Below are positions 1 to 64,000 of a stretch of DNA of 64,000 bases, one piece after another (the stretch's first letter is position 1; every line of letters begins with the position of its first letter). Source of the DNA: Olegusella massiliensis. Lineage in GTDB: Bacteria; Actinomycetota; Coriobacteriia; Coriobacteriales; Atopobiaceae. The DNA lies in the NCBI RefSeq assembly GCF_900078545.1, contig NZ_FLLS01000002.1, positions 248,001 through 312,000 of the forward strand, written 5' to 3'. The position numbers and the translations under genes were made by a program. The notes beneath the pieces were generated by a model. It had not been told where the DNA came from and ran no database searches. It worked only from the letters and a program-made list of their open reading frames with translations.

Positions 1-755
1 AAAAATACCGTCACATTTGTGTCACGGTCAACTATCTCAAACATGCCATGGAAGAACTCAGCGGCATGAATGGACTTCGTGCGAATCCAGTGCTGCTCTT
101 CCCAGTAGCACATTGCATATGAATACGTTGAACCATACTGCTCACCTGCACCAACAAAATAATGTAGCTTGTCATCGTGATGCTCTTCGGCAAAACGCTG
201 TGCAAATTCATCAGATGCCTTTGCAACAGAAACAAGATCTTCGGCGAGATGTGCGTCAAGCTGAGAATAATACTCATTATACTGAGGGAACTGTCCAACA
301 TTCTTCATGAGGCGATCGGCGACCATAAAGAACTTGAGCTGCTCATTCTCGGGGTAGGTAATACAATAGCTAACCTGCTTTGCCAATGTTGAATCAGCAA
401 CATCAATAAAACCAATACTTGTTGCTCCAATTTTGTTGAGCTTATCCATAACGGTAACCATCTCAGCTGTGTTACCAGAAACGGAAGAAATAACAATCAG
501 GCTCTTATCAGTGATGCGCTTGTTGCCCAGCGTGTTATAGCGTGCAGCATTCTCGACAAGGATTGGCAGATCACTTAGCTCTTTAATGTGAGATTCTGTT
601 TGAAGTGCAGAAGCATAGGTTCCACCAATACCCATATAGCAGATAAGGTCATAGCCTTTTTCGCAGACCTCGTCTACAACTTTTTCGACTTCACCGCGGA
701 TTGCAAGAGCTCCTTTAACACTTTCGAGCTCATGTTGTTCATCGTACTTAAGCAT
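1..755 (-). CDS. SIS-domain sugar-phosphate isomerase/deglycase (partial, C-terminus off window)
   Basis: The frame reads from an ATG at 755 (Shine-Dalgarno GGAGG six bases upstream) to the window edge without a stop, giving 251 codons. An N-terminal segment with CYMGIGGTYASALQ and the later VISSVSGNTAEMV match the phosphosugar-binding SIS fold (GG/S loop and the SxSGNTxE motif). The segment HAAEFFHGMFEI near the end resembles the active-site block of FrlB-like fructoselysine/glucoselysine 6-phosphate deglycases, so an Amadori-product deglycase is the best guess; another SIS sugar isomerase remains possible. It lies 57 bp downstream of a short-chain dehydrogenase on the same strand, suggesting one small carbohydrate-catabolism operon. 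The protein should be cytosolic. Family is well supported, substrate is not. Confidence 0.85.
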   Translation of the reverse strand, partial: MLKYDEQHELESVKGALAIRGEVEKVVDEVCEKGYDLICYMGIGGTYASALQTESHIKELSDLPILVENAARYNTLGNKRITDKSLIVISSVSGNTAEMVTVMDKLNKIGATSIGFIDVADSTLAKQVSYCITYPENEQLKFFMVADRLMKNVGQFPQYNEYYSQLDAHLAEDLVSVAKASDEFAQRFAEEHHDDKLHYFVGAGEQYGSTYSYAMCYWEEQHWIRTKSIHAAEFFHGMFEIVDRDTNVTVF

Positions 756-812
756 TCAAACCTCCAAATTGGAACAATATTTATATCTACCTATATGGTC
801 GATATTTACTGC

Positions 813-1586
813 TTACTGCTTTCCTAGATATTTTCCGCCGTCTGCGTGAATGTCAGCACCATTGATAATGAATGCATCGTCAGAGGCTAGGAAAGCGAAG
901 ATGCCTGCAAGCTCAGAAGGCTCCTCAGCACGACCGAGAGGCCCATAGTCAACCAAGTCAGACTCATTCTTATAGTCCATGTTGCCGAAATCATCAGCAG
1001 TTGAATCCATCATTGGGGTCTTTACCCATCCAGGAGAGACGCAATTGACGCGAATCTTATTGCCATTCTCATTGGCGAGACATTGAGTCAAATGAATGAC
1101 TGCAGCCTTGCTCATTGCATAGGGTGCCTCATATGCAAAGCATGCTGTTCCATCAACGGATGCGGTGTTAAGAATAACACCCTCTCCCTGCTCTTTCATG
1201 ATAGGAAGAACGTGATGGATCATGGCATAAGTTCCGAGAAGATTTACTTCAATTACTTTGCGAGCTTCAGCAACAGATTGATTCTCAACTGCACCAATAG
1301 TTCCACCGATACCTGCAATATTGCACAGAACGTCGATTTTTCCGAACTTATTCTTAATATCTGCAATTGCTGCAGCAACTGCTTCATCATCGGTAACGTT
1401 GACAGTATGGATGTAGTAACTTCCCTCGGGAAGTTGCAAATCTGCTGCGGACTTTTTGATAGCCTCCTCATTGAGGTCAAGCATCGCCACAGTAGCACCC
1501 TCATCTACAAAACGCTTTGTCGTTGCTTTGCCGATTCCGCTCGCGGCACCCGTCACGATTACGAACTTGCCTTTGATTCCGTTCAT
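813..1586 (-). CDS. Short-chain dehydrogenase/reductase (SDR)
   Basis: A 257-residue classical SDR. Visible motifs are the Rossmann glycine motif TGAASGIG (residues 12-19), an NIAG motif (89-92), catalytic Ser143, and the Tyr156-x-x-x-Lys160 pair in YAMSK. Asp37 after the second strand favours NAD(H) over NADP(H) by the usual SDR rule. The C-terminus has the common PGWVKTPM loop. The start has a strong Shine-Dalgarno (AGGAGGAGAGC). It precedes the SIS-domain gene in the same direction, so it probably oxidises or reduces a sugar or polyol handled by that enzyme; the substrate cannot be read from sequence. Confidence 0.9.
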   Translation of the reverse strand: MNGIKGKFVIVTGAASGIGKATTKRFVDEGATVAMLDLNEEAIKKSAADLQLPEGSYYIHTVNVTDDEAVAAAIADIKNKFGKIDVLCNIAGIGGTIGAVENQSVAEARKVIEVNLLGTYAMIHHVLPIMKEQGEGVILNTASVDGTACFAYEAPYAMSKAAVIHLTQCLANENGNKIRVNCVSPGWVKTPMMDSTADDFGNMDYKNESDLVDYGPLGRAEEPSELAGIFAFLASDDAFIINGADIHADGGKYLGKQ

Positions 1587-1753
1587 GCTCTCCTCCTAGA
1601 CTCTAGACTTAAGTACAACTCGTCTAAAAACTTTAATGGTATAGTTTACATACTTACTTATTTATTATATATAAAGCTTTAAATACGGAAATACAACTAG
1701 TAAAAAGCCGTAAGTATCATTTTTTCAGGGTGACAGGTATTTTGACTTAATTC

Positions 1754-3181
1754 TTAGTGCGCAGCTGCCAGTGAAGCACGGTCAAGCCATTTTCCGCGCA
1801 GAAGACGGAATAAAAGAATTGCGCCTCGGATGTTAAGTTCTATGCACATAGCCGTCCACATACCTACAAGGCCCATAAGAGGCACCATTACGATAGCAAG
1901 AGTAATCCTTACGATCCACATCGACCCAAGGTTTACGAGACTTGGAGCCAAGGTATCACCTGCTCCTCGCAATGCTCCTGAGGCAACCATTGAAACGCCG
2001 TAAAGGGGTTCTGCAAAAGCTTCTATTCTCAGAACACGGGTTGCTAGCAGCTGAACTGTGACATCAACTGTAAGCGCTTGCATAATTATCGGTGCAAAAA
2101 ACCAAAGCAATACACCGGCCAATCCCATAAAGATTGCTCCCAGAAACGTTGAATAATTAGCAAAGCGCTGCGATAGTTCTTTCTTGCCTGATCCAAATGC
2201 TTGTCCAACAAGAATGGTTGCCGCCTGAGCAATACCAAATCCAGGCATGTAACAAGCACTTTCCGCAATAACAGCCAACGAGTTGGCTGCAACATTTACG
2301 GTACCCAGAGGAGCAATTACGATAGTCTGCGCAATGTATGCGCCATTCATCACAATTCTCTCGAGAAAGAGTGGAGCACTGATCTTTCCTGCAATTTTGA
2401 CAACAGCAGGATTAAGAGTCCAATTAACACCCTTCTTTAATGAAAGACGGCCGTTCCCAAACAAAGCCACCCACGACATAATCGTTGCAGTAATAAACGT
2501 GGCAACCCCTGTACCTATGGCTGCCCCCGGAGCTCCCCAACCCAAACCGGGAAGTACAATCTCATATGTAAAAATCTGGAGATACAAACCTTTTGTAATA
2601 AAGATGGCATTAAACAGGACATCCAAAAAGCAAGCAAGAATATTGAGAACACTGGGTGTTACCATGTCGCCAGTACATTGCAAAAAGAGCGCAGATAGTC
2701 GTTGGACCATAAAGGCTGGAATAAAAGCTATAATCCAAAAAAAATAAGTACTTGAGTCTGCAAGCATGGGTCCTGTACCACCGAGAAGAGCAGGAAGCGG
2801 ACCTGAAAAGGCTATACCAATTGCTGTCATAACCAAGGAAAACAGCCCACAGCAAATAAGGGACTGGCCCACAATATTTCGCGCTTCCTCATCCTGATTT
2901 GCACCCAAATACTGCGCTATCTGAATTGAAAATCCGTTTGCAGCGCAAGCACAGCAACCAAAGAACAGCCAAGAGGTTGACTGAACAAGCCCAACGGAAG
3001 CGGTAACCTGTGCTCCCAAGCTTCCAACCATTGCTGCATCAATATATTGCATAACGGTCGTGCTGACTTCAGAGAGTATTGCTGGGAGGCTCATGGCCAA
3101 TACGAGAGATACCATCTCGGCAAAGCTAGGATTTGCTTCATCATTCAATAATTTTGTCAGCCGAGTTCCCGCATCAGCCAT
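1754..3181 (-). CDS. MATE family efflux transporter
   Basis: A 475-residue integral membrane protein with about twelve hydrophobic helices, typical of MATE (multidrug and toxic compound extrusion) sodium- or proton-coupled antiporters. The opening SLPAILSEVSTTVMQYIDAAMVGSLG and the central repeat EASACYMPGFGIAQAATILVGQ are family-like. I chose the ATG at 3181 because a GGGGGG purine block sits in Shine-Dalgarno position before it; a TTG 18 bases upstream lies inside that block. It is monocistronic and followed by no clear partner. Transported compound unknown; NorM/DinF-type subfamily not resolved. Confidence 0.9.
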   Translation of the reverse strand: MADAGTRLTKLLNDEANPSFAEMVSLVLAMSLPAILSEVSTTVMQYIDAAMVGSLGAQVTASVGLVQSTSWLFFGCCACAANGFSIQIAQYLGANQDEEARNIVGQSLICCGLFSLVMTAIGIAFSGPLPALLGGTGPMLADSSTYFFWIIAFIPAFMVQRLSALFLQCTGDMVTPSVLNILACFLDVLFNAIFITKGLYLQIFTYEIVLPGLGWGAPGAAIGTGVATFITATIMSWVALFGNGRLSLKKGVNWTLNPAVVKIAGKISAPLFLERIVMNGAYIAQTIVIAPLGTVNVAANSLAVIAESACYMPGFGIAQAATILVGQAFGSGKKELSQRFANYSTFLGAIFMGLAGVLLWFFAPIIMQALTVDVTVQLLATRVLRIEAFAEPLYGVSMVASGALRGAGDTLAPSLVNLGSMWIVRITLAIVMVPLMGLVGMWTAMCIELNIRGAILLFRLLRGKWLDRASLAAAH

Positions 3182-3496
3182 ATACAAGCCCCCCCTCAAT
3201 AAACCTAGGAAGAATTGGTAATTTCTGATTCTATCCCACCAAATTTACAATATGTATTTTTCTCATAGTATTGCCTCTTTTGACATTTTTTGTCACATAA
3301 CAGCCGACTCAACATAGACAGACAAAATTATAAATAGCCAGATAACTATCCTAAGTTCTACTTAGTCCTAAAAGCCTACAACAAAAGAGGCGTTGAGCTA
3401 CGCCAACACCTCTTAACTAGACATACAGGCATTCTATAAAGCCCACAATCAGTGGTGTGGGCTTTATAAATTCGATTGCATTGACAAAGCGCCGTG
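3182..3496. other. Intergenic region with two hairpins
   Basis: This 315-bp gap holds no convincing gene. It is AT-rich in its left half, as expected for the MATE promoter region (for example TTGACA at about 3275 followed by low-complexity T runs on either strand). Towards 3380-3420 there is an imperfect inverted repeat (AAGAGGCGTTG / CAACACCTCTT), and the terminator of the downstream-facing mutase gene follows at 3435-3468. Confidence 0.6.
3435..3468 (-). terminator. Intrinsic terminator after phosphohexomutase gene
   Basis: A perfect 12-bp stem (TATAAAGCCCAC with its complement around an eight-base loop) lies 28 bp after the stop of the mutase gene. The A/T-rich flanks on both sides let it work in either direction. 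Confidence 0.8.
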
Positions 3497-5221
3497 CTAC
3501 GAGAGGATCTTCTCGCACGCAGCGCGAAGTTTTGCCTCAACCTCTTCGGCCTCGGCGCGTGTTGCACCCTTAGCAAAGAGGTATGCCTTGACTTTGGGCT
3601 CGGTGCCAGAAGGACGGAAGATAACCTTGTTTTCGTCTTCCAAGCGATACTCGATAACGTTTGCCTTGGGCAAGGTCTGCTTGGGCTCCTTCTGAAGGCC
3701 GCTCACAATAGCCATTTGAGCACCCGTAGCAAAGTCAGTAATACCGATAACCTTGTAGCCAGCAATCTCGGTCAGAGGCTTCTCGCGCAAACCAGCCATA
3801 ATCTCTGCCATGCGCGCAGCACCTGCAGCACCTGGGAAGGAGGCATTGACTGTGCCATTGAGATAGTAACCGTACTTCTGATATAGGGCATCCATGGCCT
3901 CATAAAGATCCATGCCCTTAGCTGCGTAATAGGCACTCATCTCTACGGCAAGCATCGTGGCCACGATTGCATCCTTGTCACGAGCATGCGTACCTACGAG
4001 GTAACCATAGCTCTCCTCATAGCCCATGAGGTAGCGGTCTTCTTCACCCGCATCTTTAAGCAGGTCAATTTGGCCACCAATATACTTAAAGCCCGTCAGC
4101 ACGCGACGCAACTCAAAGCCATAATCACGGGCCACAGCATCAGCCATGACAGAAGAAACGATGGTAGAAACAGCGACCTTACGGGTAACATCCTCGCCAT
4201 TTTCCTTGACCATGGTTGCCAGCCAGTCCATCAGCAATACGCCCATCTCATTGCCAGAAAGCAGCACATAGCCACCATCGTGAGGGATGGCGCAGCCCAT
4301 ACGGTCGGCATCAGGATCGGTCGCCACCATGAAGTTCGGCTTGACCTTATCGCACAAATCTAGGCCCAACTGCAGCGCCTCGCGAAACTCGGGGTTGGGA
4401 TACTGGCAAGTTGGGAAGTGTCCGTCAGGCTCTGCTTGCTCAGGAACAACGGCAACGTCCTCAACACCAATCTCCTTGAGGATGCGTGTGACGCACTCCA
4501 TACCGGTACCATTAAGCGGTGTATAGACTACCTTGAAACCCTCGGGAGCCTTAAAACCAGGAACAGAGACCTTTTTGACAGCCTCGATAAAATTGTCGAG
4601 CACTTCCTCAGGCGTCCACTCAACCAAACCTTGAGCCAAGGCTTCGTCAAAGTCCATCATCTTGACTGCGCCAAACATGGGCGTGCGCGCGATAGAAGCG
4701 GAAATCTCATCGGCGGCTTCATTGGCAATCTGGCAGCCGCTGTCATCATAGACTTTGTAACCGTTGTACTGGGCGGGATTGTGAGAAGCAGTCAGCACGA
4801 TACCAGCAGAAGTATGCAGGTAGCGCACGGCAAATGACAGCGTCGGTACAGGCTCGATACGAGGATAAACATACACATGAATGCCATTTGCAGCCAAAAC
4901 TCCTGCTGCGACCTTTTGAAAATCTTCACCCTTAAGACGAGAGTCACGAGCAAGTGCCAGCGATGGGTTTTCGTAGTGAGCATTCAAATAATCTGCAACG
5001 CCTTGCGTAGCTTGAGCTACAACATGCACATTCATACGATTGGTACCAACGCCAATCGTGCCGCGCAAACCTGCCGTGCCAAACTCCAGGTCACGATAAA
5101 ACGCATCGTTGAGTTTTTCCTCATTTCCAGGGGCCATCAGGTTTTCGAGCTCAGATTTGAGATCAGTTTCTGTGATATTCTCAGCCCAAAGCTGTACTTT
5201 GTCCTGAATCTCTTTGTCCAT
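3497..5221 (-). CDS. Phospho-sugar mutase (phosphoglucomutase/phosphomannomutase family)
   Basis: A 574-residue alpha-D-phosphohexomutase. It has the phosphoserine loop TASHNP (Ser146 carries the phosphate), the metal-binding loop DPDADR, the sugar-binding loop GYEESYGY and the C-terminal phosphate-binding loop RPSGTEPK. Length and loop types fit the bacterial PgcA-like phosphoglucomutases that convert glucose 6-phosphate and glucose 1-phosphate, feeding glycogen and cell-envelope precursors. I place the start at the ATG at 5221, which has AAAGG upstream; an in-frame ATG 36 bases earlier lacks a good site. The gene ends in a strong terminator. Confidence 0.93.
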   Translation of the reverse strand: MDKEIQDKVQLWAENITETDLKSELENLMAPGNEEKLNDAFYRDLEFGTAGLRGTIGVGTNRMNVHVVAQATQGVADYLNAHYENPSLALARDSRLKGEDFQKVAAGVLAANGIHVYVYPRIEPVPTLSFAVRYLHTSAGIVLTASHNPAQYNGYKVYDDSGCQIANEAADEISASIARTPMFGAVKMMDFDEALAQGLVEWTPEEVLDNFIEAVKKVSVPGFKAPEGFKVVYTPLNGTGMECVTRILKEIGVEDVAVVPEQAEPDGHFPTCQYPNPEFREALQLGLDLCDKVKPNFMVATDPDADRMGCAIPHDGGYVLLSGNEMGVLLMDWLATMVKENGEDVTRKVAVSTIVSSVMADAVARDYGFELRRVLTGFKYIGGQIDLLKDAGEEDRYLMGYEESYGYLVGTHARDKDAIVATMLAVEMSAYYAAKGMDLYEAMDALYQKYGYYLNGTVNASFPGAAGAARMAEIMAGLREKPLTEIAGYKVIGITDFATGAQMAIVSGLQKEPKQTLPKANVIEYRLEDENKVIFRPSGTEPKVKAYLFAKGATRAEAEEVEAKLRAACEKILS

Positions 5222-5428
5222 AGTGAGCCTTTCTGTCGAGCCGCGACACTTGTTCACGGCCTTCTTGCATACTTAATTTAGTTTACCCCGACAGCGTGCA
5301 TGAAAACCAAGCAAGACGGCAGAAGGTGGTATTTACCGAGGCTAAAGAACAAGCTGGTCACCCGAGACGGACAAACGGCTCACATCCATTATCTTTTCTC
5401 AAGCAGAGCATGTGTATGAGCAAACGTC

Positions 5429-7624
5429 TTAGACCGCACTCGGCTGGCAGCGCCGCACGATATAACAATGATGAATATGCTTATTGCGCAAAAAGTCCTC
5501 GGGAATTGTTTGGTCAGTAATATCGCTCAGCTCTACTCCTGCTTTGGCAAGTTTTTCACGCTCTGGCACAAAGTCTCGTAAATTGCAGCAAAATACACAG
5601 CTACCCGCCCGCGTCAGCAGACGTGAAACATCAATCAAAAGTTCCACATGGTCTCGCTGAATATCAAACGAAGAGCTTTTCATACGTGAGGAATTGGAGA
5701 AAGTCGGAGGACCGAGATAAATCAAATCCCAGCGATTGCGTGTATGGCGTTGCTCATGTACCCAGCTCAAAACATCTGCTTGTACATATTCATGCTCGGG
5801 TCCACCAAAACCGTTGCGCCCCATATTGCGCTCGGCCCACTCCAGATAGGGACGGGAAAGGTCAACCGTTGTCGTATATTTGGCACCGCCGTCCGCGGCA
5901 TAACAGCTCGCACTACCCGTATAGGCAAAAAGATTCAAAAAACGCTTCGAGCCCGCAGTTGCCTTGGCCATCTCACGAATACGCGCGCGAATATCACGGG
6001 TGTCTAGGAAAAGTCCGACGTCCAGCCCACCCGAAAAATTGAGTTCAAAAGTCAGTCCACCCTCATCTACGAGGTGTGCACCAGCAGCAAGAGCAAGCTT
6101 TCCCTTCTTTGCTGTGCTATCACGTATGACCTGACGATTTGCATATTGTGAGCCACCACGAGCACGCAAGCGCTGACGCACAAAGATATCTCCTGCAGCC
6201 ACACCTAAAACAGGTGCGGTGATAGCAAGAGCATCCGAAAGTCGGGTGTGCGCTAAAGCAGGGTCAATTTCCTTGGGTGCAGCGTACTCAGACAATACCG
6301 CCCAAGGACCCCCTCCCGTTCCACCATATTTAGCTTCATCAATGAGCGCAGAAGGTTCGAAACGCTCAATTGCGACAGCATAATCCGGTAGGTCAGCATC
6401 ATATACGCGATAGGCGCTTACATCCTCGCGACGTGCCCAACGGCGACGTAGCCGCCAAGTTTTTTCCAAGCGGCGGGCAAATTGCTCACTTGCGGGTAGT
6501 TCCACCATCACAGTCGAACCATTCTTGAGCGCAAGCGACATACCTTGACGCGTGTCTTCTTTTAGCTCGTAAGCAGCAAGCACTCCTCCATCTGCGCCAA
6601 GATAGATGCGTTCCTCCCGTGTGGGCTCTAAGCCCAAAGCAACACCAAGGCTTTTGTCACGCCCAAGTACGGAAAGAGTTGAACCCAATGGCAAAGCTGC
6701 TACAGCAGAACGTGCCTGTGCCAGCTCTCGCGAGGTTTCAGCAAAGTCTGCAGCTCTGCTTAGATCACAGCAAAGCAAAACATCAGCAACTCCAAGCTGC
6801 GCAGCATCAAGCCCGTCTATACCAACATCAATAAAGCTTGCTGTTGTAGTGACCTTGGCAGCCACCTCCGCGCGTTCGTCAGCCTCATCAAGCAAAGCAA
6901 ACCACGCGGCTTCATCATGTTTCAGCCACGACTCAAAGCCCCAATGATGCCGTAACAAATTGGGTGCTCTGTCATCGCACTCTGCTTGTGCCTCTGCAAG
7001 CAGAACCGCTGCCCCTGCTCCTAGTACCAACAAAGTTGGTGTTTGGTGCCTACAGAGACGATACCAACCACCCGTTGCCAAAAGTGCTGCTGCATAGTCG
7101 GGACGCAAAGATTCACGCAGACTAGATTTTCTCTGCCCATCGCGATGAAAAAGTGGCTCTCCCGCTAGCTCAATACCTATCACTGCTCGCTCACGCGAAA
7201 GACGAACGATAACCGTCAAATCTGCTTGACTGGGATCTGTGGCCAATCGCACACCACACATCTCTGCCATACGGTCAGCAATAGCATCCTTGGTACGCAA
7301 GGCTGTAAAACGAGTATTGCGGAGCTCAGAATTAGTGCCATGCGCATCAACCGAGATACTTGCGGTACGCACTAATTCGTCCTCCCACGCAATTTGTGAT
7401 ACACCCTCGTAAAGCTCATCAGCAGTACGTGCATCTACACGCGCCAAAATTGCAACCACGCGGGAGGCAAGGCGCGACCATAAGCAGACACGATAAGCAT
7501 CTGCCAGCTTGCCTTCAAAACCAACCTGCCCATGTAGGGGGCGCACACGAGGTGTGCCCAAAGCCCGCAGTTCATCAGCAAGAAGGCCCTCAAATCCTGC
7601 AGGGCAGCTGGCAAAAAACTCCAT
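5429..7624 (-). CDS. rlmL: RlmKL-like 23S rRNA methyltransferase with degenerate motifs
   Basis: A 731-residue protein aligning by eye with the fused RlmL-RlmK enzyme, which makes m2G2445 and m7G2069 in 23S rRNA. The N-terminus (MEFFASCPAGFEGLLADEL) and THUMP-like region are typical. In the first methyltransferase half the expected SAM loop (DPMCGSGT) reads LVLGAGAAV, and no NPPYGER motif is found, so that half looks inactive. In the C-terminal RlmK half the SAM loop NLFAYTGSASCYA is intact, but the usual DPPTFSNS reads GPPTFSNS. Start at 7624 is set by GGAGG seven bases upstream. Family assignment is good; full activity is doubtful. Confidence 0.82.
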   Translation of the reverse strand: MEFFASCPAGFEGLLADELRALGTPRVRPLHGQVGFEGKLADAYRVCLWSRLASRVVAILARVDARTADELYEGVSQIAWEDELVRTASISVDAHGTNSELRNTRFTALRTKDAIADRMAEMCGVRLATDPSQADLTVIVRLSRERAVIGIELAGEPLFHRDGQRKSSLRESLRPDYAAALLATGGWYRLCRHQTPTLLVLGAGAAVLLAEAQAECDDRAPNLLRHHWGFESWLKHDEAAWFALLDEADERAEVAAKVTTTASFIDVGIDGLDAAQLGVADVLLCCDLSRAADFAETSRELAQARSAVAALPLGSTLSVLGRDKSLGVALGLEPTREERIYLGADGGVLAAYELKEDTRQGMSLALKNGSTVMVELPASEQFARRLEKTWRLRRRWARREDVSAYRVYDADLPDYAVAIERFEPSALIDEAKYGGTGGGPWAVLSEYAAPKEIDPALAHTRLSDALAITAPVLGVAAGDIFVRQRLRARGGSQYANRQVIRDSTAKKGKLALAAGAHLVDEGGLTFELNFSGGLDVGLFLDTRDIRARIREMAKATAGSKRFLNLFAYTGSASCYAADGGAKYTTTVDLSRPYLEWAERNMGRNGFGGPEHEYVQADVLSWVHEQRHTRNRWDLIYLGPPTFSNSSRMKSSSFDIQRDHVELLIDVSRLLTRAGSCVFCCNLRDFVPEREKLAKAGVELSDITDQTIPEDFLRNKHIHHCYIVRRCQPSAV

Positions 7625-7663
7625 TATTTCCTCCGACGTGATTGCATAAGTCAGCACGCGTCT

Positions 7664-9181
7664 TTAATGCTTACGGTAAAAGGCTGCAAGGTCGGCATCC
7701 ATTGCCTCAAGAGTGGGAACATCAACGTAGGCCATATGGCCACAGCCATAGCGATGGAATTCTACGCGCTGCTTGATTTCATCAGAGAGGAACTGTGCAG
7801 AGATGTCATGGACAACATTCCAATACGTAGTTGCTGCATCATAGCGACCACCAAGCACACACATCTTGATAGTGGGATCGCGGCGCAAAGCACAGGCAAT
7901 ATCGATGGCAACATTAGGCGCACCAACTTTTTCGCCGGTTCCCGCAGCCTCGTGCTCCCAGTCCCACTTCGTGCCAACACGCTCGTAGTTGTTGTCAAGA
8001 TAGCGAGCGGGACTACGATAGCCCAAGCTATCACGTAAGAAGGCGCGGAAGGCATTGTTCCAGACCGCATTAACTGCATCGTCAGCAGCATCCTCACCGG
8101 CAATCCAGTCAGAAATTTGCTGATAGCTTGGTGCATCAGACACAAAACGCATATCTAAGCGGCCACAAACTTTGCCCTCATCCGCCAAGATATGACTACG
8201 GAAATCCTCCAGCGATACACGTAGATGGCGAGAGACGATGTAGTCTGCAGACAGACCAATAAGCTCGGACATCTGCTCGGCCACCTTGCGCTCTCGCTCC
8301 TTGCCTAGGCGGTCACCAATAAGCAAAGCGGAGGCATAGACCTCATCAGAAAAGCTCATTGCCTTGTCAAACCAGCTATCTACATCAATATCTTTGCCTG
8401 CACGGCCAAAGAACTGTGCTGTTGCAGCAAACGTTGGCAGCATACCCAAGTAATACAAATCTTCGCCAGGTAGGGTCTGTACCCAGTCCCAAATCGCAGA
8501 CAGCATGGTCACACCAGTCAACTTGACGCCACGCTCGCCCAAAAGACGCATCAGTACCGCATTACGGACAGTACCATAGGACTCACCCAACAAATACAGT
8601 GGGCTCGCCCAGCGACCCTCGCGCTCGAGCCACTCAGTAAGAGCACGACAAAATGCATCAGCATCTCCATCAATGCCAAAGAGGGACTTGGGTTCTGCAT
8701 CTGCAGCAACGGGCGAAAAACCCGTGCCTGGTGCATCAAAAAAGACAAGGTCGGAGTATTTCAGCAAGGTATGAGGATTGTCAGTTACGAGAGCTGATGA
8801 AGCGAGGTGGTCGGTACCTGAAGTCTCTACACGCAAAGGACCAAAACCGCCAAAGTTAATAGGCACCGATGCGCAACCAGGGCCACCGTTAAAAAGGAAG
8901 GTTACCGGACGTGTGGGGTCAGCTTTACCCTCAGCATCAACTGCAACATATGCAAGATGAAACATCTGAGCCGTCAGGCGGCCTGTATCATCACGCACAT
9001 CGACATGACCTGCCGTAGCAATATAATCAATGGCCTTTTCCTCACCCTTCCAGGTAAGGCGCTGGGACGCAGCCTCAGGTACAGGCATAGACCCCGAACC
9101 CTGTGCTATCCAAAAGTCACTCTTTTTTGTAGGGGTTACGGTAGGTGTCGCCACCAGCTTTCCCTCAGTTTCTTCTGCCAT
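7664..9181 (-). CDS. S10 family serine carboxypeptidase-like peptidase
   Basis: A 505-residue alpha/beta-hydrolase of the S10 type. The NGGPGCAS oxyanion segment, the nucleophile elbow GESYGT, an Asp in GGRYDAATTYWN and a His in GCGHMAYVD give the complete catalytic triad in the expected order. No signal peptide is visible, so it is probably cytosolic, as in related actinobacterial proteins. The start at 9181 follows AAGGAGG; an upstream in-frame ATG lies before the ribosome binding site. It sits 39 bp upstream of the RlmKL-like gene in the same direction and is divergent from the potassium transporter. Natural substrate unknown. Confidence 0.88.
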   Translation of the reverse strand: MAEETEGKLVATPTVTPTKKSDFWIAQGSGSMPVPEAASQRLTWKGEEKAIDYIATAGHVDVRDDTGRLTAQMFHLAYVAVDAEGKADPTRPVTFLFNGGPGCASVPINFGGFGPLRVETSGTDHLASSALVTDNPHTLLKYSDLVFFDAPGTGFSPVAADAEPKSLFGIDGDADAFCRALTEWLEREGRWASPLYLLGESYGTVRNAVLMRLLGERGVKLTGVTMLSAIWDWVQTLPGEDLYYLGMLPTFAATAQFFGRAGKDIDVDSWFDKAMSFSDEVYASALLIGDRLGKERERKVAEQMSELIGLSADYIVSRHLRVSLEDFRSHILADEGKVCGRLDMRFVSDAPSYQQISDWIAGEDAADDAVNAVWNNAFRAFLRDSLGYRSPARYLDNNYERVGTKWDWEHEAAGTGEKVGAPNVAIDIACALRRDPTIKMCVLGGRYDAATTYWNVVHDISAQFLSDEIKQRVEFHRYGCGHMAYVDVPTLEAMDADLAAFYRKH

Positions 9182-9420
9182 GTGAGCCTCCTTAAAATTG
9201 CGCCGAAGCGCATCTCTTGTCGACAAACACTATAGAGCAGACAAGCAAAACTTGACCCGCCATCTGCATTTCTTCTCTGCATCTATAGGTCTCAACTTGC
9301 CCCATCCCTACAAAAAGATAAAATTATAGGTTCAGTGCGCGTTAACACTCGCATCACACATAGTATAAATACAGCATGTTGTTTGATGTCTGCGCAGATA
9401 GATACGTTGTTTGGAGCGTC

Positions 9421-11772
9421 ATGAGCATAGCTAATATGCCAAGCGGGAAGCCTTCAAAGACTCCTTTGGGATCCGTCAAAGACTTTTCCCGCAAGAAAAG
9501 TGATTTACACAGAGCAGCCCGCGGAAATGCGAGTATTCCGTTTTCTATGGGTATGGTATTGGTAACCTTAGGCGTGGTCTACGGCGACATCGGCACCAGC
9601 CCCATGTATACCATGAAGGCAATTATGGAGGGCAACGGCGGACTCAAAACCATGAGTAGCGACGTGGTTTTAGGCGCTTTATCCCTACTCATTTGGACCA
9701 TTACCTTAATTACAACGGTGAAATATGTTCTTATTGCCATGAAGGCAGATAACCACAATGAAGGCGGTATTTTTGCTCTCTACAGCCTCGTGAGACACTG
9801 TAGCAAGTGGCTACTCTTCCCTGCTATGGTGGGTGGAGCAGCGCTCTTGGCAGACGGCATCCTCACTCCTGCCGTCACGGTAACGACAGCTATCGAGGGC
9901 TTACGAACTATTGATGTGGTCTACAACATCATTGGTGATAATCAACATATTGTTATTGGCATCACTATTACCATTCTCTGCGCACTTTTTATGATTCAAC
10001 GCGCAGGCACCTCTACCATCGGTAAAGCCTTTGGGCCCGTCATGACTTTGTGGTTTGGCTTTTTAGCAGCCATTGGTTTGATGAATATCATTACTACAGG
10101 AAATTGGGGAGTGCTGCGCGCACTCAATCCTATGCGTGGTGTTATCTTCCTTTTTTCGGATATCAATGCAGCAGGTCTCATGGTACTGGGCAATGTCTTC
10201 CTCTGCACCACTGGCGCCGAGGCATTGTATTCGGATATGGGCCACGTTGGTAAGTCAAACATCTATGCAAGTTGGCCTTTTGTAAAGCTCTGCTTGATTT
10301 TTAACTATCTTGGTCAGGGTGCCTTTATTTTGGCAAATAGGGGTAATACTGGTTTGTATGGCATTGAGCAACTCAATCCCTTCTTCGAGATGGTGCCCGA
10401 AAACCTCCGCATATTTGCCGTCATTCTTTCAACCTTAGCCGCCATTATCGCCTCTCAGGCACTCATTACTGGCTCTTTCTCCATCGTTAGCGAGGCTATC
10501 CACCTTGATCTGATGCCCCACCTTAAAATCATTTATCCTTCCAATACCAAAGGTCAGCTCTACATTCCTTTGGTCAACGCCATCATTTGGGTTGGCTGCA
10601 TCTTTGTTGTGCTGCTCTTTAGGACATCCAGTCATATGGAAGCCGCATACGGTCTGGCGATTACGGCAACTATGCTCATGACCACCGTTTTGCTTTTTGT
10701 CTATCTCCATACCATCCGTCACAAGCCATTAATTGCCTATGTATTCCTTGCTTTCTTTATTGCACTTGAAGCTATGTTCTTTGTCTCTAGCCTGACAAAA
10801 TTCCTACACGGCGGCTACTTCACGGTACTCATGGCGGCAACGATTTTCTTTGTCATGTATGTTTGGCGCCGCGGCACTGCTATCGAACGTACGCAGACGG
10901 TCTATTTGCCCGTCAACAAGTACATCGACCAGCTCCGTGACCTTAGTCACGACGAAAGCTATTTTCTTACAGCAGATAATCTGGTGTTCCTTACAAACGA
11001 TTCCAGTCCCGATAAACTCGACCGCGATATTCTCTACTCAATTTTGAACAAGCAACCCAAACGTGCTCGCGCGTACTACTTCCTTAACGTGAAGGTTACT
11101 GACGAGCCTCGCACGCTCTCATACTCGGTCAACAATTTTGGCACCGATTTTGTCTTTAAGGTACAGCTCCGTCTGGGCTTTCGCGTTAATCAGCGTGTGA
11201 ACCAGTATCTTTATCAGATTGTCTCTGATCTTGTAGGGTCTGGTCAGCTGGCTCCACAACCGCACCGCTACTCCATCTACCGTAATGCCAGCAGTATTGG
11301 TGACTTCCGTTTTTGCATGCTGCGCAAGGAAATTTCGCCTGAATCTGAAATCTCGGGTGGCAATGCTGGCATCTTGACGGCAAAGTACGCTATCCGCCGT
11401 TTCTGCGGCTCCCCCGCCCGTTGGTATGGCCTAGAAAACTCTTCCAATATCATCGAATACGTGCCACTGTTTGCCAAAACAAAGCACACACACAAGCTTA
11501 CCCGCGAGCCTTACAAGCGCACCATTAAGCGTGGCAATACCGGAGCTTCTGCGCCAGTTGTCACTGTCCCTGAAGTCAAAGCTGAGGACGAAGAAAGCGA
11601 TGTCTTTAGTGACGAGCTGCGCAAAGCTCGCGAGGAAGCAACACAAGCCGCAGCCACTACCCTTATCGGTGGCGATACCGCAAGCTTCCAGCCACTGGTA
11701 ATTGACGAAGATGCCGAAGATGATGATCTGCTTGCCGATGGCGAACTGGGCCGCGAAGAAGACATCGACTAA
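9421..11772 (+). CDS. kup: KUP family potassium uptake protein
   Basis: A 783-residue low-affinity K+/H+ symporter. The signature GVVYGDIGTSPMYTMK lies close to the N-terminus, followed by about twelve membrane helices and a cytosolic C-terminal domain of more than 250 residues that ends in an acidic tail (DEDAEDDD). The start at 9421 has GGAG four bases upstream; an ATG 45 bases earlier and another 15 bases later are alternatives. Promoter sequence must lie in the 239-bp divergent gap with the peptidase gene. The gene is monocistronic and convergent with citrate synthase. Confidence 0.93.
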   Translation: MSIANMPSGKPSKTPLGSVKDFSRKKSDLHRAARGNASIPFSMGMVLVTLGVVYGDIGTSPMYTMKAIMEGNGGLKTMSSDVVLGALSLLIWTITLITTVKYVLIAMKADNHNEGGIFALYSLVRHCSKWLLFPAMVGGAALLADGILTPAVTVTTAIEGLRTIDVVYNIIGDNQHIVIGITITILCALFMIQRAGTSTIGKAFGPVMTLWFGFLAAIGLMNIITTGNWGVLRALNPMRGVIFLFSDINAAGLMVLGNVFLCTTGAEALYSDMGHVGKSNIYASWPFVKLCLIFNYLGQGAFILANRGNTGLYGIEQLNPFFEMVPENLRIFAVILSTLAAIIASQALITGSFSIVSEAIHLDLMPHLKIIYPSNTKGQLYIPLVNAIIWVGCIFVVLLFRTSSHMEAAYGLAITATMLMTTVLLFVYLHTIRHKPLIAYVFLAFFIALEAMFFVSSLTKFLHGGYFTVLMAATIFFVMYVWRRGTAIERTQTVYLPVNKYIDQLRDLSHDESYFLTADNLVFLTNDSSPDKLDRDILYSILNKQPKRARAYYFLNVKVTDEPRTLSYSVNNFGTDFVFKVQLRLGFRVNQRVNQYLYQIVSDLVGSGQLAPQPHRYSIYRNASSIGDFRFCMLRKEISPESEISGGNAGILTAKYAIRRFCGSPARWYGLENSSNIIEYVPLFAKTKHTHKLTREPYKRTIKRGNTGASAPVVTVPEVKAEDEESDVFSDELRKAREEATQAAATTLIGGDTASFQPLVIDEDAEDDDLLADGELGREEDID

Positions 11773-11973
11773 ACACGTACAGATATATGCGTACATCGCG
11801 TACGCGCCGTCTTGGCGCCTGCATAGCTAAGGTTAAGCAATCCTTTCATATGCAGGCGTTCAAAACGCTACCAAGTGGCTTGAGAAGCCTCAAATAAAAA
11901 TTGCTGCGCGACTGCTTATTGAGCCTGATGTGGAGGGACAGCAGCGAGAACTTGAGTAAGACCGATAAGAAGG
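11773..11973. other. Convergent intergenic gap with inverted repeat
   Basis: Between the convergent transporter and citrate synthase genes an inverted repeat pairs GCGCCTGCATA (about 11815) with TATGCAGGCGT (about 11852) around a long AT-rich loop. No U-tract makes a textbook terminator. No gene is seen. Confidence 0.5.
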
Positions 11974-13584
11974 TTAACGCTCAGCAAGGGGCACATAGGC
12001 TTGATTAGTCATATAGGAGTTATAAGCAGGACGAATAATGCGAGCAGCACCATACATTTCTTCCATGCGATGTGATGCCCATCCAGCCAGACGTGCCAAC
12101 GCAAAAATAGGCGTATAGAGCTCCTCGGGTACACCAAGCATCGAATAGACAAAACCTGAATACAAATCAATGTTGGCACAAATCGCCTTATCTGTACCAC
12201 GAACCTCTTTCATGAGTTCAGGCCCCATACGTTCAATGGATTTGATGAGGCCCAGTCGCCCATCATCACCCTTTTTGTGAGCAAGTTTTTCAGCATAGGT
12301 ACGCACCACTTCAGCACGAGGATCGGTCTTGGAATAAACCGCATGCCCCAAGCCATAAATCAAGCCGCTACCATCAAAGGCTTCCCCTTTGAGAATGCGT
12401 GTAAGATAACATGCCAGCTCGTCCTCGTCATCCCAATCATTCACGTTTTGGGCAATGTTATCAATCATGTGCGAAACCTGCGCGTTTGCACCGCCATGCT
12501 TAGGACCTTTAAGCGAACCAAGCGCACTGGCATAGGCAGAATAGGCATCTGTTGCCGACGATGACAACACGCGGCACGTAAAGGTCGAGTTGTTACCACC
12601 ACCATGTTCAGCGTGTAGCATAAGCATAACGTCAAGCATGCGTGCCTCATCAACGCTAAAGCCCTCATCGCCACGAAGGATATCAAGGACCGTTTCGGCC
12701 ATGGAGTAATCTTCACGTGCGGGAGGCACCAGTAGCTGGCGGTTTTCCTCAGATGCACGATACGCCTCGGCGGCAACCGCTGCCATACGCGGCCAGCGAC
12801 CAAGCAGAGATACTGCCACATCAATCTCATGTTCAGGCGAGGTATCATCAGGTATGGGGTCAAAGGCATAGAGCATGAGCGTTGCACGCTGCAATACATT
12901 CATGATGGAATGGCTGTAAGTCGCCCGCGGAAAGCCGCGCAAAAAACTATCCGGTAGCTGACGCCTCATACCAATACGAGCTTTGAAATCATCCAGTTCC
13001 TCGGCGGAGGGCAGAGAACCCGAAAGTAGCAGGTAAGCAACCTCTTCATAGCCAAAACGATCTTCATTAGTTGCACCATGTACTAAATCAGCAATATCAT
13101 AGCCACGCAGGGTCAGACGCCCTTCATCAGGCACTACCCAGCCGTCAACTTTGTTGTATCCATGCACATTAGAAATCGTGGTGAGACCCACTAAAACGCC
13201 TGAGCCATCAGAATTGCGCAAGCCACGTTTGACATCATAGCGCTGATAAAGCTTTGCCGGCACCTTGTTGACTTTATCCATGCCGTGATACAGCTGATCG
13301 GCAACACCTGTAGTACCCATCACTTCCGATGGCATGGGATACGGATCGCGCATATGATCAAACGCTGAGGTTCCTGTCTCCGTCAGACGATGACGCACTG
13401 ACTCACCCAACGGTGTATCAAGACCACCATCCGCCTCAATGCGCTTCACACGCTTGAGGCGACGAGAAATCTCGCGCATATCTTTGTCAGCACGCTCATC
13501 AGCAGGCATACCATGGTCGCTCTGCTTGCCATGATTTTTATTGATAGCTGTGTTGTTCTTTTTTTCGACTTCATTTGCGGCCAT
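11974..13584 (-). CDS. gltA: Citrate synthase
   Basis: A 536-residue citrate synthase, condensing acetyl-CoA and oxaloacetate. The catalytic histidines are visible in EHGGGNNSTFTCRVLSSS and GLGHAVYS, and the catalytic aspartate in NIDLYSGFVY. The family usually has about 370-440 residues; here the first hundred form an extension, beginning with a charged low-complexity stretch of about 45 residues. The start has GAGGGGACC upstream and lies 14 bp after the ACT-domain gene, so both are probably one transcript. A methylcitrate synthase activity cannot be excluded from sequence alone. Confidence 0.93.
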   Translation of the reverse strand: MAANEVEKKNNTAINKNHGKQSDHGMPADERADKDMREISRRLKRVKRIEADGGLDTPLGESVRHRLTETGTSAFDHMRDPYPMPSEVMGTTGVADQLYHGMDKVNKVPAKLYQRYDVKRGLRNSDGSGVLVGLTTISNVHGYNKVDGWVVPDEGRLTLRGYDIADLVHGATNEDRFGYEEVAYLLLSGSLPSAEELDDFKARIGMRRQLPDSFLRGFPRATYSHSIMNVLQRATLMLYAFDPIPDDTSPEHEIDVAVSLLGRWPRMAAVAAEAYRASEENRQLLVPPAREDYSMAETVLDILRGDEGFSVDEARMLDVMLMLHAEHGGGNNSTFTCRVLSSSATDAYSAYASALGSLKGPKHGGANAQVSHMIDNIAQNVNDWDDEDELACYLTRILKGEAFDGSGLIYGLGHAVYSKTDPRAEVVRTYAEKLAHKKGDDGRLGLIKSIERMGPELMKEVRGTDKAICANIDLYSGFVYSMLGVPEELYTPIFALARLAGWASHRMEEMYGAARIIRPAYNSYMTNQAYVPLAER

Positions 13585-13598
13585 GCTGGTCCCCTCGC

Positions 13599-13895
13599 CT
13601 ACAGCCGATACATATAACGAAAGACATCCTCACGCTGCAGCATTATCTGCACACCGAGCTGCTCTTGGAGCTCGGCTAGACGAGACTGAAGATCGGCAAA
13701 GTCACTTTCTCCTGCGCTTAAATCCACCAACATAGTCATGGTAAAAATGCCCTGAAGAATGGTCTGGGAAATATCTAAGATATTGGCATCTGCTTGCGCT
13801 AAAACTGTAGAAACCGCCGCAACGATGCCAGGACGGTCTGAACCCAAAACGCTCACCACCGCACGGTTTGTCTGCTCGCCCATCTGTGAAGCCAT
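13599..13895 (-). CDS. ACT-domain protein of the UPF0237 type
   Basis: A 98-residue stand-alone ACT domain. The opening RAVVSVLGSDRPGIVAAVS and ANILDISQTI match the small-ligand-binding ACT fold of UPF0237/GcvR-like proteins, which sense amino acids or related metabolites. It is directly upstream of citrate synthase in the same direction with a 14-bp gap, so an allosteric or regulatory link to that gene is possible (inference). Shine-Dalgarno GGAGGATGAGC precedes the ATG. Confidence 0.88.
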   Translation of the reverse strand: MASQMGEQTNRAVVSVLGSDRPGIVAAVSTVLAQADANILDISQTILQGIFTMTMLVDLSAGESDFADLQSRLAELQEQLGVQIMLQREDVFRYMYRL

Positions 13896-14088
13896 AGCTC
13901 ATCCTCCTCAAATATGCTGCAATATCGCATGCTCTGTGTACATCATGTTCAAGCTATCCTATTTTAGCGGCTCCCATGTTCTGCTCATATATGGCTACCT
14001 ATACTGTTTCTAAAGCGAAACTCTTTTTGCTTTTATGTGGCACAAGCTGCACGTTTATAACCTGCATTGCAACAGGAGAGGAGCCGAT

Positions 14089-15279
14089 ATGAACGATTTT
14101 GAGTGGATGTCGCCCACAAAGTTTGTTTTTGGCCACAATGCTGAGAAAAAAGTTGGTGGTTGGGCAGATGGCGAAGGATACAAAAAGGCTCTTGTACTGT
14201 ATGGCAAAGGTCATGTCCTACGTTCTGGCCTGCTCGATACCGTAATAACCTCACTTGATGAGGCAGGTATTGCTCATGTTGAGCTGGGCGGTGTACGCCC
14301 TAACCCTGAAGTAAATCTCGTGCGCCAAGCTGTTGAGCTTGCACGTAATGAGCAGGTCGACTTTATACTCGCCGTAGGTGGAGGCTCCGTGATTGACACG
14401 GCCAAAGCTTGCGCCATAACTGTCCCTAATGATTGGGATGTATGGGAGTTCTTTGCTCATGGCAATCCATTGCCCAAAGTTAAAGCATTAGCGGTAGCAA
14501 GTGTGCTCACCATTCCTGCTGCAGGTTCTGAAGCTTCAAACTCCTGCGTCATTTCTAACGATGAGCTGGGGCTCAAAAAAGGAATCAACGGTGACAATAT
14601 TCGCTGCAAGGCAGCCTTTATGAACCCTGAGCTCACGCTTAGCCTACCTGCGTATCAAACTTTTGCAGGCGTCACCGATATGATGATTCATATCATCGAG
14701 CGTGCGTTTTCTGCATCTGGTGACGTACCAGTAACTGATGGTATCGCTTTTTCTCTACTGCGTACCATCCGTTCGGCAGCTCTTGTGGTACTACGCGATC
14801 CTAACAACTACGACGCACGCGCTAGTTTAATGTGGGCATCAACTCTGGCCCATAACGGCCTATGCGGTAATGGCCGCGTTGAAGATTGGTCATCTCATGG
14901 CCTGGAACATGTCTTATCCGCGCTAAAGACCGAAGTTACCCATGGGGCCGGCCTTGCCGTTATTGTTCCTGCTTGGCTACGTCATTGTTACCGGCAAAAC
15001 CCCGCACGCGTAGCGCGTTTAGGTGCAGAGGTCTTTGGTGTTGCTCAGACGGGCTCCCTCCAAACCGATGCTCTAGCCGCAATTGATGCTCTACAGGATT
15101 TTTTCTGCACGATTGGCATGCCCCGCTATCTTGATGAGTTTGGCTTTGTTCCTGCAGATGTAGATCAGCTAGTAGAAGGTCTACGCACTCATAAAGGCGA
15201 TCACGTGGGTTCGTTCAAACGAATGAATATGGATGATGTGCGTGCCATTTATAGTTCAGCTTTTGCAACTCAAGATTAG
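14089..15279 (+). CDS. Iron-containing alcohol dehydrogenase (BdhA/YqhD-like)
   Basis: A 396-residue group III alcohol dehydrogenase. The NAD(P)-binding GGGSVIDTAKA is followed by metal-binding residues in the usual order: Asp and His in GVTDMMIHIIE, His in SSHGLEHVL and His in THGAGLAV. The N-terminus NDFEWMSPTKFVFG is typical of butanol-dehydrogenase/YqhD-type enzymes that reduce aldehydes with NADPH. The ATG at 14089 has GGAGAGGAG upstream and was preferred over an earlier in-frame ATG. A strong terminator follows. Likely role is aldehyde reduction or fermentative alcohol formation. Confidence 0.92.
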   Translation: MNDFEWMSPTKFVFGHNAEKKVGGWADGEGYKKALVLYGKGHVLRSGLLDTVITSLDEAGIAHVELGGVRPNPEVNLVRQAVELARNEQVDFILAVGGGSVIDTAKACAITVPNDWDVWEFFAHGNPLPKVKALAVASVLTIPAAGSEASNSCVISNDELGLKKGINGDNIRCKAAFMNPELTLSLPAYQTFAGVTDMMIHIIERAFSASGDVPVTDGIAFSLLRTIRSAALVVLRDPNNYDARASLMWASTLAHNGLCGNGRVEDWSSHGLEHVLSALKTEVTHGAGLAVIVPAWLRHCYRQNPARVARLGAEVFGVAQTGSLQTDALAAIDALQDFFCTIGMPRYLDEFGFVPADVDQLVEGLRTHKGDHVGSFKRMNMDDVRAIYSSAFATQD

Positions 15280-15316
15280 CGGGCCGTCGCGACAGTCAAT
15301 CACACATTTAACTAAC

Positions 15317-15354
15317 AAAATAGCCGCAGGTCTTCAAGACTGCGGCTATTTTTT
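15317..15354 (+). terminator. Rho-independent terminator
   Basis: A stem of at least eleven base pairs (AATAGCCGCAG pairing with CTGCGGCTATT) followed by TTTT lies 38 bp after the alcohol dehydrogenase stop. A-rich sequence on the other side means it could also stop transcription from the carD side. Confidence 0.9.
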
Positions 15355-15444
15355 ATAAAAAGCTGTTTAGAGTAAAGACGTTAGCGCAGGGCATCAGCCT
15401 TTTTAACTCGCGTCATCTACAAAGTAAGGCAGACTGTTTAACTG

Positions 15445-15945
15445 TTAGTTGTCTTCTGGATTTTCTCCTTCAGAAGCCACAAAAAGCATCGTGACATCCT
15501 CTGGTGTCTTGTCCAAAGCAACTGCAAGCTCAGTCAGTGAGCGTTTGCGGGCCTTTTTTAGAATGCGCTCATAAGCTACAGGCGGTTTTTTGCCAGCTGC
15601 CTTGAGATTTTCAATACGCTGACGAAAGGTCTTAACAATACGCACGGAATCGCGGCAGTCCCCATAGCGAATCTCATCGGTAAAGTACTGTTCTTCAAGG
15701 GCATTACTGCGCTCTTTATGGGACTCAGGAGCCATCGTAGGATAATCATCAATAATCTCGACAGCCTCATCGTGGCTCAAGATAGGCCGCAAAGCATCTT
15801 CGCGCGCAATTGGAAAACTAATACGCATAGGATTTCGCTGACCAACAGGGGTCAGCATATAAGAGCTCATTGGCTCATCAACAATCCCCTTGATCTGGCA
15901 GACACCTTGACCGGGATGAACGATGAACTCTCCAACCTCAAACAT
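15445..15945 (-). CDS. carD: CarD family transcriptional regulator
   Basis: A 166-residue CarD/CdnL protein. The N-terminal Tudor-like RNA-polymerase-interacting domain is clear from FEVGEFIVHPGQGVCQI; the C-terminal half is helical and basic (KKARKRSLTELAVAL), as expected for the domain that contacts promoter DNA upstream of -10. Known members bind the RNAP beta subunit and stabilise open complexes, affecting rRNA and global transcription. Standard length and a single-gene context. Confidence 0.93.
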   Translation of the reverse strand: MFEVGEFIVHPGQGVCQIKGIVDEPMSSYMLTPVGQRNPMRISFPIAREDALRPILSHDEAVEIIDDYPTMAPESHKERSNALEEQYFTDEIRYGDCRDSVRIVKTFRQRIENLKAAGKKPPVAYERILKKARKRSLTELAVALDKTPEDVTMLFVASEGENPEDN

Positions 15946-16065
15946 GTATAAACCCCCACCTCAACTACTAATATTGCTATCAATACTAGCACGCCAAGGC
16001 AGAAAAATAATATTTTTTGCGTTTAACCCTTACAAAAAGCATCAATTTACGCTATTTTATTGCAT

Positions 16066-17982
16066 TTACTCTTTTTCATAGATTTGAGTTACCCAAGAAA
16101 CAAACTTTTCTTCAGCATTACCCTCGCATTCAGCAAGCTCAAATCCTGCCCCCCATACCGGCATAAAAGCAACCTCTTTAATGCCCTTATAGGCCTTAAG
16201 TGCCAGTGTCAAGTTGACTTCATCAGCAAAGGAAGTCATATTCGAGAAGAGACCTGCGTTGATACGCCAATAAGGTGCTGCCTTGACATTGTCATCTCTC
16301 TTGGAATTATCCGCAATGAAGTGCAGAGGGCTCATCATCTGAACGCGACTTGCCACATCCAGCTCAAAGGTATCGGTTTTGCTAAGGTCTTCTTTCCAAT
16401 CAAAAGCATACTTAACATCCCAGTCTTTGAGTTTGCTATAGCTATCCTGATGGGCAGCAATTTGTTCAGCCATAATTTGGTCAAAGTGCAGCGAAGTTTC
16501 TTCACCTACACCAAAGAGCTGATTGATGATCGAGGAGCGGTCGCAAGCATCAAAGGCACCTACCGTATGCTGTGCAGGCCGACAAGCTTCAACGAAATCC
16601 CAGAGATTGGTTACATTTGCCCGTTGTGCTGTAGCACTATAAACCAACCAACGTGTTTTAGCAGTAAGGGATCCAACGTAGCTCTCGATAGAATCATAGA
16701 CCGTCGACTGTACCGTTCTTACGCCACTGGAAGTGTTGGCGTTTGTATTGCTAGAGCTCGCATCGCTCGCTGCATCACTTGCAGCTGCAACACTTGCATA
16801 GTTATTCTTTGCCAAAGTTGGATCACCCGGAAAAAGCGGAGTATTTTGATCTGTCGGCGTATAGGTATAGGGAAATGCTGTGGACGAGAAGAACTTGCTT
16901 GCGGCAGCTTCTACCAAACCTAACAGGTAGTCGTAGTAAGTACCCGAGATGAGCGAACCGTCTTCAGCTGCATCCAAACTGAGCGGTTTACCTTCTTCAT
17001 CAAGCAGACCTAGCTTATTGACATACTTACCATACGCGGTGGCAAGATCTGTCGAGAGCGCTTGACCAAAGCTTCCCTCTGCACGAGCGCCTTCATGTGA
17101 GAACTGACCCATCATCCATTCGTAAGATGCGTCGGCAGCATCAAGCGCTGTGATAGGACACCATGCACCAACACCTTGGATGGCATCAGAAAGAGCCTTA
17201 CCCTCTTTTCCATCATGCATTGCGGCACCAATTTGTGTGAGATAAGGCTCAAACTCAGAAGAATCACCCGAGCTGCCAAGGCAAGCGGCAATGCCACCAC
17301 CACCGCCAAAACCGAAGGCAAAGATTCGATTTGTGTTGCCTGGCAAAAGATCTTTGTTGTAGCGCAAATAACGTATTGCTGCTTTGAGATCGACTACAGG
17401 CCATGGGGAGCCACCTGCAATAAGCTCAGAAGTATTGCTTTGTGCTATTGCTGAACGGCCCCGGAAACCAGCATAAACATAAATAAGACCTGCCGATAGA
17501 TAGCGCGTAAGACCGGTATAAGAAAAGCCTGTCGGGCATGCTTGAGCCTCAAAACGTGCAGAGTTGAGTGGCATCATAATGGGAGCGGTAGCTGCGGTAA
17601 AAGAGGCAATCTTTGCATCAGGCAGCAGTGTGCATTCGTAGCTCCCATTAAGGCGTTTCTTGCCTTCAAAATATGGACCGGGGACAAAAATCGCAAGAGA
17701 CTCATAAGCTTCAGTTGCAGGATGCAAACAATAAGGCACGCCAAGCTGGTAATAGCAGTCAAATGTCGTGTCGTAGCTCCATGCACCCATATCAAGCTCA
17801 AGCGCTGCAAACTCTTTGAGATCAATTTCAGCGGCAACAGAACCTTGAGAAGTCTTTGGATTGTTTTGCTTGTCTTCATCCTTATTGATAAACCAAGAAA
17901 AATTGGGCTGGGCGCAGGCGCTAAGACCTGCCATAGTTGCAGCCGATGCCACTCCAAGGAATGTCCTCCTGCTTACACCCAT
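16066..17982 (-). CDS. Tat-exported tannase/esterase-like protein, probable pseudoenzyme
   Basis: A 638-residue protein beginning with a twin-arginine signal (VSRRTFLG) and a lipobox-like LSAC at about residues 20-23, so it is probably an exported lipoprotein. The body (GVGAWCPITALDAADASYEW) resembles bacterial subtype-B tannases and feruloyl-esterase-like alpha/beta-hydrolases. Where those carry a GxSxG nucleophile elbow this one reads FAFGFGGGGG, and where they have a C-terminal catalytic His (GQGH type) it reads VWGAGFELAE. The start at 17982 has GGGGAGG upstream. I infer a fold retained for binding rather than catalysis; the family match is from memory and moderate. Confidence 0.68.
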   Translation of the reverse strand: MGVSRRTFLGVASAATMAGLSACAQPNFSWFINKDEDKQNNPKTSQGSVAAEIDLKEFAALELDMGAWSYDTTFDCYYQLGVPYCLHPATEAYESLAIFVPGPYFEGKKRLNGSYECTLLPDAKIASFTAATAPIMMPLNSARFEAQACPTGFSYTGLTRYLSAGLIYVYAGFRGRSAIAQSNTSELIAGGSPWPVVDLKAAIRYLRYNKDLLPGNTNRIFAFGFGGGGGIAACLGSSGDSSEFEPYLTQIGAAMHDGKEGKALSDAIQGVGAWCPITALDAADASYEWMMGQFSHEGARAEGSFGQALSTDLATAYGKYVNKLGLLDEEGKPLSLDAAEDGSLISGTYYDYLLGLVEAAASKFFSSTAFPYTYTPTDQNTPLFPGDPTLAKNNYASVAAASDAASDASSSNTNANTSSGVRTVQSTVYDSIESYVGSLTAKTRWLVYSATAQRANVTNLWDFVEACRPAQHTVGAFDACDRSSIINQLFGVGEETSLHFDQIMAEQIAAHQDSYSKLKDWDVKYAFDWKEDLSKTDTFELDVASRVQMMSPLHFIADNSKRDDNVKAAPYWRINAGLFSNMTSFADEVNLTLALKAYKGIKEVAFMPVWGAGFELAECEGNAEEKFVSWVTQIYEKE

Positions 17983-18122
17983 TGTTGCCTCCCCAAAGCC
18001 AAAACTTATCGAATTGCGCATTTGATACCTTATAGTTTGCACAATTTTGCGTCCTAATTCGTCTATTGTAGACGGAGAATGAGTTTTCACGAGAGACCTA
18101 CATGGCGTGTAAGGGGCTTCCT

Positions 18123-18530
18123 ATGCTGAAGTGGTTCAAACGCGCAAATGGAATGCAACAAAATGAAGTCCAAGAGACTGCTGATGTAGATACTGCACGC
18201 TCAGATATACACAAACAAGCAGACCTTGGAGACGCTGACACAGCAACGCTACGACGTGTACATTTTGTTTTTCGTGGACAAGTACAAGGAGTTGGCTTTC
18301 GTTGGAACGCACGTAACTGTGCTAACGATTTGGGGCTATGTGGTTGGATACGCAACGAATGGGACGGCTCGGTCACGATGGAACTACAGGGCAACTCCGA
18401 ACGCATTGCGCGCTTCCTTACCCTCTTTAACCAACAGTATCGCCATTTTCAAATCGATTATGTTATCGACGAAAAGGAAGATATCCCTCTTCGTCAGGAT
18501 GAAAGCGAGTTTAAAGTAATTTTTAGCTAG
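18123..18530 (+). CDS. acyP: Acylphosphatase
   Basis: A 135-residue protein whose last 90 residues form an acylphosphatase domain: GQVQGVGFRW contains the phosphate-binding loop and catalytic Arg, and GWIRNEWDGSV the catalytic Asn. It hydrolyses acyl phosphates such as acetyl phosphate or carbamoyl phosphate. An extra 45-residue charged N-terminal region (WFKRANGMQQ onwards) is unusual for the family. The start at 18123 follows AAGGGG; an ATG 21 bases upstream is less well placed. Divergent from the exported tannase-like gene. Confidence 0.9.
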   Translation: MLKWFKRANGMQQNEVQETADVDTARSDIHKQADLGDADTATLRRVHFVFRGQVQGVGFRWNARNCANDLGLCGWIRNEWDGSVTMELQGNSERIARFLTLFNQQYRHFQIDYVIDEKEDIPLRQDESEFKVIFS

Positions 18531-18566
18531 AGATGACTAGATAACCAGACGCGATGCTATGCAGTC

Positions 18567-19340
18567 CTAATCATCAATCTCAAGCTTTTCGATAACTGGC
18601 TGATCATCTTTGGCAATAGAACCGTTGCTATCTGTAGGTTTTGCTTGTTTGCAAATCTCGTCGACAACATCCATGCCATCAGTAACATGGCCAAAGGCAG
18701 CATACTGCCCATCAAGAGACTCCTGATAGCTTTGCATAATAAAGAATTGCGATGAGGCAGAATCGTTGTCTTGGGCGCGCGCCATCGCGATAGTACCGCG
18801 CGTTAACAGGAGCTTGTTGTCAATCCCATTAGCACTAAACTCTCCTTTGATTGTGCGGTCAGCACCGCCAGTTCCGTCGCCCTTGGGGTCACCGCCTTGC
18901 ATCATAAAATCCTCGATAATGCGATGGAAGGTAAGGCCGTTGTAGAAGCCATCCTTTGCCAAACGACAGAAGTTGCTAACGGTAATAGGTGCAGAATCTG
19001 CATCTAAAACAAGCTGGATTGTTCCGTAATCCTTGATGATAAGCGTGGCATGATGGGTTCCACGACCAAATTCATCATCAGGAGCAACCGCGGTAATAGT
19101 GCTTGCATTTTTGTCTTGAGCAGTACCTGCAAGAGGATCGGTTTTTATTTGGGTTGAGGTAGTGGAGCCTTGCTCAGTGTGGGCAGAGCCGCTGGATGTG
19201 ACGGTTGAATCTTGAGAGGAACAGGCAGTTAATGCAGTCAAGGAAGCAAGGCTGCCTGCGGCAATACTTGCCAAAAATGTCCTTCTTGAAAGAGTGAGCA
19301 GCTCTAGGGAACTGCGTGGGGTAGTTTTATTATTCAGCAT
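18567..19340 (-). CDS. Exported cyclophilin-type peptidyl-prolyl isomerase lipoprotein
   Basis: A 257-residue protein with a Tat-like signal (SRRTFLAS, residues 18-25) running into a lipobox LTAC, then a Ser/Thr-rich linker and a cyclophilin domain. The active-site block FHRIIEDFMMQGGDP and later QFFIMQ are clear. It should be a membrane-anchored foldase helping proteins outside the cytoplasm. Convergent with acylphosphatase. The Tat plus lipobox design matches the tannase-like protein upstream, suggesting this organism often exports folded lipoproteins. Confidence 0.92.
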   Translation of the reverse strand: MLNNKTTPRSSLELLTLSRRTFLASIAAGSLASLTALTACSSQDSTVTSSGSAHTEQGSTTSTQIKTDPLAGTAQDKNASTITAVAPDDEFGRGTHHATLIIKDYGTIQLVLDADSAPITVSNFCRLAKDGFYNGLTFHRIIEDFMMQGGDPKGDGTGGADRTIKGEFSANGIDNKLLLTRGTIAMARAQDNDSASSQFFIMQSYQESLDGQYAAFGHVTDGMDVVDEICKQAKPTDSNGSIAKDDQPVIEKLEIDD

Positions 19341-19511
19341 ACAAAAAGCTCCTCTTATTTGAGTTAGGCCACATCAAAACTAGTTTAGCTACAGCCTACA
19401 TCTAACAAATACATTCAAATCTTCTTGACTGCATTATAAGGGCATCGGAAGCATAGAGTTCCTATACTGTCGAGTGATAAGAGAATTTGAAGCTATTGGA
19501 GCTGATGTCGC

Positions 19512-20426
19512 ATGGAATCGACACTCACTCGTTTGTGGAAGCATATAGAAGACGCTGACCAAAAGCGCATTGAAACACAGAAGCGTGTACCAGATGTCGA
19601 AACAAGCAGGCCTATTGCCTATCTCAATGACGGTAATCCCTTGCATGTATTAAGTATTTCTCGCCCTAAGAGCAACGCGGGGCAGATAACGCTGCCTGTG
19701 ATTGTTGACATTCATGGTGGCGGTCATATGTATGGCGACCTGCTGGTTAATCGCAATTACTGCGAGTACCTCGCATCACAGGGTTTTGCGGTAGTCAATA
19801 TATGCTATCGCTTGCTGCCTGAAGTTGATTTGGCAGGCATGATCCAAGATTTGTGGGCGGCCTTTGGGTGGCTGGCACAACATGCCTCAGAGGAGTTGTT
19901 GGATTTGCAGCACTGCTTTATTACAGGAGATTCTGCTGGGGCCCATTTGAGCATGTTGGCATTATGCATTGGGAGCAAAACAGAGTTACAGCAGATATAT
20001 GGTACGACTGGGCTGCCACTCAACTTTAAGGCGCTCGCGGTAAGCTGCCCTGTGACAAATCTGGCGCCCTATTATGCACCAGGTCTATTTGGCACCCGTG
20101 CTGATGTAGAAATGCGTCAGATGTTTTTAGGCAAGCAGGGCGAGAATGCTCCTTGGGCCCCTTACATGAGCATAAGCGAGGTATTGCCAGGCGCCACGCT
20201 ACCACCCGTGCTAGTAATAGGTTCAGCAGGCGACAGTCTGAAATTTCAAACACAAGCTTTGCTTGAACTGCTGAAAAACAATGGCTGCCAGTACAAGACG
20301 CTTATCTGGGATAACAAATCTGACAAGGTATTAGGACACGTCTTTAACATCGGCTTCTGGGATCAAAAAGAAAGCCTTGAGACCAATGATGCTATGCTTG
20401 ACTTCTTTCTCACGAACGCTGACTAG
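19512..20426 (+). CDS. Alpha/beta-hydrolase, HSL-type esterase
   Basis: A 304-residue esterase. HGGGHMYGD gives the oxyanion hole of the hormone-sensitive-lipase family, GDSAGAHLS the nucleophile elbow, Asp in GSAGDSLKF and His in LGHVFN complete the triad. No signal peptide is present. Start supported by GGAG upstream. It is the last clear host gene before the repeat-rich gap and the prophage remnant. Substrate unknown. Confidence 0.9.
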   Translation: MESTLTRLWKHIEDADQKRIETQKRVPDVETSRPIAYLNDGNPLHVLSISRPKSNAGQITLPVIVDIHGGGHMYGDLLVNRNYCEYLASQGFAVVNICYRLLPEVDLAGMIQDLWAAFGWLAQHASEELLDLQHCFITGDSAGAHLSMLALCIGSKTELQQIYGTTGLPLNFKALAVSCPVTNLAPYYAPGLFGTRADVEMRQMFLGKQGENAPWAPYMSISEVLPGATLPPVLVIGSAGDSLKFQTQALLELLKNNGCQYKTLIWDNKSDKVLGHVFNIGFWDQKESLETNDAMLDFFLTNAD

Positions 20427-20449
20427 GCCGTCTAGGACATATTTTCCTA

Positions 20450-20575
20450 CAGACAAACTCTCGGCGTCTCCTACCCCTCCTACAGATGGCTCGAGTGTCG
20501 ACGTCTCAAACGGCAGATGGTTCATCCGCCGACATCTCAAACTAAAGATGGTTTATCCGTCGGTCTTTCCATCCA
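20450..20575 (+). repeat. Degenerate ~31-bp tandem repeat
   Basis: Units starting at 20483, 20514 and 20545 share the pattern agATGGyTyatccg...cGaCatCTCAAAC with 31-bp spacing; a poorer unit precedes at about 20450. Inverted versions of the core (GATGAACCGTCTG near 20609; ACGAACCATCT near 20643) follow downstream. There are no spacers, so it is not a CRISPR array. Confidence 0.6.
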
Positions 20576-20872
20576 CAAAACCGCAGGTCACAATTTGAGG
20601 AAACTCGAACGATGAACCGTCTGTGCTTATGGGGGCCGAAAGACGAACCATCTATTTGCTTGTGATGCAATATAGGCTTGTGCCAAGTCGGCTTTCCGTC
20701 GTACGTGTCAGGAAATATCATATACCCTTGAAAGTTATATGCGCCCACACGATTGCAAAAGCAAATGGCAAGAGGTGGTATCGCGTGCCATAGCGATTAC
20801 CGTACTTACTTATGCTGCTCGATGAACCACGTCCACCCAATAAGCTCCACCCTACTCTCTGTTCGGTTGCTA

Positions 20873-20896
20873 ATAAAAAGCCGCCCAAAGGACGGC
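20873..20896 (-). terminator. Terminator closing remnant cassette
   Basis: On the minus strand GCCGTCC and GGGCGGC pair around a short loop, followed by TTTTTATT. It lies about 50 bp after the stop of the 70-residue acidic gene. Confidence 0.8.
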
Positions 20897-20945
20897 TCAG
20901 AGTTTCTCGAACTGCAAGGCACTAATTTCATAGCCTGCCCCATGT

Positions 20946-21158
20946 TTACACATTGATACCTATCCCCGTAGGCCATTCAAACTCTGGAGAGTCAAAATCA
21001 ATCATCGGAAATAGCCCAGACACCATTTCTTTGTAATACTCAATCGCTTCTACAGGAGTTTCTTCAGTTGGCATAAAATCAGGACTAAACTGAAAATCAT
21101 CGTCCGATATCCACTTTTCCCATTTTTTGTATTCCGCTTCGCCTTCTGGTGTAAACAT
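20946..21158 (-). CDS. Small acidic protein, candidate orphan immunity protein
   Basis: A 70-residue, strongly acidic protein (many Asp/Glu/Trp, for example EKWISDDDFQF) with no recognised domain. AAGGGA lies at the right distance before the ATG at 21158. It follows a basic 65-residue fragment at once and is closed by a terminator. A basic C-terminal piece followed by a small acidic gene is what an orphan toxin tail with its immunity gene would look like; this is inference. Confidence 0.6.
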   Translation of the reverse strand: MFTPEGEAEYKKWEKWISDDDFQFSPDFMPTEETPVEAIEYYKEMVSGLFPMIDFDSPEFEWPTGIGINV

Positions 21159-21160
21159 GG

Positions 21161-21358
21161 CTATCCCTTCTTAAATTTGTTTTTCTTTAGACATTCGTTG
21201 AGCGCTCGACCATGTGCATTTGGCTTTCCGCGAGTCATACTTGCAAAAATCTTAGCAAAAAACTCTTTGCTACTCACCTTGCCGTATTGCGATGGACTTG
21301 TGCTGCGATCAGCATATTTACTCCTTGCATTCTTGTTTTTACAGTTCAACACAAGCAA
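21161..21358 (-). pseudogene. Basic C-terminal fragment, possible toxin tail remnant
   Basis: A 65-residue frame, basic and ending in KKNKFKKG, with coding-like composition (YGKVSSKEFFAKIFASMTRG). The only start is a TTG without a convincing ribosome binding site, so it is probably the 3' end of a lost larger gene. Its stop lies 2 bp before the next gene's ATG, and that gene's Shine-Dalgarno falls inside it. Confidence 0.5.
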
Positions 21359-21367
21359 TAGGAGTAC

Positions 21368-21799
21368 CTAAAAACTTGACAGCAAGAAATCTAACGCAGT
21401 CTCATATTTGTCAACCCGCTCTAGGTCCTTATGCGAAATCTCGGAAAGCCGTTCAAGTTTCATATTGTGTTTTAAGTCAGTGATCTTAATCATGGTTGCG
21501 AGTTTGTTAGTGGCAACTTGTTCGACATATTCAAAATATGGCACGCCTTTCTGATGAGTAAGAACCTTAACAGCATCTACCACATCTGTACAAAGGCCTG
21601 CGGCATAAAGGTCATCAGACGTGATATCAGTATCTTCAAGTGCGTCATGCAACCATGCAACTGCCTTAGCGTTATCACCACTCACATGAGCGGCCACATA
21701 AGCAGGGTGCTCAATATAGGGCTTTCCTGCTTTATCTACCTGTCCAGCGTGCGCTCTAGTTGCTATTTGCTGCGCAATTTTCTCTTGCTGCAATGCCAT
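21368..21799 (-). CDS. Small HD-domain alarmone-hydrolase-like protein
   Basis: A 143-residue stand-alone HD domain of the SpoT/MESH1 type. Metal-binding positions are His31 (KPYIEHP), His51-Asp52 in WLHDALEDT and Asp108 in KITDLKHN; Glu55/Asp56 match the (p)ppGpp hydrolase ED motif. It should hydrolyse (p)ppGpp or related nucleotides in the cytosol. AGGAGG precedes the ATG. The start overlaps the end of the preceding frameshifted gene's second frame. In toxSAS systems such small alarmone hydrolases act as antitoxins of alarmone-synthetase toxins, so an orphan-antitoxin role is possible here. Confidence 0.82.
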   Translation of the reverse strand: MALQQEKIAQQIATRAHAGQVDKAGKPYIEHPAYVAAHVSGDNAKAVAWLHDALEDTDITSDDLYAAGLCTDVVDAVKVLTHQKGVPYFEYVEQVATNKLATMIKITDLKHNMKLERLSEISHKDLERVDKYETALDFLLSSF

Positions 21800-21964
21800 C
21801 TAAAGCCTCCTGCTCGGTTATTTCATCAACCCAACGCTCGCCTACCCACATATCAGCTAGATCTGTATCCTCAAGCCACTTTTTTGTAGCGAGTCGTATC
21901 TAAAGAGGCTGCCTGAAATCTCATGAATATATATAGGAGCGTCATACTCTTTATAATATCTCAC
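21756..21964 (-). pseudogene. Small gene with apparent -1 frameshift
   Basis: A GTG at 21964 with GGAGG upstream opens a frame (RYYKEYDAPIYIHEISG...) that stops after 35 residues at 21857. Shifting back one base in the six-A run at 21880-21885 gives a continuous 70-residue product continuing KKWLEDTDLADMWVGERWVDE to a stop at 21756. The slip site is not a textbook tandem heptamer, so mutation or sequence error is more likely than recoding. The product is acidic and of unknown function; it overlaps the HD-domain gene start. Confidence 0.6.
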
Positions 21965-22041
21965 AAAGCAGCCTCCTCAATTCCTGTTGGCAAGGCGACC
22001 TTATGAGAGTTCTCTACCATCTTTGCAGTCAGTTCTTGCTT
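21961..22041 (-). pseudogene. C-terminal gene fragment
   Basis: A short open frame with coding-like composition (ELTAKMVENSHKVALPTG, then IEEAAL and stop) has no proper start. Its TGA overlaps the GTG of the next gene (TTGTGAG), the same arrangement as the other fragment/small-gene junctions in this region. Confidence 0.4.
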
Positions 22042-22095
22042 TCATCTCACTCTTCTTCACATTACCGAACAAGCTCAAATTTTATACCCCATTTG

Positions 22096-22121
22096 TGTCC
22101 CACAAATTTTTTTGTGGGACA
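22096..22121. repeat. TGTCCCACAAA hairpin, copy 1
   Basis: Perfect 11-bp inverted repeat TGTCCCACAAA / TTTGTGGGACA with a four-T loop. The same stem recurs at 22760-22787, and half of it is recognisable near 28792. It could act as a terminator in either direction. Confidence 0.7.
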
Positions 22122-22254
22122 TCGATAGCACACACAAACTCAATGATGGAAATTGCAAGCGGCTATATAGTTTCAGGCAAGCAAAGAGAGGAAATAGGAC
22201 TATAGCAATTTGACAATCGCTGACAAAGAGTTAGGTAGAGAGGTATAAAAGCTT

Positions 22255-22321
22255 TTGTCACTTTTCTGTCACTCCGTGTCACTTGGAGAAGAAAAAAGGT
22301 CAGAGCCAAAGCCCTGACCTT
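22255..22321 (+). repeat. 67-bp repeat, orphan copy of attR-flanking sequence
   Basis: This block matches 56661-56727, next to the prophage right end, with about six mismatches by eye. It holds three TGTCAC motifs followed by an AAGGTCAG/CTGACCTT hairpin. At 56.7 kb the block sits just inside attR; here no attachment core follows, so it is probably the arm-site region of a lost phage. Confidence 0.75.
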
Positions 22322-22342
22322 GTATTATGTCCACTATACGAT

Positions 22343-22375
22343 GAATACCCTATATAATGTAATTATAGAGTATTC
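22343..22375 (+). promoter_or_regulatory. Palindromic operator overlapping a -10 box
   Basis: A 33-bp imperfect palindrome with GAATAC at one end and GTATTC at the other has TATAAT (22353-22358) inside it. It lies 60 bp upstream of the leader ORF and ribbon-helix-helix-like gene, and would suit autoregulation. The -35 box is poor. Confidence 0.5.
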
Positions 22376-22435
22376 CCCATATATATAACCAACAAAAGGC
22401 AATAAGGCCTTTCAAGAAGCAGAAAGGAGAACGTC

Positions 22436-22501
22436 ATGAGCGTAAGTTTCAGAATCTGGCGGATTAGAATTACGTCCACCGTCAAGCTTAGATTCCTCTA
22501 A
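22436..22501 (+). CDS. 21-residue leader peptide ORF
   Basis: ATG at 22436 with AGAAAGGAG upstream; the peptide MSVSFRIWRIRITSTVKLRF plus a final L is short and basic. It is followed by an interrupted CACCGT/ACGGTG inverted repeat and an AGCCCC-TTCG-GGGCT hairpin before the next gene, an arrangement like a translational attenuator. Function unknown. Confidence 0.45.
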   Translation: MSVSFRIWRIRITSTVKLRFL

Positions 22502-22514
22502 ACGGTGACACCAA

Positions 22515-22530
22515 ACTAGCCCCTTCGGGG
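22515..22530 (+). promoter_or_regulatory. GC-rich UUCG hairpin between leader ORF and RHH-like gene
   Basis: AGCCCC and GGGGCT pair across a TTCG tetraloop. No U-tract follows, so it is more likely a structural element of the leader than a terminator. Confidence 0.5.
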
Positions 22531-22569
22531 CTGGAGAGGTCTCATGACTTTCTTAGACAGGAGTATATC

Positions 22570-22749
22570 ATGGCAACAGAAGCACAGCTTAGAGCTACAG
22601 ACAACTATCGGAAAAAGAGCGTGAAGACTTTTACAGTTAAGTTCTTCCCAGCAGATCATAATTTGTATGAGTACTTACAGACCCAGCCAAAGAAAGCTGA
22701 GTATTTGCGCAATCTTATCCGCGAGGATATGGAGCGCAAGAAAGATTAG
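22570..22749 (+). CDS. Small ribbon-helix-helix-like protein (copy 1)
   Basis: A 59-residue protein (MATEAQLRATDNYRKKSVKT...) with AGGAG before the ATG. The N-terminal third is basic, then a strand-like VKFFPADHNLYEYLQ and a helix. It is clearly paralogous to the gene at 46414-46608 (shared xYRKxxVKxxxxxFxPADxxLYEYLQT and an IR-D-L-I-R-type end). Size and layout suggest an Arc/MetJ-type DNA-binding repressor, but the fold was not verified. A TGTCCCACAAA hairpin follows the stop. Confidence 0.7.
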   Translation: MATEAQLRATDNYRKKSVKTFTVKFFPADHNLYEYLQTQPKKAEYLRNLIREDMERKKD

Positions 22750-22759
22750 ACAGCCACAC

Positions 22760-22787
22760 GTGTCCCACAAAAGTATTTGTGGGACAC
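22760..22787 (+). terminator. TGTCCCACAAA hairpin, copy 2
   Basis: Perfect 12-bp inverted repeat GTGTCCCACAAA / TTTGTGGGACAC eleven bases after the RHH-like gene stop. It is also the point where the neighbouring minus-strand scaffold gene loses homology. Confidence 0.65.
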
Positions 22788-22796
22788 AAAAGCTGT

Positions 22797-22955
22797 TTTC
22801 TGCCACTTAGCAAATTTACGCTCAATGATTTTGTCTACATCAGCATTGGTGTACTTAAGGTCGCTCTTAGGCTCTTGTTTAGACTCCTGCTTGATCTGCT
22901 CACCTTCTGGCGTACTATCAAGCTTCTGCTCATCCTGCTTGGTTTGCTCGTCCAT
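22797..22955 (-). pseudogene. Phage scaffold protein N-terminus (truncated)
   Basis: An ATG at 22955 with AAGGGA upstream starts a Glu/Lys/Gln-rich sequence that ends in KYTNADVDKIIERKFAKWQK, the typical beginning of DUF4355-like capsid scaffolding proteins. Phage similarity stops at the hairpin at 22787; the frame then runs 17 more codons through the repeat. The C-terminal two thirds of the scaffold are missing. Confidence 0.7.
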
Positions 22956-22967
22956 TGTGTATCCCTT

Positions 22968-23039
22968 CTAATCCAGCTGTTTAAGGTCAGCCGCTAACCT
23001 CTCCGTAGCTTTTAAAGACATCAACGCTTGGTCTAAGAA
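22968..23039 (-). pseudogene. Short C-terminal fragment upstream of scaffold start
   Basis: A coding-like tail (LDQALMSLKATERLAADLKQ) with a TAG 13 bp before the scaffold ATG at 22955. It has no ribosome binding site of its own and is likely a remnant. Confidence 0.35.
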
Positions 23040-23063
23040 AAAAGCCGCTCTCCCGAACGGCTT
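23037..23063 (-). terminator. Cassette terminator
   Basis: AAGCCG/CGGCTT stem followed on the minus strand by TTTTTTC. It overlaps the stop of the thioredoxin-like gene and resembles the hairpins at 23338 and 24124. Confidence 0.75.
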
Positions 23064-23319
23064 AGTCTTCAAACATGTCAAGAATCGCTTGTATTGCTTC
23101 CTCGCTGGGAAGCCCCCTGCAACGAAATATTTCTTGTTCTCCATCATCAACGGTAATCGTCGGAAGGTAATCAACGCTTCTGCTCTGTGCTGCGCAAGGA
23201 TGCCAATCAACATCAATGAGGTCATAAGGTATAGCCTCGTCATCCAGAAGCGGCACGAGTGTTTGTAGCGTACCCTTGCACGGGCTGCACCAACTAGCGT
23301 GCCAGATAGTGACTTTCAT
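23062..23319 (-). CDS. Small thioredoxin/glutaredoxin-like protein
   Basis: An 85-residue thioredoxin-fold protein with WCSPC (Cys11, Cys14) after the first strand, the cis-Pro segment DYLPTITVDD and no signal peptide. Length is at the short end of the thioredoxin family, as for phage NrdH/Trx-type proteins. It stands alone between two terminators within the remnant, so it is an independent phage-derived unit. Confidence 0.85.
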   Translation of the reverse strand: MKVTIWHASWCSPCKGTLQTLVPLLDDEAIPYDLIDVDWHPCAAQSRSVDYLPTITVDDGEQEIFRCRGLPSEEAIQAILDMFED

Positions 23320-23337
23320 ACGCCTTCTTTCGGCATG

Positions 23338-23363
23338 AAAAAAGCCACCCCGAAGAGTGGCTT
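23338..23363 (-). terminator. Cassette terminator
   Basis: AAGCCAC/GTGGCTT stem with TTTTTTC after it on the minus strand, 20 bp after the stop of the 95-residue gene. Confidence 0.8.
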
Positions 23364-23383
23364 ATTAACTTATAGTTTGACAA

Positions 23384-23671
23384 TTAAAAAGTCCCAATAA
23401 TCTTCTCATAACCCCTTGTTAATGAGCTAATCTTTTGGTGTTTCTCGTATCCAGCAGTTTCAAGATAGAGCTTAGCAAACTCGCCTAAAGGCGCACCAAA
23501 AAAAGTAGGTTTCTTATAGCTAGTCAGCTTTGCTATTGGATTCTTTAATTCTGGAGAGAATTCTTTTTGTCCTAATGAAAATACAACAGCGGTCAAAGCA
23601 TCACTCGGGTCACCTGAGCTAAGCAGCGCTAAAAGCTCCTGAAGGCTTTTTCTTTTTGTTGTGTTACCCAT
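23384..23671 (-). CDS. Hypothetical 95-residue phage-associated protein
   Basis: Starts at the ATG at 23671, which overlaps the stop of the upstream fragment (GATGGGTAA). The sequence (KRKSLQELLALLSSGDPSDA, later GAPLGEFAKLYLETAGYEKH) has no recognised domain. Position after a headless gene fragment and before a terminator makes it a candidate immunity protein of a lost effector; this is inference from layout only. Confidence 0.55.
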   Translation of the reverse strand: MGNTTKRKSLQELLALLSSGDPSDALTAVVFSLGQKEFSPELKNPIAKLTSYKKPTFFGAPLGEFAKLYLETAGYEKHQKISSLTRGYEKIIGTF

Positions 23672-23801
23672 CGCTTTCACCACCAGACAATCTTTTAATC
23701 TCTTCAGAAAGAAACTTCTGTAAATCTAAAATAAGTTTATCATTGCCTTTTCTTTTAGCAGGATTAATCTCGACTTCGTAAGCATAAATTTCACTCTGTA
23801 G
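23664..23801 (-). pseudogene. C-terminal fragment, possible toxin tail
   Basis: A 45-residue coding-like frame (EIYAYEVEINPAKRKGNDKL, then a Leu/Lys helix ending SGGESDG) without a start codon and preceded by stops. Its end overlaps the next gene's ATG, as expected for a translationally coupled gene pair whose first member has lost its 5' part. Confidence 0.45.
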
Positions 23802-23817
23802 CTATCTTCAATAACAC

Positions 23818-24012
23818 TTACTTGTCTTTGGCATAGCTGTGTGACGGGGTAGGCCAATGTTCAGTAGAGAGTTTATAAGCACGTTCGGACATGCCCATAA
23901 AGGGTTTCGATGGGTCAAGCACGGGGCCTCGGTCATCTGCGCCCCATTCGACATATCCAAAATCTAGTAATTGTTTCTGAGCCTTATCTACATCTCTGTC
24001 ACTTTGAACCAT
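23818..24012 (-). CDS. Hypothetical 64-residue protein, candidate immunity protein
   Basis: ATG at 24012 with GGGGGGTGAG upstream. The protein (MVQSDRDVDKAQKQLLDFGY onwards, with VEWGADDRGP and a hydrophilic end) is unknown. It overlaps the 3' end of another headless fragment. Confidence 0.55.
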   Translation of the reverse strand: MVQSDRDVDKAQKQLLDFGYVEWGADDRGPVLDPSKPFMGMSERAYKLSTEHWPTPSHSYAKDK

Positions 24013-24092
24013 CTCACCCCCCTATTCTCACCACGCAGCCACCTATAAGCCATTATTTCTACTTCATCAGACTCTGTTGTAAGATTTTTAGC
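23988..24092 (-). pseudogene. C-terminal gene fragment, possible toxin tail
   Basis: A 34-residue coding-like frame (AKNLTTESDEVEIMAYRWLR onwards) preceded by a stop and lacking a start. It overlaps the 64-residue gene by 25 bases. Confidence 0.45.
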
Positions 24093-24123
24093 CTACTGTA
24101 ATAATTCTACCCATCTTGATATG

Positions 24124-24149
24124 AAAAAAGCCACTCTTCGGAGTGGCTT
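24124..24149 (-). terminator. Cassette terminator
   Basis: AAGCCACTC/GAGTGGCTT stem with a TTCG-like loop and TTTTTTC after it on the minus strand, 25 bp beyond the 69-residue gene. Confidence 0.85.
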
Positions 24150-24173
24150 AAGCATAGTTACTTAATTACTAGC

Positions 24174-24383
24174 CTACGCTGTAAGACGTTTCCAGTTCTC
24201 ATAGTCCTCTGGCAACAAGTACTTATCCATCGGAGCTTTACCAATCATCAATTTTATATCTTCAACTGGCTTACGACCAGAAGCAGCCGAAGCATATAGC
24301 CTTACAAAGCGCATCTTTACACTGTCATAGTCAAGCCGCCCTGGGATGCGATACTTGTCCAATATATCCGAAATTGTCTCCAT
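24174..24383 (-). CDS. Hypothetical 69-residue protein, candidate immunity protein of MuF remnant
   Basis: ATG at 24383 with AGGAGG upstream, 23 bp after the MuF fragment stop, and closed by a terminator. The sequence (ISDILDKYRIPGRLDYDSVK and later PEDYENWKRLTA) has no family I recognise. Tight coupling to the variable C-terminus of a MuF protein is the usual place for an immunity gene in MuF polymorphic toxin loci. Confidence 0.6.
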   Translation of the reverse strand: METISDILDKYRIPGRLDYDSVKMRFVRLYASAASGRKPVEDIKLMIGKAPMDKYLLPEDYENWKRLTA

Positions 24384-24406
24384 GTCGCACCTCCTGAAAG
24401 TCGCAC

Positions 24407-25492
24407 TTACTTGACATAGTAATTATACCCATATCGTTGTGCATTTCTTATAAGCCACTCATGTTGTTTGCTCTTAAACGCCTTCTCGACATCTGTCGTA
24501 TCAGTGTTATACAGCGGGATTCCAAGTGGCTTACAGTTCTTCTCCCAATACTCAAAGGACATATCGTCCCATGTTTTATCGGAGAAAATCTTGTAATCAT
24601 TAAGAAAGTCGTTAGAGAGCTTTTTATTAGCTTTACTTGTTCTCTCAAGAACAAAACATCTCTTTTCGCCTTGAGTCTCAGTAGCTGAGTTTGATTTAAT
24701 CCCATAATCAACTAATACCGTAACATCTTCAACACTCAAGGTTCCCCCAACACGAGTTGTATGTGTGTGAGTCAATTCAAGATCACTCAAAGATGCATCT
24801 ATATTTTTCTCGCGCATCAGGCGAACAAGCTCTTCTTTTTCTGGAAGTTCAACGCCTCCTACATCTCCGATGCCCTCCCATATTGCCTTGCCATTAAAAT
24901 TAAATGCTGCTACTTCAGGCTTCCCGAAGCGCCGGGTATACCTACCAATCGACACTTTGTGTTCACCAGAAGATACTTTATGCCCAGAAATATTTCTTTT
25001 GGTCGTTTCCGCTCTATGTCTGTCAATCTGTTGCTTTTGCCATGCATCCCAATCAGAAACAGCAGGTGCAATCTGGCAGCGGCAGCGAGGATGCAAGGGT
25101 GGGAAGTTCTGCCCTACTACGGCATCATCAAAGCGATAAATCTCATCATAGCTATGCTTGCCAACATCTCCACAGACCTCACAGGTGCGCTCATCCCCTA
25201 CAGGGTTGATGTAGTACGAATCGAAGCCCTCGCGCTTAAGCCCTGCTGCCTGTGCAGCACGTGCAACATAGGTACCTTCTGTTTGCACAAGGCGCATGAT
25301 GTTTGCTTCTGAAACATCAACAAAGCGCTTGTGTAGCTCTGAGGTCATCTGCTCATAGCTCACGCCACGTGCTAAAGCCTTGGCCATATCCTGCTGTACA
25401 TAAGTTGCAAGCTTATCGGTATTGCCCCAGATGGTCTCTGAATAGCTCTTACCATCAGCCCAGTGAGTACCAACGAACTGCCTTATCGCGTC
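24407..25492 (-). pseudogene. MuF minor head protein, C-terminal part with variable domain
   Basis: An open frame of 361 residues that starts directly after the scaffold stop, with no start codon at the junction (first ATG at 25387). It covers the end of a SPP1 gp7/MuF domain (IMRLVQTEGTYVARAAQA; ERTCEVCGDVG; FPPLHPRCRC) and then about 200 residues of a different domain with LTHTHTTRVGGTLSVEDV. The N-terminal half of the MuF protein is missing, so the gene is truncated by rearrangement. The C-terminal domain occupies the effector position of MuF polymorphic toxins; its activity is not recognisable from sequence. Confidence 0.78.
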
Positions 25493-25927
25493 TTAATTGC
25501 CAAACATCTGCTGAGCGAGCTTCTTCTTTGCAACGTCCACATCGTCAGCATCTGCGTCAAACTTGCCAGCATGAGCAATCTTTGGAGCAGCAGGCCTATG
25601 TCACTTAGACATCTCCTTAGCAAATGTGCGCATTTCATCTTCACTTTCTCCCTGGATAAAATGAGCAGGGATGCCTGTTTCAGATGCAATCTTATTAAGA
25701 AGAGCGGTTCTCTCAGCTTGAACGCGAGCAGCGGCAAGCTCACTTTCTACTTTCCCTGCGCGCTCAAAAAGTTCAGTAAACTTCGTTTGATTCTCGTCAA
25801 AAGCCTTGGCCTTCTCAGCATTTTCCTTTGCTCGGTTTTCCCACTTGCGAGCAAGAGCTTTCCAATCAGTCCTAGCTTTTTGCGCTTCATTTTCTGAGTT
25901 TTCAAGTTCAAGCTCTTCGCCAGCCAT
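25493..25927 (-). pseudogene. Phage scaffold-like gene with premature TGA
   Basis: From an ATG at 25927 (GGAG upstream) the frame encodes a coiled-coil, Glu/Lys/Ala-rich scaffold protein (RTDWKALARKWENRAKENAE). A TGA after FAKEMSK interrupts it, then the same frame resumes (RPAAPKIAHAGKFDADADDV) to a TAA at 25493. In tailed phages the scaffold gene follows MuF; here it precedes a MuF fragment, so the order was scrambled by recombination. Confidence 0.72.
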
Positions 25928-25993
25928 ATTTGACTCCGTTTCTCCCTGTGCAGGGACTTGATGCCGATCCTCCCGTGCGGGATTTATCAGCAT

Positions 25994-26021
25994 GAAAAAG
26001 CCCCCACCATGCGGCGAGGGC
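25994..26021 (-). terminator. Terminator upstream of scaffold pseudogene
   Basis: GCCCTCGCC and GGTGGGGGC pair (one wobble, one mismatch) followed by TTTTTC on the minus strand. Confidence 0.65.
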
Positions 26022-26143
26022 AAAATTCCAAGATTGAGCAGTTTTACGACTTACCTAGGTCGAGGAATGAAAATAATCAATTGAAATGGGGTATATTATG
26101 CATAGCGGATGCGCTGTCACGCCATTGCGAGACGGCCTCCGCT

Positions 26144-26248
26144 TTATTTGTGCGGCGGTTCGGGAAGAACTCTCGTTAGCTTTCCATTATGATCAAGTAG
26201 ATACGCTTCGTTCTGACCATGCCTCCATATGCCAGTTCTGCCATACCA
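26144..26248 (-). pseudogene. Phage gene C-terminal fragment
   Basis: A 34-residue coding-like frame (TWYGRTGIWRHGQNEAYLLD, then NGKLTRVLPEPPHK) bounded upstream by a stop and without a start. It looks like the tail of a larger phage protein; the family was not identified. Confidence 0.4.
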
Positions 26249-26328
26249 CGTTTATGTTCTATTAGAATGCGGTATATTTAAAGTAGCGACGCAGCGACCC
26301 GGGCGAGAAGTCGGGGCACCGGGCGTCG

Positions 26329-26496
26329 CTAATGCTTTCTGTGGATTACTTCGAACGCATCAACTGTACCGCTCTTTACGAAGCCCTCACCAATTCTCAT
26401 GTATTCCGATTCGTGTTGAGGTGACAGGCTTACATCAACAAGAATAGATTTCGGAGAGCCTGGGTATTCAACAAATTGTCCTGGTGCAGACTTCAT
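26329..26496 (-). CDS. Hypothetical 55-residue protein
   Basis: ATG at 26496 with AAAGGT upstream; sequence MKSAPGQFVEYPGSPKSILV onwards has good coding character and no recognised domain. A GC-rich inverted repeat (AGCGACGCCCGG ... CCGGGTCGCT on the minus strand) follows the stop and may be a terminator. Confidence 0.55.
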   Translation of the reverse strand: MKSAPGQFVEYPGSPKSILVDVSLSPQHESEYMRIGEGFVKSGTVDAFEVIHRKH

Positions 26497-26562
26497 TCTT
26501 TTTTACCTTTGTACTTTGCTTTTTCGGTAGCCGTCAGGGTGTCCCATCACAATGGCGACTGA

Positions 26563-27129
26563 CTTACAAGCTTTGAAGAGCATGATGGGTTTATAGCACT
26601 GATTGATAATGACTTCTTTCGGACGATTGCCGTGCTTGGCTTGTCTCTGGGGCTTCGTAAGGATGAAATCTTTGGTCTTGATCGGGATAATATCGACTTT
26701 GAGTGCCGCCTAGTCCATGTACAGCGCACCTACGTCCGAGAGCACGATGGACACAAGCTCATGCCACCAAAAACAAAGATGAGTGACCGCTATATCCCTT
26801 TGCGCAAGAAAAGCACTGAATGGCTGCATGAGCTCTATATCAAGCGTGGGAAGCCTGCGAGAGTAGTCTGTGTCAATTACAAAGGAGATCGCGCAAACCC
26901 ACGAACAGCAACGGACAGATGGTTGCCATACCTATGCAAACATGACTTGCCCTATGTTACGATGCTCAACTTACGCCACAGCTTTGCCACATCTTGCCTT
27001 ATGACTGGTATGGAAATACGTAAGGTCTCACACTATCTTGGGCACACGACAATTAACACGACGGCTGCAAGATACATGCGCTACAAAGCTGAGGATGTGG
27101 TTGATGACTTTGATAAGTTCGTAGACTAG
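26563..27129 (+). pseudogene. Truncated tyrosine integrase
   Basis: An open frame of 188 residues, preceded by a TGA, covers only the catalytic half of a phage tyrosine recombinase: GLSLGLRKDE with the first catalytic Arg, a Lys in PPKTKMSDRYIPL, LRHSFAT with the second Arg, and YLGHTTINTTAARYM with the His and the nucleophile Tyr. The usual H-x-L-R-H box reads L-N-L-R-H, so one active-site His is replaced. Arm-binding and core-binding domains are missing. An inactive relic that once moved a phage at this site. Confidence 0.82.
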
Positions 27130-27217
27130 TCCTATGTGTTTGTGACCCATAATTTGACCCGACAAAATAAAACAGCTGGTAGACAGTTTGAAACAGTTTA
27201 TGTAATTAAACACAAAA

Positions 27218-27263
27218 GAAGTGCCCCTGCTCCTGCAAATGTGCAGGTAAACAGGGGCACTTC
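27218..27263 (+). terminator. Large hairpin after truncated integrase
   Basis: GAAGTGCCCCTG pairs with CAGGGGCACTTC, with an inner CCTGCA/TGCAGG stem. It lies between the integrase relic and attL. Confidence 0.75.
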
Positions 27264-27275
27264 AACAAAAATTCA

Positions 27276-27320
27276 TGGTGGCGGGGAAGGGAATCGAACC
27301 CCTGACACGGGGATTTTCAG
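27276..27320 (-). repeat. attL: duplicated 3' part of tRNA-Phe (45 bp)
   Basis: Identical over 45 bp to 56736-56780, which is the 3' part of the tRNA-Phe gene from the encoded CCA to the anticodon loop. Identity ends abruptly at 27321/56781. This is the left boundary of the intact prophage. Confidence 0.93.
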
Positions 27321-27439
27321 AGCGGTCAAGAATCATACCTTTTTACGAACATATGTTAGTTTCTGGAAGTAAATAGCCTAATATCTATTAGAACATGTGT
27401 ACTATTACGAACGCCTGTGAACTATTGGAAATGGGTTTT

Positions 27440-27466
27440 TGTCACTAAGTGACAAGGGAGTGACAC
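27440..27466. promoter_or_regulatory. Integrase arm-type sites near attL
   Basis: TGTCACT (27440) and two inverted AGTGACA copies (27448, 27459) lie just before and into the integrase ribosome binding site. The same motif occurs three times inside attR (56661-56690). Probable arm-binding sites that may also autoregulate the integrase. Confidence 0.55.
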
Positions 27467-27468
27467 AG

Positions 27469-28608
27469 ATGAAGATTGATAGTGAGTCTTTATTCCGCCA
27501 ACATGGGAAGTGGTATGCGGCACTGCGCTGGAAAGACGACGAGAGCGGCAAATGGAAGCGTAAAACAAAGGCATGCAGAGGCAAGACCAAAGCCCTTGCA
27601 AGGATTGAGCTACAGGATTGGCGGCGTGAGGTTGAGGCGACGCAGGTCGCATCAAGCACTCAAACGCTGGGGCAGCTCGTCGAGGAATGGCTAGAGATTG
27701 AGCGTGCTGCTGGCAATATAGAGCGCTCCACAATTAGTGGATATGAGACGATCGCGCGAAGGATTGCGTGTTATGCCCTCGCTGATATACCTATGGTTGA
27801 TATTAGACGCGCCGCCGCTCAAGCTTGGGTTATAGAGCTAACCGAGGCGGGATTTTCGCCATCTACGATAAAAAAGACTATAGGCGTTGCGTCTCGTGCA
27901 ATTGAGCTTGCTATCGCTAATGGTGAACTGTTGGCCAACCCGTTCCGTGGACTAAGGCGGCCAAAGCTTACCACTCCCCGACCCAACTCATTAGATGCTA
28001 GTGGGCGTGCGAGGATACAGGATTGGATTACCACAGGAGAGTTAACTAGGCTGCGAATGGCGGCGACTTTGGCGCTACATGGAGGATTACGCCTTGGCGA
28101 ATGCTGCGGCCTTAAATGGGACGATATAGAGCCTGACAAACGCGTGCTGTGGGTGCGTCGTGCTATCGGATATGAGGGCGGAATAGCGTATGAAAAACCA
28201 CCAAAGACAGGGCATCAACGTGATGTCCCTCTAGATGATTGCTTGCTCGATTTGCTCAAGCGCTGGAAGGCAAAACAGTGCGAAGAAGTAGCACCTCTGC
28301 ATGTAAAGCCGAGCGAGTATGTGCTTGGTGCGCCTGATGGCTACGCGCTGCCTAACCACATCTCACGCGGGTGGGCTGTGGTATCGCGTGAACTGAACTT
28401 AATTGGCACAGAGGGCAAGCGCGTGAACTTCCACGGGCTGCGACACACCTTCGCGACGGTGGCGGTAGCGTCTGGGGTGGATATCAAGACCGTATCGAGC
28501 ATTCTTGGACATGCGAATGCGGCAATGACGCTCAATGTGTATGCGAGCGCTGACCCTGATGCGAAGCGGGCGGCAGCTGGCGTGATAGGTGATGCGCTGA
28601 GGATGTAA
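27469..28608 (+). CDS. int: Prophage tyrosine integrase
   Basis: A 379-residue tyrosine recombinase. The N-terminus (YAALRWKDDESGKWKRKTK) fits an AP2-like arm-binding domain, then a SAM-like core-binding domain, then the catalytic domain with GGLRLGE (Arg), a Lys in PPKTGHQRDVPL, HGLRHTFAT (His-x-x-Arg), LGHANAAMTLNVYA (His and nucleophile Tyr). All catalytic residues are present. Start at 27469 follows AGGGAG. It faces inward from attL and mediates integration into tRNA-Phe. Confidence 0.95.
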   Translation: MKIDSESLFRQHGKWYAALRWKDDESGKWKRKTKACRGKTKALARIELQDWRREVEATQVASSTQTLGQLVEEWLEIERAAGNIERSTISGYETIARRIACYALADIPMVDIRRAAAQAWVIELTEAGFSPSTIKKTIGVASRAIELAIANGELLANPFRGLRRPKLTTPRPNSLDASGRARIQDWITTGELTRLRMAATLALHGGLRLGECCGLKWDDIEPDKRVLWVRRAIGYEGGIAYEKPPKTGHQRDVPLDDCLLDLLKRWKAKQCEEVAPLHVKPSEYVLGAPDGYALPNHISRGWAVVSRELNLIGTEGKRVNFHGLRHTFATVAVASGVDIKTVSSILGHANAAMTLNVYASADPDAKRAAAGVIGDALRM

Positions 28609-28772
28609 TCTCGCTAGTTTTAGCGTTCCCAGTTGTTAGGGGCGTGTACTCCTAGCGGGCGTTTTTAAGGCCGTGGGCGGGGAATTCTAAGCCTTGGTGC
28701 CTACTCCCCATCGGGAACCCCGCTTATCCACGGTTTGCACGTGCGCACATCTATTTTAACAAGATTTGTTTC

Positions 28773-28826
28773 CCACGTATGGCAAACAAACGTATTTGTG
28801 TGACACAAAAGCCGTTTTCTGAAACA
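28773..28826. repeat. Partial copy of TGTCCCACAAA hairpin block
   Basis: Bases 28792-28821 match 22773-22802 with two mismatches over 30 bp. The flanking TTTCCCACG is a decayed other arm. It lies in the non-coding gap between integrase and endolysin. Confidence 0.6.
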
Positions 28827-28862
28827 CAAAAAAAGACCCCTCCCGCGCAATGCGAGAGGGGT
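28827..28862 (-). terminator. Late operon terminator
   Basis: ACCCCTCTCGC pairs with GCGGGAGGGGT on the minus strand and is followed by seven Ts. It ends the prophage late transcript after the endolysin gene. Confidence 0.88.
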
Positions 28863-28874
28863 ATTGCGTTATTT

Positions 28875-28934
28875 GTCAGAGCTTGTCAGGGTTTGTCAGA
28901 GCTTGTCAGAGCTTGTCAGAGCTTGTCAGAGCTA
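28875..28934. repeat. Six tandem 10-bp repeats at endolysin 3' end
   Basis: GTCAGAGCTT is repeated six times (second copy GTCAGGGTTT, last ending in A). The endolysin stop codon falls inside the array, so copy changes upstream of it would alter the last residues. Confidence 0.85.
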
Positions 28935-29797
28935 TTCAACCTGCGCTGCAAAGCACGAGCGCTTTGTGGGCCAAAGTAGCCATCAGCATCAACACCCAGC
29001 CATCTTTGCACGGCACGAGATGTACCTTTGCCCCAGATGCCATCTGCAAAGACTCCTGTCTTACGCTGCAATGCTTTAACGCAAAGCGAACCCTTTGCGC
29101 TATATGACCACTCCCAGCCCACCGTAGCGGAAGGGACATACCGCTTGTTTGGCGCGTACTGTGATGAGATAACGCCGTCTGCGGGTGTACCGAGATAGCG
29201 CTGCAAGGCCTTGATAGTAGCAGGGCCGAAGTAACCATCCACATCGAGCTTTGCAGCCTTGGCTTTGGGCGCTGGTTTGGTCTGAGGCTTAGCTGCGGGC
29301 TTTCCACCTGTAATGACCTTATGTAAAGCCTGCCACTTAGCACCAGTAGGATCTTCGCCATTTGGCGCATAGGGATAAGGGCACGCCTTGCGCGATGCAT
29401 CGTAGTGGCGCACGACGCGCGATGCAGGAACCCCGAACTTGCCCATGAGCTGCTGTACCAGTGCTGTGAGGTAGCCAATTTCAGTCTGTGTGTAAGGCCC
29501 GCCGTTATTGCAGACCTCAACACCGATTGAATTTTGATTGGTGATTCCGTAGCGCCCTCGACCGTCTCCCACGTGCCACGTGGCAAACTTGGACGGGTCG
29601 GCGTACTCCCAGATACCCCCATCGTCAATAAAATAGTGGGCAGAGGCCGCACGATATCCTCTTGAGAAGTAGATGCAATTAGCCTTTGCCGAGCCTGCTT
29701 TGCTCGTGCCGCTGCCCGTGTAATGCACAACGATGTAGCGCACAGAAGTTGTGCGCGGGACGATATTGAGCGTCCCGTGATGCTTATGAATGAACAT
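28916..29797 (-). CDS. Endolysin: N-acetylmuramoyl-L-alanine amidase with peptidoglycan-binding domains
   Basis: A 293-residue lysin. Residues about 15-150 are an Amidase_2/PGRP-type zinc amidase: YIVVHYTGSG carries the first His, RHYDASRKACPYPY the second His and the Cys ligand. After a Lys/Pro/Ala linker come peptidoglycan-binding repeats (DVDGYFGPATIKALQRYLG and DADGYFGPQSARALQRRL, with a weaker copy between). No signal peptide, so release depends on the holin. The ATG at 29797 has GGGGAG upstream. Last gene of the late operon. Confidence 0.93.
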   Translation of the reverse strand: MFIHKHHGTLNIVPRTTSVRYIVVHYTGSGTSKAGSAKANCIYFSRGYRAASAHYFIDDGGIWEYADPSKFATWHVGDGRGRYGITNQNSIGVEVCNNGGPYTQTEIGYLTALVQQLMGKFGVPASRVVRHYDASRKACPYPYAPNGEDPTGAKWQALHKVITGGKPAAKPQTKPAPKAKAAKLDVDGYFGPATIKALQRYLGTPADGVISSQYAPNKRYVPSATVGWEWSYSAKGSLCVKALQRKTGVFADGIWGKGTSRAVQRWLGVDADGYFGPQSARALQRRLNSSDKL

Positions 29798-29799
29798 AT

Positions 29800-29922
29800 C
29801 TAAACTCCCCAAATAGCGATGAGCACTGCGACAACCACGAGAGCAAAAACTGCGCTGCCGATAATGAGCAAGCAGCCCAGACCCGCGGCCATATCGCGCT
29901 CATCTTGGTGATACGGCCCCAC
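29800..29922 (-). CDS. Small membrane protein of the lysis cassette
   Basis: A 40-residue protein starting with GTG at 29922 that overlaps the holin stop (GAGGAATAGTG) and has GAGGAA as its ribosome site. After MGPYHQDERDMAAGLG the rest is one hydrophobic helix. Between holin and endolysin it may modulate holin action or be a second holin. Confidence 0.6.
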   Translation of the reverse strand: MGPYHQDERDMAAGLGCLLIIGSAVFALVVVAVLIAIWGV

Positions 29923-30200
29923 TATTCCTCATCGCCTATGTGCTTAGGCTTAGGCAAGTCATAAGTCATCGCAAGAGCAGAATCTGAAAAGCCCTCTGTA
30001 GTGGGGTCATTGACCACGCCCAGAATCGCAAGCACTGCAAAAAGCGCGTTGACAATAGCAATGAGCTGGCTGTTTATCCCCTCAATTTCAAATTTGTAGC
30101 CAAAAGGTGCTGCCACGACCTGCGCGAGCAAAAGCACCGCGGGAATAAGCGTGAGCCAAAAATTTCGATTTGCAATACGAACTTTTAGATTTACTAACAT
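29922..30200 (-). CDS. Phage holin (phi LC3-like)
   Basis: A 92-residue protein with NRNFWLTLIPAVLLLAQVVA at the start, two hydrophobic helices and the hallmark GVVNDPTTEGFSDSALAMTY near the end, which is diagnostic for the Phage_holin_1/phi LC3 family. It forms the membrane lesion that releases the endolysin. Confidence 0.92.
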   Translation of the reverse strand: MLVNLKVRIANRNFWLTLIPAVLLLAQVVAAPFGYKFEIEGINSQLIAIVNALFAVLAILGVVNDPTTEGFSDSALAMTYDLPKPKHIGDEE

Positions 30201-30556
30201 GATTTACCTTCCTTTTTATCTTGAACTTTTGCCGTGTGCCAGCGCGGCAGAAGGTCGAGCTTGTCTTCCGCCGCGCTAAGTCGTCGCGCGTGGTCATCGA
30301 GCCTTTGCTCTATGCGCGCAATTTCGCGCGAATGGTCTGAGAGCTGTTTACTCATCTCGCGCACGGTATCGCGCGTCTCACGTGCCATGTCAGCGATTGT
30401 GCTTAGCTGGTCCTTGACGAGCTGCTGCTCAGCGCTGCGAGCGTGCTCACGCTCCTTGCCTGCCACGGTGTCGCGGCGAAAAGTGAGCATTACCGTAAGC
30501 ACTGACAGCATGATGCCGCCTAGGGCAATCAATTGCTCATAGGTAAAGCTGTCCAT
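30194..30556 (-). CDS. Membrane-anchored coiled-coil lysis-module protein
   Basis: A 120-residue protein with an N-terminal membrane helix (LIALGGIMLSVLTVMLTF) and a long amphipathic coiled coil ending basic. This layout resembles XhlA/hemolysin-like accessory lysis proteins of Gram-positive phages. It overlaps the holin gene by seven bases. Confidence 0.65.
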   Translation of the reverse strand: MDSFTYEQLIALGGIMLSVLTVMLTFRRDTVAGKEREHARSAEQQLVKDQLSTIADMARETRDTVREMSKQLSDHSREIARIEQRLDDHARRLSAAEDKLDLLPRWHTAKVQDKKEGKSC

Positions 30557-30607
30557 AAGTCACCTCCCCTTGCTGTGCGCAAGATAAGCCACGTGTCACG
30601 CGGGCAT

Positions 30608-30633
30608 AAAAAAGCAGCCCTTTCGAGCTGCTT
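30608..30633 (-). terminator. Terminator between tail and lysis modules
   Basis: AGCAGC/GCTGCT stem and a T-run on the minus strand, 30 bp after the stop of the 127-residue tail-region gene. Confidence 0.75.
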
Positions 30634-30662
30634 TGTTGATACGTTTTAGTTCTTGTGGTGGT

Positions 30663-31046
30663 CTACTTTCGCCACCCAACAACACGCGTAATAGCGACGG
30701 AGTCATCTGTTGAGACATCAATATTGGCCGCGCTGCCCGTGACCCACCCTCCAGAGTCTTTGAAGGTACTAATACGATTGCCCCTAAGTACCACCGCCTT
30801 CGCTCTTGTATAAAGCTTTTTGTTTGAACCTACGATCACCGTAGACAGCGGTACGGTCTTACCGTCGGGGTTGTGCACCCTTGTACTGCTACTCAAGCCG
30901 CCAACTGTACAAAAATCAATAAGGATGTCGCTGTAATTGGCCAGGCTGTCATTTAGCGGAGTTGCATCTCTGTAAGACGCGTTAGGATTGTCAAAAAGCA
31001 CGACAGGGTCTAAGTGATTGGGTGGAAAGATACGGGTGGCACTCAT
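30663..31046 (-). CDS. Hypothetical tail-region protein
   Basis: A 127-residue protein, rich in Ser/Thr/Asn and beta-prone (VPLSTVIVGSNKKLYTRAKA). It is the last structural-module gene before the lysis cassette, the usual place of tail-fibre or receptor-binding components, but no specific family was recognised. Confidence 0.6.
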   Translation of the reverse strand: MSATRIFPPNHLDPVVLFDNPNASYRDATPLNDSLANYSDILIDFCTVGGLSSSTRVHNPDGKTVPLSTVIVGSNKKLYTRAKAVVLRGNRISTFKDSGGWVTGSAANIDVSTDDSVAITRVVGWRK

Positions 31047-31089
31047 GCGGCACCACCCCCACGCAAGGGTAAAGACAAATTAGTCATAT

Positions 31090-31701
31090 TTAGCCCCTCC
31101 CGTCTTCTAAGTAAATTTCTAAGCTCCCGTTTGTGCCTGATAAGACAAAGGCAATTGCACGTGACGTGATTTGCGCTGCTTGGAACTCAGCCATAGTGGC
31201 AAATACGAATGTCGGTATAGAACCCAATGGCAACAGCCATGCAGCACTGGGTGCAAGATTGTCAACATCAACCTGAATGATAGGCACATCCACCTGCTGT
31301 GATGTAGCGTTAATCTCTGGCGCTAGAGGGATATTGGGTGCAGTTGCTTCATCCTTGCTTGCCGCTGGCCCTCCCTTAATCTCTACCAATTCGGCACTTT
31401 CGATGCCGAGCGAGATATCACGCCTATAGCGCACACAAATATAATCTATGCGATACATTGCCTGTCCGCCACTCTCTATCGTGACGCTATTTGCGCCCGC
31501 AAGCTTTACATGGCGGCCGCTGAGCAGCAGCTCGGCAGGTGAAATAGTACAGGTATTAGCATCTGACATGCTAATTTTTGGCAGCGATGCACCAAGGACA
31601 TATGAGCCAGCCCCCATAGCGGCTCTCAAAAGCCCAGCCACATCATCAGAAGAGACATGAGGCTGTCCTGCTCGCCCCGTTACAAGCTCAATAGACATCA
31701 T
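31090..31701 (-). CDS. Putative baseplate/tail-fibre protein
   Basis: A 203-residue protein (MSIELVTGRAGQPHVSSDDV) followed by repeated beta-structure; the N-terminus with GRAGxPHVSxxD resembles the first protein of many Gram-positive phage receptor-binding modules. Position after the tail-tip genes supports a host-recognition role. It overlaps the upstream gene by four bases. Confidence 0.6.
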   Translation of the reverse strand: MMSIELVTGRAGQPHVSSDDVAGLLRAAMGAGSYVLGASLPKISMSDANTCTISPAELLLSGRHVKLAGANSVTIESGGQAMYRIDYICVRYRRDISLGIESAELVEIKGGPAASKDEATAPNIPLAPEINATSQQVDVPIIQVDVDNLAPSAAWLLPLGSIPTFVFATMAEFQAAQITSRAIAFVLSGTNGSLEIYLEDGRG

Positions 31702-32111
31702 GCACCACCCTCTACAGATGTGTCAGGATGCGTCTTTTTATAAGCGTCAAATTCTACTTGTAGGGCAGCATGCTTGTCACTCCACCACTTTGCGGCATCT
31801 CGGCGCTCCTCGTACTTGGCCGTCATTTCAGCAAGTGCTGCATTGGCTGCATCAAGGTCAGCCTTAGTTATGATTTGCACCTTGCCAGTCCGCTCAAATG
31901 CGGTGTACAACTCGTCACACGCTTTTACGATCTCGGTATAAACCGCCGCGTGACTCGGGCAAAGGAGCAGCTTACGCTCAACTCCTGATGCATCAATGCG
32001 GCGGCGTATCACGTAGCTGTCAGCTTCGTCTGTCTCAGGTAGCGCATAAGTGGCGCTCCTGCATGATTGCACATCGCAAGCGTAGCGGCTGTAGCCTTCT
32101 TGTATCGCCAT
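31698..32111 (-). CDS. Hypothetical coiled-coil tail-region protein
   Basis: A 137-residue protein with two Cys in DVQSCRSATY and LLLCPSHA, which could bind metal with neighbouring His, and a helical C-terminal half (NAALAEMTAKYEERRDAAKW). Translationally linked to the genes on both sides. Function unknown. Confidence 0.6.
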   Translation of the reverse strand: MAIQEGYSRYACDVQSCRSATYALPETDEADSYVIRRRIDASGVERKLLLCPSHAAVYTEIVKACDELYTAFERTGKVQIITKADLDAANAALAEMTAKYEERRDAAKWWSDKHAALQVEFDAYKKTHPDTSVEGGA

Positions 32112-32113
32112 TC

Positions 32114-33118
32114 TTACCCCCTTACGGTTGATGTGTATGAATAGGTCATTTGGCCTTGCTTAAAAGATGCTACTTTCTTTGTCACAACTGCTTGGGCGCT
32201 GACCTTAGAGCGTGGGTCAGTGCCTCCGATAATGTCTCCAAGGTCAAAGGGCTGTGCCGTTGTTGAATCGCTCTTAATGCTTACTTGCTGTGATTTCTTC
32301 CAGAGGTCATTGAGATGCTTGGTGCCGTTCTTGATAAGCTCTTGCCCCTCAGATGAGGACTGGCTGTACGTCTCAGCAATTTCATCAATGCCTCTAATAG
32401 TCTGTGTTTGGCTTATCTTGCCTTGAGCGTTTGCGTAGAGATGCACCACTTCACGAGCTGCGCCTTCACCCTTGCCAAGACAGATAAGGTGATTAGTGGT
32501 CTTTTGCGTGCTAATACCAACCATGGCCACGCCTACCATTTGACTTTCGTTATCGGTGTAGGCTTTGCGCTCCATAACATCAATTACTACTCGTTTAAGC
32601 TTGTCAGACCATAAAAAGCGAGCCTTGCAATTTGTCGCAAGTAATAACTGCCACATAGCAGCCCATGCACCCATATAGCGCCCCGTACCTTGCTGTTCGT
32701 CTGATTGTGAGCCTGTAAAGGTATGCGTGACGTTAATCCCGACTCGCGCGGGGTTGACGCTAAAAAGCTCTTCCATTCTGGCGCGTGTGATTAGCTGTGC
32801 GACACAATCAGTCACATCACCTTTGAGTGTGAGGTATGCCTGCCCCTTATCAGGTGAGATGACGCGCCTATTGAGGACTCCTGTCCACGTATGACCTATG
32901 ATAGTAAATGCTTCTGCACCGACGTCTGATTTGTAGCCCGTGACAATGCCGCCGAGATCACTCCCCTCAGCGTAAATCATTGCTCCGACCTCGGGGACGT
33001 TATCACCTGCTACATCTATCGAAAAGTCGTTCTCGTTATTTCCCCATGCGAAATCGCCATCATAGGGTTCAATGAGCCCTATGTCGCGAAGATTTGCATC
33101 AGTAAACGTCAGTTCCAT
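32114..33118 (-). CDS. Siphovirus tail-tip protein (ReqiPepy6 Gp37-like)
   Basis: A 334-residue protein whose architecture (DGDFAWGNNENDFSI start, GVLNRRVISPDKGQAY, NHLICLGKGEG) matches the Gp37-like/Tal baseplate-hub family that follows Dit in siphoviruses. It overlaps the Dit-like gene by ten bases. Likely forms the tail tip. Confidence 0.75.
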   Translation of the reverse strand: MELTFTDANLRDIGLIEPYDGDFAWGNNENDFSIDVAGDNVPEVGAMIYAEGSDLGGIVTGYKSDVGAEAFTIIGHTWTGVLNRRVISPDKGQAYLTLKGDVTDCVAQLITRARMEELFSVNPARVGINVTHTFTGSQSDEQQGTGRYMGAWAAMWQLLLATNCKARFLWSDKLKRVVIDVMERKAYTDNESQMVGVAMVGISTQKTTNHLICLGKGEGAAREVVHLYANAQGKISQTQTIRGIDEIAETYSQSSSEGQELIKNGTKHLNDLWKKSQQVSIKSDSTTAQPFDLGDIIGGTDPRSKVSAQAVVTKKVASFKQGQMTYSYTSTVRG

Positions 33119-33972
33119 GGCAGACTCCCGCGCTCCTCAATGGTCTCAATGTCAACACCAAAGCTTTGTGGCCAAGAGACAAAAAGACTGCATGGAGGCA
33201 AGCTTTCAAAGACGTAAGAGCCACTGCCTTCAATGCCGCGCATACGGTTGTTGTAGAGGTTAGTCTTTCTGCCAGAGGCATCAATCTTGTAGACCGAACC
33301 GCCCACCGTCTTCCTGCCTAGTGGGTCAATTATCACTCGCTCACCAAAATCAACCTCAGCGTTTACGCCGTAGACATTGTTTAGCGCCCCGTCTGGTGAA
33401 CTAATGCGTACATAAGGATTCGAGCAAGCACCGAAAAATGTAATACGAGCAACGCTTTTCACGCTCAGCTCTAGTGATTCCATCGCAGAAGACCTAGCAG
33501 AGCCCGCAAAATCAAACTCAAAATCAAATGGCATATCGAGGCCAGATAAAGCACCGTCGTTCTCACCTGTTGAATTAGGCACAAACGAATGCTTGATTAT
33601 GCGTCTCCACGTGGGGTCTATGGTGTGAAAGGTGAAAGTCACTGACGCGATATCCGTGTCGATGCGCTTGCTTTCTGCGACGCTTGCAGTGCAAAGTAGC
33701 TCCCAGCCATCAACTATAAGCTTTCCCTGCACGCCAGCATCAGCGTCTGCCTCTAACCAGCGAGACATCTCATTGAGTGTTTTAAGGTCAAGCAGTACGG
33801 CGGCAAGCTTATACGTTCTTGCTTTGCGCGTAATGGCTCCCGTGCTGTCATCTGCTTTCCATGACCACCCAAGGAGCTCGTTTGACCATGCAACAGCCGT
33901 TTTGCCTGTTAAGTCAAACTTTGTTCCTCTAAAATCTTCACCGCTTGCAGTTATGTAGATTACTTTTCTCAT
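33109..33972 (-). CDS. Distal tail (Dit)-like protein
   Basis: A 287-residue protein directly after the tape measure gene. The N-terminal domain with DLTGKTAVAWSNELLGWSWK and a C-terminal beta domain fit Dit-type adaptors that close the tail tube and carry the baseplate. Family assignment rests on position and general composition. Confidence 0.68.
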   Translation of the reverse strand: MRKVIYITASGEDFRGTKFDLTGKTAVAWSNELLGWSWKADDSTGAITRKARTYKLAAVLLDLKTLNEMSRWLEADADAGVQGKLIVDGWELLCTASVAESKRIDTDIASVTFTFHTIDPTWRRIIKHSFVPNSTGENDGALSGLDMPFDFEFDFAGSARSSAMESLELSVKSVARITFFGACSNPYVRISSPDGALNNVYGVNAEVDFGERVIIDPLGRKTVGGSVYKIDASGRKTNLYNNRMRGIEGSGSYVFESLPPCSLFVSWPQSFGVDIETIEERGSLPWN

Positions 33973-36326
33973 GCAAGCACTCTCCTTGCTTCGCGGACGG
34001 TCATGTAAGGTGCATTAGCTTCAATAATTGCCCCTAGCCGCGTTTCAAAAAGGCGTATGAGCGTCTCTTCAAGACGTGCGGTAGCAGCGCTATATGCGCT
34101 ATCCTGTGCGCCCTGAGCGTCTAGAGCTGCATCCATGGCCACGCTCATAGGTGACGGCGTGAGCGCTCCTTGGATGTGTCCTGCCATATCGGAGACATAC
34201 GGCATTACATCGCTTGTAAAGCCAGCTGCAAGACCTGTATGAAGAGATTGCATGACCGCTTTACCATTAGGGATGAGCAGCTTGCGGTCATATTCAATGG
34301 GGCCTTTATGAGATGCAATCCAGCTGCCAATGCCGCCAACAAAATTCTTCACACCCTCAAATGAGGACTTAAGGCCATTCAAGAAGCCATCAATGATAGA
34401 TTTGCCCGCGCTTGTAAGCAGGCTGCCCACATTGCCTAAGGCTCCTAAAATCCTGCTAGGAATACCACGGACGAACGAAATCGCGCTATTAAAGCCGTTC
34501 TGGATACCGCTTAAGAATCGCATCCCCGCGTTCATGGCGTGAGTAGCGAGGCTGCCGACAAAGCCAGACACAACGTTTATGGCACCCATGAGAAAGCCAG
34601 ATATAGTACCAGGAATACGACCAATAAAACTCCCGATGTTTTGCAAGAAGCCCGAGCCAGCGTTTATCGCATTAGCAATAAACTGAGCAGCAAACCCCAA
34701 TACAAATGCAATAGCAGCGCTAAGCGCTGCGTTTATGTTCGCAGGAATCTGGCTTAAGAATGCAAAGAAGCCAGCAATGCCAGCAGGAATCTCAACAGTA
34801 AAGAAGTTGATAATGTTATTGTAAAACTGCTGGACAGCTTCAACAGCACTGTTAAAAGCGTTAGGGATATCGACTGTAAAGAATGTGACCACGCTTGTAA
34901 CAAAATTGGCCACGTCAGTTATAAGCTGCAATATCCAAGCGATGAGCTGGCCACCAACGTCAAGCACAAAACCCATCACAACGGCGTTAATAGCCATACC
35001 AATGCTTATTATCCCGCCAAGGACTGGCATTAAAGCAACGATAGCCGACTGTATTGCCTCAAGAGCTGGGGTTACATAAGGCGCAATTTTATTTATTGCT
35101 CCTTCAATATGAGGCATGATATAGGCTATTTCCTGTTCAGCAGCGCTAACTATTTGGCCTATTGTGCCTGTAACGGCATCTACTATTGGCTGAAACGCTG
35201 GTACAAGCGTGTTCTGGACGTAATCAACTACTTGATTAAATGCATTCATGATTTGAGACGTGTCAACGTCTGGTAAGGGGATACCAAGCCCTCTAATAGC
35301 ACCTGCGGCAATATTCCAAGCTGTAACAAGTGCTTCTGACAGCGCCGGGGCAAGTATCTCGCCTGCCTTGGCAAACACAGCGGGCAATGCCCGCACCATA
35401 CCCTCACCAATTTGTGCAATACGAGGTATGACATTTTCAGCCACCGCACCTAGCGCGTCCATAAGATTCTGCGTGAGCTGGCTTAAATCTGCATCTTCGT
35501 TGCCAAGGCCAGCAAGCAAGTTTTCCCATGCTGCTTTGGCCATGTTGACAGAGCCTTCGATGGTGCCTGCTGCTTCTTTTGCAGTGGTTCCTGCTATGCC
35601 TTGCGCTTCTTGTACTTGTTGAATAGCTGTCACGCAATCAGCGAAGCTGTCAATTGATAGGTTAGACGCTTCGCCATTGGCAGCGCCCCATGCATTGGCA
35701 TCGTCGATAAGGCGTTGCATCTCTGCTTTTGTACCGCCGTAGCCAAGCTTGAGGTTGTCGAGCATCGTGTAGTTCTGCTTGGAAATGCCCTGGATGGCGT
35801 TCTGCACGTCTTCCGCGTTGCTGCCAAACGTATTGACGTTGTCGCTCATGGCACGCATGGCTATATCTGTCAGCTCGGCCGCTTTTTGCGTATCCCCGCC
35901 AAGCGAATTAATTAACGCAGCAGAGAAGTTTGTAGCCTGCTGCATGTATTGATTTGCAGACATACCAGCAGTTGCATAGGCCTTAGCAGCATTTTCCATG
36001 ACAGTCTTTTGAGCTGCTTCGTTGCGCTCCCAAGTGCCGCGCACCTCATCGGCGGCCTTACCCGTCGCTGCTGCGTACTGCTCTAGCGTCTGGCCAGCGT
36101 TGCCATAGAGTTTGGCCACGCCACCTTGTAGCTGCTCAAAATCAGAGTATGACTTAAGGGCCAAACTACCAATTGCGCCCACGCCAGCAACAATGCCCGT
36201 CATAGCACCAGCTGCAAGCTTGGCCGCATTGCCAACCATGCCCATCACTTTGTCGCCAATGCCAACAACCTTATCGGACGCTTCATCTTTTGCGCCTATT
36301 TTTATCAGGAGATCTAGTAAGGTCAT
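33969..36326 (-). CDS. Tail tape measure protein
   Basis: A 785-residue protein, Ala/Gly-rich with long helical and hydrophobic stretches (central region of repeated amphipathic IQ/VV/FF segments) and a globular end. It follows the tail chaperone frameshift gene and precedes Dit, the canonical tape-measure position. Its length sets tail length, predicting a tail of roughly 110-120 nm by the usual 1.5 angstrom per residue rule. Confidence 0.93.
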   Translation of the reverse strand: MTLLDLLIKIGAKDEASDKVVGIGDKVMGMVGNAAKLAAGAMTGIVAGVGAIGSLALKSYSDFEQLQGGVAKLYGNAGQTLEQYAAATGKAADEVRGTWERNEAAQKTVMENAAKAYATAGMSANQYMQQATNFSAALINSLGGDTQKAAELTDIAMRAMSDNVNTFGSNAEDVQNAIQGISKQNYTMLDNLKLGYGGTKAEMQRLIDDANAWGAANGEASNLSIDSFADCVTAIQQVQEAQGIAGTTAKEAAGTIEGSVNMAKAAWENLLAGLGNEDADLSQLTQNLMDALGAVAENVIPRIAQIGEGMVRALPAVFAKAGEILAPALSEALVTAWNIAAGAIRGLGIPLPDVDTSQIMNAFNQVVDYVQNTLVPAFQPIVDAVTGTIGQIVSAAEQEIAYIMPHIEGAINKIAPYVTPALEAIQSAIVALMPVLGGIISIGMAINAVVMGFVLDVGGQLIAWILQLITDVANFVTSVVTFFTVDIPNAFNSAVEAVQQFYNNIINFFTVEIPAGIAGFFAFLSQIPANINAALSAAIAFVLGFAAQFIANAINAGSGFLQNIGSFIGRIPGTISGFLMGAINVVSGFVGSLATHAMNAGMRFLSGIQNGFNSAISFVRGIPSRILGALGNVGSLLTSAGKSIIDGFLNGLKSSFEGVKNFVGGIGSWIASHKGPIEYDRKLLIPNGKAVMQSLHTGLAAGFTSDVMPYVSDMAGHIQGALTPSPMSVAMDAALDAQGAQDSAYSAATARLEETLIRLFETRLGAIIEANAPYMTVREARRVLA

Positions 36327-36616
36327 CTCTCAACCTCCAATCCCTTTTCTTTCAAGTGAGAAAGCACGCTCTCATAGGTAGCGTCGTCCGTCTGAGCCGT
36401 CGTGCCCTGGCACTCTTCCCAAAACTCTTCCCAAGGCTTTGACATTGCCTTGCCGTTGCCTATGGCTCTTATCGTCTCCGCGACATAGACATTAAGCGCA
36501 TAGGCACGAGTATCTCTTCGGCTGCGTGATTTGCAGTAAGCCAAAAACGGGGCCACGCGATGCGGCCCCGAATACTCCCCTATGCTAAGTCCGAGGGTTC
36601 CGTCGCGGGCGAAGCT
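36323..36616 (-). CDS. Tail assembly chaperone, -1 frame extension (GT product)
   Basis: This frame continues without a stop from the slip site at 36616-36622 to 36323 and has no convincing start of its own (only an internal GTG at 36556). Read after a -1 shift from the G frame it adds 97 residues (SFARDGTLGLSIGEYSG onwards), giving a 201-residue fusion equivalent to lambda gpGT. It overlaps the tape measure start by four bases, as usual. Confidence 0.82.
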   Translation of the reverse strand, partial: SFARDGTLGLSIGEYSGPHRVAPFLAYCKSRSRRDTRAYALNVYVAETIRAIGNGKAMSKPWEEFWEECQGTTAQTDDATYESVLSHLKEKGLEVER

Positions 36617-36927
36617 AAAAAACTTGCAAGCTGGTCATCTGAAAGCAACTCGACCGCATCCACAATGACACGCGCGGCGCTGCGAGCTGCAAGATATTCG
36701 TCAACCGTCTGCCCTTCGGTGGCAGCCAAAATAGCATTGAGGTCGTTTTTGTGCGACTGCGCAATAAGCCCTACAACCTTAGCAACAACAGCAGGGCTGG
36801 TCTCCCCCGCCTGCATGCCCTGAAAAGCTTTGAGCAGCGCTTCATCACCAGCAATGTTAGATAGCGGCCCTGCTACATCTGCCAAAACGTCAAAAGCGCG
36901 TTCTGCGGGAATGTCTGATAGCTTCAT
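36580..36927 (-). CDS. Tail assembly chaperone G
   Basis: A 115-residue helical protein from the ATG at 36927 (AAGGAG upstream). It sits between the tail tube and tape measure genes and ends 24 bases upstream of the first internal GTG of the -1 frame. Equivalent to lambda gpG, which coats the tape measure protein during tail assembly. Confidence 0.85.
   Translation of the reverse strand: MKLSDIPAERAFDVLADVAGPLSNIAGDEALLKAFQGMQAGETSPAVVAKVVGLIAQSHKNDLNAILAATEGQTVDEYLAARSAARVIVDAVELLSDDQLASFLASPATEPSDLA
36616..36622 (-). promoter_or_regulatory. -1 ribosomal frameshift site U UUU UUA
   Basis: On the minus strand T TTT TTA is in the X XXY YYZ register of the G frame (codons TTT TTA). Slipping one base back opens the continuous downstream frame. 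Confidence 0.85.
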
Positions 36928-36937
36928 CCATATCTCC

Positions 36938-37507
36938 TTATGCGCCTGCGACCTGAGAGGCAAGATAAATCTCAAACGGAACAGTATCTTGAGCCGTCAT
37001 TGATGTGTGAGCGGTGTACTCAAACGAGAACTCACCTTTGCCTTTGTCTTTGGATTTGATGGAAAGGCCACCAGTAGAAAGCGCATTGAGCAGGTGAATT
37101 GCGATAAAGCCTGATGCGCCGTAATCGCCAACCCACCAGATGTCTTTGAAATCCTCCGTCTTTAGATCCTTGCGAGGAACAATCTTGGTGCTGTCTGCCG
37201 AATCAACATCGGCGGCACCAGCAATGGATTTCAAGGATGTAGTAGTAGCTGTAAGAGCGGTACCTTTCATGGTGACTTCCCATGAATCAATGCGCTTTAG
37301 CTCCATCATGTTGGCGGGGCAATTGTCAATGTCATCGCCATAATCGGTAAAGCTTGGCGTTGCTGAAAACTCAGAGCCACCAGAGGTAGCAAACATGATG
37401 TCTGCTTCGTCTACTTTTCCTGTCTTGGTATCAAACTTGTTCAGCACAAGGCCAGCGTTAATAGCAAGCTGCTTGAACGTATCAGCAGGAATACGTGTGT
37501 ACTTCAT
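36938..37507 (-). CDS. Major tail tube protein
   Basis: A 189-residue protein with a beta-rich sequence including MMELKRIDSWEVTMKGTALT and GASGFIAIHLLNALSTGGLS, typical of siphovirus major tail proteins, in the correct position before the chaperone genes. Most abundant tail subunit. Confidence 0.85.
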   Translation of the reverse strand: MKYTRIPADTFKQLAINAGLVLNKFDTKTGKVDEADIMFATSGGSEFSATPSFTDYGDDIDNCPANMMELKRIDSWEVTMKGTALTATTTSLKSIAGAADVDSADSTKIVPRKDLKTEDFKDIWWVGDYGASGFIAIHLLNALSTGGLSIKSKDKGKGEFSFEYTAHTSMTAQDTVPFEIYLASQVAGA

Positions 37508-37516
37508 TGTTATCTC

Positions 37517-37879
37517 CTAATCTGTTAAATATTCAATGTCAACATTGATATAGCGACGCTCTGCTTTGTCATCTGCAACGGGCTGCGAAAATGGAGTGCC
37601 GCGCCGTAATAGCACCGCTCCACCATCACAGATGACCATCTGCCCACCGTACCCAAGAGCCCTATAAAGGCGCGTGCAAAGTGCGTCGACCTCTGCCGCG
37701 TGTCCCTTGATGTGCCATACATCAACCTCAATAGAGTTGACATCACCAAACGAGCTCGTAGGGATACGGTGAGTCGCGTAAGGTACCTTTGCCGTGGTGG
37801 GAGCGTCTCCTTCGACATAGCACGGAAGTCGTAGCGCGTCTTTGAGCCATGCATGAATCGCTTGCGTTTGACTAGGCAT
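37517..37879 (-). CDS. Tail terminator-like protein
   Basis: A 120-residue protein (QAIHAWLKDALRLPCYVEGD) placed between the connector proteins and the tail tube, where the tail terminator/completion protein is encoded. Size and position support the call; no diagnostic motif. Confidence 0.6.
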   Translation of the reverse strand: MPSQTQAIHAWLKDALRLPCYVEGDAPTTAKVPYATHRIPTSSFGDVNSIEVDVWHIKGHAAEVDALCTRLYRALGYGGQMVICDGGAVLLRRGTPFSQPVADDKAERRYINVDIEYLTD

Positions 37880-38222
37880 CTATGACCTCCTCGCACTCAT
37901 AGCGGGCAAACTGAAAGCTGGCACAGGCTGGCGTGTGGCGGTCTTTTGCTTCGCTCACCACGAGCAGTAGCCGCCCATCTGAGGTTTTTACGCGCTCATG
38001 AAAGGCAAGCTTTACTGCGGGGTCACAGGTGAGCGTACATTTAGCCTGAGAATCAGGGCGCGTAGCTATTTCTAGCTTGTTTGTGGCGCCAGTAGCGCTT
38101 ACTGCGGCCATAAACTCACCAGATGGCTTCCAAGACGAAATACAGCCTCCTGAGCCGTCATCTTCTTCAATGAGGGTAAGACGGGTGCACTTTTGTGCCA
38201 TCTTTGCTAAAAGCCCCGTCAT
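37872..38222 (-). CDS. Head-tail stopper/connector-like protein
   Basis: A 116-residue protein starting at the ATG at 38222 (GGAGGAAGC upstream). Beta-rich N-terminal half and length fit the stopper class of head-tail joining proteins; overlaps both neighbours by a few bases. Confidence 0.55.
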   Translation of the reverse strand: MTGLLAKMAQKCTRLTLIEEDDGSGGCISSWKPSGEFMAAVSATGATNKLEIATRPDSQAKCTLTCDPAVKLAFHERVKTSDGRLLLVVSEAKDRHTPACASFQFARYECEEVIDA

Positions 38223-38662
38223 AGCTTCCTCCACCTGTTCAGTTGGCTACGAAAGGCGGTTTGCCACGTCACTGCGCCGCCTGTTATAGGGTCTTTAGCA
38301 AGCGAGTATGAGTAGCCGTCAAAGCTCTCAGATTGCATAGCGCCAGCAGTTTGGCTATTTTTCTCCTGCCACTGTTCAATCTCGGCAAAAAGGTCACGCA
38401 GCTCTTTAGGCACCGCGCAGGGTGTAATTGTGCCTGCAAAGACACCCTCATCAAGCAGGTCATCTACGCCCACCTCATGTAGGCCATCATTTAAGGCAGA
38501 GCCACGCACAAGATAGAACTGGCGTGGCTCAAGCTTTGGCAGGACAGTAGCGCCGCCTGGCACAGATGCAAGCTTGCTACCCTTAATTTGATACAAGCCT
38601 GCATAAGGCGTTGTTTCAAAATAGTTGTTGATGCTTCCTAGCACCTGTGCAGCTACGCTCAT
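38219..38662 (-). CDS. Head-tail adaptor-like protein
   Basis: A 147-residue protein directly after the coat gene. The layout (INNYFETTPYAGLYQIKGSK, later KELRDLFAEIEQWQEKN) and position suggest an adaptor that docks on the portal; family not certain. Confidence 0.55.
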   Translation of the reverse strand: MSVAAQVLGSINNYFETTPYAGLYQIKGSKLASVPGGATVLPKLEPRQFYLVRGSALNDGLHEVGVDDLLDEGVFAGTITPCAVPKELRDLFAEIEQWQEKNSQTAGAMQSESFDGYSYSLAKDPITGGAVTWQTAFRSQLNRWRKL

Positions 38663-38670
38663 AACATCTC

Positions 38671-39546
38671 CTAAGCAGTGGTGCGCTTAATGGCCGCAAT
38701 GAGATTGCCGTCAAGCACCTTGGTGCCGAAGAGCATGTCCAAAGAAATAGTGTCAGTCTTGGTCTTCATGTCGTAGCCATAGACAACACGAATGCCAAAG
38801 CCCTCATAGTTGAAGACGGTTGCGTTAGCGGCTCCCTGAGGAATTGCCAAAGGAGCGGTAACCAGAGCAACAGCATTCTTGTGGAACACCAGGCCGTCGC
38901 ACTCGTTGGCCTTCACGTCGCAGTTCTGGTCACAGTAGCAATCCATACCAAACTTGCGACCAAGCGAAGCTTCACGCAGAGCGGTACCATCGTCGCCCAC
39001 CTTGTCGGCATTGATGAACAACTCGGTGTTAAGCAGGTCTGCCTCAATGTCGGTACCAAAGACAAAGTAGCGGTCAGCAAGAGGTGCTTTAGCCTTTGTG
39101 ATGGCAGCGCGAGCCTCAACAATGTTTGTCTGCGTGACTGCGGCAGATGCGGCGGTAATGGTCTTCTTTGCACCTGCAACCATGTCTTTCACAAGCTGGG
39201 CATCCATTGCATCAACAAACGCCTGCATGGCAGGAGTCAAAATCTCCGCAGAGAAATCCTCAATGTTCATGGTCAGCTCTTTGGACGTAACGTTGATAGA
39301 AACGTCCTTATGGCCATTCATAACAACGGGGACTTTGGTCTCAGTTACATCTTGGACTGCAATGGAGCCTGCAAAGTCTTTAGCGACAAAGGTGGCGGGC
39401 TTGCGGGCGTTGATGGTGTCGCCACGACCAGCCACAAACTCGGGCTCGAAGCTGCGATGTACGAGGTTAGGAAGTACTGCATTGCTGCGCAAAACATCAA
39501 GTGCTTCGCCTGCGATAACCTCGGTGGTAAGAATAGTGTTAGCCAT
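38671..39546 (-). CDS. Major capsid protein (P22 coat-like)
   Basis: A 291-residue coat protein. The N-terminal helix (VIAGEALDVLRSNAVLPNLV, then HRSFEPEF), GRGDTINARKPATF and KELTMNIEDFSAEIL are typical of the P22-coat branch of HK97-fold capsid proteins. It follows the scaffold gene and precedes the connectors. Most abundant virion protein. Confidence 0.92.
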   Translation of the reverse strand: MANTILTTEVIAGEALDVLRSNAVLPNLVHRSFEPEFVAGRGDTINARKPATFVAKDFAGSIAVQDVTETKVPVVMNGHKDVSINVTSKELTMNIEDFSAEILTPAMQAFVDAMDAQLVKDMVAGAKKTITAASAAVTQTNIVEARAAITKAKAPLADRYFVFGTDIEADLLNTELFINADKVGDDGTALREASLGRKFGMDCYCDQNCDVKANECDGLVFHKNAVALVTAPLAIPQGAANATVFNYEGFGIRVVYGYDMKTKTDTISLDMLFGTKVLDGNLIAAIKRTTA

Positions 39547-39554
39547 GATTTCTC

Positions 39555-40127
39555 CTATTTGTTGTTGTGCTTGTATTTCAAATACTCGCCAGCACTCATC
39601 TTTGAAATATCGGGCTCAGAATCATTGCCGTTATTAGGCGGCGTTGCGGGGTCTGCGCCTTGAGTGCCAGTTGCAGGGATGAAAGCAGCCCAATCAGATT
39701 TGATGGCCTCAGCAAGCTTGTCCTCGTCCTTAAACTTGCCGTCTTCCATCTCCATAGAGGAGAGATCTGTCGCTCGCAATACTGCATCAAGCTGTTTTGC
39801 ACCTACGCCTGTAGCTTCAAGCAACTTGCGGTAAGCTGCGGCCTTCTCACGATCGCTTTGCGCCTTCTCAACGTTTGCCTTGAAGTCCTCAAAAGCTTTG
39901 TGCTCATCCTCATACTTTGCTTTGTACTCGTCTGTGCCTGCTGCCTTGAGCTGTTCCTTTAGCTCATCGACTTCCTTTTGCAGCGCCTCGGCATTGCCAG
40001 AGCTTGCGCGAGCGTCATCAACCTGCTTCTTTAGGCTTGAGACGGTCTCGGCGTGAGCGTCGATGATTTCATCTGTCTTGTCATCATCGATACCCATAGC
40101 CTTTAGCATCTTGCGTGTTAGTGCCAT
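39555..40127 (-). CDS. Capsid scaffolding protein (GP20-like)
   Basis: A 190-residue, highly charged coiled-coil protein (VSSLKKQVDDARASSGNAEA, KAFEDFKANVEKAQSDREKA) with a short basic C-terminus (GEYLKYKHNNK) expected to bind coat protein. Upstream of the coat gene, the standard location. Confidence 0.88.
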   Translation of the reverse strand: MALTRKMLKAMGIDDDKTDEIIDAHAETVSSLKKQVDDARASSGNAEALQKEVDELKEQLKAAGTDEYKAKYEDEHKAFEDFKANVEKAQSDREKAAAYRKLLEATGVGAKQLDAVLRATDLSSMEMEDGKFKDEDKLAEAIKSDWAAFIPATGTQGADPATPPNNGNDSEPDISKMSAGEYLKYKHNNK

Positions 40128-40229
40128 GCTCTCTCCTTGCTGTTCCAGTTCCTCGGAACATCCAGGGGGCGTTTCTTTGCCCCTGTCTTATGTGCAAGGT
40201 GAGTATCTATTAGCTGTCACAAGGTGTTT

Positions 40230-40649
40230 CTATTCACCAAGGGCATCGCGCATGATTTGAGCGTATTCAGATGCATGGTCAGCTGCTGCGTCACGCAAGA
40301 AGTGAGCTTTACCACCGTTTGGGTGTGAAAGTTTTTCGTTAAACTCAACGTATGGTGCGTACTCAACGTTCGTGCCAATGTAGGCGTCTTTGTCATCTGT
40401 GGTATGCGTAATTGAGTTTCTAAGCCTGCCTGTATCCACTGGCACATCAGCCTTAGCATATCCTTCGGCAACAAGCCCTATAGTTTCTAGACCTTTGGCA
40501 ATAGCTGATTTAATCGCATTAGCTATCTGCTCGCGATTGTCCTCACGTATCTCTATCAATCCGTCTACATCAGCACTAGTAAGGCCTCTGGTGTTGTTGG
40601 CAATCATGCCTAAATCAACGCCATGCTGATTGATTTCTCCTCTAGCCAT
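40230..40649 (-). CDS. HK97 gp10-like protein
   Basis: A 139-residue protein from the ATG at 40649. VPVDTGRLRNSI, AYIGTNVEYAPYVEF and the C-terminal AHFLRDAAADHASEY are the HK97 gp10/tail-component signature. In most phages this gene lies after the coat, between connectors and tail terminator; here it lies between MuF and the scaffold. Its ribosome binding site is part of a hairpin (see 40650-40682). Confidence 0.85.
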   Translation of the reverse strand: MARGEINQHGVDLGMIANNTRGLTSADVDGLIEIREDNREQIANAIKSAIAKGLETIGLVAEGYAKADVPVDTGRLRNSITHTTDDKDAYIGTNVEYAPYVEFNEKLSHPNGGKAHFLRDAAADHASEYAQIMRDALGE

Positions 40650-40682
40650 GAAAAACACCCCCACGCATAAGGATGGAGGTGT
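40650..40682 (-). terminator. Hairpin overlapping ribosome binding site of gp10-like gene
   Basis: On the minus strand ACACCTCC pairs with GGGGGTGT, followed by TTTTTC and then the ATG of the gp10-like gene. It can act as a partial terminator or mask the Shine-Dalgarno. Confidence 0.6.
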
Positions 40683-40731
40683 TGTCACAAAATTAAGGCA
40701 AGCGAGCAATGATGGTGAAGCCGTTCATGGG

Positions 40732-40962
40732 CTAGTCATAGAAAACATTAGATGAGTAATCAGGACACACCTCACGTAGTTTATCACTGAGGTAATCATG
40801 CTTAGTGGATATACTTTTTTTCATTAACTCAAGAGCCGTCTTTGGAGAAATACCACAGCCCTCCGAACACCACTCGCAATCAGGGAACATTCCACGAAAC
40901 GCACCTTCAATTTTCAAGTCTTCTCTATCTTCTGGAATCCTTATTAAACGCTCGCGCTCCAT
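40732..40962 (-). CDS. Candidate immunity protein for MuF-zincin effector
   Basis: A 76-residue protein of mixed charge with a CEWCSEGCG cluster of three Cys, then a helix (SPKTALELMKKSIS). Its ATG lies two bases after the MuF stop, with AAGGGGGTG spanning the junction, so translation is coupled. Tight coupling of a small non-conserved gene behind a MuF protein with an effector domain is the usual immunity-gene arrangement; activity is inferred. Confidence 0.62.
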   Translation of the reverse strand: MERERLIRIPEDREDLKIEGAFRGMFPDCEWCSEGCGISPKTALELMKKSISTKHDYLSDKLREVCPDYSSNVFYD

Positions 40963-40964
40963 GA

Positions 40965-42872
40965 TTACACCCCCTTAATGATTTGCTTAAATACATCATA
41001 CGATTTAGGTAGATATCTTTTCAAGGTTTCAAGTGCCTCAGGATTTGCCATTGTGGTTTCGTAGAAGTGTGCGAACGTTTCTGTTGAAAGATTAGATTCA
41101 CCAGAACGTTCCCAGTAATCTTTCTTGTGTATAGGTAGACCATATTCCACACGCTGTCCTCTTGTGTCCACTATGGTAAATGAACCACAACAAGATCCAT
41201 TTGTTGCACCATTGATAATGTCTGATATGCCGCCCATAGCAGCAGGATTACTAATATACGTCTCAGCAATATCATAAGTCAGATGTATCTTTGCTTGTTG
41301 TACGTTCGCATAGCCATTCTCTCGTTTTATTCTATTGAGAGTGTTTCTAACTTCTTTCTTAACCGTTGTGCCTAGCTCCATGGTCTGCGATTGAAGAGCC
41401 GTACCGCCTGTCATATTAAAATCAACAAGGTGCCCAAATTCATGGAAGAATGTCTGATACGGTGCCTTGTCTTTCCTTATGCTAAATCCAGCAGCAGTAC
41501 ACTCCATATTGATATGTAATTTACCTGTTGCAGACTCAAAATATGCCAATTGACTGTCGGCTTCTTTAGCAATATCCAATTTGCTGGCATACTTCTTAAA
41601 TAACCTTACAGCATCTTTGTTATCACATTTTTCAACAAGCCTATATACTGCCTTTGTATCTTTTCTTGATAAGCCACCGCTTACCAGTGGCTTGTACTCA
41701 TTAGGAATGCCTACGGAGCGTAAGCTTGTTATTACCCTGCTAAATATGCTCGTTTGCTCACTCTTCGGCAACGTCTTGAATGCTCTTAAGTCCTTGAAGC
41801 CTTGGTTGCGTATCTCTTCACGCATGGCCTTCATGAGCTTTGATTTGCTCGTGCCAGACTTCTCTATACTCTTCTGCACGCTGGGAAGCTCTAAGAACTT
41901 CTCTAGGCTCCTGCCGCTTGCTGCTTCGGGTTGTCGCTCCTTAACGCCTGCTTTCCACTCCTCATAGGAAAGAGAGCCTACGCGCTTCTGCTCGCGGCCT
42001 GCCATAACGTTATGACCAGGAATATAGGCAACGAGCGTACAACGGCAGTTATACGTCTCGCCAGCAGGCGCATCAGGGTCACCGGGAAACCTACAGCCAT
42101 TGTCAAACTTCTCATCAGGTTTGATGTGCGTGCCGTCTAGCTTCCTGTGAGAATCGCGCGTGCGACCATCAAGAGCTGCCATCCACTGCTTCTCGCACTC
42201 GATACCCATATCATTAGCGGATACGTATGAGTCAACACGAGCTCTGTTTTCTGCTCCTGTAATGGCTGTGCGGGCTATGCGGATGGAAGAGCGTGTGTTC
42301 ATATCAGCAACGCCGCGCAAGCGTGCAGCCATATCTGGTATTGACTCGCCTGCCAGAAATGACTGCATAAGAGCGCTTCTTACATGAGACGCATTCCAAC
42401 TCATATCTTTAGGGATATTGACGCGAGGAGCAGGGAGCAGCTGCTTGTCCTCGTCTAGGAGGTTAGCTACTGTTCCCTCGTCATACAGTGCAAATGTAGG
42501 GATTACCTTGCCTTGTTGTGCCTGATAGCTGCCATAGTTGTAATTTTCGGCATAGACACCAGGCAAAGCGCCGCGTATGTGCTCTGTGGCTCTTTGGTCT
42601 GCTTCTACAAGGTCACGCGCTAGCAGGTCTACAAGCCCTTGCGCCCGCCCAAGGTCGGCGCACCTTGCACTTTTCCAAGCCTTAAATTCTTTTTCAGTGC
42701 GCTTGCCAGACCTAACGTCTTGCTGCCACAGCTTTAGCTCGCGCTCATAAGCTACAAGCTTGCTCTCTAGGCGCTTGGCCATGTCCTTATGAGCGGCCTT
42801 AAACTCCTTGGCCATGAGACGCGCGAGGCGGCTTATCTCCTTATCTGCCGCATCATGTACGACATCAGACAT
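40965..42872 (-). CDS. MuF minor capsid protein with C-terminal HEFGH zincin domain
   Basis: A 635-residue protein. Residues 1-190 are helical; 195-280 form the SPP1 gp7/MuF head-morphogenesis domain (IRIARTAITGAENRARVD; Cys260, Cys276 and Cys278 in CRFP...YNCRC). After a linker comes a C-terminal domain of about 300 residues with the zinc-protease motif HEFGH (477-481), a downstream Glu598 in STETFAHFY as plausible third ligand, and charged helices. Ordinary MuF proteins end near residue 300, so the rest is an effector-type extension carried on the capsid and probably delivered with phage DNA. Metalloprotease toxin activity is inferred. Confidence 0.85.
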   Translation of the reverse strand: MSDVVHDAADKEISRLARLMAKEFKAAHKDMAKRLESKLVAYERELKLWQQDVRSGKRTEKEFKAWKSARCADLGRAQGLVDLLARDLVEADQRATEHIRGALPGVYAENYNYGSYQAQQGKVIPTFALYDEGTVANLLDEDKQLLPAPRVNIPKDMSWNASHVRSALMQSFLAGESIPDMAARLRGVADMNTRSSIRIARTAITGAENRARVDSYVSANDMGIECEKQWMAALDGRTRDSHRKLDGTHIKPDEKFDNGCRFPGDPDAPAGETYNCRCTLVAYIPGHNVMAGREQKRVGSLSYEEWKAGVKERQPEAASGRSLEKFLELPSVQKSIEKSGTSKSKLMKAMREEIRNQGFKDLRAFKTLPKSEQTSIFSRVITSLRSVGIPNEYKPLVSGGLSRKDTKAVYRLVEKCDNKDAVRLFKKYASKLDIAKEADSQLAYFESATGKLHINMECTAAGFSIRKDKAPYQTFFHEFGHLVDFNMTGGTALQSQTMELGTTVKKEVRNTLNRIKRENGYANVQQAKIHLTYDIAETYISNPAAMGGISDIINGATNGSCCGSFTIVDTRGQRVEYGLPIHKKDYWERSGESNLSTETFAHFYETTMANPEALETLKRYLPKSYDVFKQIIKGV

Positions 42873-42875
42873 GCG

Positions 42876-44249
42876 CTATTCCTTTGGCTCTAGCGTGGTC
42901 ATGCGCGCGACATCGTCAGCATCTACCGTCTCAAGAATGGCTGAGGCTTCATCTGCTGTGAGATTAGGCAGCTTGGAAAGAATTGTTTTGCGGTCAAGCC
43001 ACTGTGCTTCCGTGGCTATCATTTGAACCTGCTCCAGCTGGTTAGAAACACGCTGGCGCTTAAAGATAGGCGTGTCTTCGATGTCAATAAGTGACAAAAG
43101 ACGCTGCAAAGCACCCGTAATTTGGAATTCAAAATCGCTGGCGTTCTCGTCTACTGGCTGATATGCCGCTTCAATCTCGGTAGCAGTTTTGCTTGCAGCA
43201 GAAAGCGCGGTTACATCCAGACCGCCAAAATCTCGGTAAATGCGTCGCTCTATGCCTTCAAGATAGGCTTGGCGTGCTTGATAGGGTACTTCTTGCTGGT
43301 ATGGCGTGACTTTGCCGCCTTGGTCAGTATCGGCAGGAGCGATATGCAATACCTTTAGACGGTCACGGAAACGCGCTAAGTCGGCGTCAGACATGCCGCC
43401 GCAGTTCTCAACAATCCAGTAAATTTGTGACACGTCAGTAAGGTCATTTGCAAAACCAGATTGGATGAGATCGTAAGAATCAATTGCCTGCTGCATGCCA
43501 ATGAGTGTTGATTGGTGAAGCCTACTGCCCCACATGGGGACAATGGGCAATTTCCCGCCCCAGTTATCTTCGCCTACCACCTCGGACGTGCCATCAGGAT
43601 AGCGCGATACCGTCAGCAAATATGCTGTCTGCTTTTTGGTTTGTACAAGCTTTTTGCCCCTGCTGCCTGCTTTTTTTGCGTAGACATACTCGCTGTACCC
43701 ATCAGGAGTGTAGAACGTGATTGCCATAGGGCGACTACTGTCAATTTGCCAAAAGCGGATGCCACCCATAAGCGCACCTGTGAGCTCGTCCCAAAGCGGC
43801 ACGAACTCAGTTATCTCAAATGTGTAGAGCTTAGATCCTGACCAATAGCCAAACGCCACGCCATGAATAAGCGCGGCATACGCCCAGCAGCGCAAATCGT
43901 TATCAAACGATTGTCCTAGCTTATCTTTTGTGCCATCTCCTGCAAAGCTCACGCCAGCGCCAAGGCTATAGCTTAGGCGTTGCACATTGAGACGGTTGAA
44001 GAAGTTGCTTGCAATCTTTGAGTTAGATGCGGTGTAATCTGCAACGGGTGCGCCTGTAAGCGTAAATATTGTCTTTACGTACTCGTTGATGGTCGTATTG
44101 CGCTGCTTGTCGTATTTATCAGCCTTGAGAGCTGTTGTGTACAGCTCGCTTCCTTTATGAGCGCTAATTGCTGATAGCAAAAACTTTTCTGTTCCACCAC
44201 GCGCCTTTGCTGCTAAAAAGTCCTGCCATGTGGTTATCTGGTCTGCCAT
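42876..44249 (-). CDS. Portal protein
   Basis: A 457-residue SPP1 gp6-like portal. Position between large terminase and MuF, plus RLNVQRLSYSLGAGVSF, YAALIHGVAFGYW and the late SAASKTATEIEAAY, support the call. The start at 44249 is preceded by GGGGA; an earlier GTG/ATG overlapping the terminase stop is possible. Dodecameric DNA channel of the capsid. Confidence 0.9.
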   Translation of the reverse strand: MADQITTWQDFLAAKARGGTEKFLLSAISAHKGSELYTTALKADKYDKQRNTTINEYVKTIFTLTGAPVADYTASNSKIASNFFNRLNVQRLSYSLGAGVSFAGDGTKDKLGQSFDNDLRCWAYAALIHGVAFGYWSGSKLYTFEITEFVPLWDELTGALMGGIRFWQIDSSRPMAITFYTPDGYSEYVYAKKAGSRGKKLVQTKKQTAYLLTVSRYPDGTSEVVGEDNWGGKLPIVPMWGSRLHQSTLIGMQQAIDSYDLIQSGFANDLTDVSQIYWIVENCGGMSDADLARFRDRLKVLHIAPADTDQGGKVTPYQQEVPYQARQAYLEGIERRIYRDFGGLDVTALSAASKTATEIEAAYQPVDENASDFEFQITGALQRLLSLIDIEDTPIFKRQRVSNQLEQVQMIATEAQWLDRKTILSKLPNLTADEASAILETVDADDVARMTTLEPKE

Positions 44250-44260
44250 ATGTGTCCCCA

Positions 44261-45514
44261 TCACCCAAATATGCTGTGATATGTCTGAGCACCTGCATCA
44301 AGCGCTCTTGCTATGCGCATTGTCGCAACCATGTAACGCAGCGCATCACATGCATGGTCATCGACCTTAAGCGGGCGTTCGACTCCTGTTGGCGTTTCAT
44401 CCCAGACATAGCCGCCCAGCTCTTGCACAAGGTTTGTACAAGCACCCTTATCAATGCGCACAAGCCCCGCCTGCAAACATGCAGCGGTCTCGCGAATGCC
44501 GTCCATCACGTCATTGCGGGCATGGCGGATGCGAAAGCGCCCACGACGGCGCAACTCAGCCATGAACGAGGTCGCGCTAGGGTCAACGATGATTTCTACC
44601 TCGGGGGTCGGGACGTCTGCCACAAGGGCTAACATCGCGTCAGCATAATCAGGGTCAGTCATCTGGTGGCCTTGTGTGCGCCCCGAGTAGTAAAACTCTT
44701 TGATTGCGTGCCACGCTGTGCCGTCATATGCCCAAAGCAGCGCTGCAAAGGCGTTTTGTGTACCGTAATCAACAGAGACCGCCCAGCGCTTAATTTCATC
44801 TACATCAAGGCTTACATCGTCTTCTAGCGCACTCTCATATGCTGGATACACCAAGCCCTCTGCTTTAACCCACTCACCTTTGATATAGCGGTTGTAAAAC
44901 ACGCCCGAATACATACGCTCGTAGCGTTCAATAGTCTGCTGAGAAAGACTAGGGTTGTCGGTCATCAGAAAATGCAAGTGCAGCGCATTGCGATTATGTG
45001 CCTCGTCTATCCATTCCCGTTTAAACCAATGCGCAGGGCTATCAGGGTTGCAGTTAAACCACAATTTCGCGCCCTCAACAGAACAACGCGCAAGCGCTTG
45101 GTTAACAAAGCTTTGTGGCATGAGTGCCACCTCATCCATGAGAACACCAGCAAGCGTGCGTCCCTGGATGAGCATGTAACTTGCTTCATCTTTGCCACCG
45201 AAGACCTCAAACCAGTTCACGGTGTTGCCACGTCTAACCTCTAACACCTTGTCTTGGCCATGCCAGCGCAAGACGTAACCTTTGCGTGTGGGATAGGTCA
45301 TAACGGTGTAAGGCACGATGATATTTTTCTTAGCGCTATCTATTGTCTTGCCACAAATGCCGAAGCGTTGACCTGCGAACTCTCTCATTGCCCAATCAAC
45401 AAAAGCAACAGTCATAAGCGATGTTTTGCCGCTGCGCACCGCACCATCGCACACCAGCGCATCGTAGCGTGTGTAGGGAAACGCAAGAATTGATTCCTGC
45501 TTGTCACTGAGCAC
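44261..45514 (-). CDS. terL: Terminase large subunit
   Basis: A 417-residue PBSX/SPP1-type large terminase. Walker A-like GAVRSGKTSL near residue 25, Walker B LAGVLMDEVAL, coupling motif FNCNPDSPAHWFK, and nuclease-domain acidic residues beginning at VSVDYGTQNAF. It pumps DNA into the prohead and cuts concatemers. Confidence 0.95.
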   Translation of the reverse strand: MLSDKQESILAFPYTRYDALVCDGAVRSGKTSLMTVAFVDWAMREFAGQRFGICGKTIDSAKKNIIVPYTVMTYPTRKGYVLRWHGQDKVLEVRRGNTVNWFEVFGGKDEASYMLIQGRTLAGVLMDEVALMPQSFVNQALARCSVEGAKLWFNCNPDSPAHWFKREWIDEAHNRNALHLHFLMTDNPSLSQQTIERYERMYSGVFYNRYIKGEWVKAEGLVYPAYESALEDDVSLDVDEIKRWAVSVDYGTQNAFAALLWAYDGTAWHAIKEFYYSGRTQGHQMTDPDYADAMLALVADVPTPEVEIIVDPSATSFMAELRRRGRFRIRHARNDVMDGIRETAACLQAGLVRIDKGACTNLVQELGGYVWDETPTGVERPLKVDDHACDALRYMVATMRIARALDAGAQTYHSIFG

Positions 45515-45965
45515 GGCGATCTAGCTCCTTTGCTCGCTCAATTAAGCTTGCGCTGAGCGCGTCATCGTTAATCTGCTCTGCTTGAGCGGGAATTTCAGGC
45601 GGATTGTCGCGATAGCCGGCACGGTTTTTGAGATAGAAGATTTGCGCCGACACAGAAGGCGGCAATTTGCGGCGCTTGATTTGCTTGCTACCATCGGGGT
45701 TTGTGGTCTCAATTTCCTCGTAAACATCGCCTGTAGCGCTGCGAAAAAGATAGTTTTCAATGACTTGCACAGATAGCGCTCGGCCCTGAGTGACCGCATC
45801 GGCGATAGCTGCGTATTTATCCATCCACACACCTAGCGTCTGGCGCGAGATGCTCATGTTGTGGGCTAATTCTTGATAAGTGCATCCATGAGCTGACCAG
45901 TTAATGATTCGCTCAAGGTTTGCAGGCTCTAGCCATAGCTGATATTTTGCGCGACGTTTCTTCAT
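45504..45965 (-). CDS. terS: Terminase small subunit
   Basis: A 153-residue protein with an N-terminal helix-turn-helix (TYQELAHNMSISRQTLGVWM) and a helical oligomerisation region. It overlaps the large subunit gene by eleven bases. It recognises the packaging site, probably nearby. Confidence 0.88.
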   Translation of the reverse strand: MKKRRAKYQLWLEPANLERIINWSAHGCTYQELAHNMSISRQTLGVWMDKYAAIADAVTQGRALSVQVIENYLFRSATGDVYEEIETTNPDGSKQIKRRKLPPSVSAQIFYLKNRAGYRDNPPEIPAQAEQINDDALSASLIERAKELDRRAQ

Positions 45966-46079
45966 GCCTTGATTGTCGGCGCTTGGTCACACCACAAAAA
46001 CAGCTTTTTACCTGCTCTTTTAAGATGTCAGGTTTGTAAGATTAGGCGAAAATAAAACCTAAAAATTTAGGCTAACTAC

Positions 46080-46108
46080 TTGCAATTATATACCGCTAGT
46101 CTTATAAT
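46080..46108 (+). promoter_or_regulatory. Near-consensus plus-strand promoter
   Basis: TTGCAA (46080-46085), a 17-bp spacer and a perfect TATAAT (46103-46108) face the small membrane-peptide genes, against the direction of the late operon. Confidence 0.75.
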
Positions 46109-46139
46109 ATTCTCATCAAGTCAAGGGGAGGTGATTGCA

Positions 46140-46265
46140 GTGAATGACTTGAAAGGGTTCCTAATCGCTCTAGTTGCAACCACGCTAGGGAACATCATCT
46201 CGGTAGCGATTCAGGAACGCATTAAACCCCGCCAGAAGGCCGGCAAGCATTCCAAGCGGGGCTAG
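46140..46265 (+). CDS. Small membrane peptide 1 (41 residues)
   Basis: GTG start at 46140 with GGGGAGG upstream. The peptide begins MNDLKGFLIALVATTLGN, has one membrane helix and a strongly basic tail (KPRQKAGKHSKRG). It shares the M-x-DLKxFxIxL pattern with the next peptide. Size and design resemble type I toxin or small holin-like peptides; no antitoxin RNA was identified with certainty. Confidence 0.6.
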   Translation: MNDLKGFLIALVATTLGNIISVAIQERIKPRQKAGKHSKRG

Positions 46266-46271
46266 TGCTAA

Positions 46272-46291
46272 GGGGAGCCAAAAGGCTCCCC
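46272..46291 (+). promoter_or_regulatory. Hairpin between the two membrane-peptide genes
   Basis: Perfect GGGGAGCC / GGCTCCCC stem with an AAAA loop, six bases after the first peptide stop. No U-tract follows directly, so it may be an RNA stability element. Confidence 0.6.
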
Positions 46292-46324
46292 GACCACTAC
46301 TATTTTAGTCTGATTGGGGGCAAC

Positions 46325-46414
46325 ATGGAAGATTTGAAACTCTTCTTCATCTATCTGATGGCTTCTCTTATTTCTGGTCTGATTCTGGGGGCTATCAGGG
46401 ATAGGAGGCGCTAA
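46325..46414 (+). CDS. Small membrane peptide 2 (29 residues)
   Basis: MEDLKLFFIYLMASLISGLI then a short basic end (RDRRR). Preceded by GGGGG at the right distance. A single membrane helix, related by eye to the 41-residue peptide upstream. Its TAA overlaps the ATG of the RHH-like gene (TAATG), so the two are translationally coupled. Confidence 0.58.
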   Translation: MEDLKLFFIYLMASLISGLILGAIRDRRR

Positions 46415-46608
46415 TGACAGTATCAGAAGCACAAAAACGCGCATCGAGCAATTATCGAAAGCGTAACGTAAAACAAGTAGTCGTATCATTTTATCCTGCT
46501 GATAAAGACCTCTACGAATATCTACAGACCAAAAAGAGTAAACAGCGATATATCCGCGATCTCATCAGGCAGGATATGAACGAATACGACAAGGAGCAGC
46601 CCTGTTAG
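46414..46608 (+). CDS. Small ribbon-helix-helix-like protein (copy 2)
   Basis: A 64-residue protein (SEAQKRASSNYRKRNVKQVV onwards) with AGGAGG before its ATG and a terminator just after. Paralogue of the 22570-22749 gene. Likely DNA-binding regulator of this plus-strand unit; coupling to the membrane peptide suggests an antitoxin/repressor-like role, which is inference. Confidence 0.7.
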   Translation: MTVSEAQKRASSNYRKRNVKQVVVSFYPADKDLYEYLQTKKSKQRYIRDLIRQDMNEYDKEQPC

Positions 46609-46625
46609 GGATTGCTCCTTTTCTT
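46591..46625 (+). terminator. Terminator of membrane-peptide/RHH unit
   Basis: AAGGAGCA pairs with TGCTCCTT and is followed by TTCTTTCT. The stem overlaps the RHH-like stop region; minus-strand genes end just beyond it. Confidence 0.78.
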
Positions 46626-47006
46626 TCTGCTCATCCTTTGTCTAAGCATTGTGTCGCGCTTTGTCTCCAACGCGCGGCACTCTTTCTCGTCAAGATAACA
46701 GCCTTTGCAAAGTTCTAGCCGTTTTGCAGACGCACTCTCTACCCACACGGGGCGGACATGGCATCTACAGCACAGCGTATTTCTTCGATTCCAGCGCCCT
46801 TGGCGTTCTCGCATGCGCTGAATCGCTTTTGGCGTATGCCTTGGAAGGAAACCTTTGTGAAGCTCTACAGCGGTCATATCAGGGTGGCCAAGAAGTACTG
46901 CGATTTCTCTCTTCGTCCACTTTTCCCACGTATGTGAACGTTTTGTGTGATTTCGTACTTGGGGCAAATGCCCCAAGTTTTGCGGCTTTTTTACTCCCTG
47001 ACTCAC
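46605..47006 (-). CDS. Phage regulator with Myb/HTH-like and zinc-binding regions
   Basis: A 133-residue basic protein with a GTG start (GGAGGAAAAGG upstream). Residues about 25-65 (WTKREIAVLLGHPDMTAVEL, then HTPKAIQRMRERQGRW) resemble a SANT/Myb-like helix set, followed by a Cys-x2-Cys ... Cys-x2-Cys zinc-binding pair (CCRCHVRP, LCKGC). Being the last early gene before the packaging module, it may be a late-transcription activator. Confidence 0.6.
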   Translation of the reverse strand: MSQGVKKPQNLGHLPQVRNHTKRSHTWEKWTKREIAVLLGHPDMTAVELHKGFLPRHTPKAIQRMRERQGRWNRRNTLCCRCHVRPVWVESASAKRLELCKGCYLDEKECRALETKRDTMLRQRMSRKKRSNP

Positions 47007-47041
47007 CCTTTTCCTCCCTTAAAAACTCATTGCTAGCTGCC

Positions 47042-47806
47042 CTAGCGATTGGCTACAAGCCTTCTGTCGGCTCCTGTCATGTGGATGACCTCACACGAGC
47101 CCACAAGGCGCGAAACTATCGCATCAGCGCCTTCTGTGTCTCCCCTACTACTGAGAGCTTTTGCCATGTCGCTCGGACTCTCCTGTGAGGTAACGATGGT
47201 AGGAAGCCCATAGGCAGAGCGGGCATTGATGACCTCAAACAGCTGTGTGATGGCAAGCTCGGTCGGAAGCGCTCGACCCAAATCATCGAGTACAAGAAGC
47301 GGAATCAGCGCATAATGCCCCGCAACTGCGCTTTCACGCCCTTCGCCGATTGCTGCTCTCAGCTCACGGAGCATGCCTGGGGCTGTCGCAAATGCGGCTT
47401 TTCCTGCACCAGATGAGATCCAAGAGGCAAGCACAGAGCAGGCTTTGAATGTCTTGCCAACGCCTGCATTCCCCCAGAGCCAAAGCCCGCGCCCAGCTTG
47501 CAAAGCATCGAGATAGCGGCTCACAAGCGGGACGTTGCAGTAGGCGCTTGGCACGCCAAGACGAGCCATACGCACATCAAACGGCACTTCTACAGGCATC
47601 AACTGGGCTGCTTCGGCATCGGTGATTTCCTGCATGCTTACGCTTTTGCCCTGGTGAGTGGCGAGATACGCGTCAATGCCTGCCTCATCGACGGGGAAAA
47701 ACCTGCTTCCTATCAAAACGCTGCTGCCATCTGGTGAGAGATTCCATTGGAGTTTTTGAGCGCTTGAGCTGGCAATTCTCGCAAGTGCCGCTGCGATTGT
47801 GCTCAT
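47042..47806 (-). CDS. DnaC/IstB-like ATP-binding helicase loader
   Basis: A 254-residue AAA+ protein with Walker A GNAGVGKTFKA, Walker B LLVLDDLGRA, a sensor TIVTSQES and a C-terminal arginine-containing SRLVGSCEVI. N-terminal region resembles DnaC-type loaders. It should load the host DnaB helicase at the phage origin, working with the upstream replication protein. Confidence 0.9.
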   Translation of the reverse strand: MSTIAAALARIASSSAQKLQWNLSPDGSSVLIGSRFFPVDEAGIDAYLATHQGKSVSMQEITDAEAAQLMPVEVPFDVRMARLGVPSAYCNVPLVSRYLDALQAGRGLWLWGNAGVGKTFKACSVLASWISSGAGKAAFATAPGMLRELRAAIGEGRESAVAGHYALIPLLVLDDLGRALPTELAITQLFEVINARSAYGLPTIVTSQESPSDMAKALSSRGDTEGADAIVSRLVGSCEVIHMTGADRRLVANR

Positions 47807-48495
47807 GGTGCCACCTCCCCCGAATAGGCTGCGTATTTGTCGCCTAGACTGGATGCTGTGTCACGCGCCTTCACCTGTGGTTCTCCTCGGTTTCTAGCGC
47901 GAGAATTCCAGCCTGAGCAGGCAATTTTCCAGTCAGAAAGCGCCTGCCCATTGGCCTTTTTCCAGCCCTGGCTGGCGTAGTAGGAAACGAAGGTTTCGGG
48001 GTCAACGTGGGTGAAGTTGTGCTCTGCGACGTAGGCAGCAACCTCTTCGACGGTTGGCTTGTGATTTTTTGAACAGGATTTTTCTTTCTTGGGTATTCCG
48101 TTAGGAATACCTTCTTTCTTATTACTATTACCCTTACTCTTAGTTCCCTCAATTTTCGGGGTTCTGTTCATTGCAGAATCGCTATTCTGTTCATTCGATT
48201 TCTGCGGTTCTGTTCCCTCAATTTTCGGGGTTCTGTTCATTTGGTTTTTACGGTTCTGTTCATTTGTCGTATCTGCCTTGGTCTTTCTTACCTCAGCACT
48301 CTTCAAACCTGCGACACGCTTATTACGGCTCTCGTCCAAAGAAGGACGGATAGCGGTAATTACCGCCAGAGCCGCCCCTTCTGCTTCAGGCTCAATTCCA
48401 TAGGCTAGATACTCAAGAATCGCGGTGTAGTACTTCTCACGGTCTTCCCGTGTCATCGCTTGCCCCGCGTCAATGTATGAATCAAAGATATTCAT
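47803..48495 (-). CDS. Phage replication initiator-like protein with DUF6291-type N-terminus
   Basis: A 230-residue protein starting at ATG 48495. The first 90 residues (IFDSYIDAGQAMTREDREKY) match a helical domain common in phage replication proteins; then comes a polar Asn/Lys/Thr-rich linker with MNRTPKIEGT twice; the C-terminal part (ETFVSYYASQGWKKANGQAL, SDWKIACSGW) is the usual end of such DnaD-like initiators. Overlaps the helicase loader by four bases. Confidence 0.7.
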   Translation of the reverse strand: MNIFDSYIDAGQAMTREDREKYYTAILEYLAYGIEPEAEGAALAVITAIRPSLDESRNKRVAGLKSAEVRKTKADTTNEQNRKNQMNRTPKIEGTEPQKSNEQNSDSAMNRTPKIEGTKSKGNSNKKEGIPNGIPKKEKSCSKNHKPTVEEVAAYVAEHNFTHVDPETFVSYYASQGWKKANGQALSDWKIACSGWNSRARNRGEPQVKARDTASSLGDKYAAYSGEVAP

Positions 48496-48505
48496 GAGTC
48501 CCCGC

Positions 48506-48706
48506 CTAAAGATTTTCCAAGGGCTTTGCTCCGCCATAAGGAATTCGGTCTTTGCATGTAATAAATGTCGGCAACCATGGGTGTTTACCTGTGGGCTCTT
48601 CGCCCGTGAATCCATAGTGCAGAAGAGCAAGTAAGAACTCGCTCCCCTGCTTCTTGGTCATCATGGCAGCCGCTTCATACATATCATCTTGGATTATGAC
48701 TGGCAT
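48506..48706 (-). CDS. Small protein related to the DUF6291-type domain
   Basis: A 66-residue protein (MPVIIQDDMYEAAAMMTKKQ, then FLLALLHYGFTGEEP) with AGAGGA upstream. It resembles the N-terminal helical domain of the next gene and may be a truncated duplicate of it. Confidence 0.6.
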   Translation of the reverse strand: MPVIIQDDMYEAAAMMTKKQGSEFLLALLHYGFTGEEPTGKHPWLPTFITCKDRIPYGGAKPLENL

Positions 48707-48720
48707 AACGATGTCCTCTT

Positions 48721-49173
48721 TTACTCAGCTGTTGGCGCGTTTTCATGGGCTTTGTGCTCAAGAAATGCTTGAATTTCATGCCATATATCGAAAAATTCTT
48801 CGCGGGTAAGCCCGTAATCGTCGCAATAAACATCGAGATAGCAGTCCGCATGTCCTAAAACCTTGTTGATAAGTTGCGCTACCGCATCAAGATTTGGCAC
48901 CCCATCAAGTACAACAACATCAGATGTAATAGACACTACTTGAGTGCCTGGTAGCTCATAAATGGTGCAGTTTTGCGCTTCCATCGTTTGATTTACTTGC
49001 TCTTCAAAGGGCAACTCTTCTTGAATCGGTTCAATGCTTAGCTCAACTGGTGTGCTCAGTAGCTGCAAGCGTGATAGCTCTCCTGCGTCTTTTGCAGACG
49101 GTACCGCTTCAAACGCAAGCTTTCCTATGCCTGCGCTGCACTCAAATTTTTTGTAGTTTGCCTTTATTTTCAT
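48721..49173 (-). CDS. Hypothetical early protein
   Basis: A 150-residue acidic protein without a recognised domain (MKIKANYKKFECSAGIGKLA at the start, an acidic C-terminal helix). It is expressed with the replication genes. Confidence 0.6.
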   Translation of the reverse strand: MKIKANYKKFECSAGIGKLAFEAVPSAKDAGELSRLQLLSTPVELSIEPIQEELPFEEQVNQTMEAQNCTIYELPGTQVVSITSDVVVLDGVPNLDAVAQLINKVLGHADCYLDVYCDDYGLTREEFFDIWHEIQAFLEHKAHENAPTAE

Positions 49174-49190
49174 GGTGGTAATCCCTTTTC

Positions 49191-49625
49191 TTAATCCTCG
49201 TGAGTGTTTTCAAATGAGATATCCACCTCGGTTTTATAGCTGTATCTCAGACTCCCTAGCATGCACTTGAGCAGGGCGTCACACATCGCGTCTTGTGTTC
49301 CTTCTTCTGCAAGCTTGCACTTGAGAACTTTCTTAACCTGCTCTTGCATTTCGTCTGCCGCTTCTTCAAGAGCTTTTGTAGCCGCATCTCTGACGGCTTT
49401 GTTAACAAGATATTCGAGCAGCGTTTTGTCGTGTCTGTAAGTAGATGCTCGACCGCTCGAATCTACCCTTGTGCTAAGCACCATGCTAATAAGTTGCTGT
49501 GCAAGCTCTTCTTTGCCTAGTAGGCTCTGCGAGACGCTCGCAATAACGGTTTTCTTCACTACTCCTTCTAGGTATTCGGGGTCGATACCAAGGTCAATAC
49601 CAACAATCGGCTTTTTATCGTTCAT
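49191..49625 (-). CDS. Hypothetical early protein
   Basis: A 144-residue helical protein from the ATG at 49625 (AGGAG upstream); an in-frame ATG 24 bases earlier lacks a site. No family recognised. Confidence 0.6.
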   Translation of the reverse strand: MNDKKPIVGIDLGIDPEYLEGVVKKTVIASVSQSLLGKEELAQQLISMVLSTRVDSSGRASTYRHDKTLLEYLVNKAVRDAATKALEEAADEMQEQVKKVLKCKLAEEGTQDAMCDALLKCMLGSLRYSYKTEVDISFENTHED

Positions 49626-49687
49626 TTTTATCTCCTGTGTTCTCGTCAAAAAGTTACTGTTGCTTCGGCTCTGTGCGTATAAGTCCG

Positions 49688-50104
49688 CTAGTCATTGCAG
49701 CTCACCACCCTTGCGCCACAGTTAGGGCAGTAAGCCCAGTCAATAGGGCTATTGATGTGATATTCATCTGCAAAAAATGTCTCTCCGCAAGATGAGCAGA
49801 TAAAGTTGTCGTTTCTAAATTCGAGAGGAGACTCCCTGTTGTACCTAATCTGCTTGTTCTCGCACACAGGGTCTATGAGGTCTGCTAGGCGATTGTGCAG
49901 CTCCTCGTAATCGCACGGGTGCATCGAATCGGGTGGGAAGCATCCGAACAAAGCGTTGTGGATTTGGCTGTAATCAGCTTCATCAGAGCGGTTCGCTTCA
50001 ATGACTAGTCCGTCCCTTTCCCACTCATCAAGTGCGGCATAAACATCGTCTGGAAGTGCTCTCAGTTTTCTTGCTACCTCTGTGCGTTCGTTTGAGTTGG
50101 TCAT
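49688..50104 (-). CDS. Zinc-ribbon early protein
   Basis: A 138-residue protein with a C-terminal zinc ribbon, CSSCGETF ... YCPNCGARV, and an acidic helical N-terminal part. Probably nucleic-acid or protein binding; common near phage SSB genes. Confidence 0.68.
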   Translation of the reverse strand: MTNSNERTEVARKLRALPDDVYAALDEWERDGLVIEANRSDEADYSQIHNALFGCFPPDSMHPCDYEELHNRLADLIDPVCENKQIRYNRESPLEFRNDNFICSSCGETFFADEYHINSPIDWAYCPNCGARVVSCND

Positions 50105-50112
50105 TTCAGCTC

Positions 50113-50610
50113 CTAGAAGGGTATATCCTCGTCATAAACGTCTGGTGCTGGTGCCTGCTGTGGCGCGTTATAAGCAGGTGCAGGGGCATAATTGGGTGTT
50201 TGTTGCTGCTGATGTGCTTGCGTCTGCTGTGCTGGGGCTGGCTTGCTCTGCGCGTATGGTTGGGCGGATGCAGGTTGGCTTTTTCGTGGCGGCAAGACAA
50301 TGTTTTGGCACACAACTTCAAGCTTTGAGCGCTTATTTCCGTCTTTATCAGTCCAAGACGAATAGCGCAGCTCGCCTTCGATGGTCACTTTCATGCCTTT
50401 GGCAAGAATGCTCGATAGTGACTGTGCTCGCGCTCCAAAGATGGTGCAGTCGATAAAGTTTGGCACGTCTTCCCACTCACCATTTGCGCCTTTGACGCTG
50501 CGATTACTCGCAATGCCAAACTTGAGCACTGACGCGCCGCCATTTGTCGCCATTAGCTCAGCGTCACGGGTAAGATTGCCTGTGAGCACCACGGTGTTGA
50601 TATCGCTCAT
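50113..50610 (-). CDS. ssb: Single-stranded DNA-binding protein
   Basis: A 165-residue SSB. OB-fold motifs INTVVLTGNLTRDAEL, FIDCTIFGARA and KVTIEGELRYSSW are clear; the C-terminal half is a Gln/Pro/Ala-rich linker ending in the acidic tip DEDIPF that recruits partner enzymes. Starts at 50610 inside the Bet stop region. Confidence 0.95.
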   Translation of the reverse strand: MSDINTVVLTGNLTRDAELMATNGGASVLKFGIASNRSVKGANGEWEDVPNFIDCTIFGARAQSLSSILAKGMKVTIEGELRYSSWTDKDGNKRSKLEVVCQNIVLPPRKSQPASAQPYAQSKPAPAQQTQAHQQQQTPNYAPAPAYNAPQQAPAPDVYDEDIPF

Positions 50611-51452
50611 GCCTTGCTCCATCCGCTTTTAGCTTGAGAGTCAGCTGCTGGTGCTACTGGTGCTCCCATGACAAAGTTGCCTACAGCCTGTAGATAGGCG
50701 TCGCTATCGGTTGGCTTGCCGCAGGCGTCGATAATCGCGTGAGCGGCTTCATTCGGCGTGATGCCGTGTGCCTGTGCGTAGTGTTCGGATGCGTCGCGCA
50801 TAAACTCTCGGGTCTCTGCTGTAAGACTGCTTTGCTTTGGCTGTGGTGGCTCATAGTTTGTTGGAACAGACTCTACGGTTGCCGTCACAGGCTGGGGGCA
50901 CATCTCGTCGTTGATGTACATGCCTGAGAACTCGTTTGGGTAGGCAAGACGCCATGCGGTAGCCTTGGCCACCTTGTTAATCATCACACCAGGCATCTTC
51001 GCCCAGTTGCTTTTACCAGTGGAAAAGTCGTTTAGCGACACTTCGGCGTAAGCGGGGACTTTACCATCGGTGAAGTGAACTTTTGCCCAGCCGCCGACGA
51101 GCTTTTCGCCTAGCTCGGAATAGACTGCGCTGCCTGCTCGGTGTTCGATGCCACGCTGCTCTGAAAAGATGACCACGCCATCTTCTATGCCGCCGTAGTT
51201 GTCTGCCTTATTTGCGCGGCGATTGAAGACTTGAAAGCCTGTGATAATCTGTGCGGGGCTGTTGCCGTACTTGATGAGATAGGCGTCTTTCGCACCAATT
51301 GGGTCGAGATTGTGCTTGGCGCAGTGTGCGAGGAAAAGAGCTACCTCTTTTGGTGTTGCGTCTTTGCAGACAAGGTTAATAACGTCTTGTGCTGAAAACT
51401 TTACAAGCTTTCCTGCATCGTCGGTAAATGAGACTAAATCAGTTGTTGCCAT
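50607..51452 (-). CDS. bet: Bet/RecT-family single-strand annealing protein
   Basis: A 281-residue phage recombinase: VALFLAHCAKHNLDPIGAKD, QIITGFQVFNRRA and MINKVAKATAWRLAYPNEFS are the lambda Bet/RecT signature. It anneals complementary single strands during phage replication, normally with an exonuclease; no clear exonuclease gene is nearby. Confidence 0.93.
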   Translation of the reverse strand: MATTDLVSFTDDAGKLVKFSAQDVINLVCKDATPKEVALFLAHCAKHNLDPIGAKDAYLIKYGNSPAQIITGFQVFNRRANKADNYGGIEDGVVIFSEQRGIEHRAGSAVYSELGEKLVGGWAKVHFTDGKVPAYAEVSLNDFSTGKSNWAKMPGVMINKVAKATAWRLAYPNEFSGMYINDEMCPQPVTATVESVPTNYEPPQPKQSSLTAETREFMRDASEHYAQAHGITPNEAAHAIIDACGKPTDSDAYLQAVGNFVMGAPVAPAADSQAKSGWSKA

Positions 51453-51454
51453 GA

Positions 51455-52459
51455 TTAAATCCTCCTAAACATTGCGTTGATTCCTGCCGCGTTAATCCAA
51501 TCGCGGAGTGCTTGTAGCTGTAGCTCGGTGACCGTGGCGCGAAACTCGACTGTGAATGCCACAGGTGCTTGAGGAATTTCTTGTGCGGTCTCTATGCGGC
51601 GCTGACGAGCTTCTTCTGCTGCTTTAATGGCTTCTGCATGCCTGAGCTCTTCTTCCTGCTGGCGCTTAGCTTCTGCTTCTGCTTGTGCTTCTAGTGCTGC
51701 CTGCTCGGCTTCCATTTGTGCGGCTTCGCGCTTGGCAATCTCTTCTTGCATGAGTTCTTGGCGCTCACGCTCTGCTTGCTCATGAGCACGCGCTGCCTCT
51801 GATGCTTCAAATTCGGCGTTTTCGGCGGCAATGGCTCCTGCCATGTCGAGCGAGAGCAGGAACTTCGCGCGGATGCGTGATTTGCGGTCGGCTGGGTAAG
51901 GCATGCCATCTAAGGTGGTCAGGCTGCCATTCACTGCTTGTATTGCATTTTGCAAGTCAGCTATAGCGGCTGCGGTGCTGGTAGAACGCAAATACCATTT
52001 GCCTGATTTTGCGTAGTGCTCCTCGATGAGGTCAAAGCTCACCATGGTCGCAAGCTCGCCTGCAAAGTCGGCATAGGCATCTTGCAGTTCTGAGCGCTTA
52101 CGCTGCTGCCTGCCTTCGTCCCATGTCGTAAGTTCTTGCTTGAAAGCGCTCTCGCGCTCTGTGAGCGGCTCAAGTGTGCTTTTTGCACCATCCTTAAAAG
52201 TCTTTACAGCCTCCTCGATGGCGCGGGTCATACTCTTGCGCTCGGTTTCGATTGCATTGATACGAGCGTTGAGAGCGGTGCGGGTGCGCTTCGCCTGCTT
52301 GTAGGCGTCTTCTGATGTGATGGGGAATGGCTCAAAGTCGCCACTTGCTACCATGGCAGCGACTTTGCCAGTAGCTGCTGAGAGCCACACATCGGCATCA
52401 CCTAGCACACGCGGCGTTTCGATGACTTGGGCTTCTACTTCTAAGGTGTCTTTACTCAT
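51455..52459 (-). CDS. DUF1351-like recombination-module protein
   Basis: A 334-residue protein starting at ATG 52459. VEAQVIETPRVLGDADVWLS and the TERKSMTRAIEE helix match DUF1351-type proteins that neighbour Bet/RecT in Gram-positive phages; residues about 200-300 are a long Glu/Ala/Arg coiled coil. Probably an accessory recombination factor. Confidence 0.75.
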   Translation of the reverse strand: MSKDTLEVEAQVIETPRVLGDADVWLSAATGKVAAMVASGDFEPFPITSEDAYKQAKRTRTALNARINAIETERKSMTRAIEEAVKTFKDGAKSTLEPLTERESAFKQELTTWDEGRQQRKRSELQDAYADFAGELATMVSFDLIEEHYAKSGKWYLRSTSTAAAIADLQNAIQAVNGSLTTLDGMPYPADRKSRIRAKFLLSLDMAGAIAAENAEFEASEAARAHEQAERERQELMQEEIAKREAAQMEAEQAALEAQAEAEAKRQQEEELRHAEAIKAAEEARQRRIETAQEIPQAPVAFTVEFRATVTELQLQALRDWINAAGINAMFRRI

Positions 52460-52580
52460 ATTCGTCTTCTTCCTCGTACTCGTCTTCATCGTCGTAATCG
52501 TCTTCGTAGTGGCTGTTCCACCATGCTTCTGCGTCTGCAAGTTCGCAGGCGTAGCAAATGCTTTCTACGTCTTGGGTCAT
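52452..52580 (-). CDS. Very acidic 42-residue protein
   Basis: ATG at 52580 overlaps the RusA stop (ATGA). The peptide starts MTQDVESICYACELADAEAW and its last 20 residues are almost only Asp, Glu and Tyr. It overlaps the DUF1351-like start. Such charge could mimic DNA; no homologue is recognised. Confidence 0.6.
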   Translation of the reverse strand: MTQDVESICYACELADAEAWWNSHYEDDYDDEDEYEEEDEYE

Positions 52581-52957
52581 GCGTCCTCACCTGCTTCAAG
52601 CTCGATTAAGCGGACTTCAATGCGGGGGTTATCTTTATCTGTTGCGAAGATGTGGGAAATGCCTACGACGTGTTTCTGGTCGTCATCTACAAGCACGCCT
52701 GCGGTTACGAGTCCGTCTAGGATGAACTTCGCGCCAAAGGCGATGTTGTCGAGATCGCGACGGTGGTTTTTTTCGTACCACGTGATTGAGACGCGGCAGG
52801 GGGCGGCCAAAGGCTTGAGCTTCTGAGCTTTTGCACACCACGCAACAAGGGCGGTTTCTGAGCGCTTGGCTTTGCTGCCTTTTGCCCAGTGGGCACGGTT
52901 GAGCGCCGTGTACTCATTAAGCCCCATGAGTCGCCCTGGAATAACGAGTAGGCTCAC
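52577..52957 (-). CDS. rusA: RusA family Holliday-junction resolvase
   Basis: A 126-residue protein with the RusA pattern GRLMGLNEYTALNR at the start and the acidic metal-binding residues in RRDLDNIAFGAKFILDGLV and GVLVDDDQ. It resolves branched DNA before packaging. Confidence 0.9.
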   Translation of the reverse strand: MSLLVIPGRLMGLNEYTALNRAHWAKGSKAKRSETALVAWCAKAQKLKPLAAPCRVSITWYEKNHRRDLDNIAFGAKFILDGLVTAGVLVDDDQKHVVGISHIFATDKDNPRIEVRLIELEAGEDA

Positions 52958-53157
52958 TTGGCCACCCCCTGCGATTTGAGGTAATCAATCCATGCCGCGA
53001 AAGCGTCGGCATCTTTGAAGAAAGTGCCGATGTGGCATGTAGTGGTGTGGGGCTTGCCTTTATCACCTACACCACGCTGCTCTACGCGGTCGTAGTACTC
53101 CCAGCCATCACAAATAAGCGCGTGATACCCACGGCGGCAAACGACTTCGCCTTTCAT
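52954..53157 (-). CDS. Hypothetical early protein
   Basis: A 67-residue protein from ATG 53157 (AAGGGAAGG upstream), overlapping its upstream neighbour by four bases. The end FKDADAFAAWIDYLKSQG is a typical small-phage-protein motif; function unknown. Confidence 0.6.
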   Translation of the reverse strand: MKGEVVCRRGYHALICDGWEYYDRVEQRGVGDKGKPHTTTCHIGTFFKDADAFAAWIDYLKSQGVAK

Positions 53158-53453
53158 GCTGCCTTCCCTTCGTCTGTCGCTACGAAAAGCCCCTCGATGT
53201 CCCAGGGCGTAATGCCAAACTCGCGGAATTCTTGGGCTATTGCCCAGCCCGCGCCCGTCTGCCACCCATTGAGGTAATCGCGGACGTATCCTGTCTTAAA
53301 AAGCTTGCTCATCACGCGCCTCGACTCGCAAAACTCAGCCATGACGCGGCGAGCAACACGCTTGAAGTCTTCGCAGGCGAATTGCTTATGTTCGCCTACA
53401 AAGCGTTCAGAGCAGAGCTGCTCAAGCGCCTGTTCAAATGTTTCGTTGCTCAT
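53154..53453 (-). CDS. Hypothetical early protein
   Basis: A 99-residue helical protein (SNETFEQALEQLCSERFVGE onwards, later YVRDYLNGWQTGAGWAIAQE). No domain recognised. Coupled to the following gene. Confidence 0.6.
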   Translation of the reverse strand: MSNETFEQALEQLCSERFVGEHKQFACEDFKRVARRVMAEFCESRRVMSKLFKTGYVRDYLNGWQTGAGWAIAQEFREFGITPWDIEGLFVATDEGKAA

Positions 53454-53455
53454 GT

Positions 53456-53596
53456 CTACATCGCCCCAATCAGGTGCAGAATCGTCTGTATGTGCCAGGG
53501 CATGAACGCGTGGTTAAAGCCCAAGGCAATGCCTGTGTAGATAAAGGCGGTGAGGTCGTAGAGCAACTCGAGTGCGATTGCGGCGCTGATAATCAC
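53456..53596 (-). CDS. Small membrane protein
   Basis: A possible 46-residue protein from a GTG at 53596 with one hydrophobic helix (IISAAIALELLYDLTAFIYT) and a weakly hydrophobic end. The ribosome site is poor, so support is limited to composition and position. Confidence 0.4.
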   Translation of the reverse strand: MIISAAIALELLYDLTAFIYTGIALGFNHAFMPWHIQTILHLIGAM

Positions 53597-53598
53597 GG

Positions 53599-53802
53599 CT
53601 ACTGCTCGCAAAGCAAACCGTACTTCTTCAGTAACTCGCGGCTTGAGATACGCCAACGCTCGTCCCCGACCTTGGCAGCAATAAGCTGCCCGTTTGCGCA
53701 CATGGCGCGGACTGCTCGTGTGCTGCATCCGATAATTCCTGCTGCTACATCTACGGAGATGAGCGGCGGCAACTCTTGAATTTCCTGTACGGCGTACTTC
53801 AT
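53599..53802 (-). CDS. Excisionase-like helix-turn-helix protein
   Basis: A 67-residue MerR/HTH_17-type protein (LISVDVAAGIIGCSTRAVRA, then GDERWRISSREL) starting at 53802 with GGAGGAG upstream. It may be the excisionase or an early regulator. Confidence 0.75.
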   Translation of the reverse strand: MKYAVQEIQELPPLISVDVAAGIIGCSTRAVRAMCANGQLIAAKVGDERWRISSRELLKKYGLLCEQ

Positions 53803-53906
53803 GCGCTCCTCCTGCGGCTGTGAATCTGTGTTGTACAATGGTGTTGTCCATTTCTAAGTCCTTTGGACGCGCCCGTTACGAGTGCTGGCTCGTGGCGGGC
53901 ATTTGC

Positions 53907-54119
53907 TTATGCGAGCCTGATTGCTCCTGCGGGGATACTGTCGTCGAAGAAATCGGGCAACCAGACGATGCAAAGGCGCTTTGCGGCAATCCAGAATTCG
54001 GGGTTCCCCTCGTTCTGGACTTTGAGTTCGTGACTGAACTCGCGGGCTTCGTCGAGAGAGCTGAACCACTTTCCATGCCAACTCTCGTAATCTGTCGTCC
54101 AATCAACACGCCAATCCAT
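53907..54119 (-). CDS. Hypothetical early protein
   Basis: A 70-residue Trp-rich protein (MDWRVDWTTDYESWHGKWFS, then LDEAREFSHEL). Strong AAAGGAG site. Unknown function. Confidence 0.65.
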   Translation of the reverse strand: MDWRVDWTTDYESWHGKWFSSLDEAREFSHELKVQNEGNPEFWIAAKRLCIVWLPDFFDDSIPAGAIRLA

Positions 54120-54146
54120 GATTTGCTCCTTTCTTATGTGTCTCTT

Positions 54147-54341
54147 TTAGTCTTCAAAAAGGTCTTTTGGCTTACAGCCGATCGCCCCAGCAACAATCTC
54201 TGCGGTGCCGATACTCATGGCGCGGATGCCTTTATCGGTTGACCATTTCCAAATGGATGTGCGACCGTAGCCAGTCTTTTCTGCAAGTTCCTTTTTGGTC
54301 ACACCCGTCTCTTTAAGACGCTCATTTAGCATTGAGTGCAT
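54147..54341 (-). CDS. XRE-type helix-turn-helix regulator
   Basis: A 64-residue protein from the ATG at 54341. KKELAEKTGYGRTSIWKWST is a clear Cro/C1-type helix-turn-helix. Second early regulator besides the 55.1-kb one. Confidence 0.8.
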   Translation of the reverse strand: MHSMLNERLKETGVTKKELAEKTGYGRTSIWKWSTDKGIRAMSIGTAEIVAGAIGCKPKDLFED

Positions 54342-54489
54342 ACAATCCACCACCTTTTGTGTAGGAACACATGTTTTTATGCAATATGTTGTGTTATGCT
54401 CACTTAGAGCGAACATCTACTATCTTTCGTCTGATTAGATGTGCTCTTTTATTGGCGACTCGGAAAACCACTGAATGGGGGTGATTTAT

Positions 54490-54657
54490 ATGGCAAAGAC
54501 ACTTCATAAGCCTGGCGAGGATAATCAGCGTCCAGGGCGCTATATCGAAGTGGGGCCACGCGGTGGCCAAGTCAAAGATCCGCGCGTTATCAGTATCGAT
54601 AAGGGAGATAGGCTTCCGCCTACCTCCGAAGAAGGCCATCGCTGGGTAAAGCACTAA
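54490..54657 (+). CDS. YjzC-like small protein
   Basis: A 55-residue protein on the plus strand, against the early operon. KPGEDNQRPGRYIEVGPRGG and KGDRLPPTSEEGHRW match the YjzC-like family of small soil and gut bacterial proteins. GGGGGTG precedes the ATG at 54490. Probably a lysogen-expressed accessory gene of unknown function. Confidence 0.8.
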   Translation: MAKTLHKPGEDNQRPGRYIEVGPRGGQVKDPRVISIDKGDRLPPTSEEGHRWVKH

Positions 54658-54683
54658 GCCTTCTTCCGTCGTTGTCCCGGACG

Positions 54684-54818
54684 CTAAACGGGGCATTGGT
54701 TGCTCACCTCAACCCGTTTCCTCCAGAGACACCAACATCTCCCGAAGCAATCAATTTGCACCCAGGCTTCTGCCCAGTGTTTACCGCTCTCCCAGTAGGT
54801 CGTAATGTAGTGGTGCAT
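54684..54818 (-). CDS. Hypothetical 44-residue protein
   Basis: ATG at 54818 with GGGAGGAG upstream; MHHYITTYWESGKHWAEAWV and a Cys/Trp/Arg-rich end. Coding character is good; no function recognised. Confidence 0.55.
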   Translation of the reverse strand: MHHYITTYWESGKHWAEAWVQIDCFGRCWCLWRKRVEVSNQCPV

Positions 54819-54956
54819 CTCTCCTCCCTTCTCCTTGTTCAGTCCGTTGCATCATCGCCCTCTCAGGCGATTGGTTCGGCGGGGGTTTGTACCCGCGGCA
54901 GTGTGTGCTGCCATCGACCACCTACGTATCCGCATAGGCTCGGGTGCTGGTAGTGC

Positions 54957-55163
54957 TTAGTGCTGGATACGGCCATCTGACAGCATTAGATACTCTGGAG
55001 AACACCCATAAAGGTGTGATAGTTTGATAATGTTCTCTGCAGAGGGTGACTGCTTTTCAAGCTCCCAATTACTAATTTGATTCGCGCTAACACCAACTAG
55101 CTGGGCAACCTCTTTAGTAGTCAATGATTTGCGGGCACGCTCAGCTCTCATATTCATCCTCAC
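54957..55163 (-). CDS. Cro-like XRE repressor
   Basis: A 68-residue protein with the helix-turn-helix TTKEVAQLVGVSANQISNWE. A GTG at 55163 with GGAGGTG upstream fits best. First gene of the early operon and divergent from the CI-like repressor, the classical Cro position; expected to bind the same operators. Confidence 0.85.
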   Translation of the reverse strand: MRMNMRAERARKSLTTKEVAQLVGVSANQISNWELEKQSPSAENIIKLSHLYGCSPEYLMLSDGRIQH

Positions 55164-55181
55164 TTAGACTCACCTCCAAAT

Positions 55182-55197
55182 ACATCCTAAAGGTTGT
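55182..55197. promoter_or_regulatory. Repressor operator O1
   Basis: ACATCCTAAAGGTTGT, an imperfect version of the ACAACTnTAAAGTTGT palindrome found twice more in this gap. Confidence 0.65.
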
Positions 55198-55210
55198 ATC
55201 GACAAATAGA

Positions 55211-55239
55211 AAGATACAACTCTAAAGTTGTTGTGTCAA
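55211..55239 (-). promoter_or_regulatory. Early promoter (PR-like)
   Basis: On the minus strand a perfect TTGACA (55234-55239), a 17-bp spacer and TATCTT (55211-55216). The spacer contains operator O2, so repressor binding would block it. Confidence 0.82.
55216..55231. promoter_or_regulatory. Repressor operator O2
   Basis: Palindrome ACAACTCTAAAGTTGT lying within the early promoter spacer. Confidence 0.8.
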
Positions 55240-55259
55240 CCTTAATCGCGTGGAAAAAT

Positions 55260-55275
55260 ACAACTATAAAGTTGT
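55260..55275. promoter_or_regulatory. Repressor operator O3
   Basis: Palindrome ACAACTATAAAGTTGT 18 bp before the repressor ATG, differing from O2 at one base; suited to autoregulation. Confidence 0.8.
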
Positions 55276-55292
55276 TCATAAAAGGAGGGGTG

Positions 55293-55928
55293 ATGTACAA
55301 AATCGCTGAGGCACGCAAAAGAAAGGGCCTGAGTCAACTTGACTTGGCAAATGCGATAGGCACCACTCAGCAACAAGTCGCCAAGTGGGAAAGCGGGAAA
55401 ATAGACCCGCGTGTTAGTTCTTTAGAAAAAATTGCGTCTGCTCTTAACGTTACCCTGTCCTACCTTCTCGGATTGGGCGATGACCCTAACTTTATTAATG
55501 CCAACCCCGTTCCCACCGTCCGCGTACCTATCCTCGGGCGTATCGCCGCCGGCACGCCACGTGAAGCGTTTTCTTGCTCTGACGAGTGGCACGACACTCC
55601 TACAACACTTGTAGAGCACAGAAAAGGCTGCTTTTGGCTCGTAGTAGCTGGCAACTCCATGAACCGCTTGTTTCCAGAAGGCTCGCTTGTGCTCATTGAC
55701 CCTGCCGCTGAGGTGCGCGATGGAGACGTTGCAGCGGTATTTGTAAATGGCGATGATGCCACCATTAAACGGGTGGAGTACGACAGTGGCGTAGTAACGC
55801 TATATCCAGAGAGCTACGACACCGAATATCGCCCTCGTGTGATAGACCAAAGCGACCCTGATGCACCATCATTCCATGCAATAGGACGCGTGGTGAGCTT
55901 TACCGCACCTGATGATTGGAGAGCGTAA
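55293..55928 (+). CDS. CI-like repressor with S24 autocleavage domain
   Basis: A 211-residue protein: N-terminal XRE helix-turn-helix (SQLDLANAIGTTQQQVAKWE), linker, and C-terminal LexA/S24 domain with the catalytic Ser in GNSMNRLFPEGS and Lys in ATIKRVEY. The ATG at 55293 has AGGAGGGG upstream. It keeps the prophage silent through operators O1-O3 and should be inactivated by RecA-stimulated self-cleavage. It ends in WRA, as does the cargo gene after it. Confidence 0.92.
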   Translation: MYKIAEARKRKGLSQLDLANAIGTTQQQVAKWESGKIDPRVSSLEKIASALNVTLSYLLGLGDDPNFINANPVPTVRVPILGRIAAGTPREAFSCSDEWHDTPTTLVEHRKGCFWLVVAGNSMNRLFPEGSLVLIDPAAEVRDGDVAAVFVNGDDATIKRVEYDSGVVTLYPESYDTEYRPRVIDQSDPDAPSFHAIGRVVSFTAPDDWRA

Positions 55929-55930
55929 GA

Positions 55931-56650
55931 ATGAAATTCGGCATGCGGATTTTAGAAGGTATAAAGCACTTACAAGCCGAACAGCGTATAAAGAATGAAG
56001 CGGCTCGTAGAAGCGCTGAATTCATGCATAAATCAGAAGAGTCTTATCGTGCGATGAAAAAATATAAAGATAGGCCTCTTAGAAAATCAAAACTTGCAAC
56101 AGGTATACCGAATTTACCATTTAGCGATGGTGAATACGCTGCAGACGATAGGTATCTCTACGACTATACAAATAAGAAAGCCTATCTATCAGAAACAGAT
56201 TATTTCGTAACAACAGAAGCATTAAATGCTGTACGCAAAGATATATTCAAGCTTGAAGCAATGATTAGTCCTTCCAAACTTGGAATAAATTCCTTACCAA
56301 CCTTTAAAGTAAAATTAGGCAAAGTCCCGATTTATAATGCAGGGGAAAAGCCAACTGGACATAGAGGTGTTTATCTCACTGTTACACCATTAACACCGAC
56401 AGGCAAACCGCCACGATATCCAGCTGTTATCCACTTCTATAACACGCCTATGTCTGGCGAAATGTTCCACGGCGAAATTTCTTACCTTGCTAATGGAAAC
56501 ATGGGCAAAGCAGATATTACATATTGTCTCGATGGCGCTACATATAAAGTTGCATGGAGAAGCAAAAACGGGAAAATTCAGCCATCGAATATAAAAGCAA
56601 TTGACCCAACCATGACAATGAACCCTGACGTAGTGTTATGGAGAGCGTGA
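55931..56650 (+). CDS. AT-rich cargo gene next to attR (unknown function)
   Basis: A 239-residue protein with no recognised domain. It starts helical and basic (MRILEGIKHLQAEQRIKNEA) and has a beta-rich C-terminal half (GVYLTVTPLTPTGKPPRYPA; TPMSGEMFHGEISYLANGN). The DNA is more AT-rich than the phage genes around it. It lies 2 bp after the repressor stop, so it is co-transcribed in the lysogen, and the sequence TGGAGAGCGT occurs at both its edges. Lysogenic conversion or superinfection exclusion is plausible but unproven. Confidence 0.65.
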   Translation: MKFGMRILEGIKHLQAEQRIKNEAARRSAEFMHKSEESYRAMKKYKDRPLRKSKLATGIPNLPFSDGEYAADDRYLYDYTNKKAYLSETDYFVTTEALNAVRKDIFKLEAMISPSKLGINSLPTFKVKLGKVPIYNAGEKPTGHRGVYLTVTPLTPTGKPPRYPAVIHFYNTPMSGEMFHGEISYLANGNMGKADITYCLDGATYKVAWRSKNGKIQPSNIKAIDPTMTMNPDVVLWRA

Positions 56651-56660
56651 TGGGAATGTT

Positions 56661-56727
56661 TTGTCACTTTTTTGTCACTCCGTGTCACTTTGGGAAGAAA
56701 AAAGGTCAGAACCGAAGCTCTGACCTT
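56661..56727 (+). repeat. 67-bp repeat beside attR with arm-type sites
   Basis: Partner of 22255-22321. Three TGTCAC motifs (56662-56690) are followed by an AAGGTCAG/CTGACCTT hairpin that can end transcription of the cargo gene. Confidence 0.75.
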
Positions 56728-56735
56728 ATGTTTTC

Positions 56736-56780
56736 TGGTGGCGGGGAAGGGAATCGAACCCCTGACACGGGGATTTTCAG
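56736..56780 (-). repeat. attR core within tRNA-Phe (45 bp)
   Basis: Identical to attL at 27276-27320; covers the tRNA 3' part from CCA to the anticodon loop. Confidence 0.93.
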
Positions 56781-56811
56781 TCCCCTGCTCTACCAACTGA
56801 GCTACCCAGCC
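56736..56811 (-). tRNA. tRNA-Phe (GAA)
   Basis: A 76-nt tRNA with D stem GCTC/GAGC, anticodon stem GGGGA/TCCCC, loop CTGAAAA with anticodon GAA, T loop TTCGATT and encoded CCA. The acceptor stem GGCTGGG/CCCCGCC has a U-C mismatch at the fourth pair. It is the attachment gene of the prophage, which leaves the gene complete. Confidence 0.95.
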
Positions 56812-56904
56812 AAAACGCCTGCGCTTGCAAGCTTGTATATCTTAACAAAGGACATGCCGCTGTCAACTCTTTATTCTGATGAAACCCCAATTTTTTGAAA
56901 ATAA

Positions 56905-57495
56905 TCAGCATGCTTTTGGTTTATTGGAATAAATTTTTTGGGCAAGTAGATAATTTCCGCAAAGCGAAATCGTCTCTCCAAAAGGAATAAGCACAGTATC
57001 TTCCAAAGCTTTTCCCTGGTAAATTATGGGATTTGTAGCTCCTAAGTCTCTTACTATCATGCCTTTTTCATCAGGAAGCAACTCAGCATGTGATCGCGAC
57101 ACTGCCTGAGAATGCAAGACCACATCATTGTGTGGTGATCTTCCAATCCTCAGTCCTTGTTTGGGCAAGGGAATGTGAGTTTCTATCTCGGGAGTTTTTA
57201 TCCAAAGACAAACTGCGCTGGTATTTTCCTCACTTGCAACAAGAGATTGACAAGTCTCTTCTTTTAGACGCTCCTCTAAAGGCAGCTGGTCGGTCATATC
57301 AGGTCCTTCTTGTTCAGAAAACTTGTACATGCATTCAAAACAGGTATCCATATCCGCAAACAAGATTTGTCTACAACGAGGACAAATTTTAGTGCTGTCA
57401 GACATTGTGGAATTGACATCGTCTTGTATGGAAAGAGGTGGGGCGGATGGGATTTTTTCTAGCTCACCTCTTCCAAAAACTCGTAGGTCAGCCAT
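56905..57495 (-). CDS. FHA-domain protein with zinc ribbon
   Basis: A 196-residue protein. Residues about 38-55 are a zinc ribbon (CPRCRQILFADMDTCFEC), and 110-185 an FHA domain (LRIGRSPHNDVVLHSQAVSR, then RDLGATN) that binds phosphothreonine peptides. No membrane segment. It overlaps the DUF192 gene start to end and is the last gene of the Tad cluster, so it may regulate pilus assembly or link it to a Ser/Thr kinase. Confidence 0.85.
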   Translation of the reverse strand: MADLRVFGRGELEKIPSAPPLSIQDDVNSTMSDSTKICPRCRQILFADMDTCFECMYKFSEQEGPDMTDQLPLEERLKEETCQSLVASEENTSAVCLWIKTPEIETHIPLPKQGLRIGRSPHNDVVLHSQAVSRSHAELLPDEKGMIVRDLGATNPIIYQGKALEDTVLIPFGETISLCGNYLLAQKIYSNKPKAC

Positions 57496-57871
57496 ATACG
57501 GTCTCCCCTTCTCGTTTTTCTTCTTGCATTAACCAAACCCTCTGACCTTGTCGAAGCCATGTCCGCCTACTTGCAGGACGCTCTAACACAGCCCAACTAC
57601 CAAATTTGCTGCGAATATCCCCCGGTTTTACGTTTTGGCAAACACGTAATACATGCCCATCGCGGTCTATAAAGGCAAGGTCAAGAGGATACTTCATGCC
57701 AAAGGTGTGAACCGAGCTACAACGCATGAGTGCGGCAGCAGGACTGTGCTTGCCTGAGCGTAATAAACCTAAAGCTTTATCACGGAAAGTCTCAAGCATT
57801 CTGACTGGTAAGCCCTCCATTTCTATTGCATCTGGATGAGGAGAGCTCAATACCTTTAGCTGAGCCATCAT
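57488..57871 (-). CDS. DUF192 protein
   Basis: A 127-residue DUF192 domain: LMRCSSVHTFGMKYPLDLAF and VLRVCQNVKPGDI are characteristic. Function of the family is unknown. In this locus it sits between minor pilin and FHA genes with overlapping ends. Confidence 0.85.
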   Translation of the reverse strand: MMAQLKVLSSPHPDAIEMEGLPVRMLETFRDKALGLLRSGKHSPAAALMRCSSVHTFGMKYPLDLAFIDRDGHVLRVCQNVKPGDIRSKFGSWAVLERPASRRTWLRQGQRVWLMQEEKREGETVYG

Positions 57872-58402
57872 TTACATCACTACTCCTCCTCGATATCTAT
57901 CAATCACCAATGTGCGGGTATGTTCCAAGCTAATAGGCGCACGGTAGACAACGCCAGCAATGACAAACGAGCTGGGCCAAGGCTTGTACCTAAGCGTGCA
58001 AACAAAACGAGTAAGTAAAGGAGAAACCGGAAAACCAATCCCAGCACCAATTTTTGAGTCGCCTCCATACACAGGCTCTGCATGTACTTCAACCGAACAG
58101 CTGTGCATATCCAGAGCAGCTTTTATGGTCTGCTCAACTTCATTTACTGCTGCAGCCTTTGCCTCACCTTTTGGTGAAACTCCTTGAGAAACCACGGCAT
58201 CTGCTGCTATACGATCAAATGCAGAGCAAGCACTCACAAATCGCATCAGATTAAATACTGTCAGCGCAACAACAATTACTACAGGCACTAAAACAGCAAG
58301 CTCTACCGTCATTTGTCCAGAACTGCTACGAAATTTCTGCGATTTGCCAGAGATACGCCATAGCGGTAACAGGCTCCTAAAACCAAAGCGCCCCAAAACC
58401 AT
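57872..58402 (-). CDS. TadE/TadF-like minor pilin
   Basis: A 176-residue protein with a prepilin-like segment GQMTVELAVLVPVVIVVALT followed by an exported domain. The Glu after the cleavage-type Gly is conserved as in TadE pseudopilins. Two bases upstream of the DUF192 start. Confidence 0.8.
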   Translation of the reverse strand: MVLGRFGFRSLLPLWRISGKSQKFRSSSGQMTVELAVLVPVVIVVALTVFNLMRFVSACSAFDRIAADAVVSQGVSPKGEAKAAAVNEVEQTIKAALDMHSCSVEVHAEPVYGGDSKIGAGIGFPVSPLLTRFVCTLRYKPWPSSFVIAGVVYRAPISLEHTRTLVIDRYRGGVVM

Positions 58403-58404
58403 TG

Positions 58405-60555
58405 TTAGCCACCTCCAAGATATTTGGAGACATCTATTGTTAAGGGAATCTTGACACCGGTACCAGGTATTTCAATCTCAGCAAAAGTAAAGATGGGACC
58501 ACCCAGCTGGCTAGCCACCTCTCTTGCGAGCACTTGCGCAGCAGCGTCTCCACTATGGGGAAGTTTTTGCACAATTTCACGTACGATACTTAACTGCTCT
58601 CGTCCATCTCCTGCTTTGTCAAGTACTTCTTGGCTATGCACCAGTACAGGCTTTCGAGCTCTCATATCGGCAGGCTCAAAACCAGCAGATTTCACTGTGT
58701 TTGAAATCATCTTTTTTATAGACTGGGCTACTTGTTCACCCATGAGCCAGCCTGCATCATCCAAAAATCCATCTACATAAGATTGCGCAGTCTCAAAAGC
58801 AGATCCGTAGTCCACCAGTAATTTTCCCCAAAGCGCCAAGGCAGACTGGGCAATACCCGCAACTCCAAAACCAGCCTGAGACTCAATACCTGCAAGTACC
58901 TGAGATAAAACAGTACTTCCTTCACTGCTGTTCTCTGGTGCCAAAGTTGCTGCTGAAATTGCAGCACCTGCGGGTAATTTTGCTCCAGGAGAGAACGCAC
59001 CTGTTAGCTCTGCTGGTGTCACGCTGCCCGCATCGCGCATAACCACCGCAACACAACCCCAAGCGCCTGCTGGCACAAAATCAGGTCTTTCAACTGCGAG
59101 AATATCCATAGCCTTCTGAAAAAGGTCATCGCTTTCTTCTGATATTCCTTCAAGTTCTTTTTCTGCAGCTATCTCGTCGTTTCTAGCTCCAAGATAATCA
59201 CGCGATGCATCCACGACAATACGCCAGTAGTGCTCATATCCGTTATTAATATTTGTTGATGCACTGGCAGCACTTGCCTGTGCCTGCACATTCATGCCAC
59301 ATATGGGACAGCAACGTAGTGCGCCTGAATCAATATCGCCCAAAGAGGCGGTACCGGAATATGCACCTGTTGCCCCAGGACAAGCAAGAGAACTATGTAG
59401 CGTATGACCCTCTTCCTCATCTGTGCAGGGCCAAATTGAATCGGTATACAAGCTAGTTGCCTGCACCATTGCCACTGTATGAGGAAGCTCGGGAAGCTGC
59501 ATTTCAACGTAGTCGGGCTTATCTATACATTTTGCTTTTTCCATCTCGCGGGCAGCAAAACGATAAAACTGCTTCCGCGCAGCGCTACGAGTCAGCTCCT
59601 CTACCGAAGACCCATGAGGATGCTCCGAGGTAGTTCGCGTGCGATAGTAATTGAGGGAGCGAATCCTCGCGTAATCAAAACGCCACTCTTTAAAACTTGC
59701 ATAATTTGGATTAAATGCACCAGACAACCCCGCAAGCGTCTGAGCTCGGCTTCTCATGCAATGTGGGTTATCTACACAGTCCGCTCGCCACGCTTTTTCC
59801 TTTGCAGCATCGGCTCGCTCCATTGCATCTTTTTTACGTTCAGAAGCATCTTGGAGTTTCTTAGCGTTGTCCTCTAATTCTTTTCCCAAAAGACCATTAT
59901 CAAGAAAGGAATAATCCGTCTCTGAAGTGAGGGGAAATGGAATTGCGCTACCCACATACTTTAGCTGCTGCGTGCTGTTTGCCGAGGTACATGATGCCGC
60001 ATTTGCCATCACAAGAGCTGGCAAAGCCTTTTCAAGTTTCTGTAAACCTGTCGCAGCGCTTCTTGCAAAATTTCGTCTTAGGTCAAGGATAGAACGACCG
60101 ACATTGATAGTCTCAATAGCAGCTGCATGCGTGATGGGAAGAGCGGACAGTATGAGACCCGTCCCCATAGTTGCCAAACCTGCTAGCCCCATGGAAAGCA
60201 CAATGGCATCACTTACCTGAGCTACTGTCGTAAAGGCAGACACTGCATTTGCACCAGCAAGGGCGGTGGCATCTGCCACTTCTTGAACTTCTGACGCACG
60301 TGAGGTTGACCAAGCAACTGAAGCAGCACCGAATACTAACACCAAACTTACAAGTAAGGCGACCGCCATTGCCACAGTAGTGTAACCACCCTCATCAGAA
60401 ATAAAGATCGACAGCGGTGAACAGTTCGTGGGAGATGGAGCACGCACTAGAGCGTTTTGCTTGGGATTCTTATTGCTGCTGATATCACCTGAATGCATGC
60501 CTATACTCATTGGCACTTTCTTGTCTTTATTTCCAAACACTAACCCAATCCGCAT
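58405..60555 (-). CDS. TadG-like exported Flp-pilus protein
   Basis: A 716-residue protein from ATG 60555 (TTAGGAGG upstream). After a 50-residue cytosolic start comes the TadG-like helix (DEGGYTTVAMAVALLVSLVL) and ADATALAGANAV, then a long exported region with a Cys pair (CCPICGMNV). TadG-type proteins anchor or cap Tad pilus machinery; this one is long for the family. Confidence 0.82.
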   Translation of the reverse strand: MRIGLVFGNKDKKVPMSIGMHSGDISSNKNPKQNALVRAPSPTNCSPLSIFISDEGGYTTVAMAVALLVSLVLVFGAASVAWSTSRASEVQEVADATALAGANAVSAFTTVAQVSDAIVLSMGLAGLATMGTGLILSALPITHAAAIETINVGRSILDLRRNFARSAATGLQKLEKALPALVMANAASCTSANSTQQLKYVGSAIPFPLTSETDYSFLDNGLLGKELEDNAKKLQDASERKKDAMERADAAKEKAWRADCVDNPHCMRSRAQTLAGLSGAFNPNYASFKEWRFDYARIRSLNYYRTRTTSEHPHGSSVEELTRSAARKQFYRFAAREMEKAKCIDKPDYVEMQLPELPHTVAMVQATSLYTDSIWPCTDEEEGHTLHSSLACPGATGAYSGTASLGDIDSGALRCCPICGMNVQAQASAASASTNINNGYEHYWRIVVDASRDYLGARNDEIAAEKELEGISEESDDLFQKAMDILAVERPDFVPAGAWGCVAVVMRDAGSVTPAELTGAFSPGAKLPAGAAISAATLAPENSSEGSTVLSQVLAGIESQAGFGVAGIAQSALALWGKLLVDYGSAFETAQSYVDGFLDDAGWLMGEQVAQSIKKMISNTVKSAGFEPADMRARKPVLVHSQEVLDKAGDGREQLSIVREIVQKLPHSGDAAAQVLAREVASQLGGPIFTFAEIEIPGTGVKIPLTIDVSKYLGGG

Positions 60556-61033
60556 ACGCACCTCCTAACCATTCTGGTCGCATCCGTTCGGTCATATCCA
60601 CCTGCAGTACCAAGCCCGTACCATCGCGCTCATAAAACGCTGAGGCAAAACTTCCAAATAAGGGAAGGGGACGAGCATGACCCGTTATAGAAACACGAAC
60701 ACATCCCCCTTCCCCATCGCTTGTTTTAACTTGCCAATCTCCCTGTCCACCCACATGAAAGAAAGATACTTCTGGCACTGCAGCCAATCTTCTTAGGCTA
60801 AAGTCCTTGCAAGCAGAAAGGTCCGAGTCATTCCGGGCAGTCAAGACAGCGCGAGCTGTTTCTGCAGCGGCACCTCGCATCAGCATCTGCGTATAGAGCA
60901 AGCAAGCAGGTTGCACAAGCAGGGCAATCAATACCATGACACTCGGTATCAACACAGCTGCTTCTATGGTGGATTGACCCAAACTCGCCCTATAGCTGCA
61001 TGTATGCAAGCTATTAGAAAAGGACAAGGTCAT
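60527..61033 (-). CDS. tadE: TadE-like pseudopilin
   Basis: A 168-residue protein with GQSTIEAAVLIPSVMVLIAL near the N-terminus, a prepilin peptidase-type signal with the conserved Glu, followed by an exported domain. I set the start at 61033 (GAGGTC upstream); an ATG nine bases earlier is possible. Confidence 0.82.
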   Translation of the reverse strand: MTLSFSNSLHTCSYRASLGQSTIEAAVLIPSVMVLIALLVQPACLLYTQMLMRGAAAETARAVLTARNDSDLSACKDFSLRRLAAVPEVSFFHVGGQGDWQVKTSDGEGGCVRVSITGHARPLPLFGSFASAFYERDGTGLVLQVDMTERMRPEWLGGAYADWVSVWK

Positions 61034-61259
61034 TGACCTCATTAAGGGTATTTCCTGCACCAAAGAGATGCGATGCTGCCGCCGTCGCCAGCTTGAGCAA
61101 ATGCCCATCCCTGCCCGCATGCCACACTGCAGCAAGACCCACCACCAAGGACAAAAAAGCAAACAGTACCAAGGCATACTCAAGAGTCGATTGACCTTGG
61201 CACATACGAGCTGCTTTGTGCTGTTCGAGATTCCCACTACTCCTCCTTCCCTGACACAT
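61014..61259 (-). CDS. Small Flp/TadE-like prepilin
   Basis: An 81-residue protein with GQSTLEYALVLFAFLSLVVG, a Flp-type class III signal and helix, then a short C-terminus. GGAGGAG precedes the ATG at 61259, inside the upstream gene's end. Confidence 0.75.
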   Translation of the reverse strand: MCQGRRSSGNLEQHKAARMCQGQSTLEYALVLFAFLSLVVGLAAVWHAGRDGHLLKLATAAASHLFGAGNTLNEVNDLVLF

Positions 61260-61812
61260 CTGTCATCTCCTCCTTCCAGGCATCATGATCCATCCGCGTT
61301 ATCTTCAATTTGCTGTGCTCTCCCTCAGCGGATACTATGCAAACGTCAACCCAACGGTCTCCTTGCACCACACAACCCCAAACGCGACCAAACAAATCAA
61401 GATAGTCAGCCGTCACAAGCACACAGTCATTTCTTTTTTTATATGCCTGCATCAACAACTGAGCCTCCTGTGCCATAGAAAACTCAGAGCTTTGCTGCAT
61501 ACAAGCAGAGCTGTGTGTTCGTGGAGCAGTTGCAAGTGATACCAGCAGCTGATCAAGTTCTTCTTCCAAACCTGCTGTATCAGTACGAAAGCTTGGTGCG
61601 GCCTGCTGAGAGGACTCGCCAGACTTGGTTTCTCGACGCTTGTTTACATCCATAGGGTGTCGAGCGCTCTGTGCTTGTGGTTCACTGTCCTGCTTGTCCC
61701 CTATTTTTGGAGCAGGAAATGCAAGCAAATCCACGATGAGAAAAAAGGTTATCGCTGCAAGTGCAAGAACCACATGCCTCGCTCTGCTTGTTTGTCTTTT
61801 TCTACAAACCAT
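61237..61812 (-). CDS. Hypothetical membrane-anchored Tad-locus protein
   Basis: A 191-residue protein from about 61812 with an N-terminal membrane helix (HVVLALAAITFFLIVDLLAF), a polar linker, and a C-terminal domain (CVLVTADYLDLFGRVWGCVV). No family recognised; position between Flp and TadE genes suggests a pilus assembly role. It overlaps the Flp gene's last codons. Confidence 0.6.
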   Translation of the reverse strand: MVCRKRQTSRARHVVLALAAITFFLIVDLLAFPAPKIGDKQDSEPQAQSARHPMDVNKRRETKSGESSQQAAPSFRTDTAGLEEELDQLLVSLATAPRTHSSACMQQSSEFSMAQEAQLLMQAYKKRNDCVLVTADYLDLFGRVWGCVVQGDRWVDVCIVSAEGEHSKLKITRMDHDAWKEEMTDVSGKEE

Positions 61813-62005
61813 TAATACCATCGGCAATGGCTGACCATAGCTCCTGTACCTTGCCACGGAAGGCAATAATGGCAAGAATTGCAATAACTACCAGCACGCC
61901 AACCAAAATCGCGTACTCAGTAGTACCCTGACCTTTCTCATTTGCTAAAGTTTTTGTAACCCAACAACGTAAAGCGTTTATCTGTGCATAAATCCAGTCG
62001 TCCAT
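61802..62005 (-). CDS. flp: Flp family type IVb pilin
   Basis: A 67-residue pilin from ATG 62005 (AAAGGA upstream). NEKGQGTTEYAILVGVLVVI contains the prepilin cleavage site before the TTEY motif and the polymerising helix. It is the probable major subunit of the Tad pilus. Confidence 0.9.
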   Translation of the reverse strand: MDDWIYAQINALRCWVTKTLANEKGQGTTEYAILVGVLVVIAILAIIAFRGKVQELWSAIADGINGL

Positions 62006-62053
62006 AAGCGGTCCTTTCATCCGTATTCTCACATCCTTCATGGATGTAAATAG

Positions 62054-62698
62054 CTATCCCAGAGCTATAGCCGATCCAAGCAAAGGTCCCAATATTGCCA
62101 ATAACATGGCAGGCACAATGAGTGTTCCTAAAGGGATCAGCATTTTTACCGGCACTTTTTCAATTTGTTCTTCTACTTGAGAACGTTGCTCATCACGAAT
62201 TGCCTGTGATTGCTGCTCAAGCACCGCTGCAAGTGGGGAACCAAAAGCAAGCGCTTGAGAAACTGCATCTGAAAAGCGTTTTAAAGCAGCAAGCTCCAAC
62301 TCAGTCGCCAATTCACTCAACGCTTCATCACGAGTTGCGATACCCATACGCCATGAATCCATCGCATGACGAAAGGCAATTGAAAGCTCCGTTGTACTCC
62401 GATTGCAATACAGTTCAAGAGAAGCATCAAACGAAAGTCCTGCAGAAAGCCCCAAAGTCAAAATATCCAGCATTTCAGGCAGGCTCCGCAAACCTTCTGA
62501 GCGCCGCGCTGCCAAACGCGATTGGCGGCGCACTTCCATAATGAATGGCAAACGCCTTTCCACACTCTGGCTCAGCCGATTAAAAAAACGATGAGACGAC
62601 AGTTCCCTTGCATCCTTTTGGGGTAAGCCCAATACCCATACTCCCGCAAAATTGCTTATGCCCGTTGCACCAATAAGCGCAAGTATTGTTATATCCAT
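62054..62698 (-). CDS. tadC: TadC-like inner membrane platform protein
   Basis: A 214-residue T2SF (GspF) domain protein with membrane helices at both ends and LPEMLDILTLGLSAGLSFDA. Shorter than many TadC proteins because the N-terminal membrane region is reduced. Start overlaps the TadB stop. Confidence 0.87.
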   Translation of the reverse strand: MDITILALIGATGISNFAGVWVLGLPQKDARELSSHRFFNRLSQSVERRLPFIMEVRRQSRLAARRSEGLRSLPEMLDILTLGLSAGLSFDASLELYCNRSTTELSIAFRHAMDSWRMGIATRDEALSELATELELAALKRFSDAVSQALAFGSPLAAVLEQQSQAIRDEQRSQVEEQIEKVPVKMLIPLGTLIVPAMLLAILGPLLGSAIALG

Positions 62699-62699
62699 A

Positions 62700-63653
62700 T
62701 CAAATCACCCCTTTCATCAAGCGCCGTACAATAAAGAGCGCCAATCCGTCCATAAGCAATGCAACAATCACGCTTCCTGCTCCTGCTGGGGTGCTAAGTC
62801 CTACTTGAAAATCTGGAGAGAGTAAAGAGAGCAAGGCCACCATAGTGAGTGGAAGGAGACAAACAATCCTCACTGAAAGTCGAACTTGTGCTGTTTTAAC
62901 TGCCAAAAGACGTTCAAGTTCACCTTGCTTTTCTGCAAGCTCTGCAGAGGTTTGCAAAAGACTGCGCAAGGGACTGCCTGTGCGTTGGGATACGAGCAAA
63001 GCAGTAATCACGAGACCCATACGAGGAACTACGAGCTCGTCTTCTAGCAGGCAAAGTGCTTCTTGTACTGAATCACCACAGCGCAGACGCATGGCAACGC
63101 GCGAAAAAGCTTCGGCTGTGGGGCCTTGTCCATGAGAACCCACGTAATCAATTGCCTGCGAAAGCGTCTCGCCAGATGATAAGGCCAACGCGAGAGCTCG
63201 CAAGGCATCAGGCATTTCTTTAGCAAGTTGTATCTCACGCTTGCGTCTGCAGGCAGCATTCCAAATTGGTAGCGCTGCTGCTAGAGCAAATACCGGGACA
63301 CTCATACCAACAAGTGAGCGAGAAAAGAGCAGACATGTAAAAGCTGCAGCGCAATCTGCCAACAACAGTGCAGTGCAGGCTTGCTCTCTACTAAGTAAGG
63401 GCTTTAGCTGTGAGAGCCGGCATGCAAGCACATCAGAAACCGCTCGCCATGCTTGTAACTTTAGGAGTACAGGTACAAGTCCTGCTTGAGAACACATGTC
63501 ACAGACATGAACAAAGAGGCGCCAAACAACTCGCAAGCGAATGCTTGCAGGAGCAAGGAGCTGCGCATTGCCACGATCTATGAGTACAAAGCTAGCAGCC
63601 CAGGTAAGAATGCCGCAGCTTGCGCAAAGAGCTAAGCCAGCATATGCCGCCAT
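62700..63653 (-). CDS. tadB: TadB-like inner membrane platform protein
   Basis: A 317-residue T2SF (GspF) domain protein: several N-terminal membrane helices, then KEMPDALRALALALSSGETL and QRTGSPLRSLLQTSAELAEK. Overlaps the TadA end and has AGGAGGTAA before the ATG. Works with TadC and the ATPase. Confidence 0.9.
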   Translation of the reverse strand: MAAYAGLALCASCGILTWAASFVLIDRGNAQLLAPASIRLRVVWRLFVHVCDMCSQAGLVPVLLKLQAWRAVSDVLACRLSQLKPLLSREQACTALLLADCAAAFTCLLFSRSLVGMSVPVFALAAALPIWNAACRRKREIQLAKEMPDALRALALALSSGETLSQAIDYVGSHGQGPTAEAFSRVAMRLRCGDSVQEALCLLEDELVVPRMGLVITALLVSQRTGSPLRSLLQTSAELAEKQGELERLLAVKTAQVRLSVRIVCLLPLTMVALLSLLSPDFQVGLSTPAGAGSVIVALLMDGLALFIVRRLMKGVI

Positions 63654-64000
63654 CGTGTTACCTCCTCTATGTCAATCACACCCTCTTCCATACCTTGTGC
63701 AATAAAGTCTGGCTCTCGCTTGAGAGTCCATGTATCAGATGCCACGTCATAGGAAACGCACTCATCCAACTGAACGCCTCCCGTAGAGCCGCGGCCAACT
63801 TCAGACATCGCCGTAATGCGGCGCTGACCTGAGGGCAAACGCCTGCCCATCACAATAAAATCGAGGGCACTGGTGATTTGTTCTTCAATGATGTCAGCAG
63901 GCAAATCCATGCCAAACCGTGCCATCAATACTAAGCGCAGTACTGCTTCCTCAGCTGTACCTGCGTGTAGCGTGGTGAGTGAACCGTCATGGCCAGTATT
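63632..64000 (-). CDS. tadA: TadA/CpaF ATPase (partial, N-terminus off window)
   Basis: The frame is open to the right edge and begins NTGHDGSLTTLHAGTAEEAV, a CpaF/TadA secretion-ATPase signature with the conserved His box, and continues RRITAMSEVGRGSTGGVQLD to the stop at 63632. Only the last 122 residues are inside. It powers Flp pilus assembly. Confidence 0.93.
   Translation of the reverse strand, partial: NTGHDGSLTTLHAGTAEEAVLRLVLMARFGMDLPADIIEEQITSALDFIVMGRRLPSGQRRITAMSEVGRGSTGGVQLDECVSYDVASDTWTLKREPDFIAQGMEEGVIDIEEVTRWRHMLA

Follow-up and report, generated by a model that had tools for sequence, protein, structure and literature searches.

The window, i.e. the 64,000-nucleotide stretch of the Olegusella massiliensis genome (1.8 Mb) that was analysed, contains a small unit of three genes (46080–46625, plus strand) encoding two single-helix peptides and an RHH-like protein. 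From its sequence features, the unit is likely to be a type I-like toxin-antitoxin module of prophages, in which an antisense RNA would serve as the main antitoxin and the RHH-like protein as an autorepressor. Comparison among related loci supports the conserved gene order, an operator, an antisense promoter and a covarying antisense terminator.

Transcription of the unit would start at promoter P1 (TTGCAA-17-TATAAT, 46080–46108, plus strand), which has 10/12 matches. The first gene (46140–46265, plus strand) has a GTG start preceded by the Shine-Dalgarno sequence GGAGGTGA and encodes peptide 1 (41 aa), a putative toxin. The second (46325–46414, plus strand), with an ATG start and a weak Shine-Dalgarno sequence, encodes peptide 2 (29 aa), a putative second toxin, and is coupled by TAATG to the third gene (46414–46608, plus strand), which has an ATG start preceded by AGGAGG and encodes the RHH-like protein (64 aa), the probable autorepressor. 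A hairpin at the RHH stop codon (46591–46625, plus strand, z -3.4) would terminate the unit, and a GC hairpin, ggggagcc-aaaa-ggctcccc (46272–46291, both strands), lies between the two peptides, where it would form the 5' hairpin of the antisense RNA and also be present in the mRNA. A near-consensus promoter, a small third gene coupled by TAATG, a terminator and an orientation against the surrounding genes had been described in an earlier reading made from the letters of this DNA (hereafter the sequence-only reading), and all of them were found. P1 is the sole sigma-70-like site in the 44.5–48.5 kb region; since shuffled sequences yield 3.5 such sites on average, its support rests on comparison rather than on the scan. 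Upstream of peptide 1 in the 24 three-gene loci described below, the promoter-like sequence scored 9.54, compared with 7.86 (sd 0.21) in shuffles.

An exact 45-bp repeat at 27276–27320 and 56736–56780, the second copy of which is within a tRNA-Phe gene, delimits a prophage of about 29.5 kb in which the unit is located. The unit lies between the terminase genes (44261–45965, minus strand; phrog_2, E 8e-49, and phrog_309, E 1.8e-31), which it adjoins, and the gene for a DnaC-like helicase loader (47042–47806, minus strand; phrog_50, E 3e-30), opposite in direction to both. An identical RHH-like protein (100%) and the same two peptides are encoded in the IMG/VR contig IMGVR_UViG_2788500038_000001. 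In 19 other three-gene loci, for each of which one or two large neighbours were scanned for phage context, a terminase large subunit was found within about 2.1 kb in 9 (L024, L148, L150, L153, L156, L157, L164, L161 and L025), a primase in 1 and an integrase in 1; the scanned neighbours in 8 had no match up to E 1e-5. In most of the terminase-linked loci the unit is co-directional with the terminase, the two being opposed in L150 and the window, and this varying direction suggests an independent cassette with a preferred place.

Several other features of the region are worth noting. An ORF of 133 aa with Cys pairs (46605–47006, minus strand) is arranged tail-to-tail with the RHH stop codon; it had no Pfam or PADLOC match, and its sole phrog match was at E 0.42. 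The ORF at 47803–48630 contains 23-nt-spaced repeats (48143–48264) encoding a repeated NRTPKIEGT-like stretch. A 74-nt stretch at 22253–22326 is 89% identical to 56659–56732, beside attR, and 26632–27129 resembles, by eye, an integrase fragment; the region 22253–27129 is likely to be a remnant of another prophage. Outside the prophage att sites there is a second RHH-like gene (22570–22749, 53% identical), with a short cationic peptide ORF (22436–22501) and a hairpin (22518–22532) upstream.

With a profile of the RHH-like protein, relatives were found in 33/140 genomes from the family and 81/395 from the order. Outside the order, 150 genomes from the family to which a Ruminococcus MAG belongs yielded a match in 3, including the MAG chosen as centre, and isolated distant relatives are found in Clostridia and other groups. 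Phage records yielded just one or two weak protein matches and plasmid records none, and a DNA search of both returned no match to the unit. A search for the same gene order elsewhere, which the sequence-only reading had proposed, showed that the genes do co-occur: the order peptide 1, hairpin, peptide 2 and RHH gene was found in 24 of 112 distinct RHH loci (26 if the near-identical copies L025 and L127, both left out of the 24, are included). These loci, chosen by eye on peptides and spacing and not on antisense features, represent three families of the order as well as IMG/VR contigs, and include, by identical sequence, Atopobium sp. oral taxon 199 (L004 = L048) and Olsenella phocaeensis (L020 = L042). 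The distance from the end of peptide 1 to the RHH start is 130–194 nt, and that from the end of peptide 2 is at most 14 nt in either direction. In the first 63 loci for which 300 nt upstream were available, an automatic rule detected both peptides at 11/63 RHH genes versus 0/335 other genes; the rule for peptide 2 alone gave 19/63 versus 5/335. Control genes were ORFs of at least 100 aa with a Shine-Dalgarno-like site, taken from the fetched loci and the window; they were composition-matched only in the AT-matched antisense-promoter test, and shuffles served as the composition-matched control for the operator.

Other RHH loci were found with peptide 2 alone, with a different, short cationic peptide or without any recognised peptide, suggesting that this toxin is not an obligatory partner of the RHH protein. 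A second class (L012, L018, L077, L079, L080, L094, L130 and L131) carries cationic peptides of 21–30 aa with alternating hydrophobic and basic residues before the RHH gene; the operator pattern described below precedes the RHH loci L079, L080, L130 and L131 of this class, and L077 (minus strand) probably encodes a peptide 1 whose start is unusual. Arrays of approximately 10-bp repeats were seen 3' of the RHH gene in L006, L007, L081, L088, L111, L118 and L122. Repeats with a period of 8–12 or 18–22 follow the RHH gene in 12/24 three-gene loci and occur at 109/703 control genes, and a similar array (TTGTCAGAGC) is located at 28873–28942 of the window, beside a lysin-like gene.

Hydrophobic single-helix peptides are present in all 24 three-gene loci. 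The start of peptide 1 is mostly acidic and is followed by one hydrophobic helix and a basic Lys/Arg tail, with the motif G-K-H or P-K-H in most loci (GKH in the window), and peptide 2 is shorter, with one hydrophobic helix and a basic end. In the nearest unit by peptide identity, L107, the two peptides share 45% and 48% identity with the window peptides. BLASTP found no similarity between peptide 1 and peptide 2; profile comparison related them with a probability of 88.8%, and peptides of the same locus were more alike than swapped ones (28.3 versus 22.1 in 23 loci, 0/2000 permutations), the window pair scoring 52 (0/5000 shuffles). This greater likeness within loci supports the paralogy of the two peptides, as the sequence-only reading had supposed. 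The start of peptide 2 in L121 is doubtful, and this locus was excluded from the peptide 2 analysis, the same-locus pair test and the AT-matched promoter test. The window peptides fall below every curated toxin-family cut-off. Window peptide 2 matched the Fst family NF033608 below threshold (E 0.021) and was the only one of 23 peptide 2 sequences with a match up to E 0.5, none being found among 24 peptide 1 sequences. The Clostridioides difficile type I toxin family NF047374 matched 2/24 peptide 1 sequences weakly (best E 0.018), that of the window not included, and PADLOC found nothing among ten proteins scanned.

The RHH-like protein belongs to phrog_4223 (function unknown; E 7.5e-8), the sole family covering it, and matched no Pfam or NCBIfam family at cut-off. 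Its structure model (pLDDT 91) has helices at residues 5–18, 28–38 and 43–61; segment 19–27 of the monomer model is non-helical, and no strand was assigned in it. Foldseek gave no PDB match for either model and a best E of 0.79 in its viral library, and the best match in a PDB profile search was 2kke (E 0.023).

We found that the -10 box of P1 is overlapped by an inverted repeat, TATR-N10-TATR, which the sequence-only reading had missed and which suggests that the RHH-like protein is probably an autorepressor of its own operon. The probable operator of the window, assigned on the enrichment of this pattern, is TATA-N10-TATA (46089–46106, plus strand) with a weak core (2/5 pairs symmetric); other examples are TATAGGGTCTACCCTATA (L123), TATAGCACACGTGCTATA (L107) and TATAGTACTAGTACTATA (L121). 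The pattern is present in 19/24 three-gene loci and missing in 5, and was found in 18/86 other RHH loci (including L025 and L127) and at 20/499 control genes; with a symmetric core, the corresponding numbers are 12/24, 12/86 and 7/499. When the 110 nt preceding peptide 1 were shuffled, 1.02 of 24 loci on average showed the pattern (maximum 5) and 0.14 its symmetric-core form (maximum 2). The core varies yet stays symmetric (2.67 of 5 pairs versus 1.34, sd 0.21, with the core letters shuffled), which fits joint change of protein and site. The mean best dyad score was 7.58 versus 5.36 (sd 0.19) in shuffles, several single loci having their best dyad elsewhere or a non-significant one. The third gene had previously been taken for an antitoxin; the operator repeat points to an autorepressor instead, and the antisense RNA is the likelier antitoxin.

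On the minus strand between the peptides, a predicted promoter lies over the start of peptide 2 and is followed by two hairpins, the second of which would be a terminator inside the 3' end of peptide 1. The -35 element is over the peptide 2 start and the -10 element upstream of its Shine-Dalgarno sequence, as in TTGCAA-17-TATGAT (L006), TTGCGA-17-TAGAAT (L081) and a locus with the -10 element TATAAT (L134). A promoter score of at least 8 was obtained at 15/24 peptide 2 starts versus 41/894 control starts and, with AT matching, at 15/23 versus 1.64 expected (maximum 8 in 2000 draws); on the plus strand, the same position gave 1/23. The second hairpin, whose loop is the reverse complement of the G-K-H codons, is mostly followed by a U-rich tract within peptide 1. 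The antisense terminator rule was passed at the 3' end of peptide 1 in 15/24 loci (in one, L004, resting partly on G-U pairs) versus 19/900 control gene ends, and on the sense strand of these segments in 0/24. It failed in 9/24 loci, the window included, and in L026, L093 and L121 a terminator-like hairpin lies beyond the tested stretch. The window copy is weak: the -10 box is TAAAAT (46302–46307, minus strand), the -35 region over the peptide 2 start has 3/6 matches, and the terminator hairpin CCCCGC...GCGGGG (46227–46261, minus strand) is followed by the U-tract TTTAAT (46226–46221), too short for the rule.

The terminator stem occurs in several versions, such as AAGACCTCT/AGAGGTCTT (L117), AGGACTTCT/AGAAGTCCT (L083) and GGTTCC/GGAACC (L124). 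For a helix picked after inspection of the same sequences, 11 of the 24 loci had 14 doubly changed cells versus 3.8 in shuffles (0/500), and 11 loci without the window had 16 versus 5.1 (0/500); the number of pair types was not raised (11 versus 11.4, and 9 versus 10.1 without the window). Alignments A5 and A9 comprise 11 well-aligning loci each of the 24, and A4 all 24, which align poorly. RNAalifold recovered the second hairpin on A5, and only a poor part of the first. The proportion of differing four-fold sites was only slightly lower in the 3' part of peptide 1 (182/290) than in its 5' part (437/623), too small a difference for clear support.

When model R3, a covariance model built without the window, was run on both strands of the 64 kb, one match up to E 1 was obtained (46304–46213, minus strand, E 1.8e-6), the likely transcript running from about 46295 to about 46220; it lies where the sequence-only reading had suggested looking for an antisense RNA (46265–46330). 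R3 found 6 of the 12 three-gene loci outside the model (L006, L005, L107, L093, L026 and L121), missed the other 6 up to E 0.5 (L020, L028, L004, L007, L111 and L118), and also matched L110 and L077. In 140 genomes, model R1 had six matches with E <1e-3, each of them located at an RHH locus (three had been part of the model), and 17 further matches up to E 0.1, about the chance level. An antisense-RNA-like segment was also seen in L110 (1960–2200, E 5.5e-5), in which an intact peptide 1 was not recognised, and two tandem weak matches were seen in L103 (1760–2060, E 0.2 and 0.26). Rfam detected only tRNA in the window at gathering scores and, at a loose E-value, six sub-threshold matches in 4/6 loci, none at the antisense RNA. 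Upstream of other RHH loci, minus-strand terminators numbered 16 versus 7 on the plus strand at score 22, too mixed a result to be used. By a simple search, the loop of the GC hairpin on the mRNA strand is UUCG in 3/24 loci and GNRA in 4/24, suggesting that this hairpin may act in the mRNA too. Its role as a plus-strand terminator was set aside, the U-run being absent after it in the loci read and sense terminators being found in 0/24. As sequence features, the predicted antisense RNA has its own promoter and terminator and overlaps the putative toxin mRNA, a criterion for type I systems.

A different division of labour, in which the RHH-like protein itself is the antitoxin, binding the peptides as well as the operator in a type II-like manner and leaving only fine control to the antisense RNA, seems unlikely. 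Autoregulating RHH antitoxins are common, the end of peptide 2 is close to the RHH start in all 24 loci, and some loci have peptide 2 and the RHH gene without a recognised peptide 1; among these, the antisense RNA was not detected up to E 0.5 in L008, L009, L014, L015, L043 and L044. However, the protein has only about 60 aa and is modelled without a long extra arm, and the antisense RNA is independently supported by promoter, terminator, covariation and covariance model. We give still less credence to a superinfection-exclusion or lysis-timing unit, the peptides of which would modify the membrane and thereby keep phages out or set the time of lysis, with the RHH-like protein and antisense RNA only keeping them low. 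Small membrane peptides in prophages, near terminase in about half of the scanned loci, would suit such a role, but it is typically in type I toxin loci of Gram-positive bacteria that an antisense RNA covers the 3' end of a small hydrophobic gene, and the window peptides match no exclusion or holin family. The sequence-only reading had offered a toxin/antitoxin or an exclusion unit; the former fits, also in view of the conserved order, and the latter gained no specific support.

It is very improbable that the peptides are not made as proteins and that the conserved segment is a structured RNA plus a leader for the RHH gene only. Strong RNA structure and the low silent divergence of peptide 1 between L020 and L028 (dN/dS 2.23, with more replacement than silent change) would agree with this. 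On the other side, Shine-Dalgarno-like sites precede most starts, the hydrophobic helix is kept while the sequence drifts, and both peptides were detected by rule at RHH genes (11/63) and at no other gene (0/335). In addition, dN/dS of peptide 1 was 0.31–0.49 in 6/7 pairs and silent change exceeded replacement in peptide 2 in 7/7 pairs, several pairs being saturated.

For the type I-like module, we infer the following scheme of transcription, binding, pairing, degradation, toxicity and purpose. P1 would produce one mRNA for two membrane-inserting peptides and the RHH-like protein, which would bind TATR-N10-TATR over the -10 box and shut down its own operon. A second promoter, without operator, would fire leftwards from the peptide 2 start. 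The resulting antisense RNA of about 75–100 nt would base-pair with the terminal part of peptide 1 and the adjoining 3' flank, and the duplex may then be degraded before much toxin is made, as by RNase III for yonT/SR6. Upon loss of the prophage or disturbance of its transcription, repressor and antisense RNA would run out and the peptides would damage the membrane; the purpose may be prophage maintenance or phage conflict.

We are somewhat inclined to regard these units as a doubly locked two-toxin type I family of Coriobacteriales phages, with the antisense terminator written in the coding sequence of the basic toxin tail, an operon-encoded RHH autorepressor acting on a co-evolving palindrome, and the same repressor re-used with other small peptides; we know of no other type I system from Actinomycetota. 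The Lys codons being the complement of the antisense U-tract, this suggests a partial explanation for Lys-rich toxin tails. If the proposal is correct, it would add a layout with the transcriptional repressor encoded in the type I locus itself, and a search recipe free of toxin similarity, namely an antisense intrinsic terminator inside a small hydrophobic gene with an antisense promoter just downstream. Actinomycetota would also join the phyla with type I systems, which a 2025 paper restricts to Proteobacteria, Firmicutes and Tenericutes for the time before its own cyanobacterial case (PMC12390103).

The matches listed in the open-access literature (subscription papers and preprints being outside the scope) included neither a description of this family nor one of a type I locus that encodes an RHH repressor of its own, in line with the sequence-only reading, which did not recognise a described system. 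Fst-type toxins (NCBIfam NF033608) are short single-helix peptides with a charged C-terminus, like the window peptides, but peptide 2 falls short of the family cut-off (14.7 versus 26 bits). In the Mycobacterium tuberculosis relBE2-asRelE2 locus, an actinobacterial toxin is under control of a protein and an antisense RNA, as proposed here; the toxin and antitoxin in the sections available are RelE and RelB, whereas the window unit encodes membrane peptides (PMC9325379). The prophage type I systems of Clostridioides difficile, e.g. CD2907.1-RCd9, have toxins of 34–59 aa with a hydrophobic N-terminus and a Lys-rich C-terminus, as here, and an overlapping convergent antisense RNA like the predicted one (PMC6563280). 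In the portion of that text at hand they are described as single toxin-antitoxin pairs, and the word 'ribbon' is absent from the text, whereas the window unit has two peptides and an RHH-like protein (PMC6563280). The closest likeness in layout is to yonT/SR6/yoyJ, a two-toxin type I locus of the Bacillus subtilis prophage SPbeta, in which two small toxins are encoded consecutively in one operon and the antisense RNA SR6 promotes yonT mRNA decay with RNase III (PMC5848175). This locus is from a different phylum, and its description, as far as the accessible part goes, includes no RHH autorepressor, in contrast to the window unit with its RHH-like gene (PMC5848175). Moreover, SR6 is complementary to the yoyJ ribosome-binding site, whereas the RNA here is predicted to start upstream of that site, and other Bacillus species have a mutated yoyJ, whereas peptide 2 has been retained here (PMC5848175).
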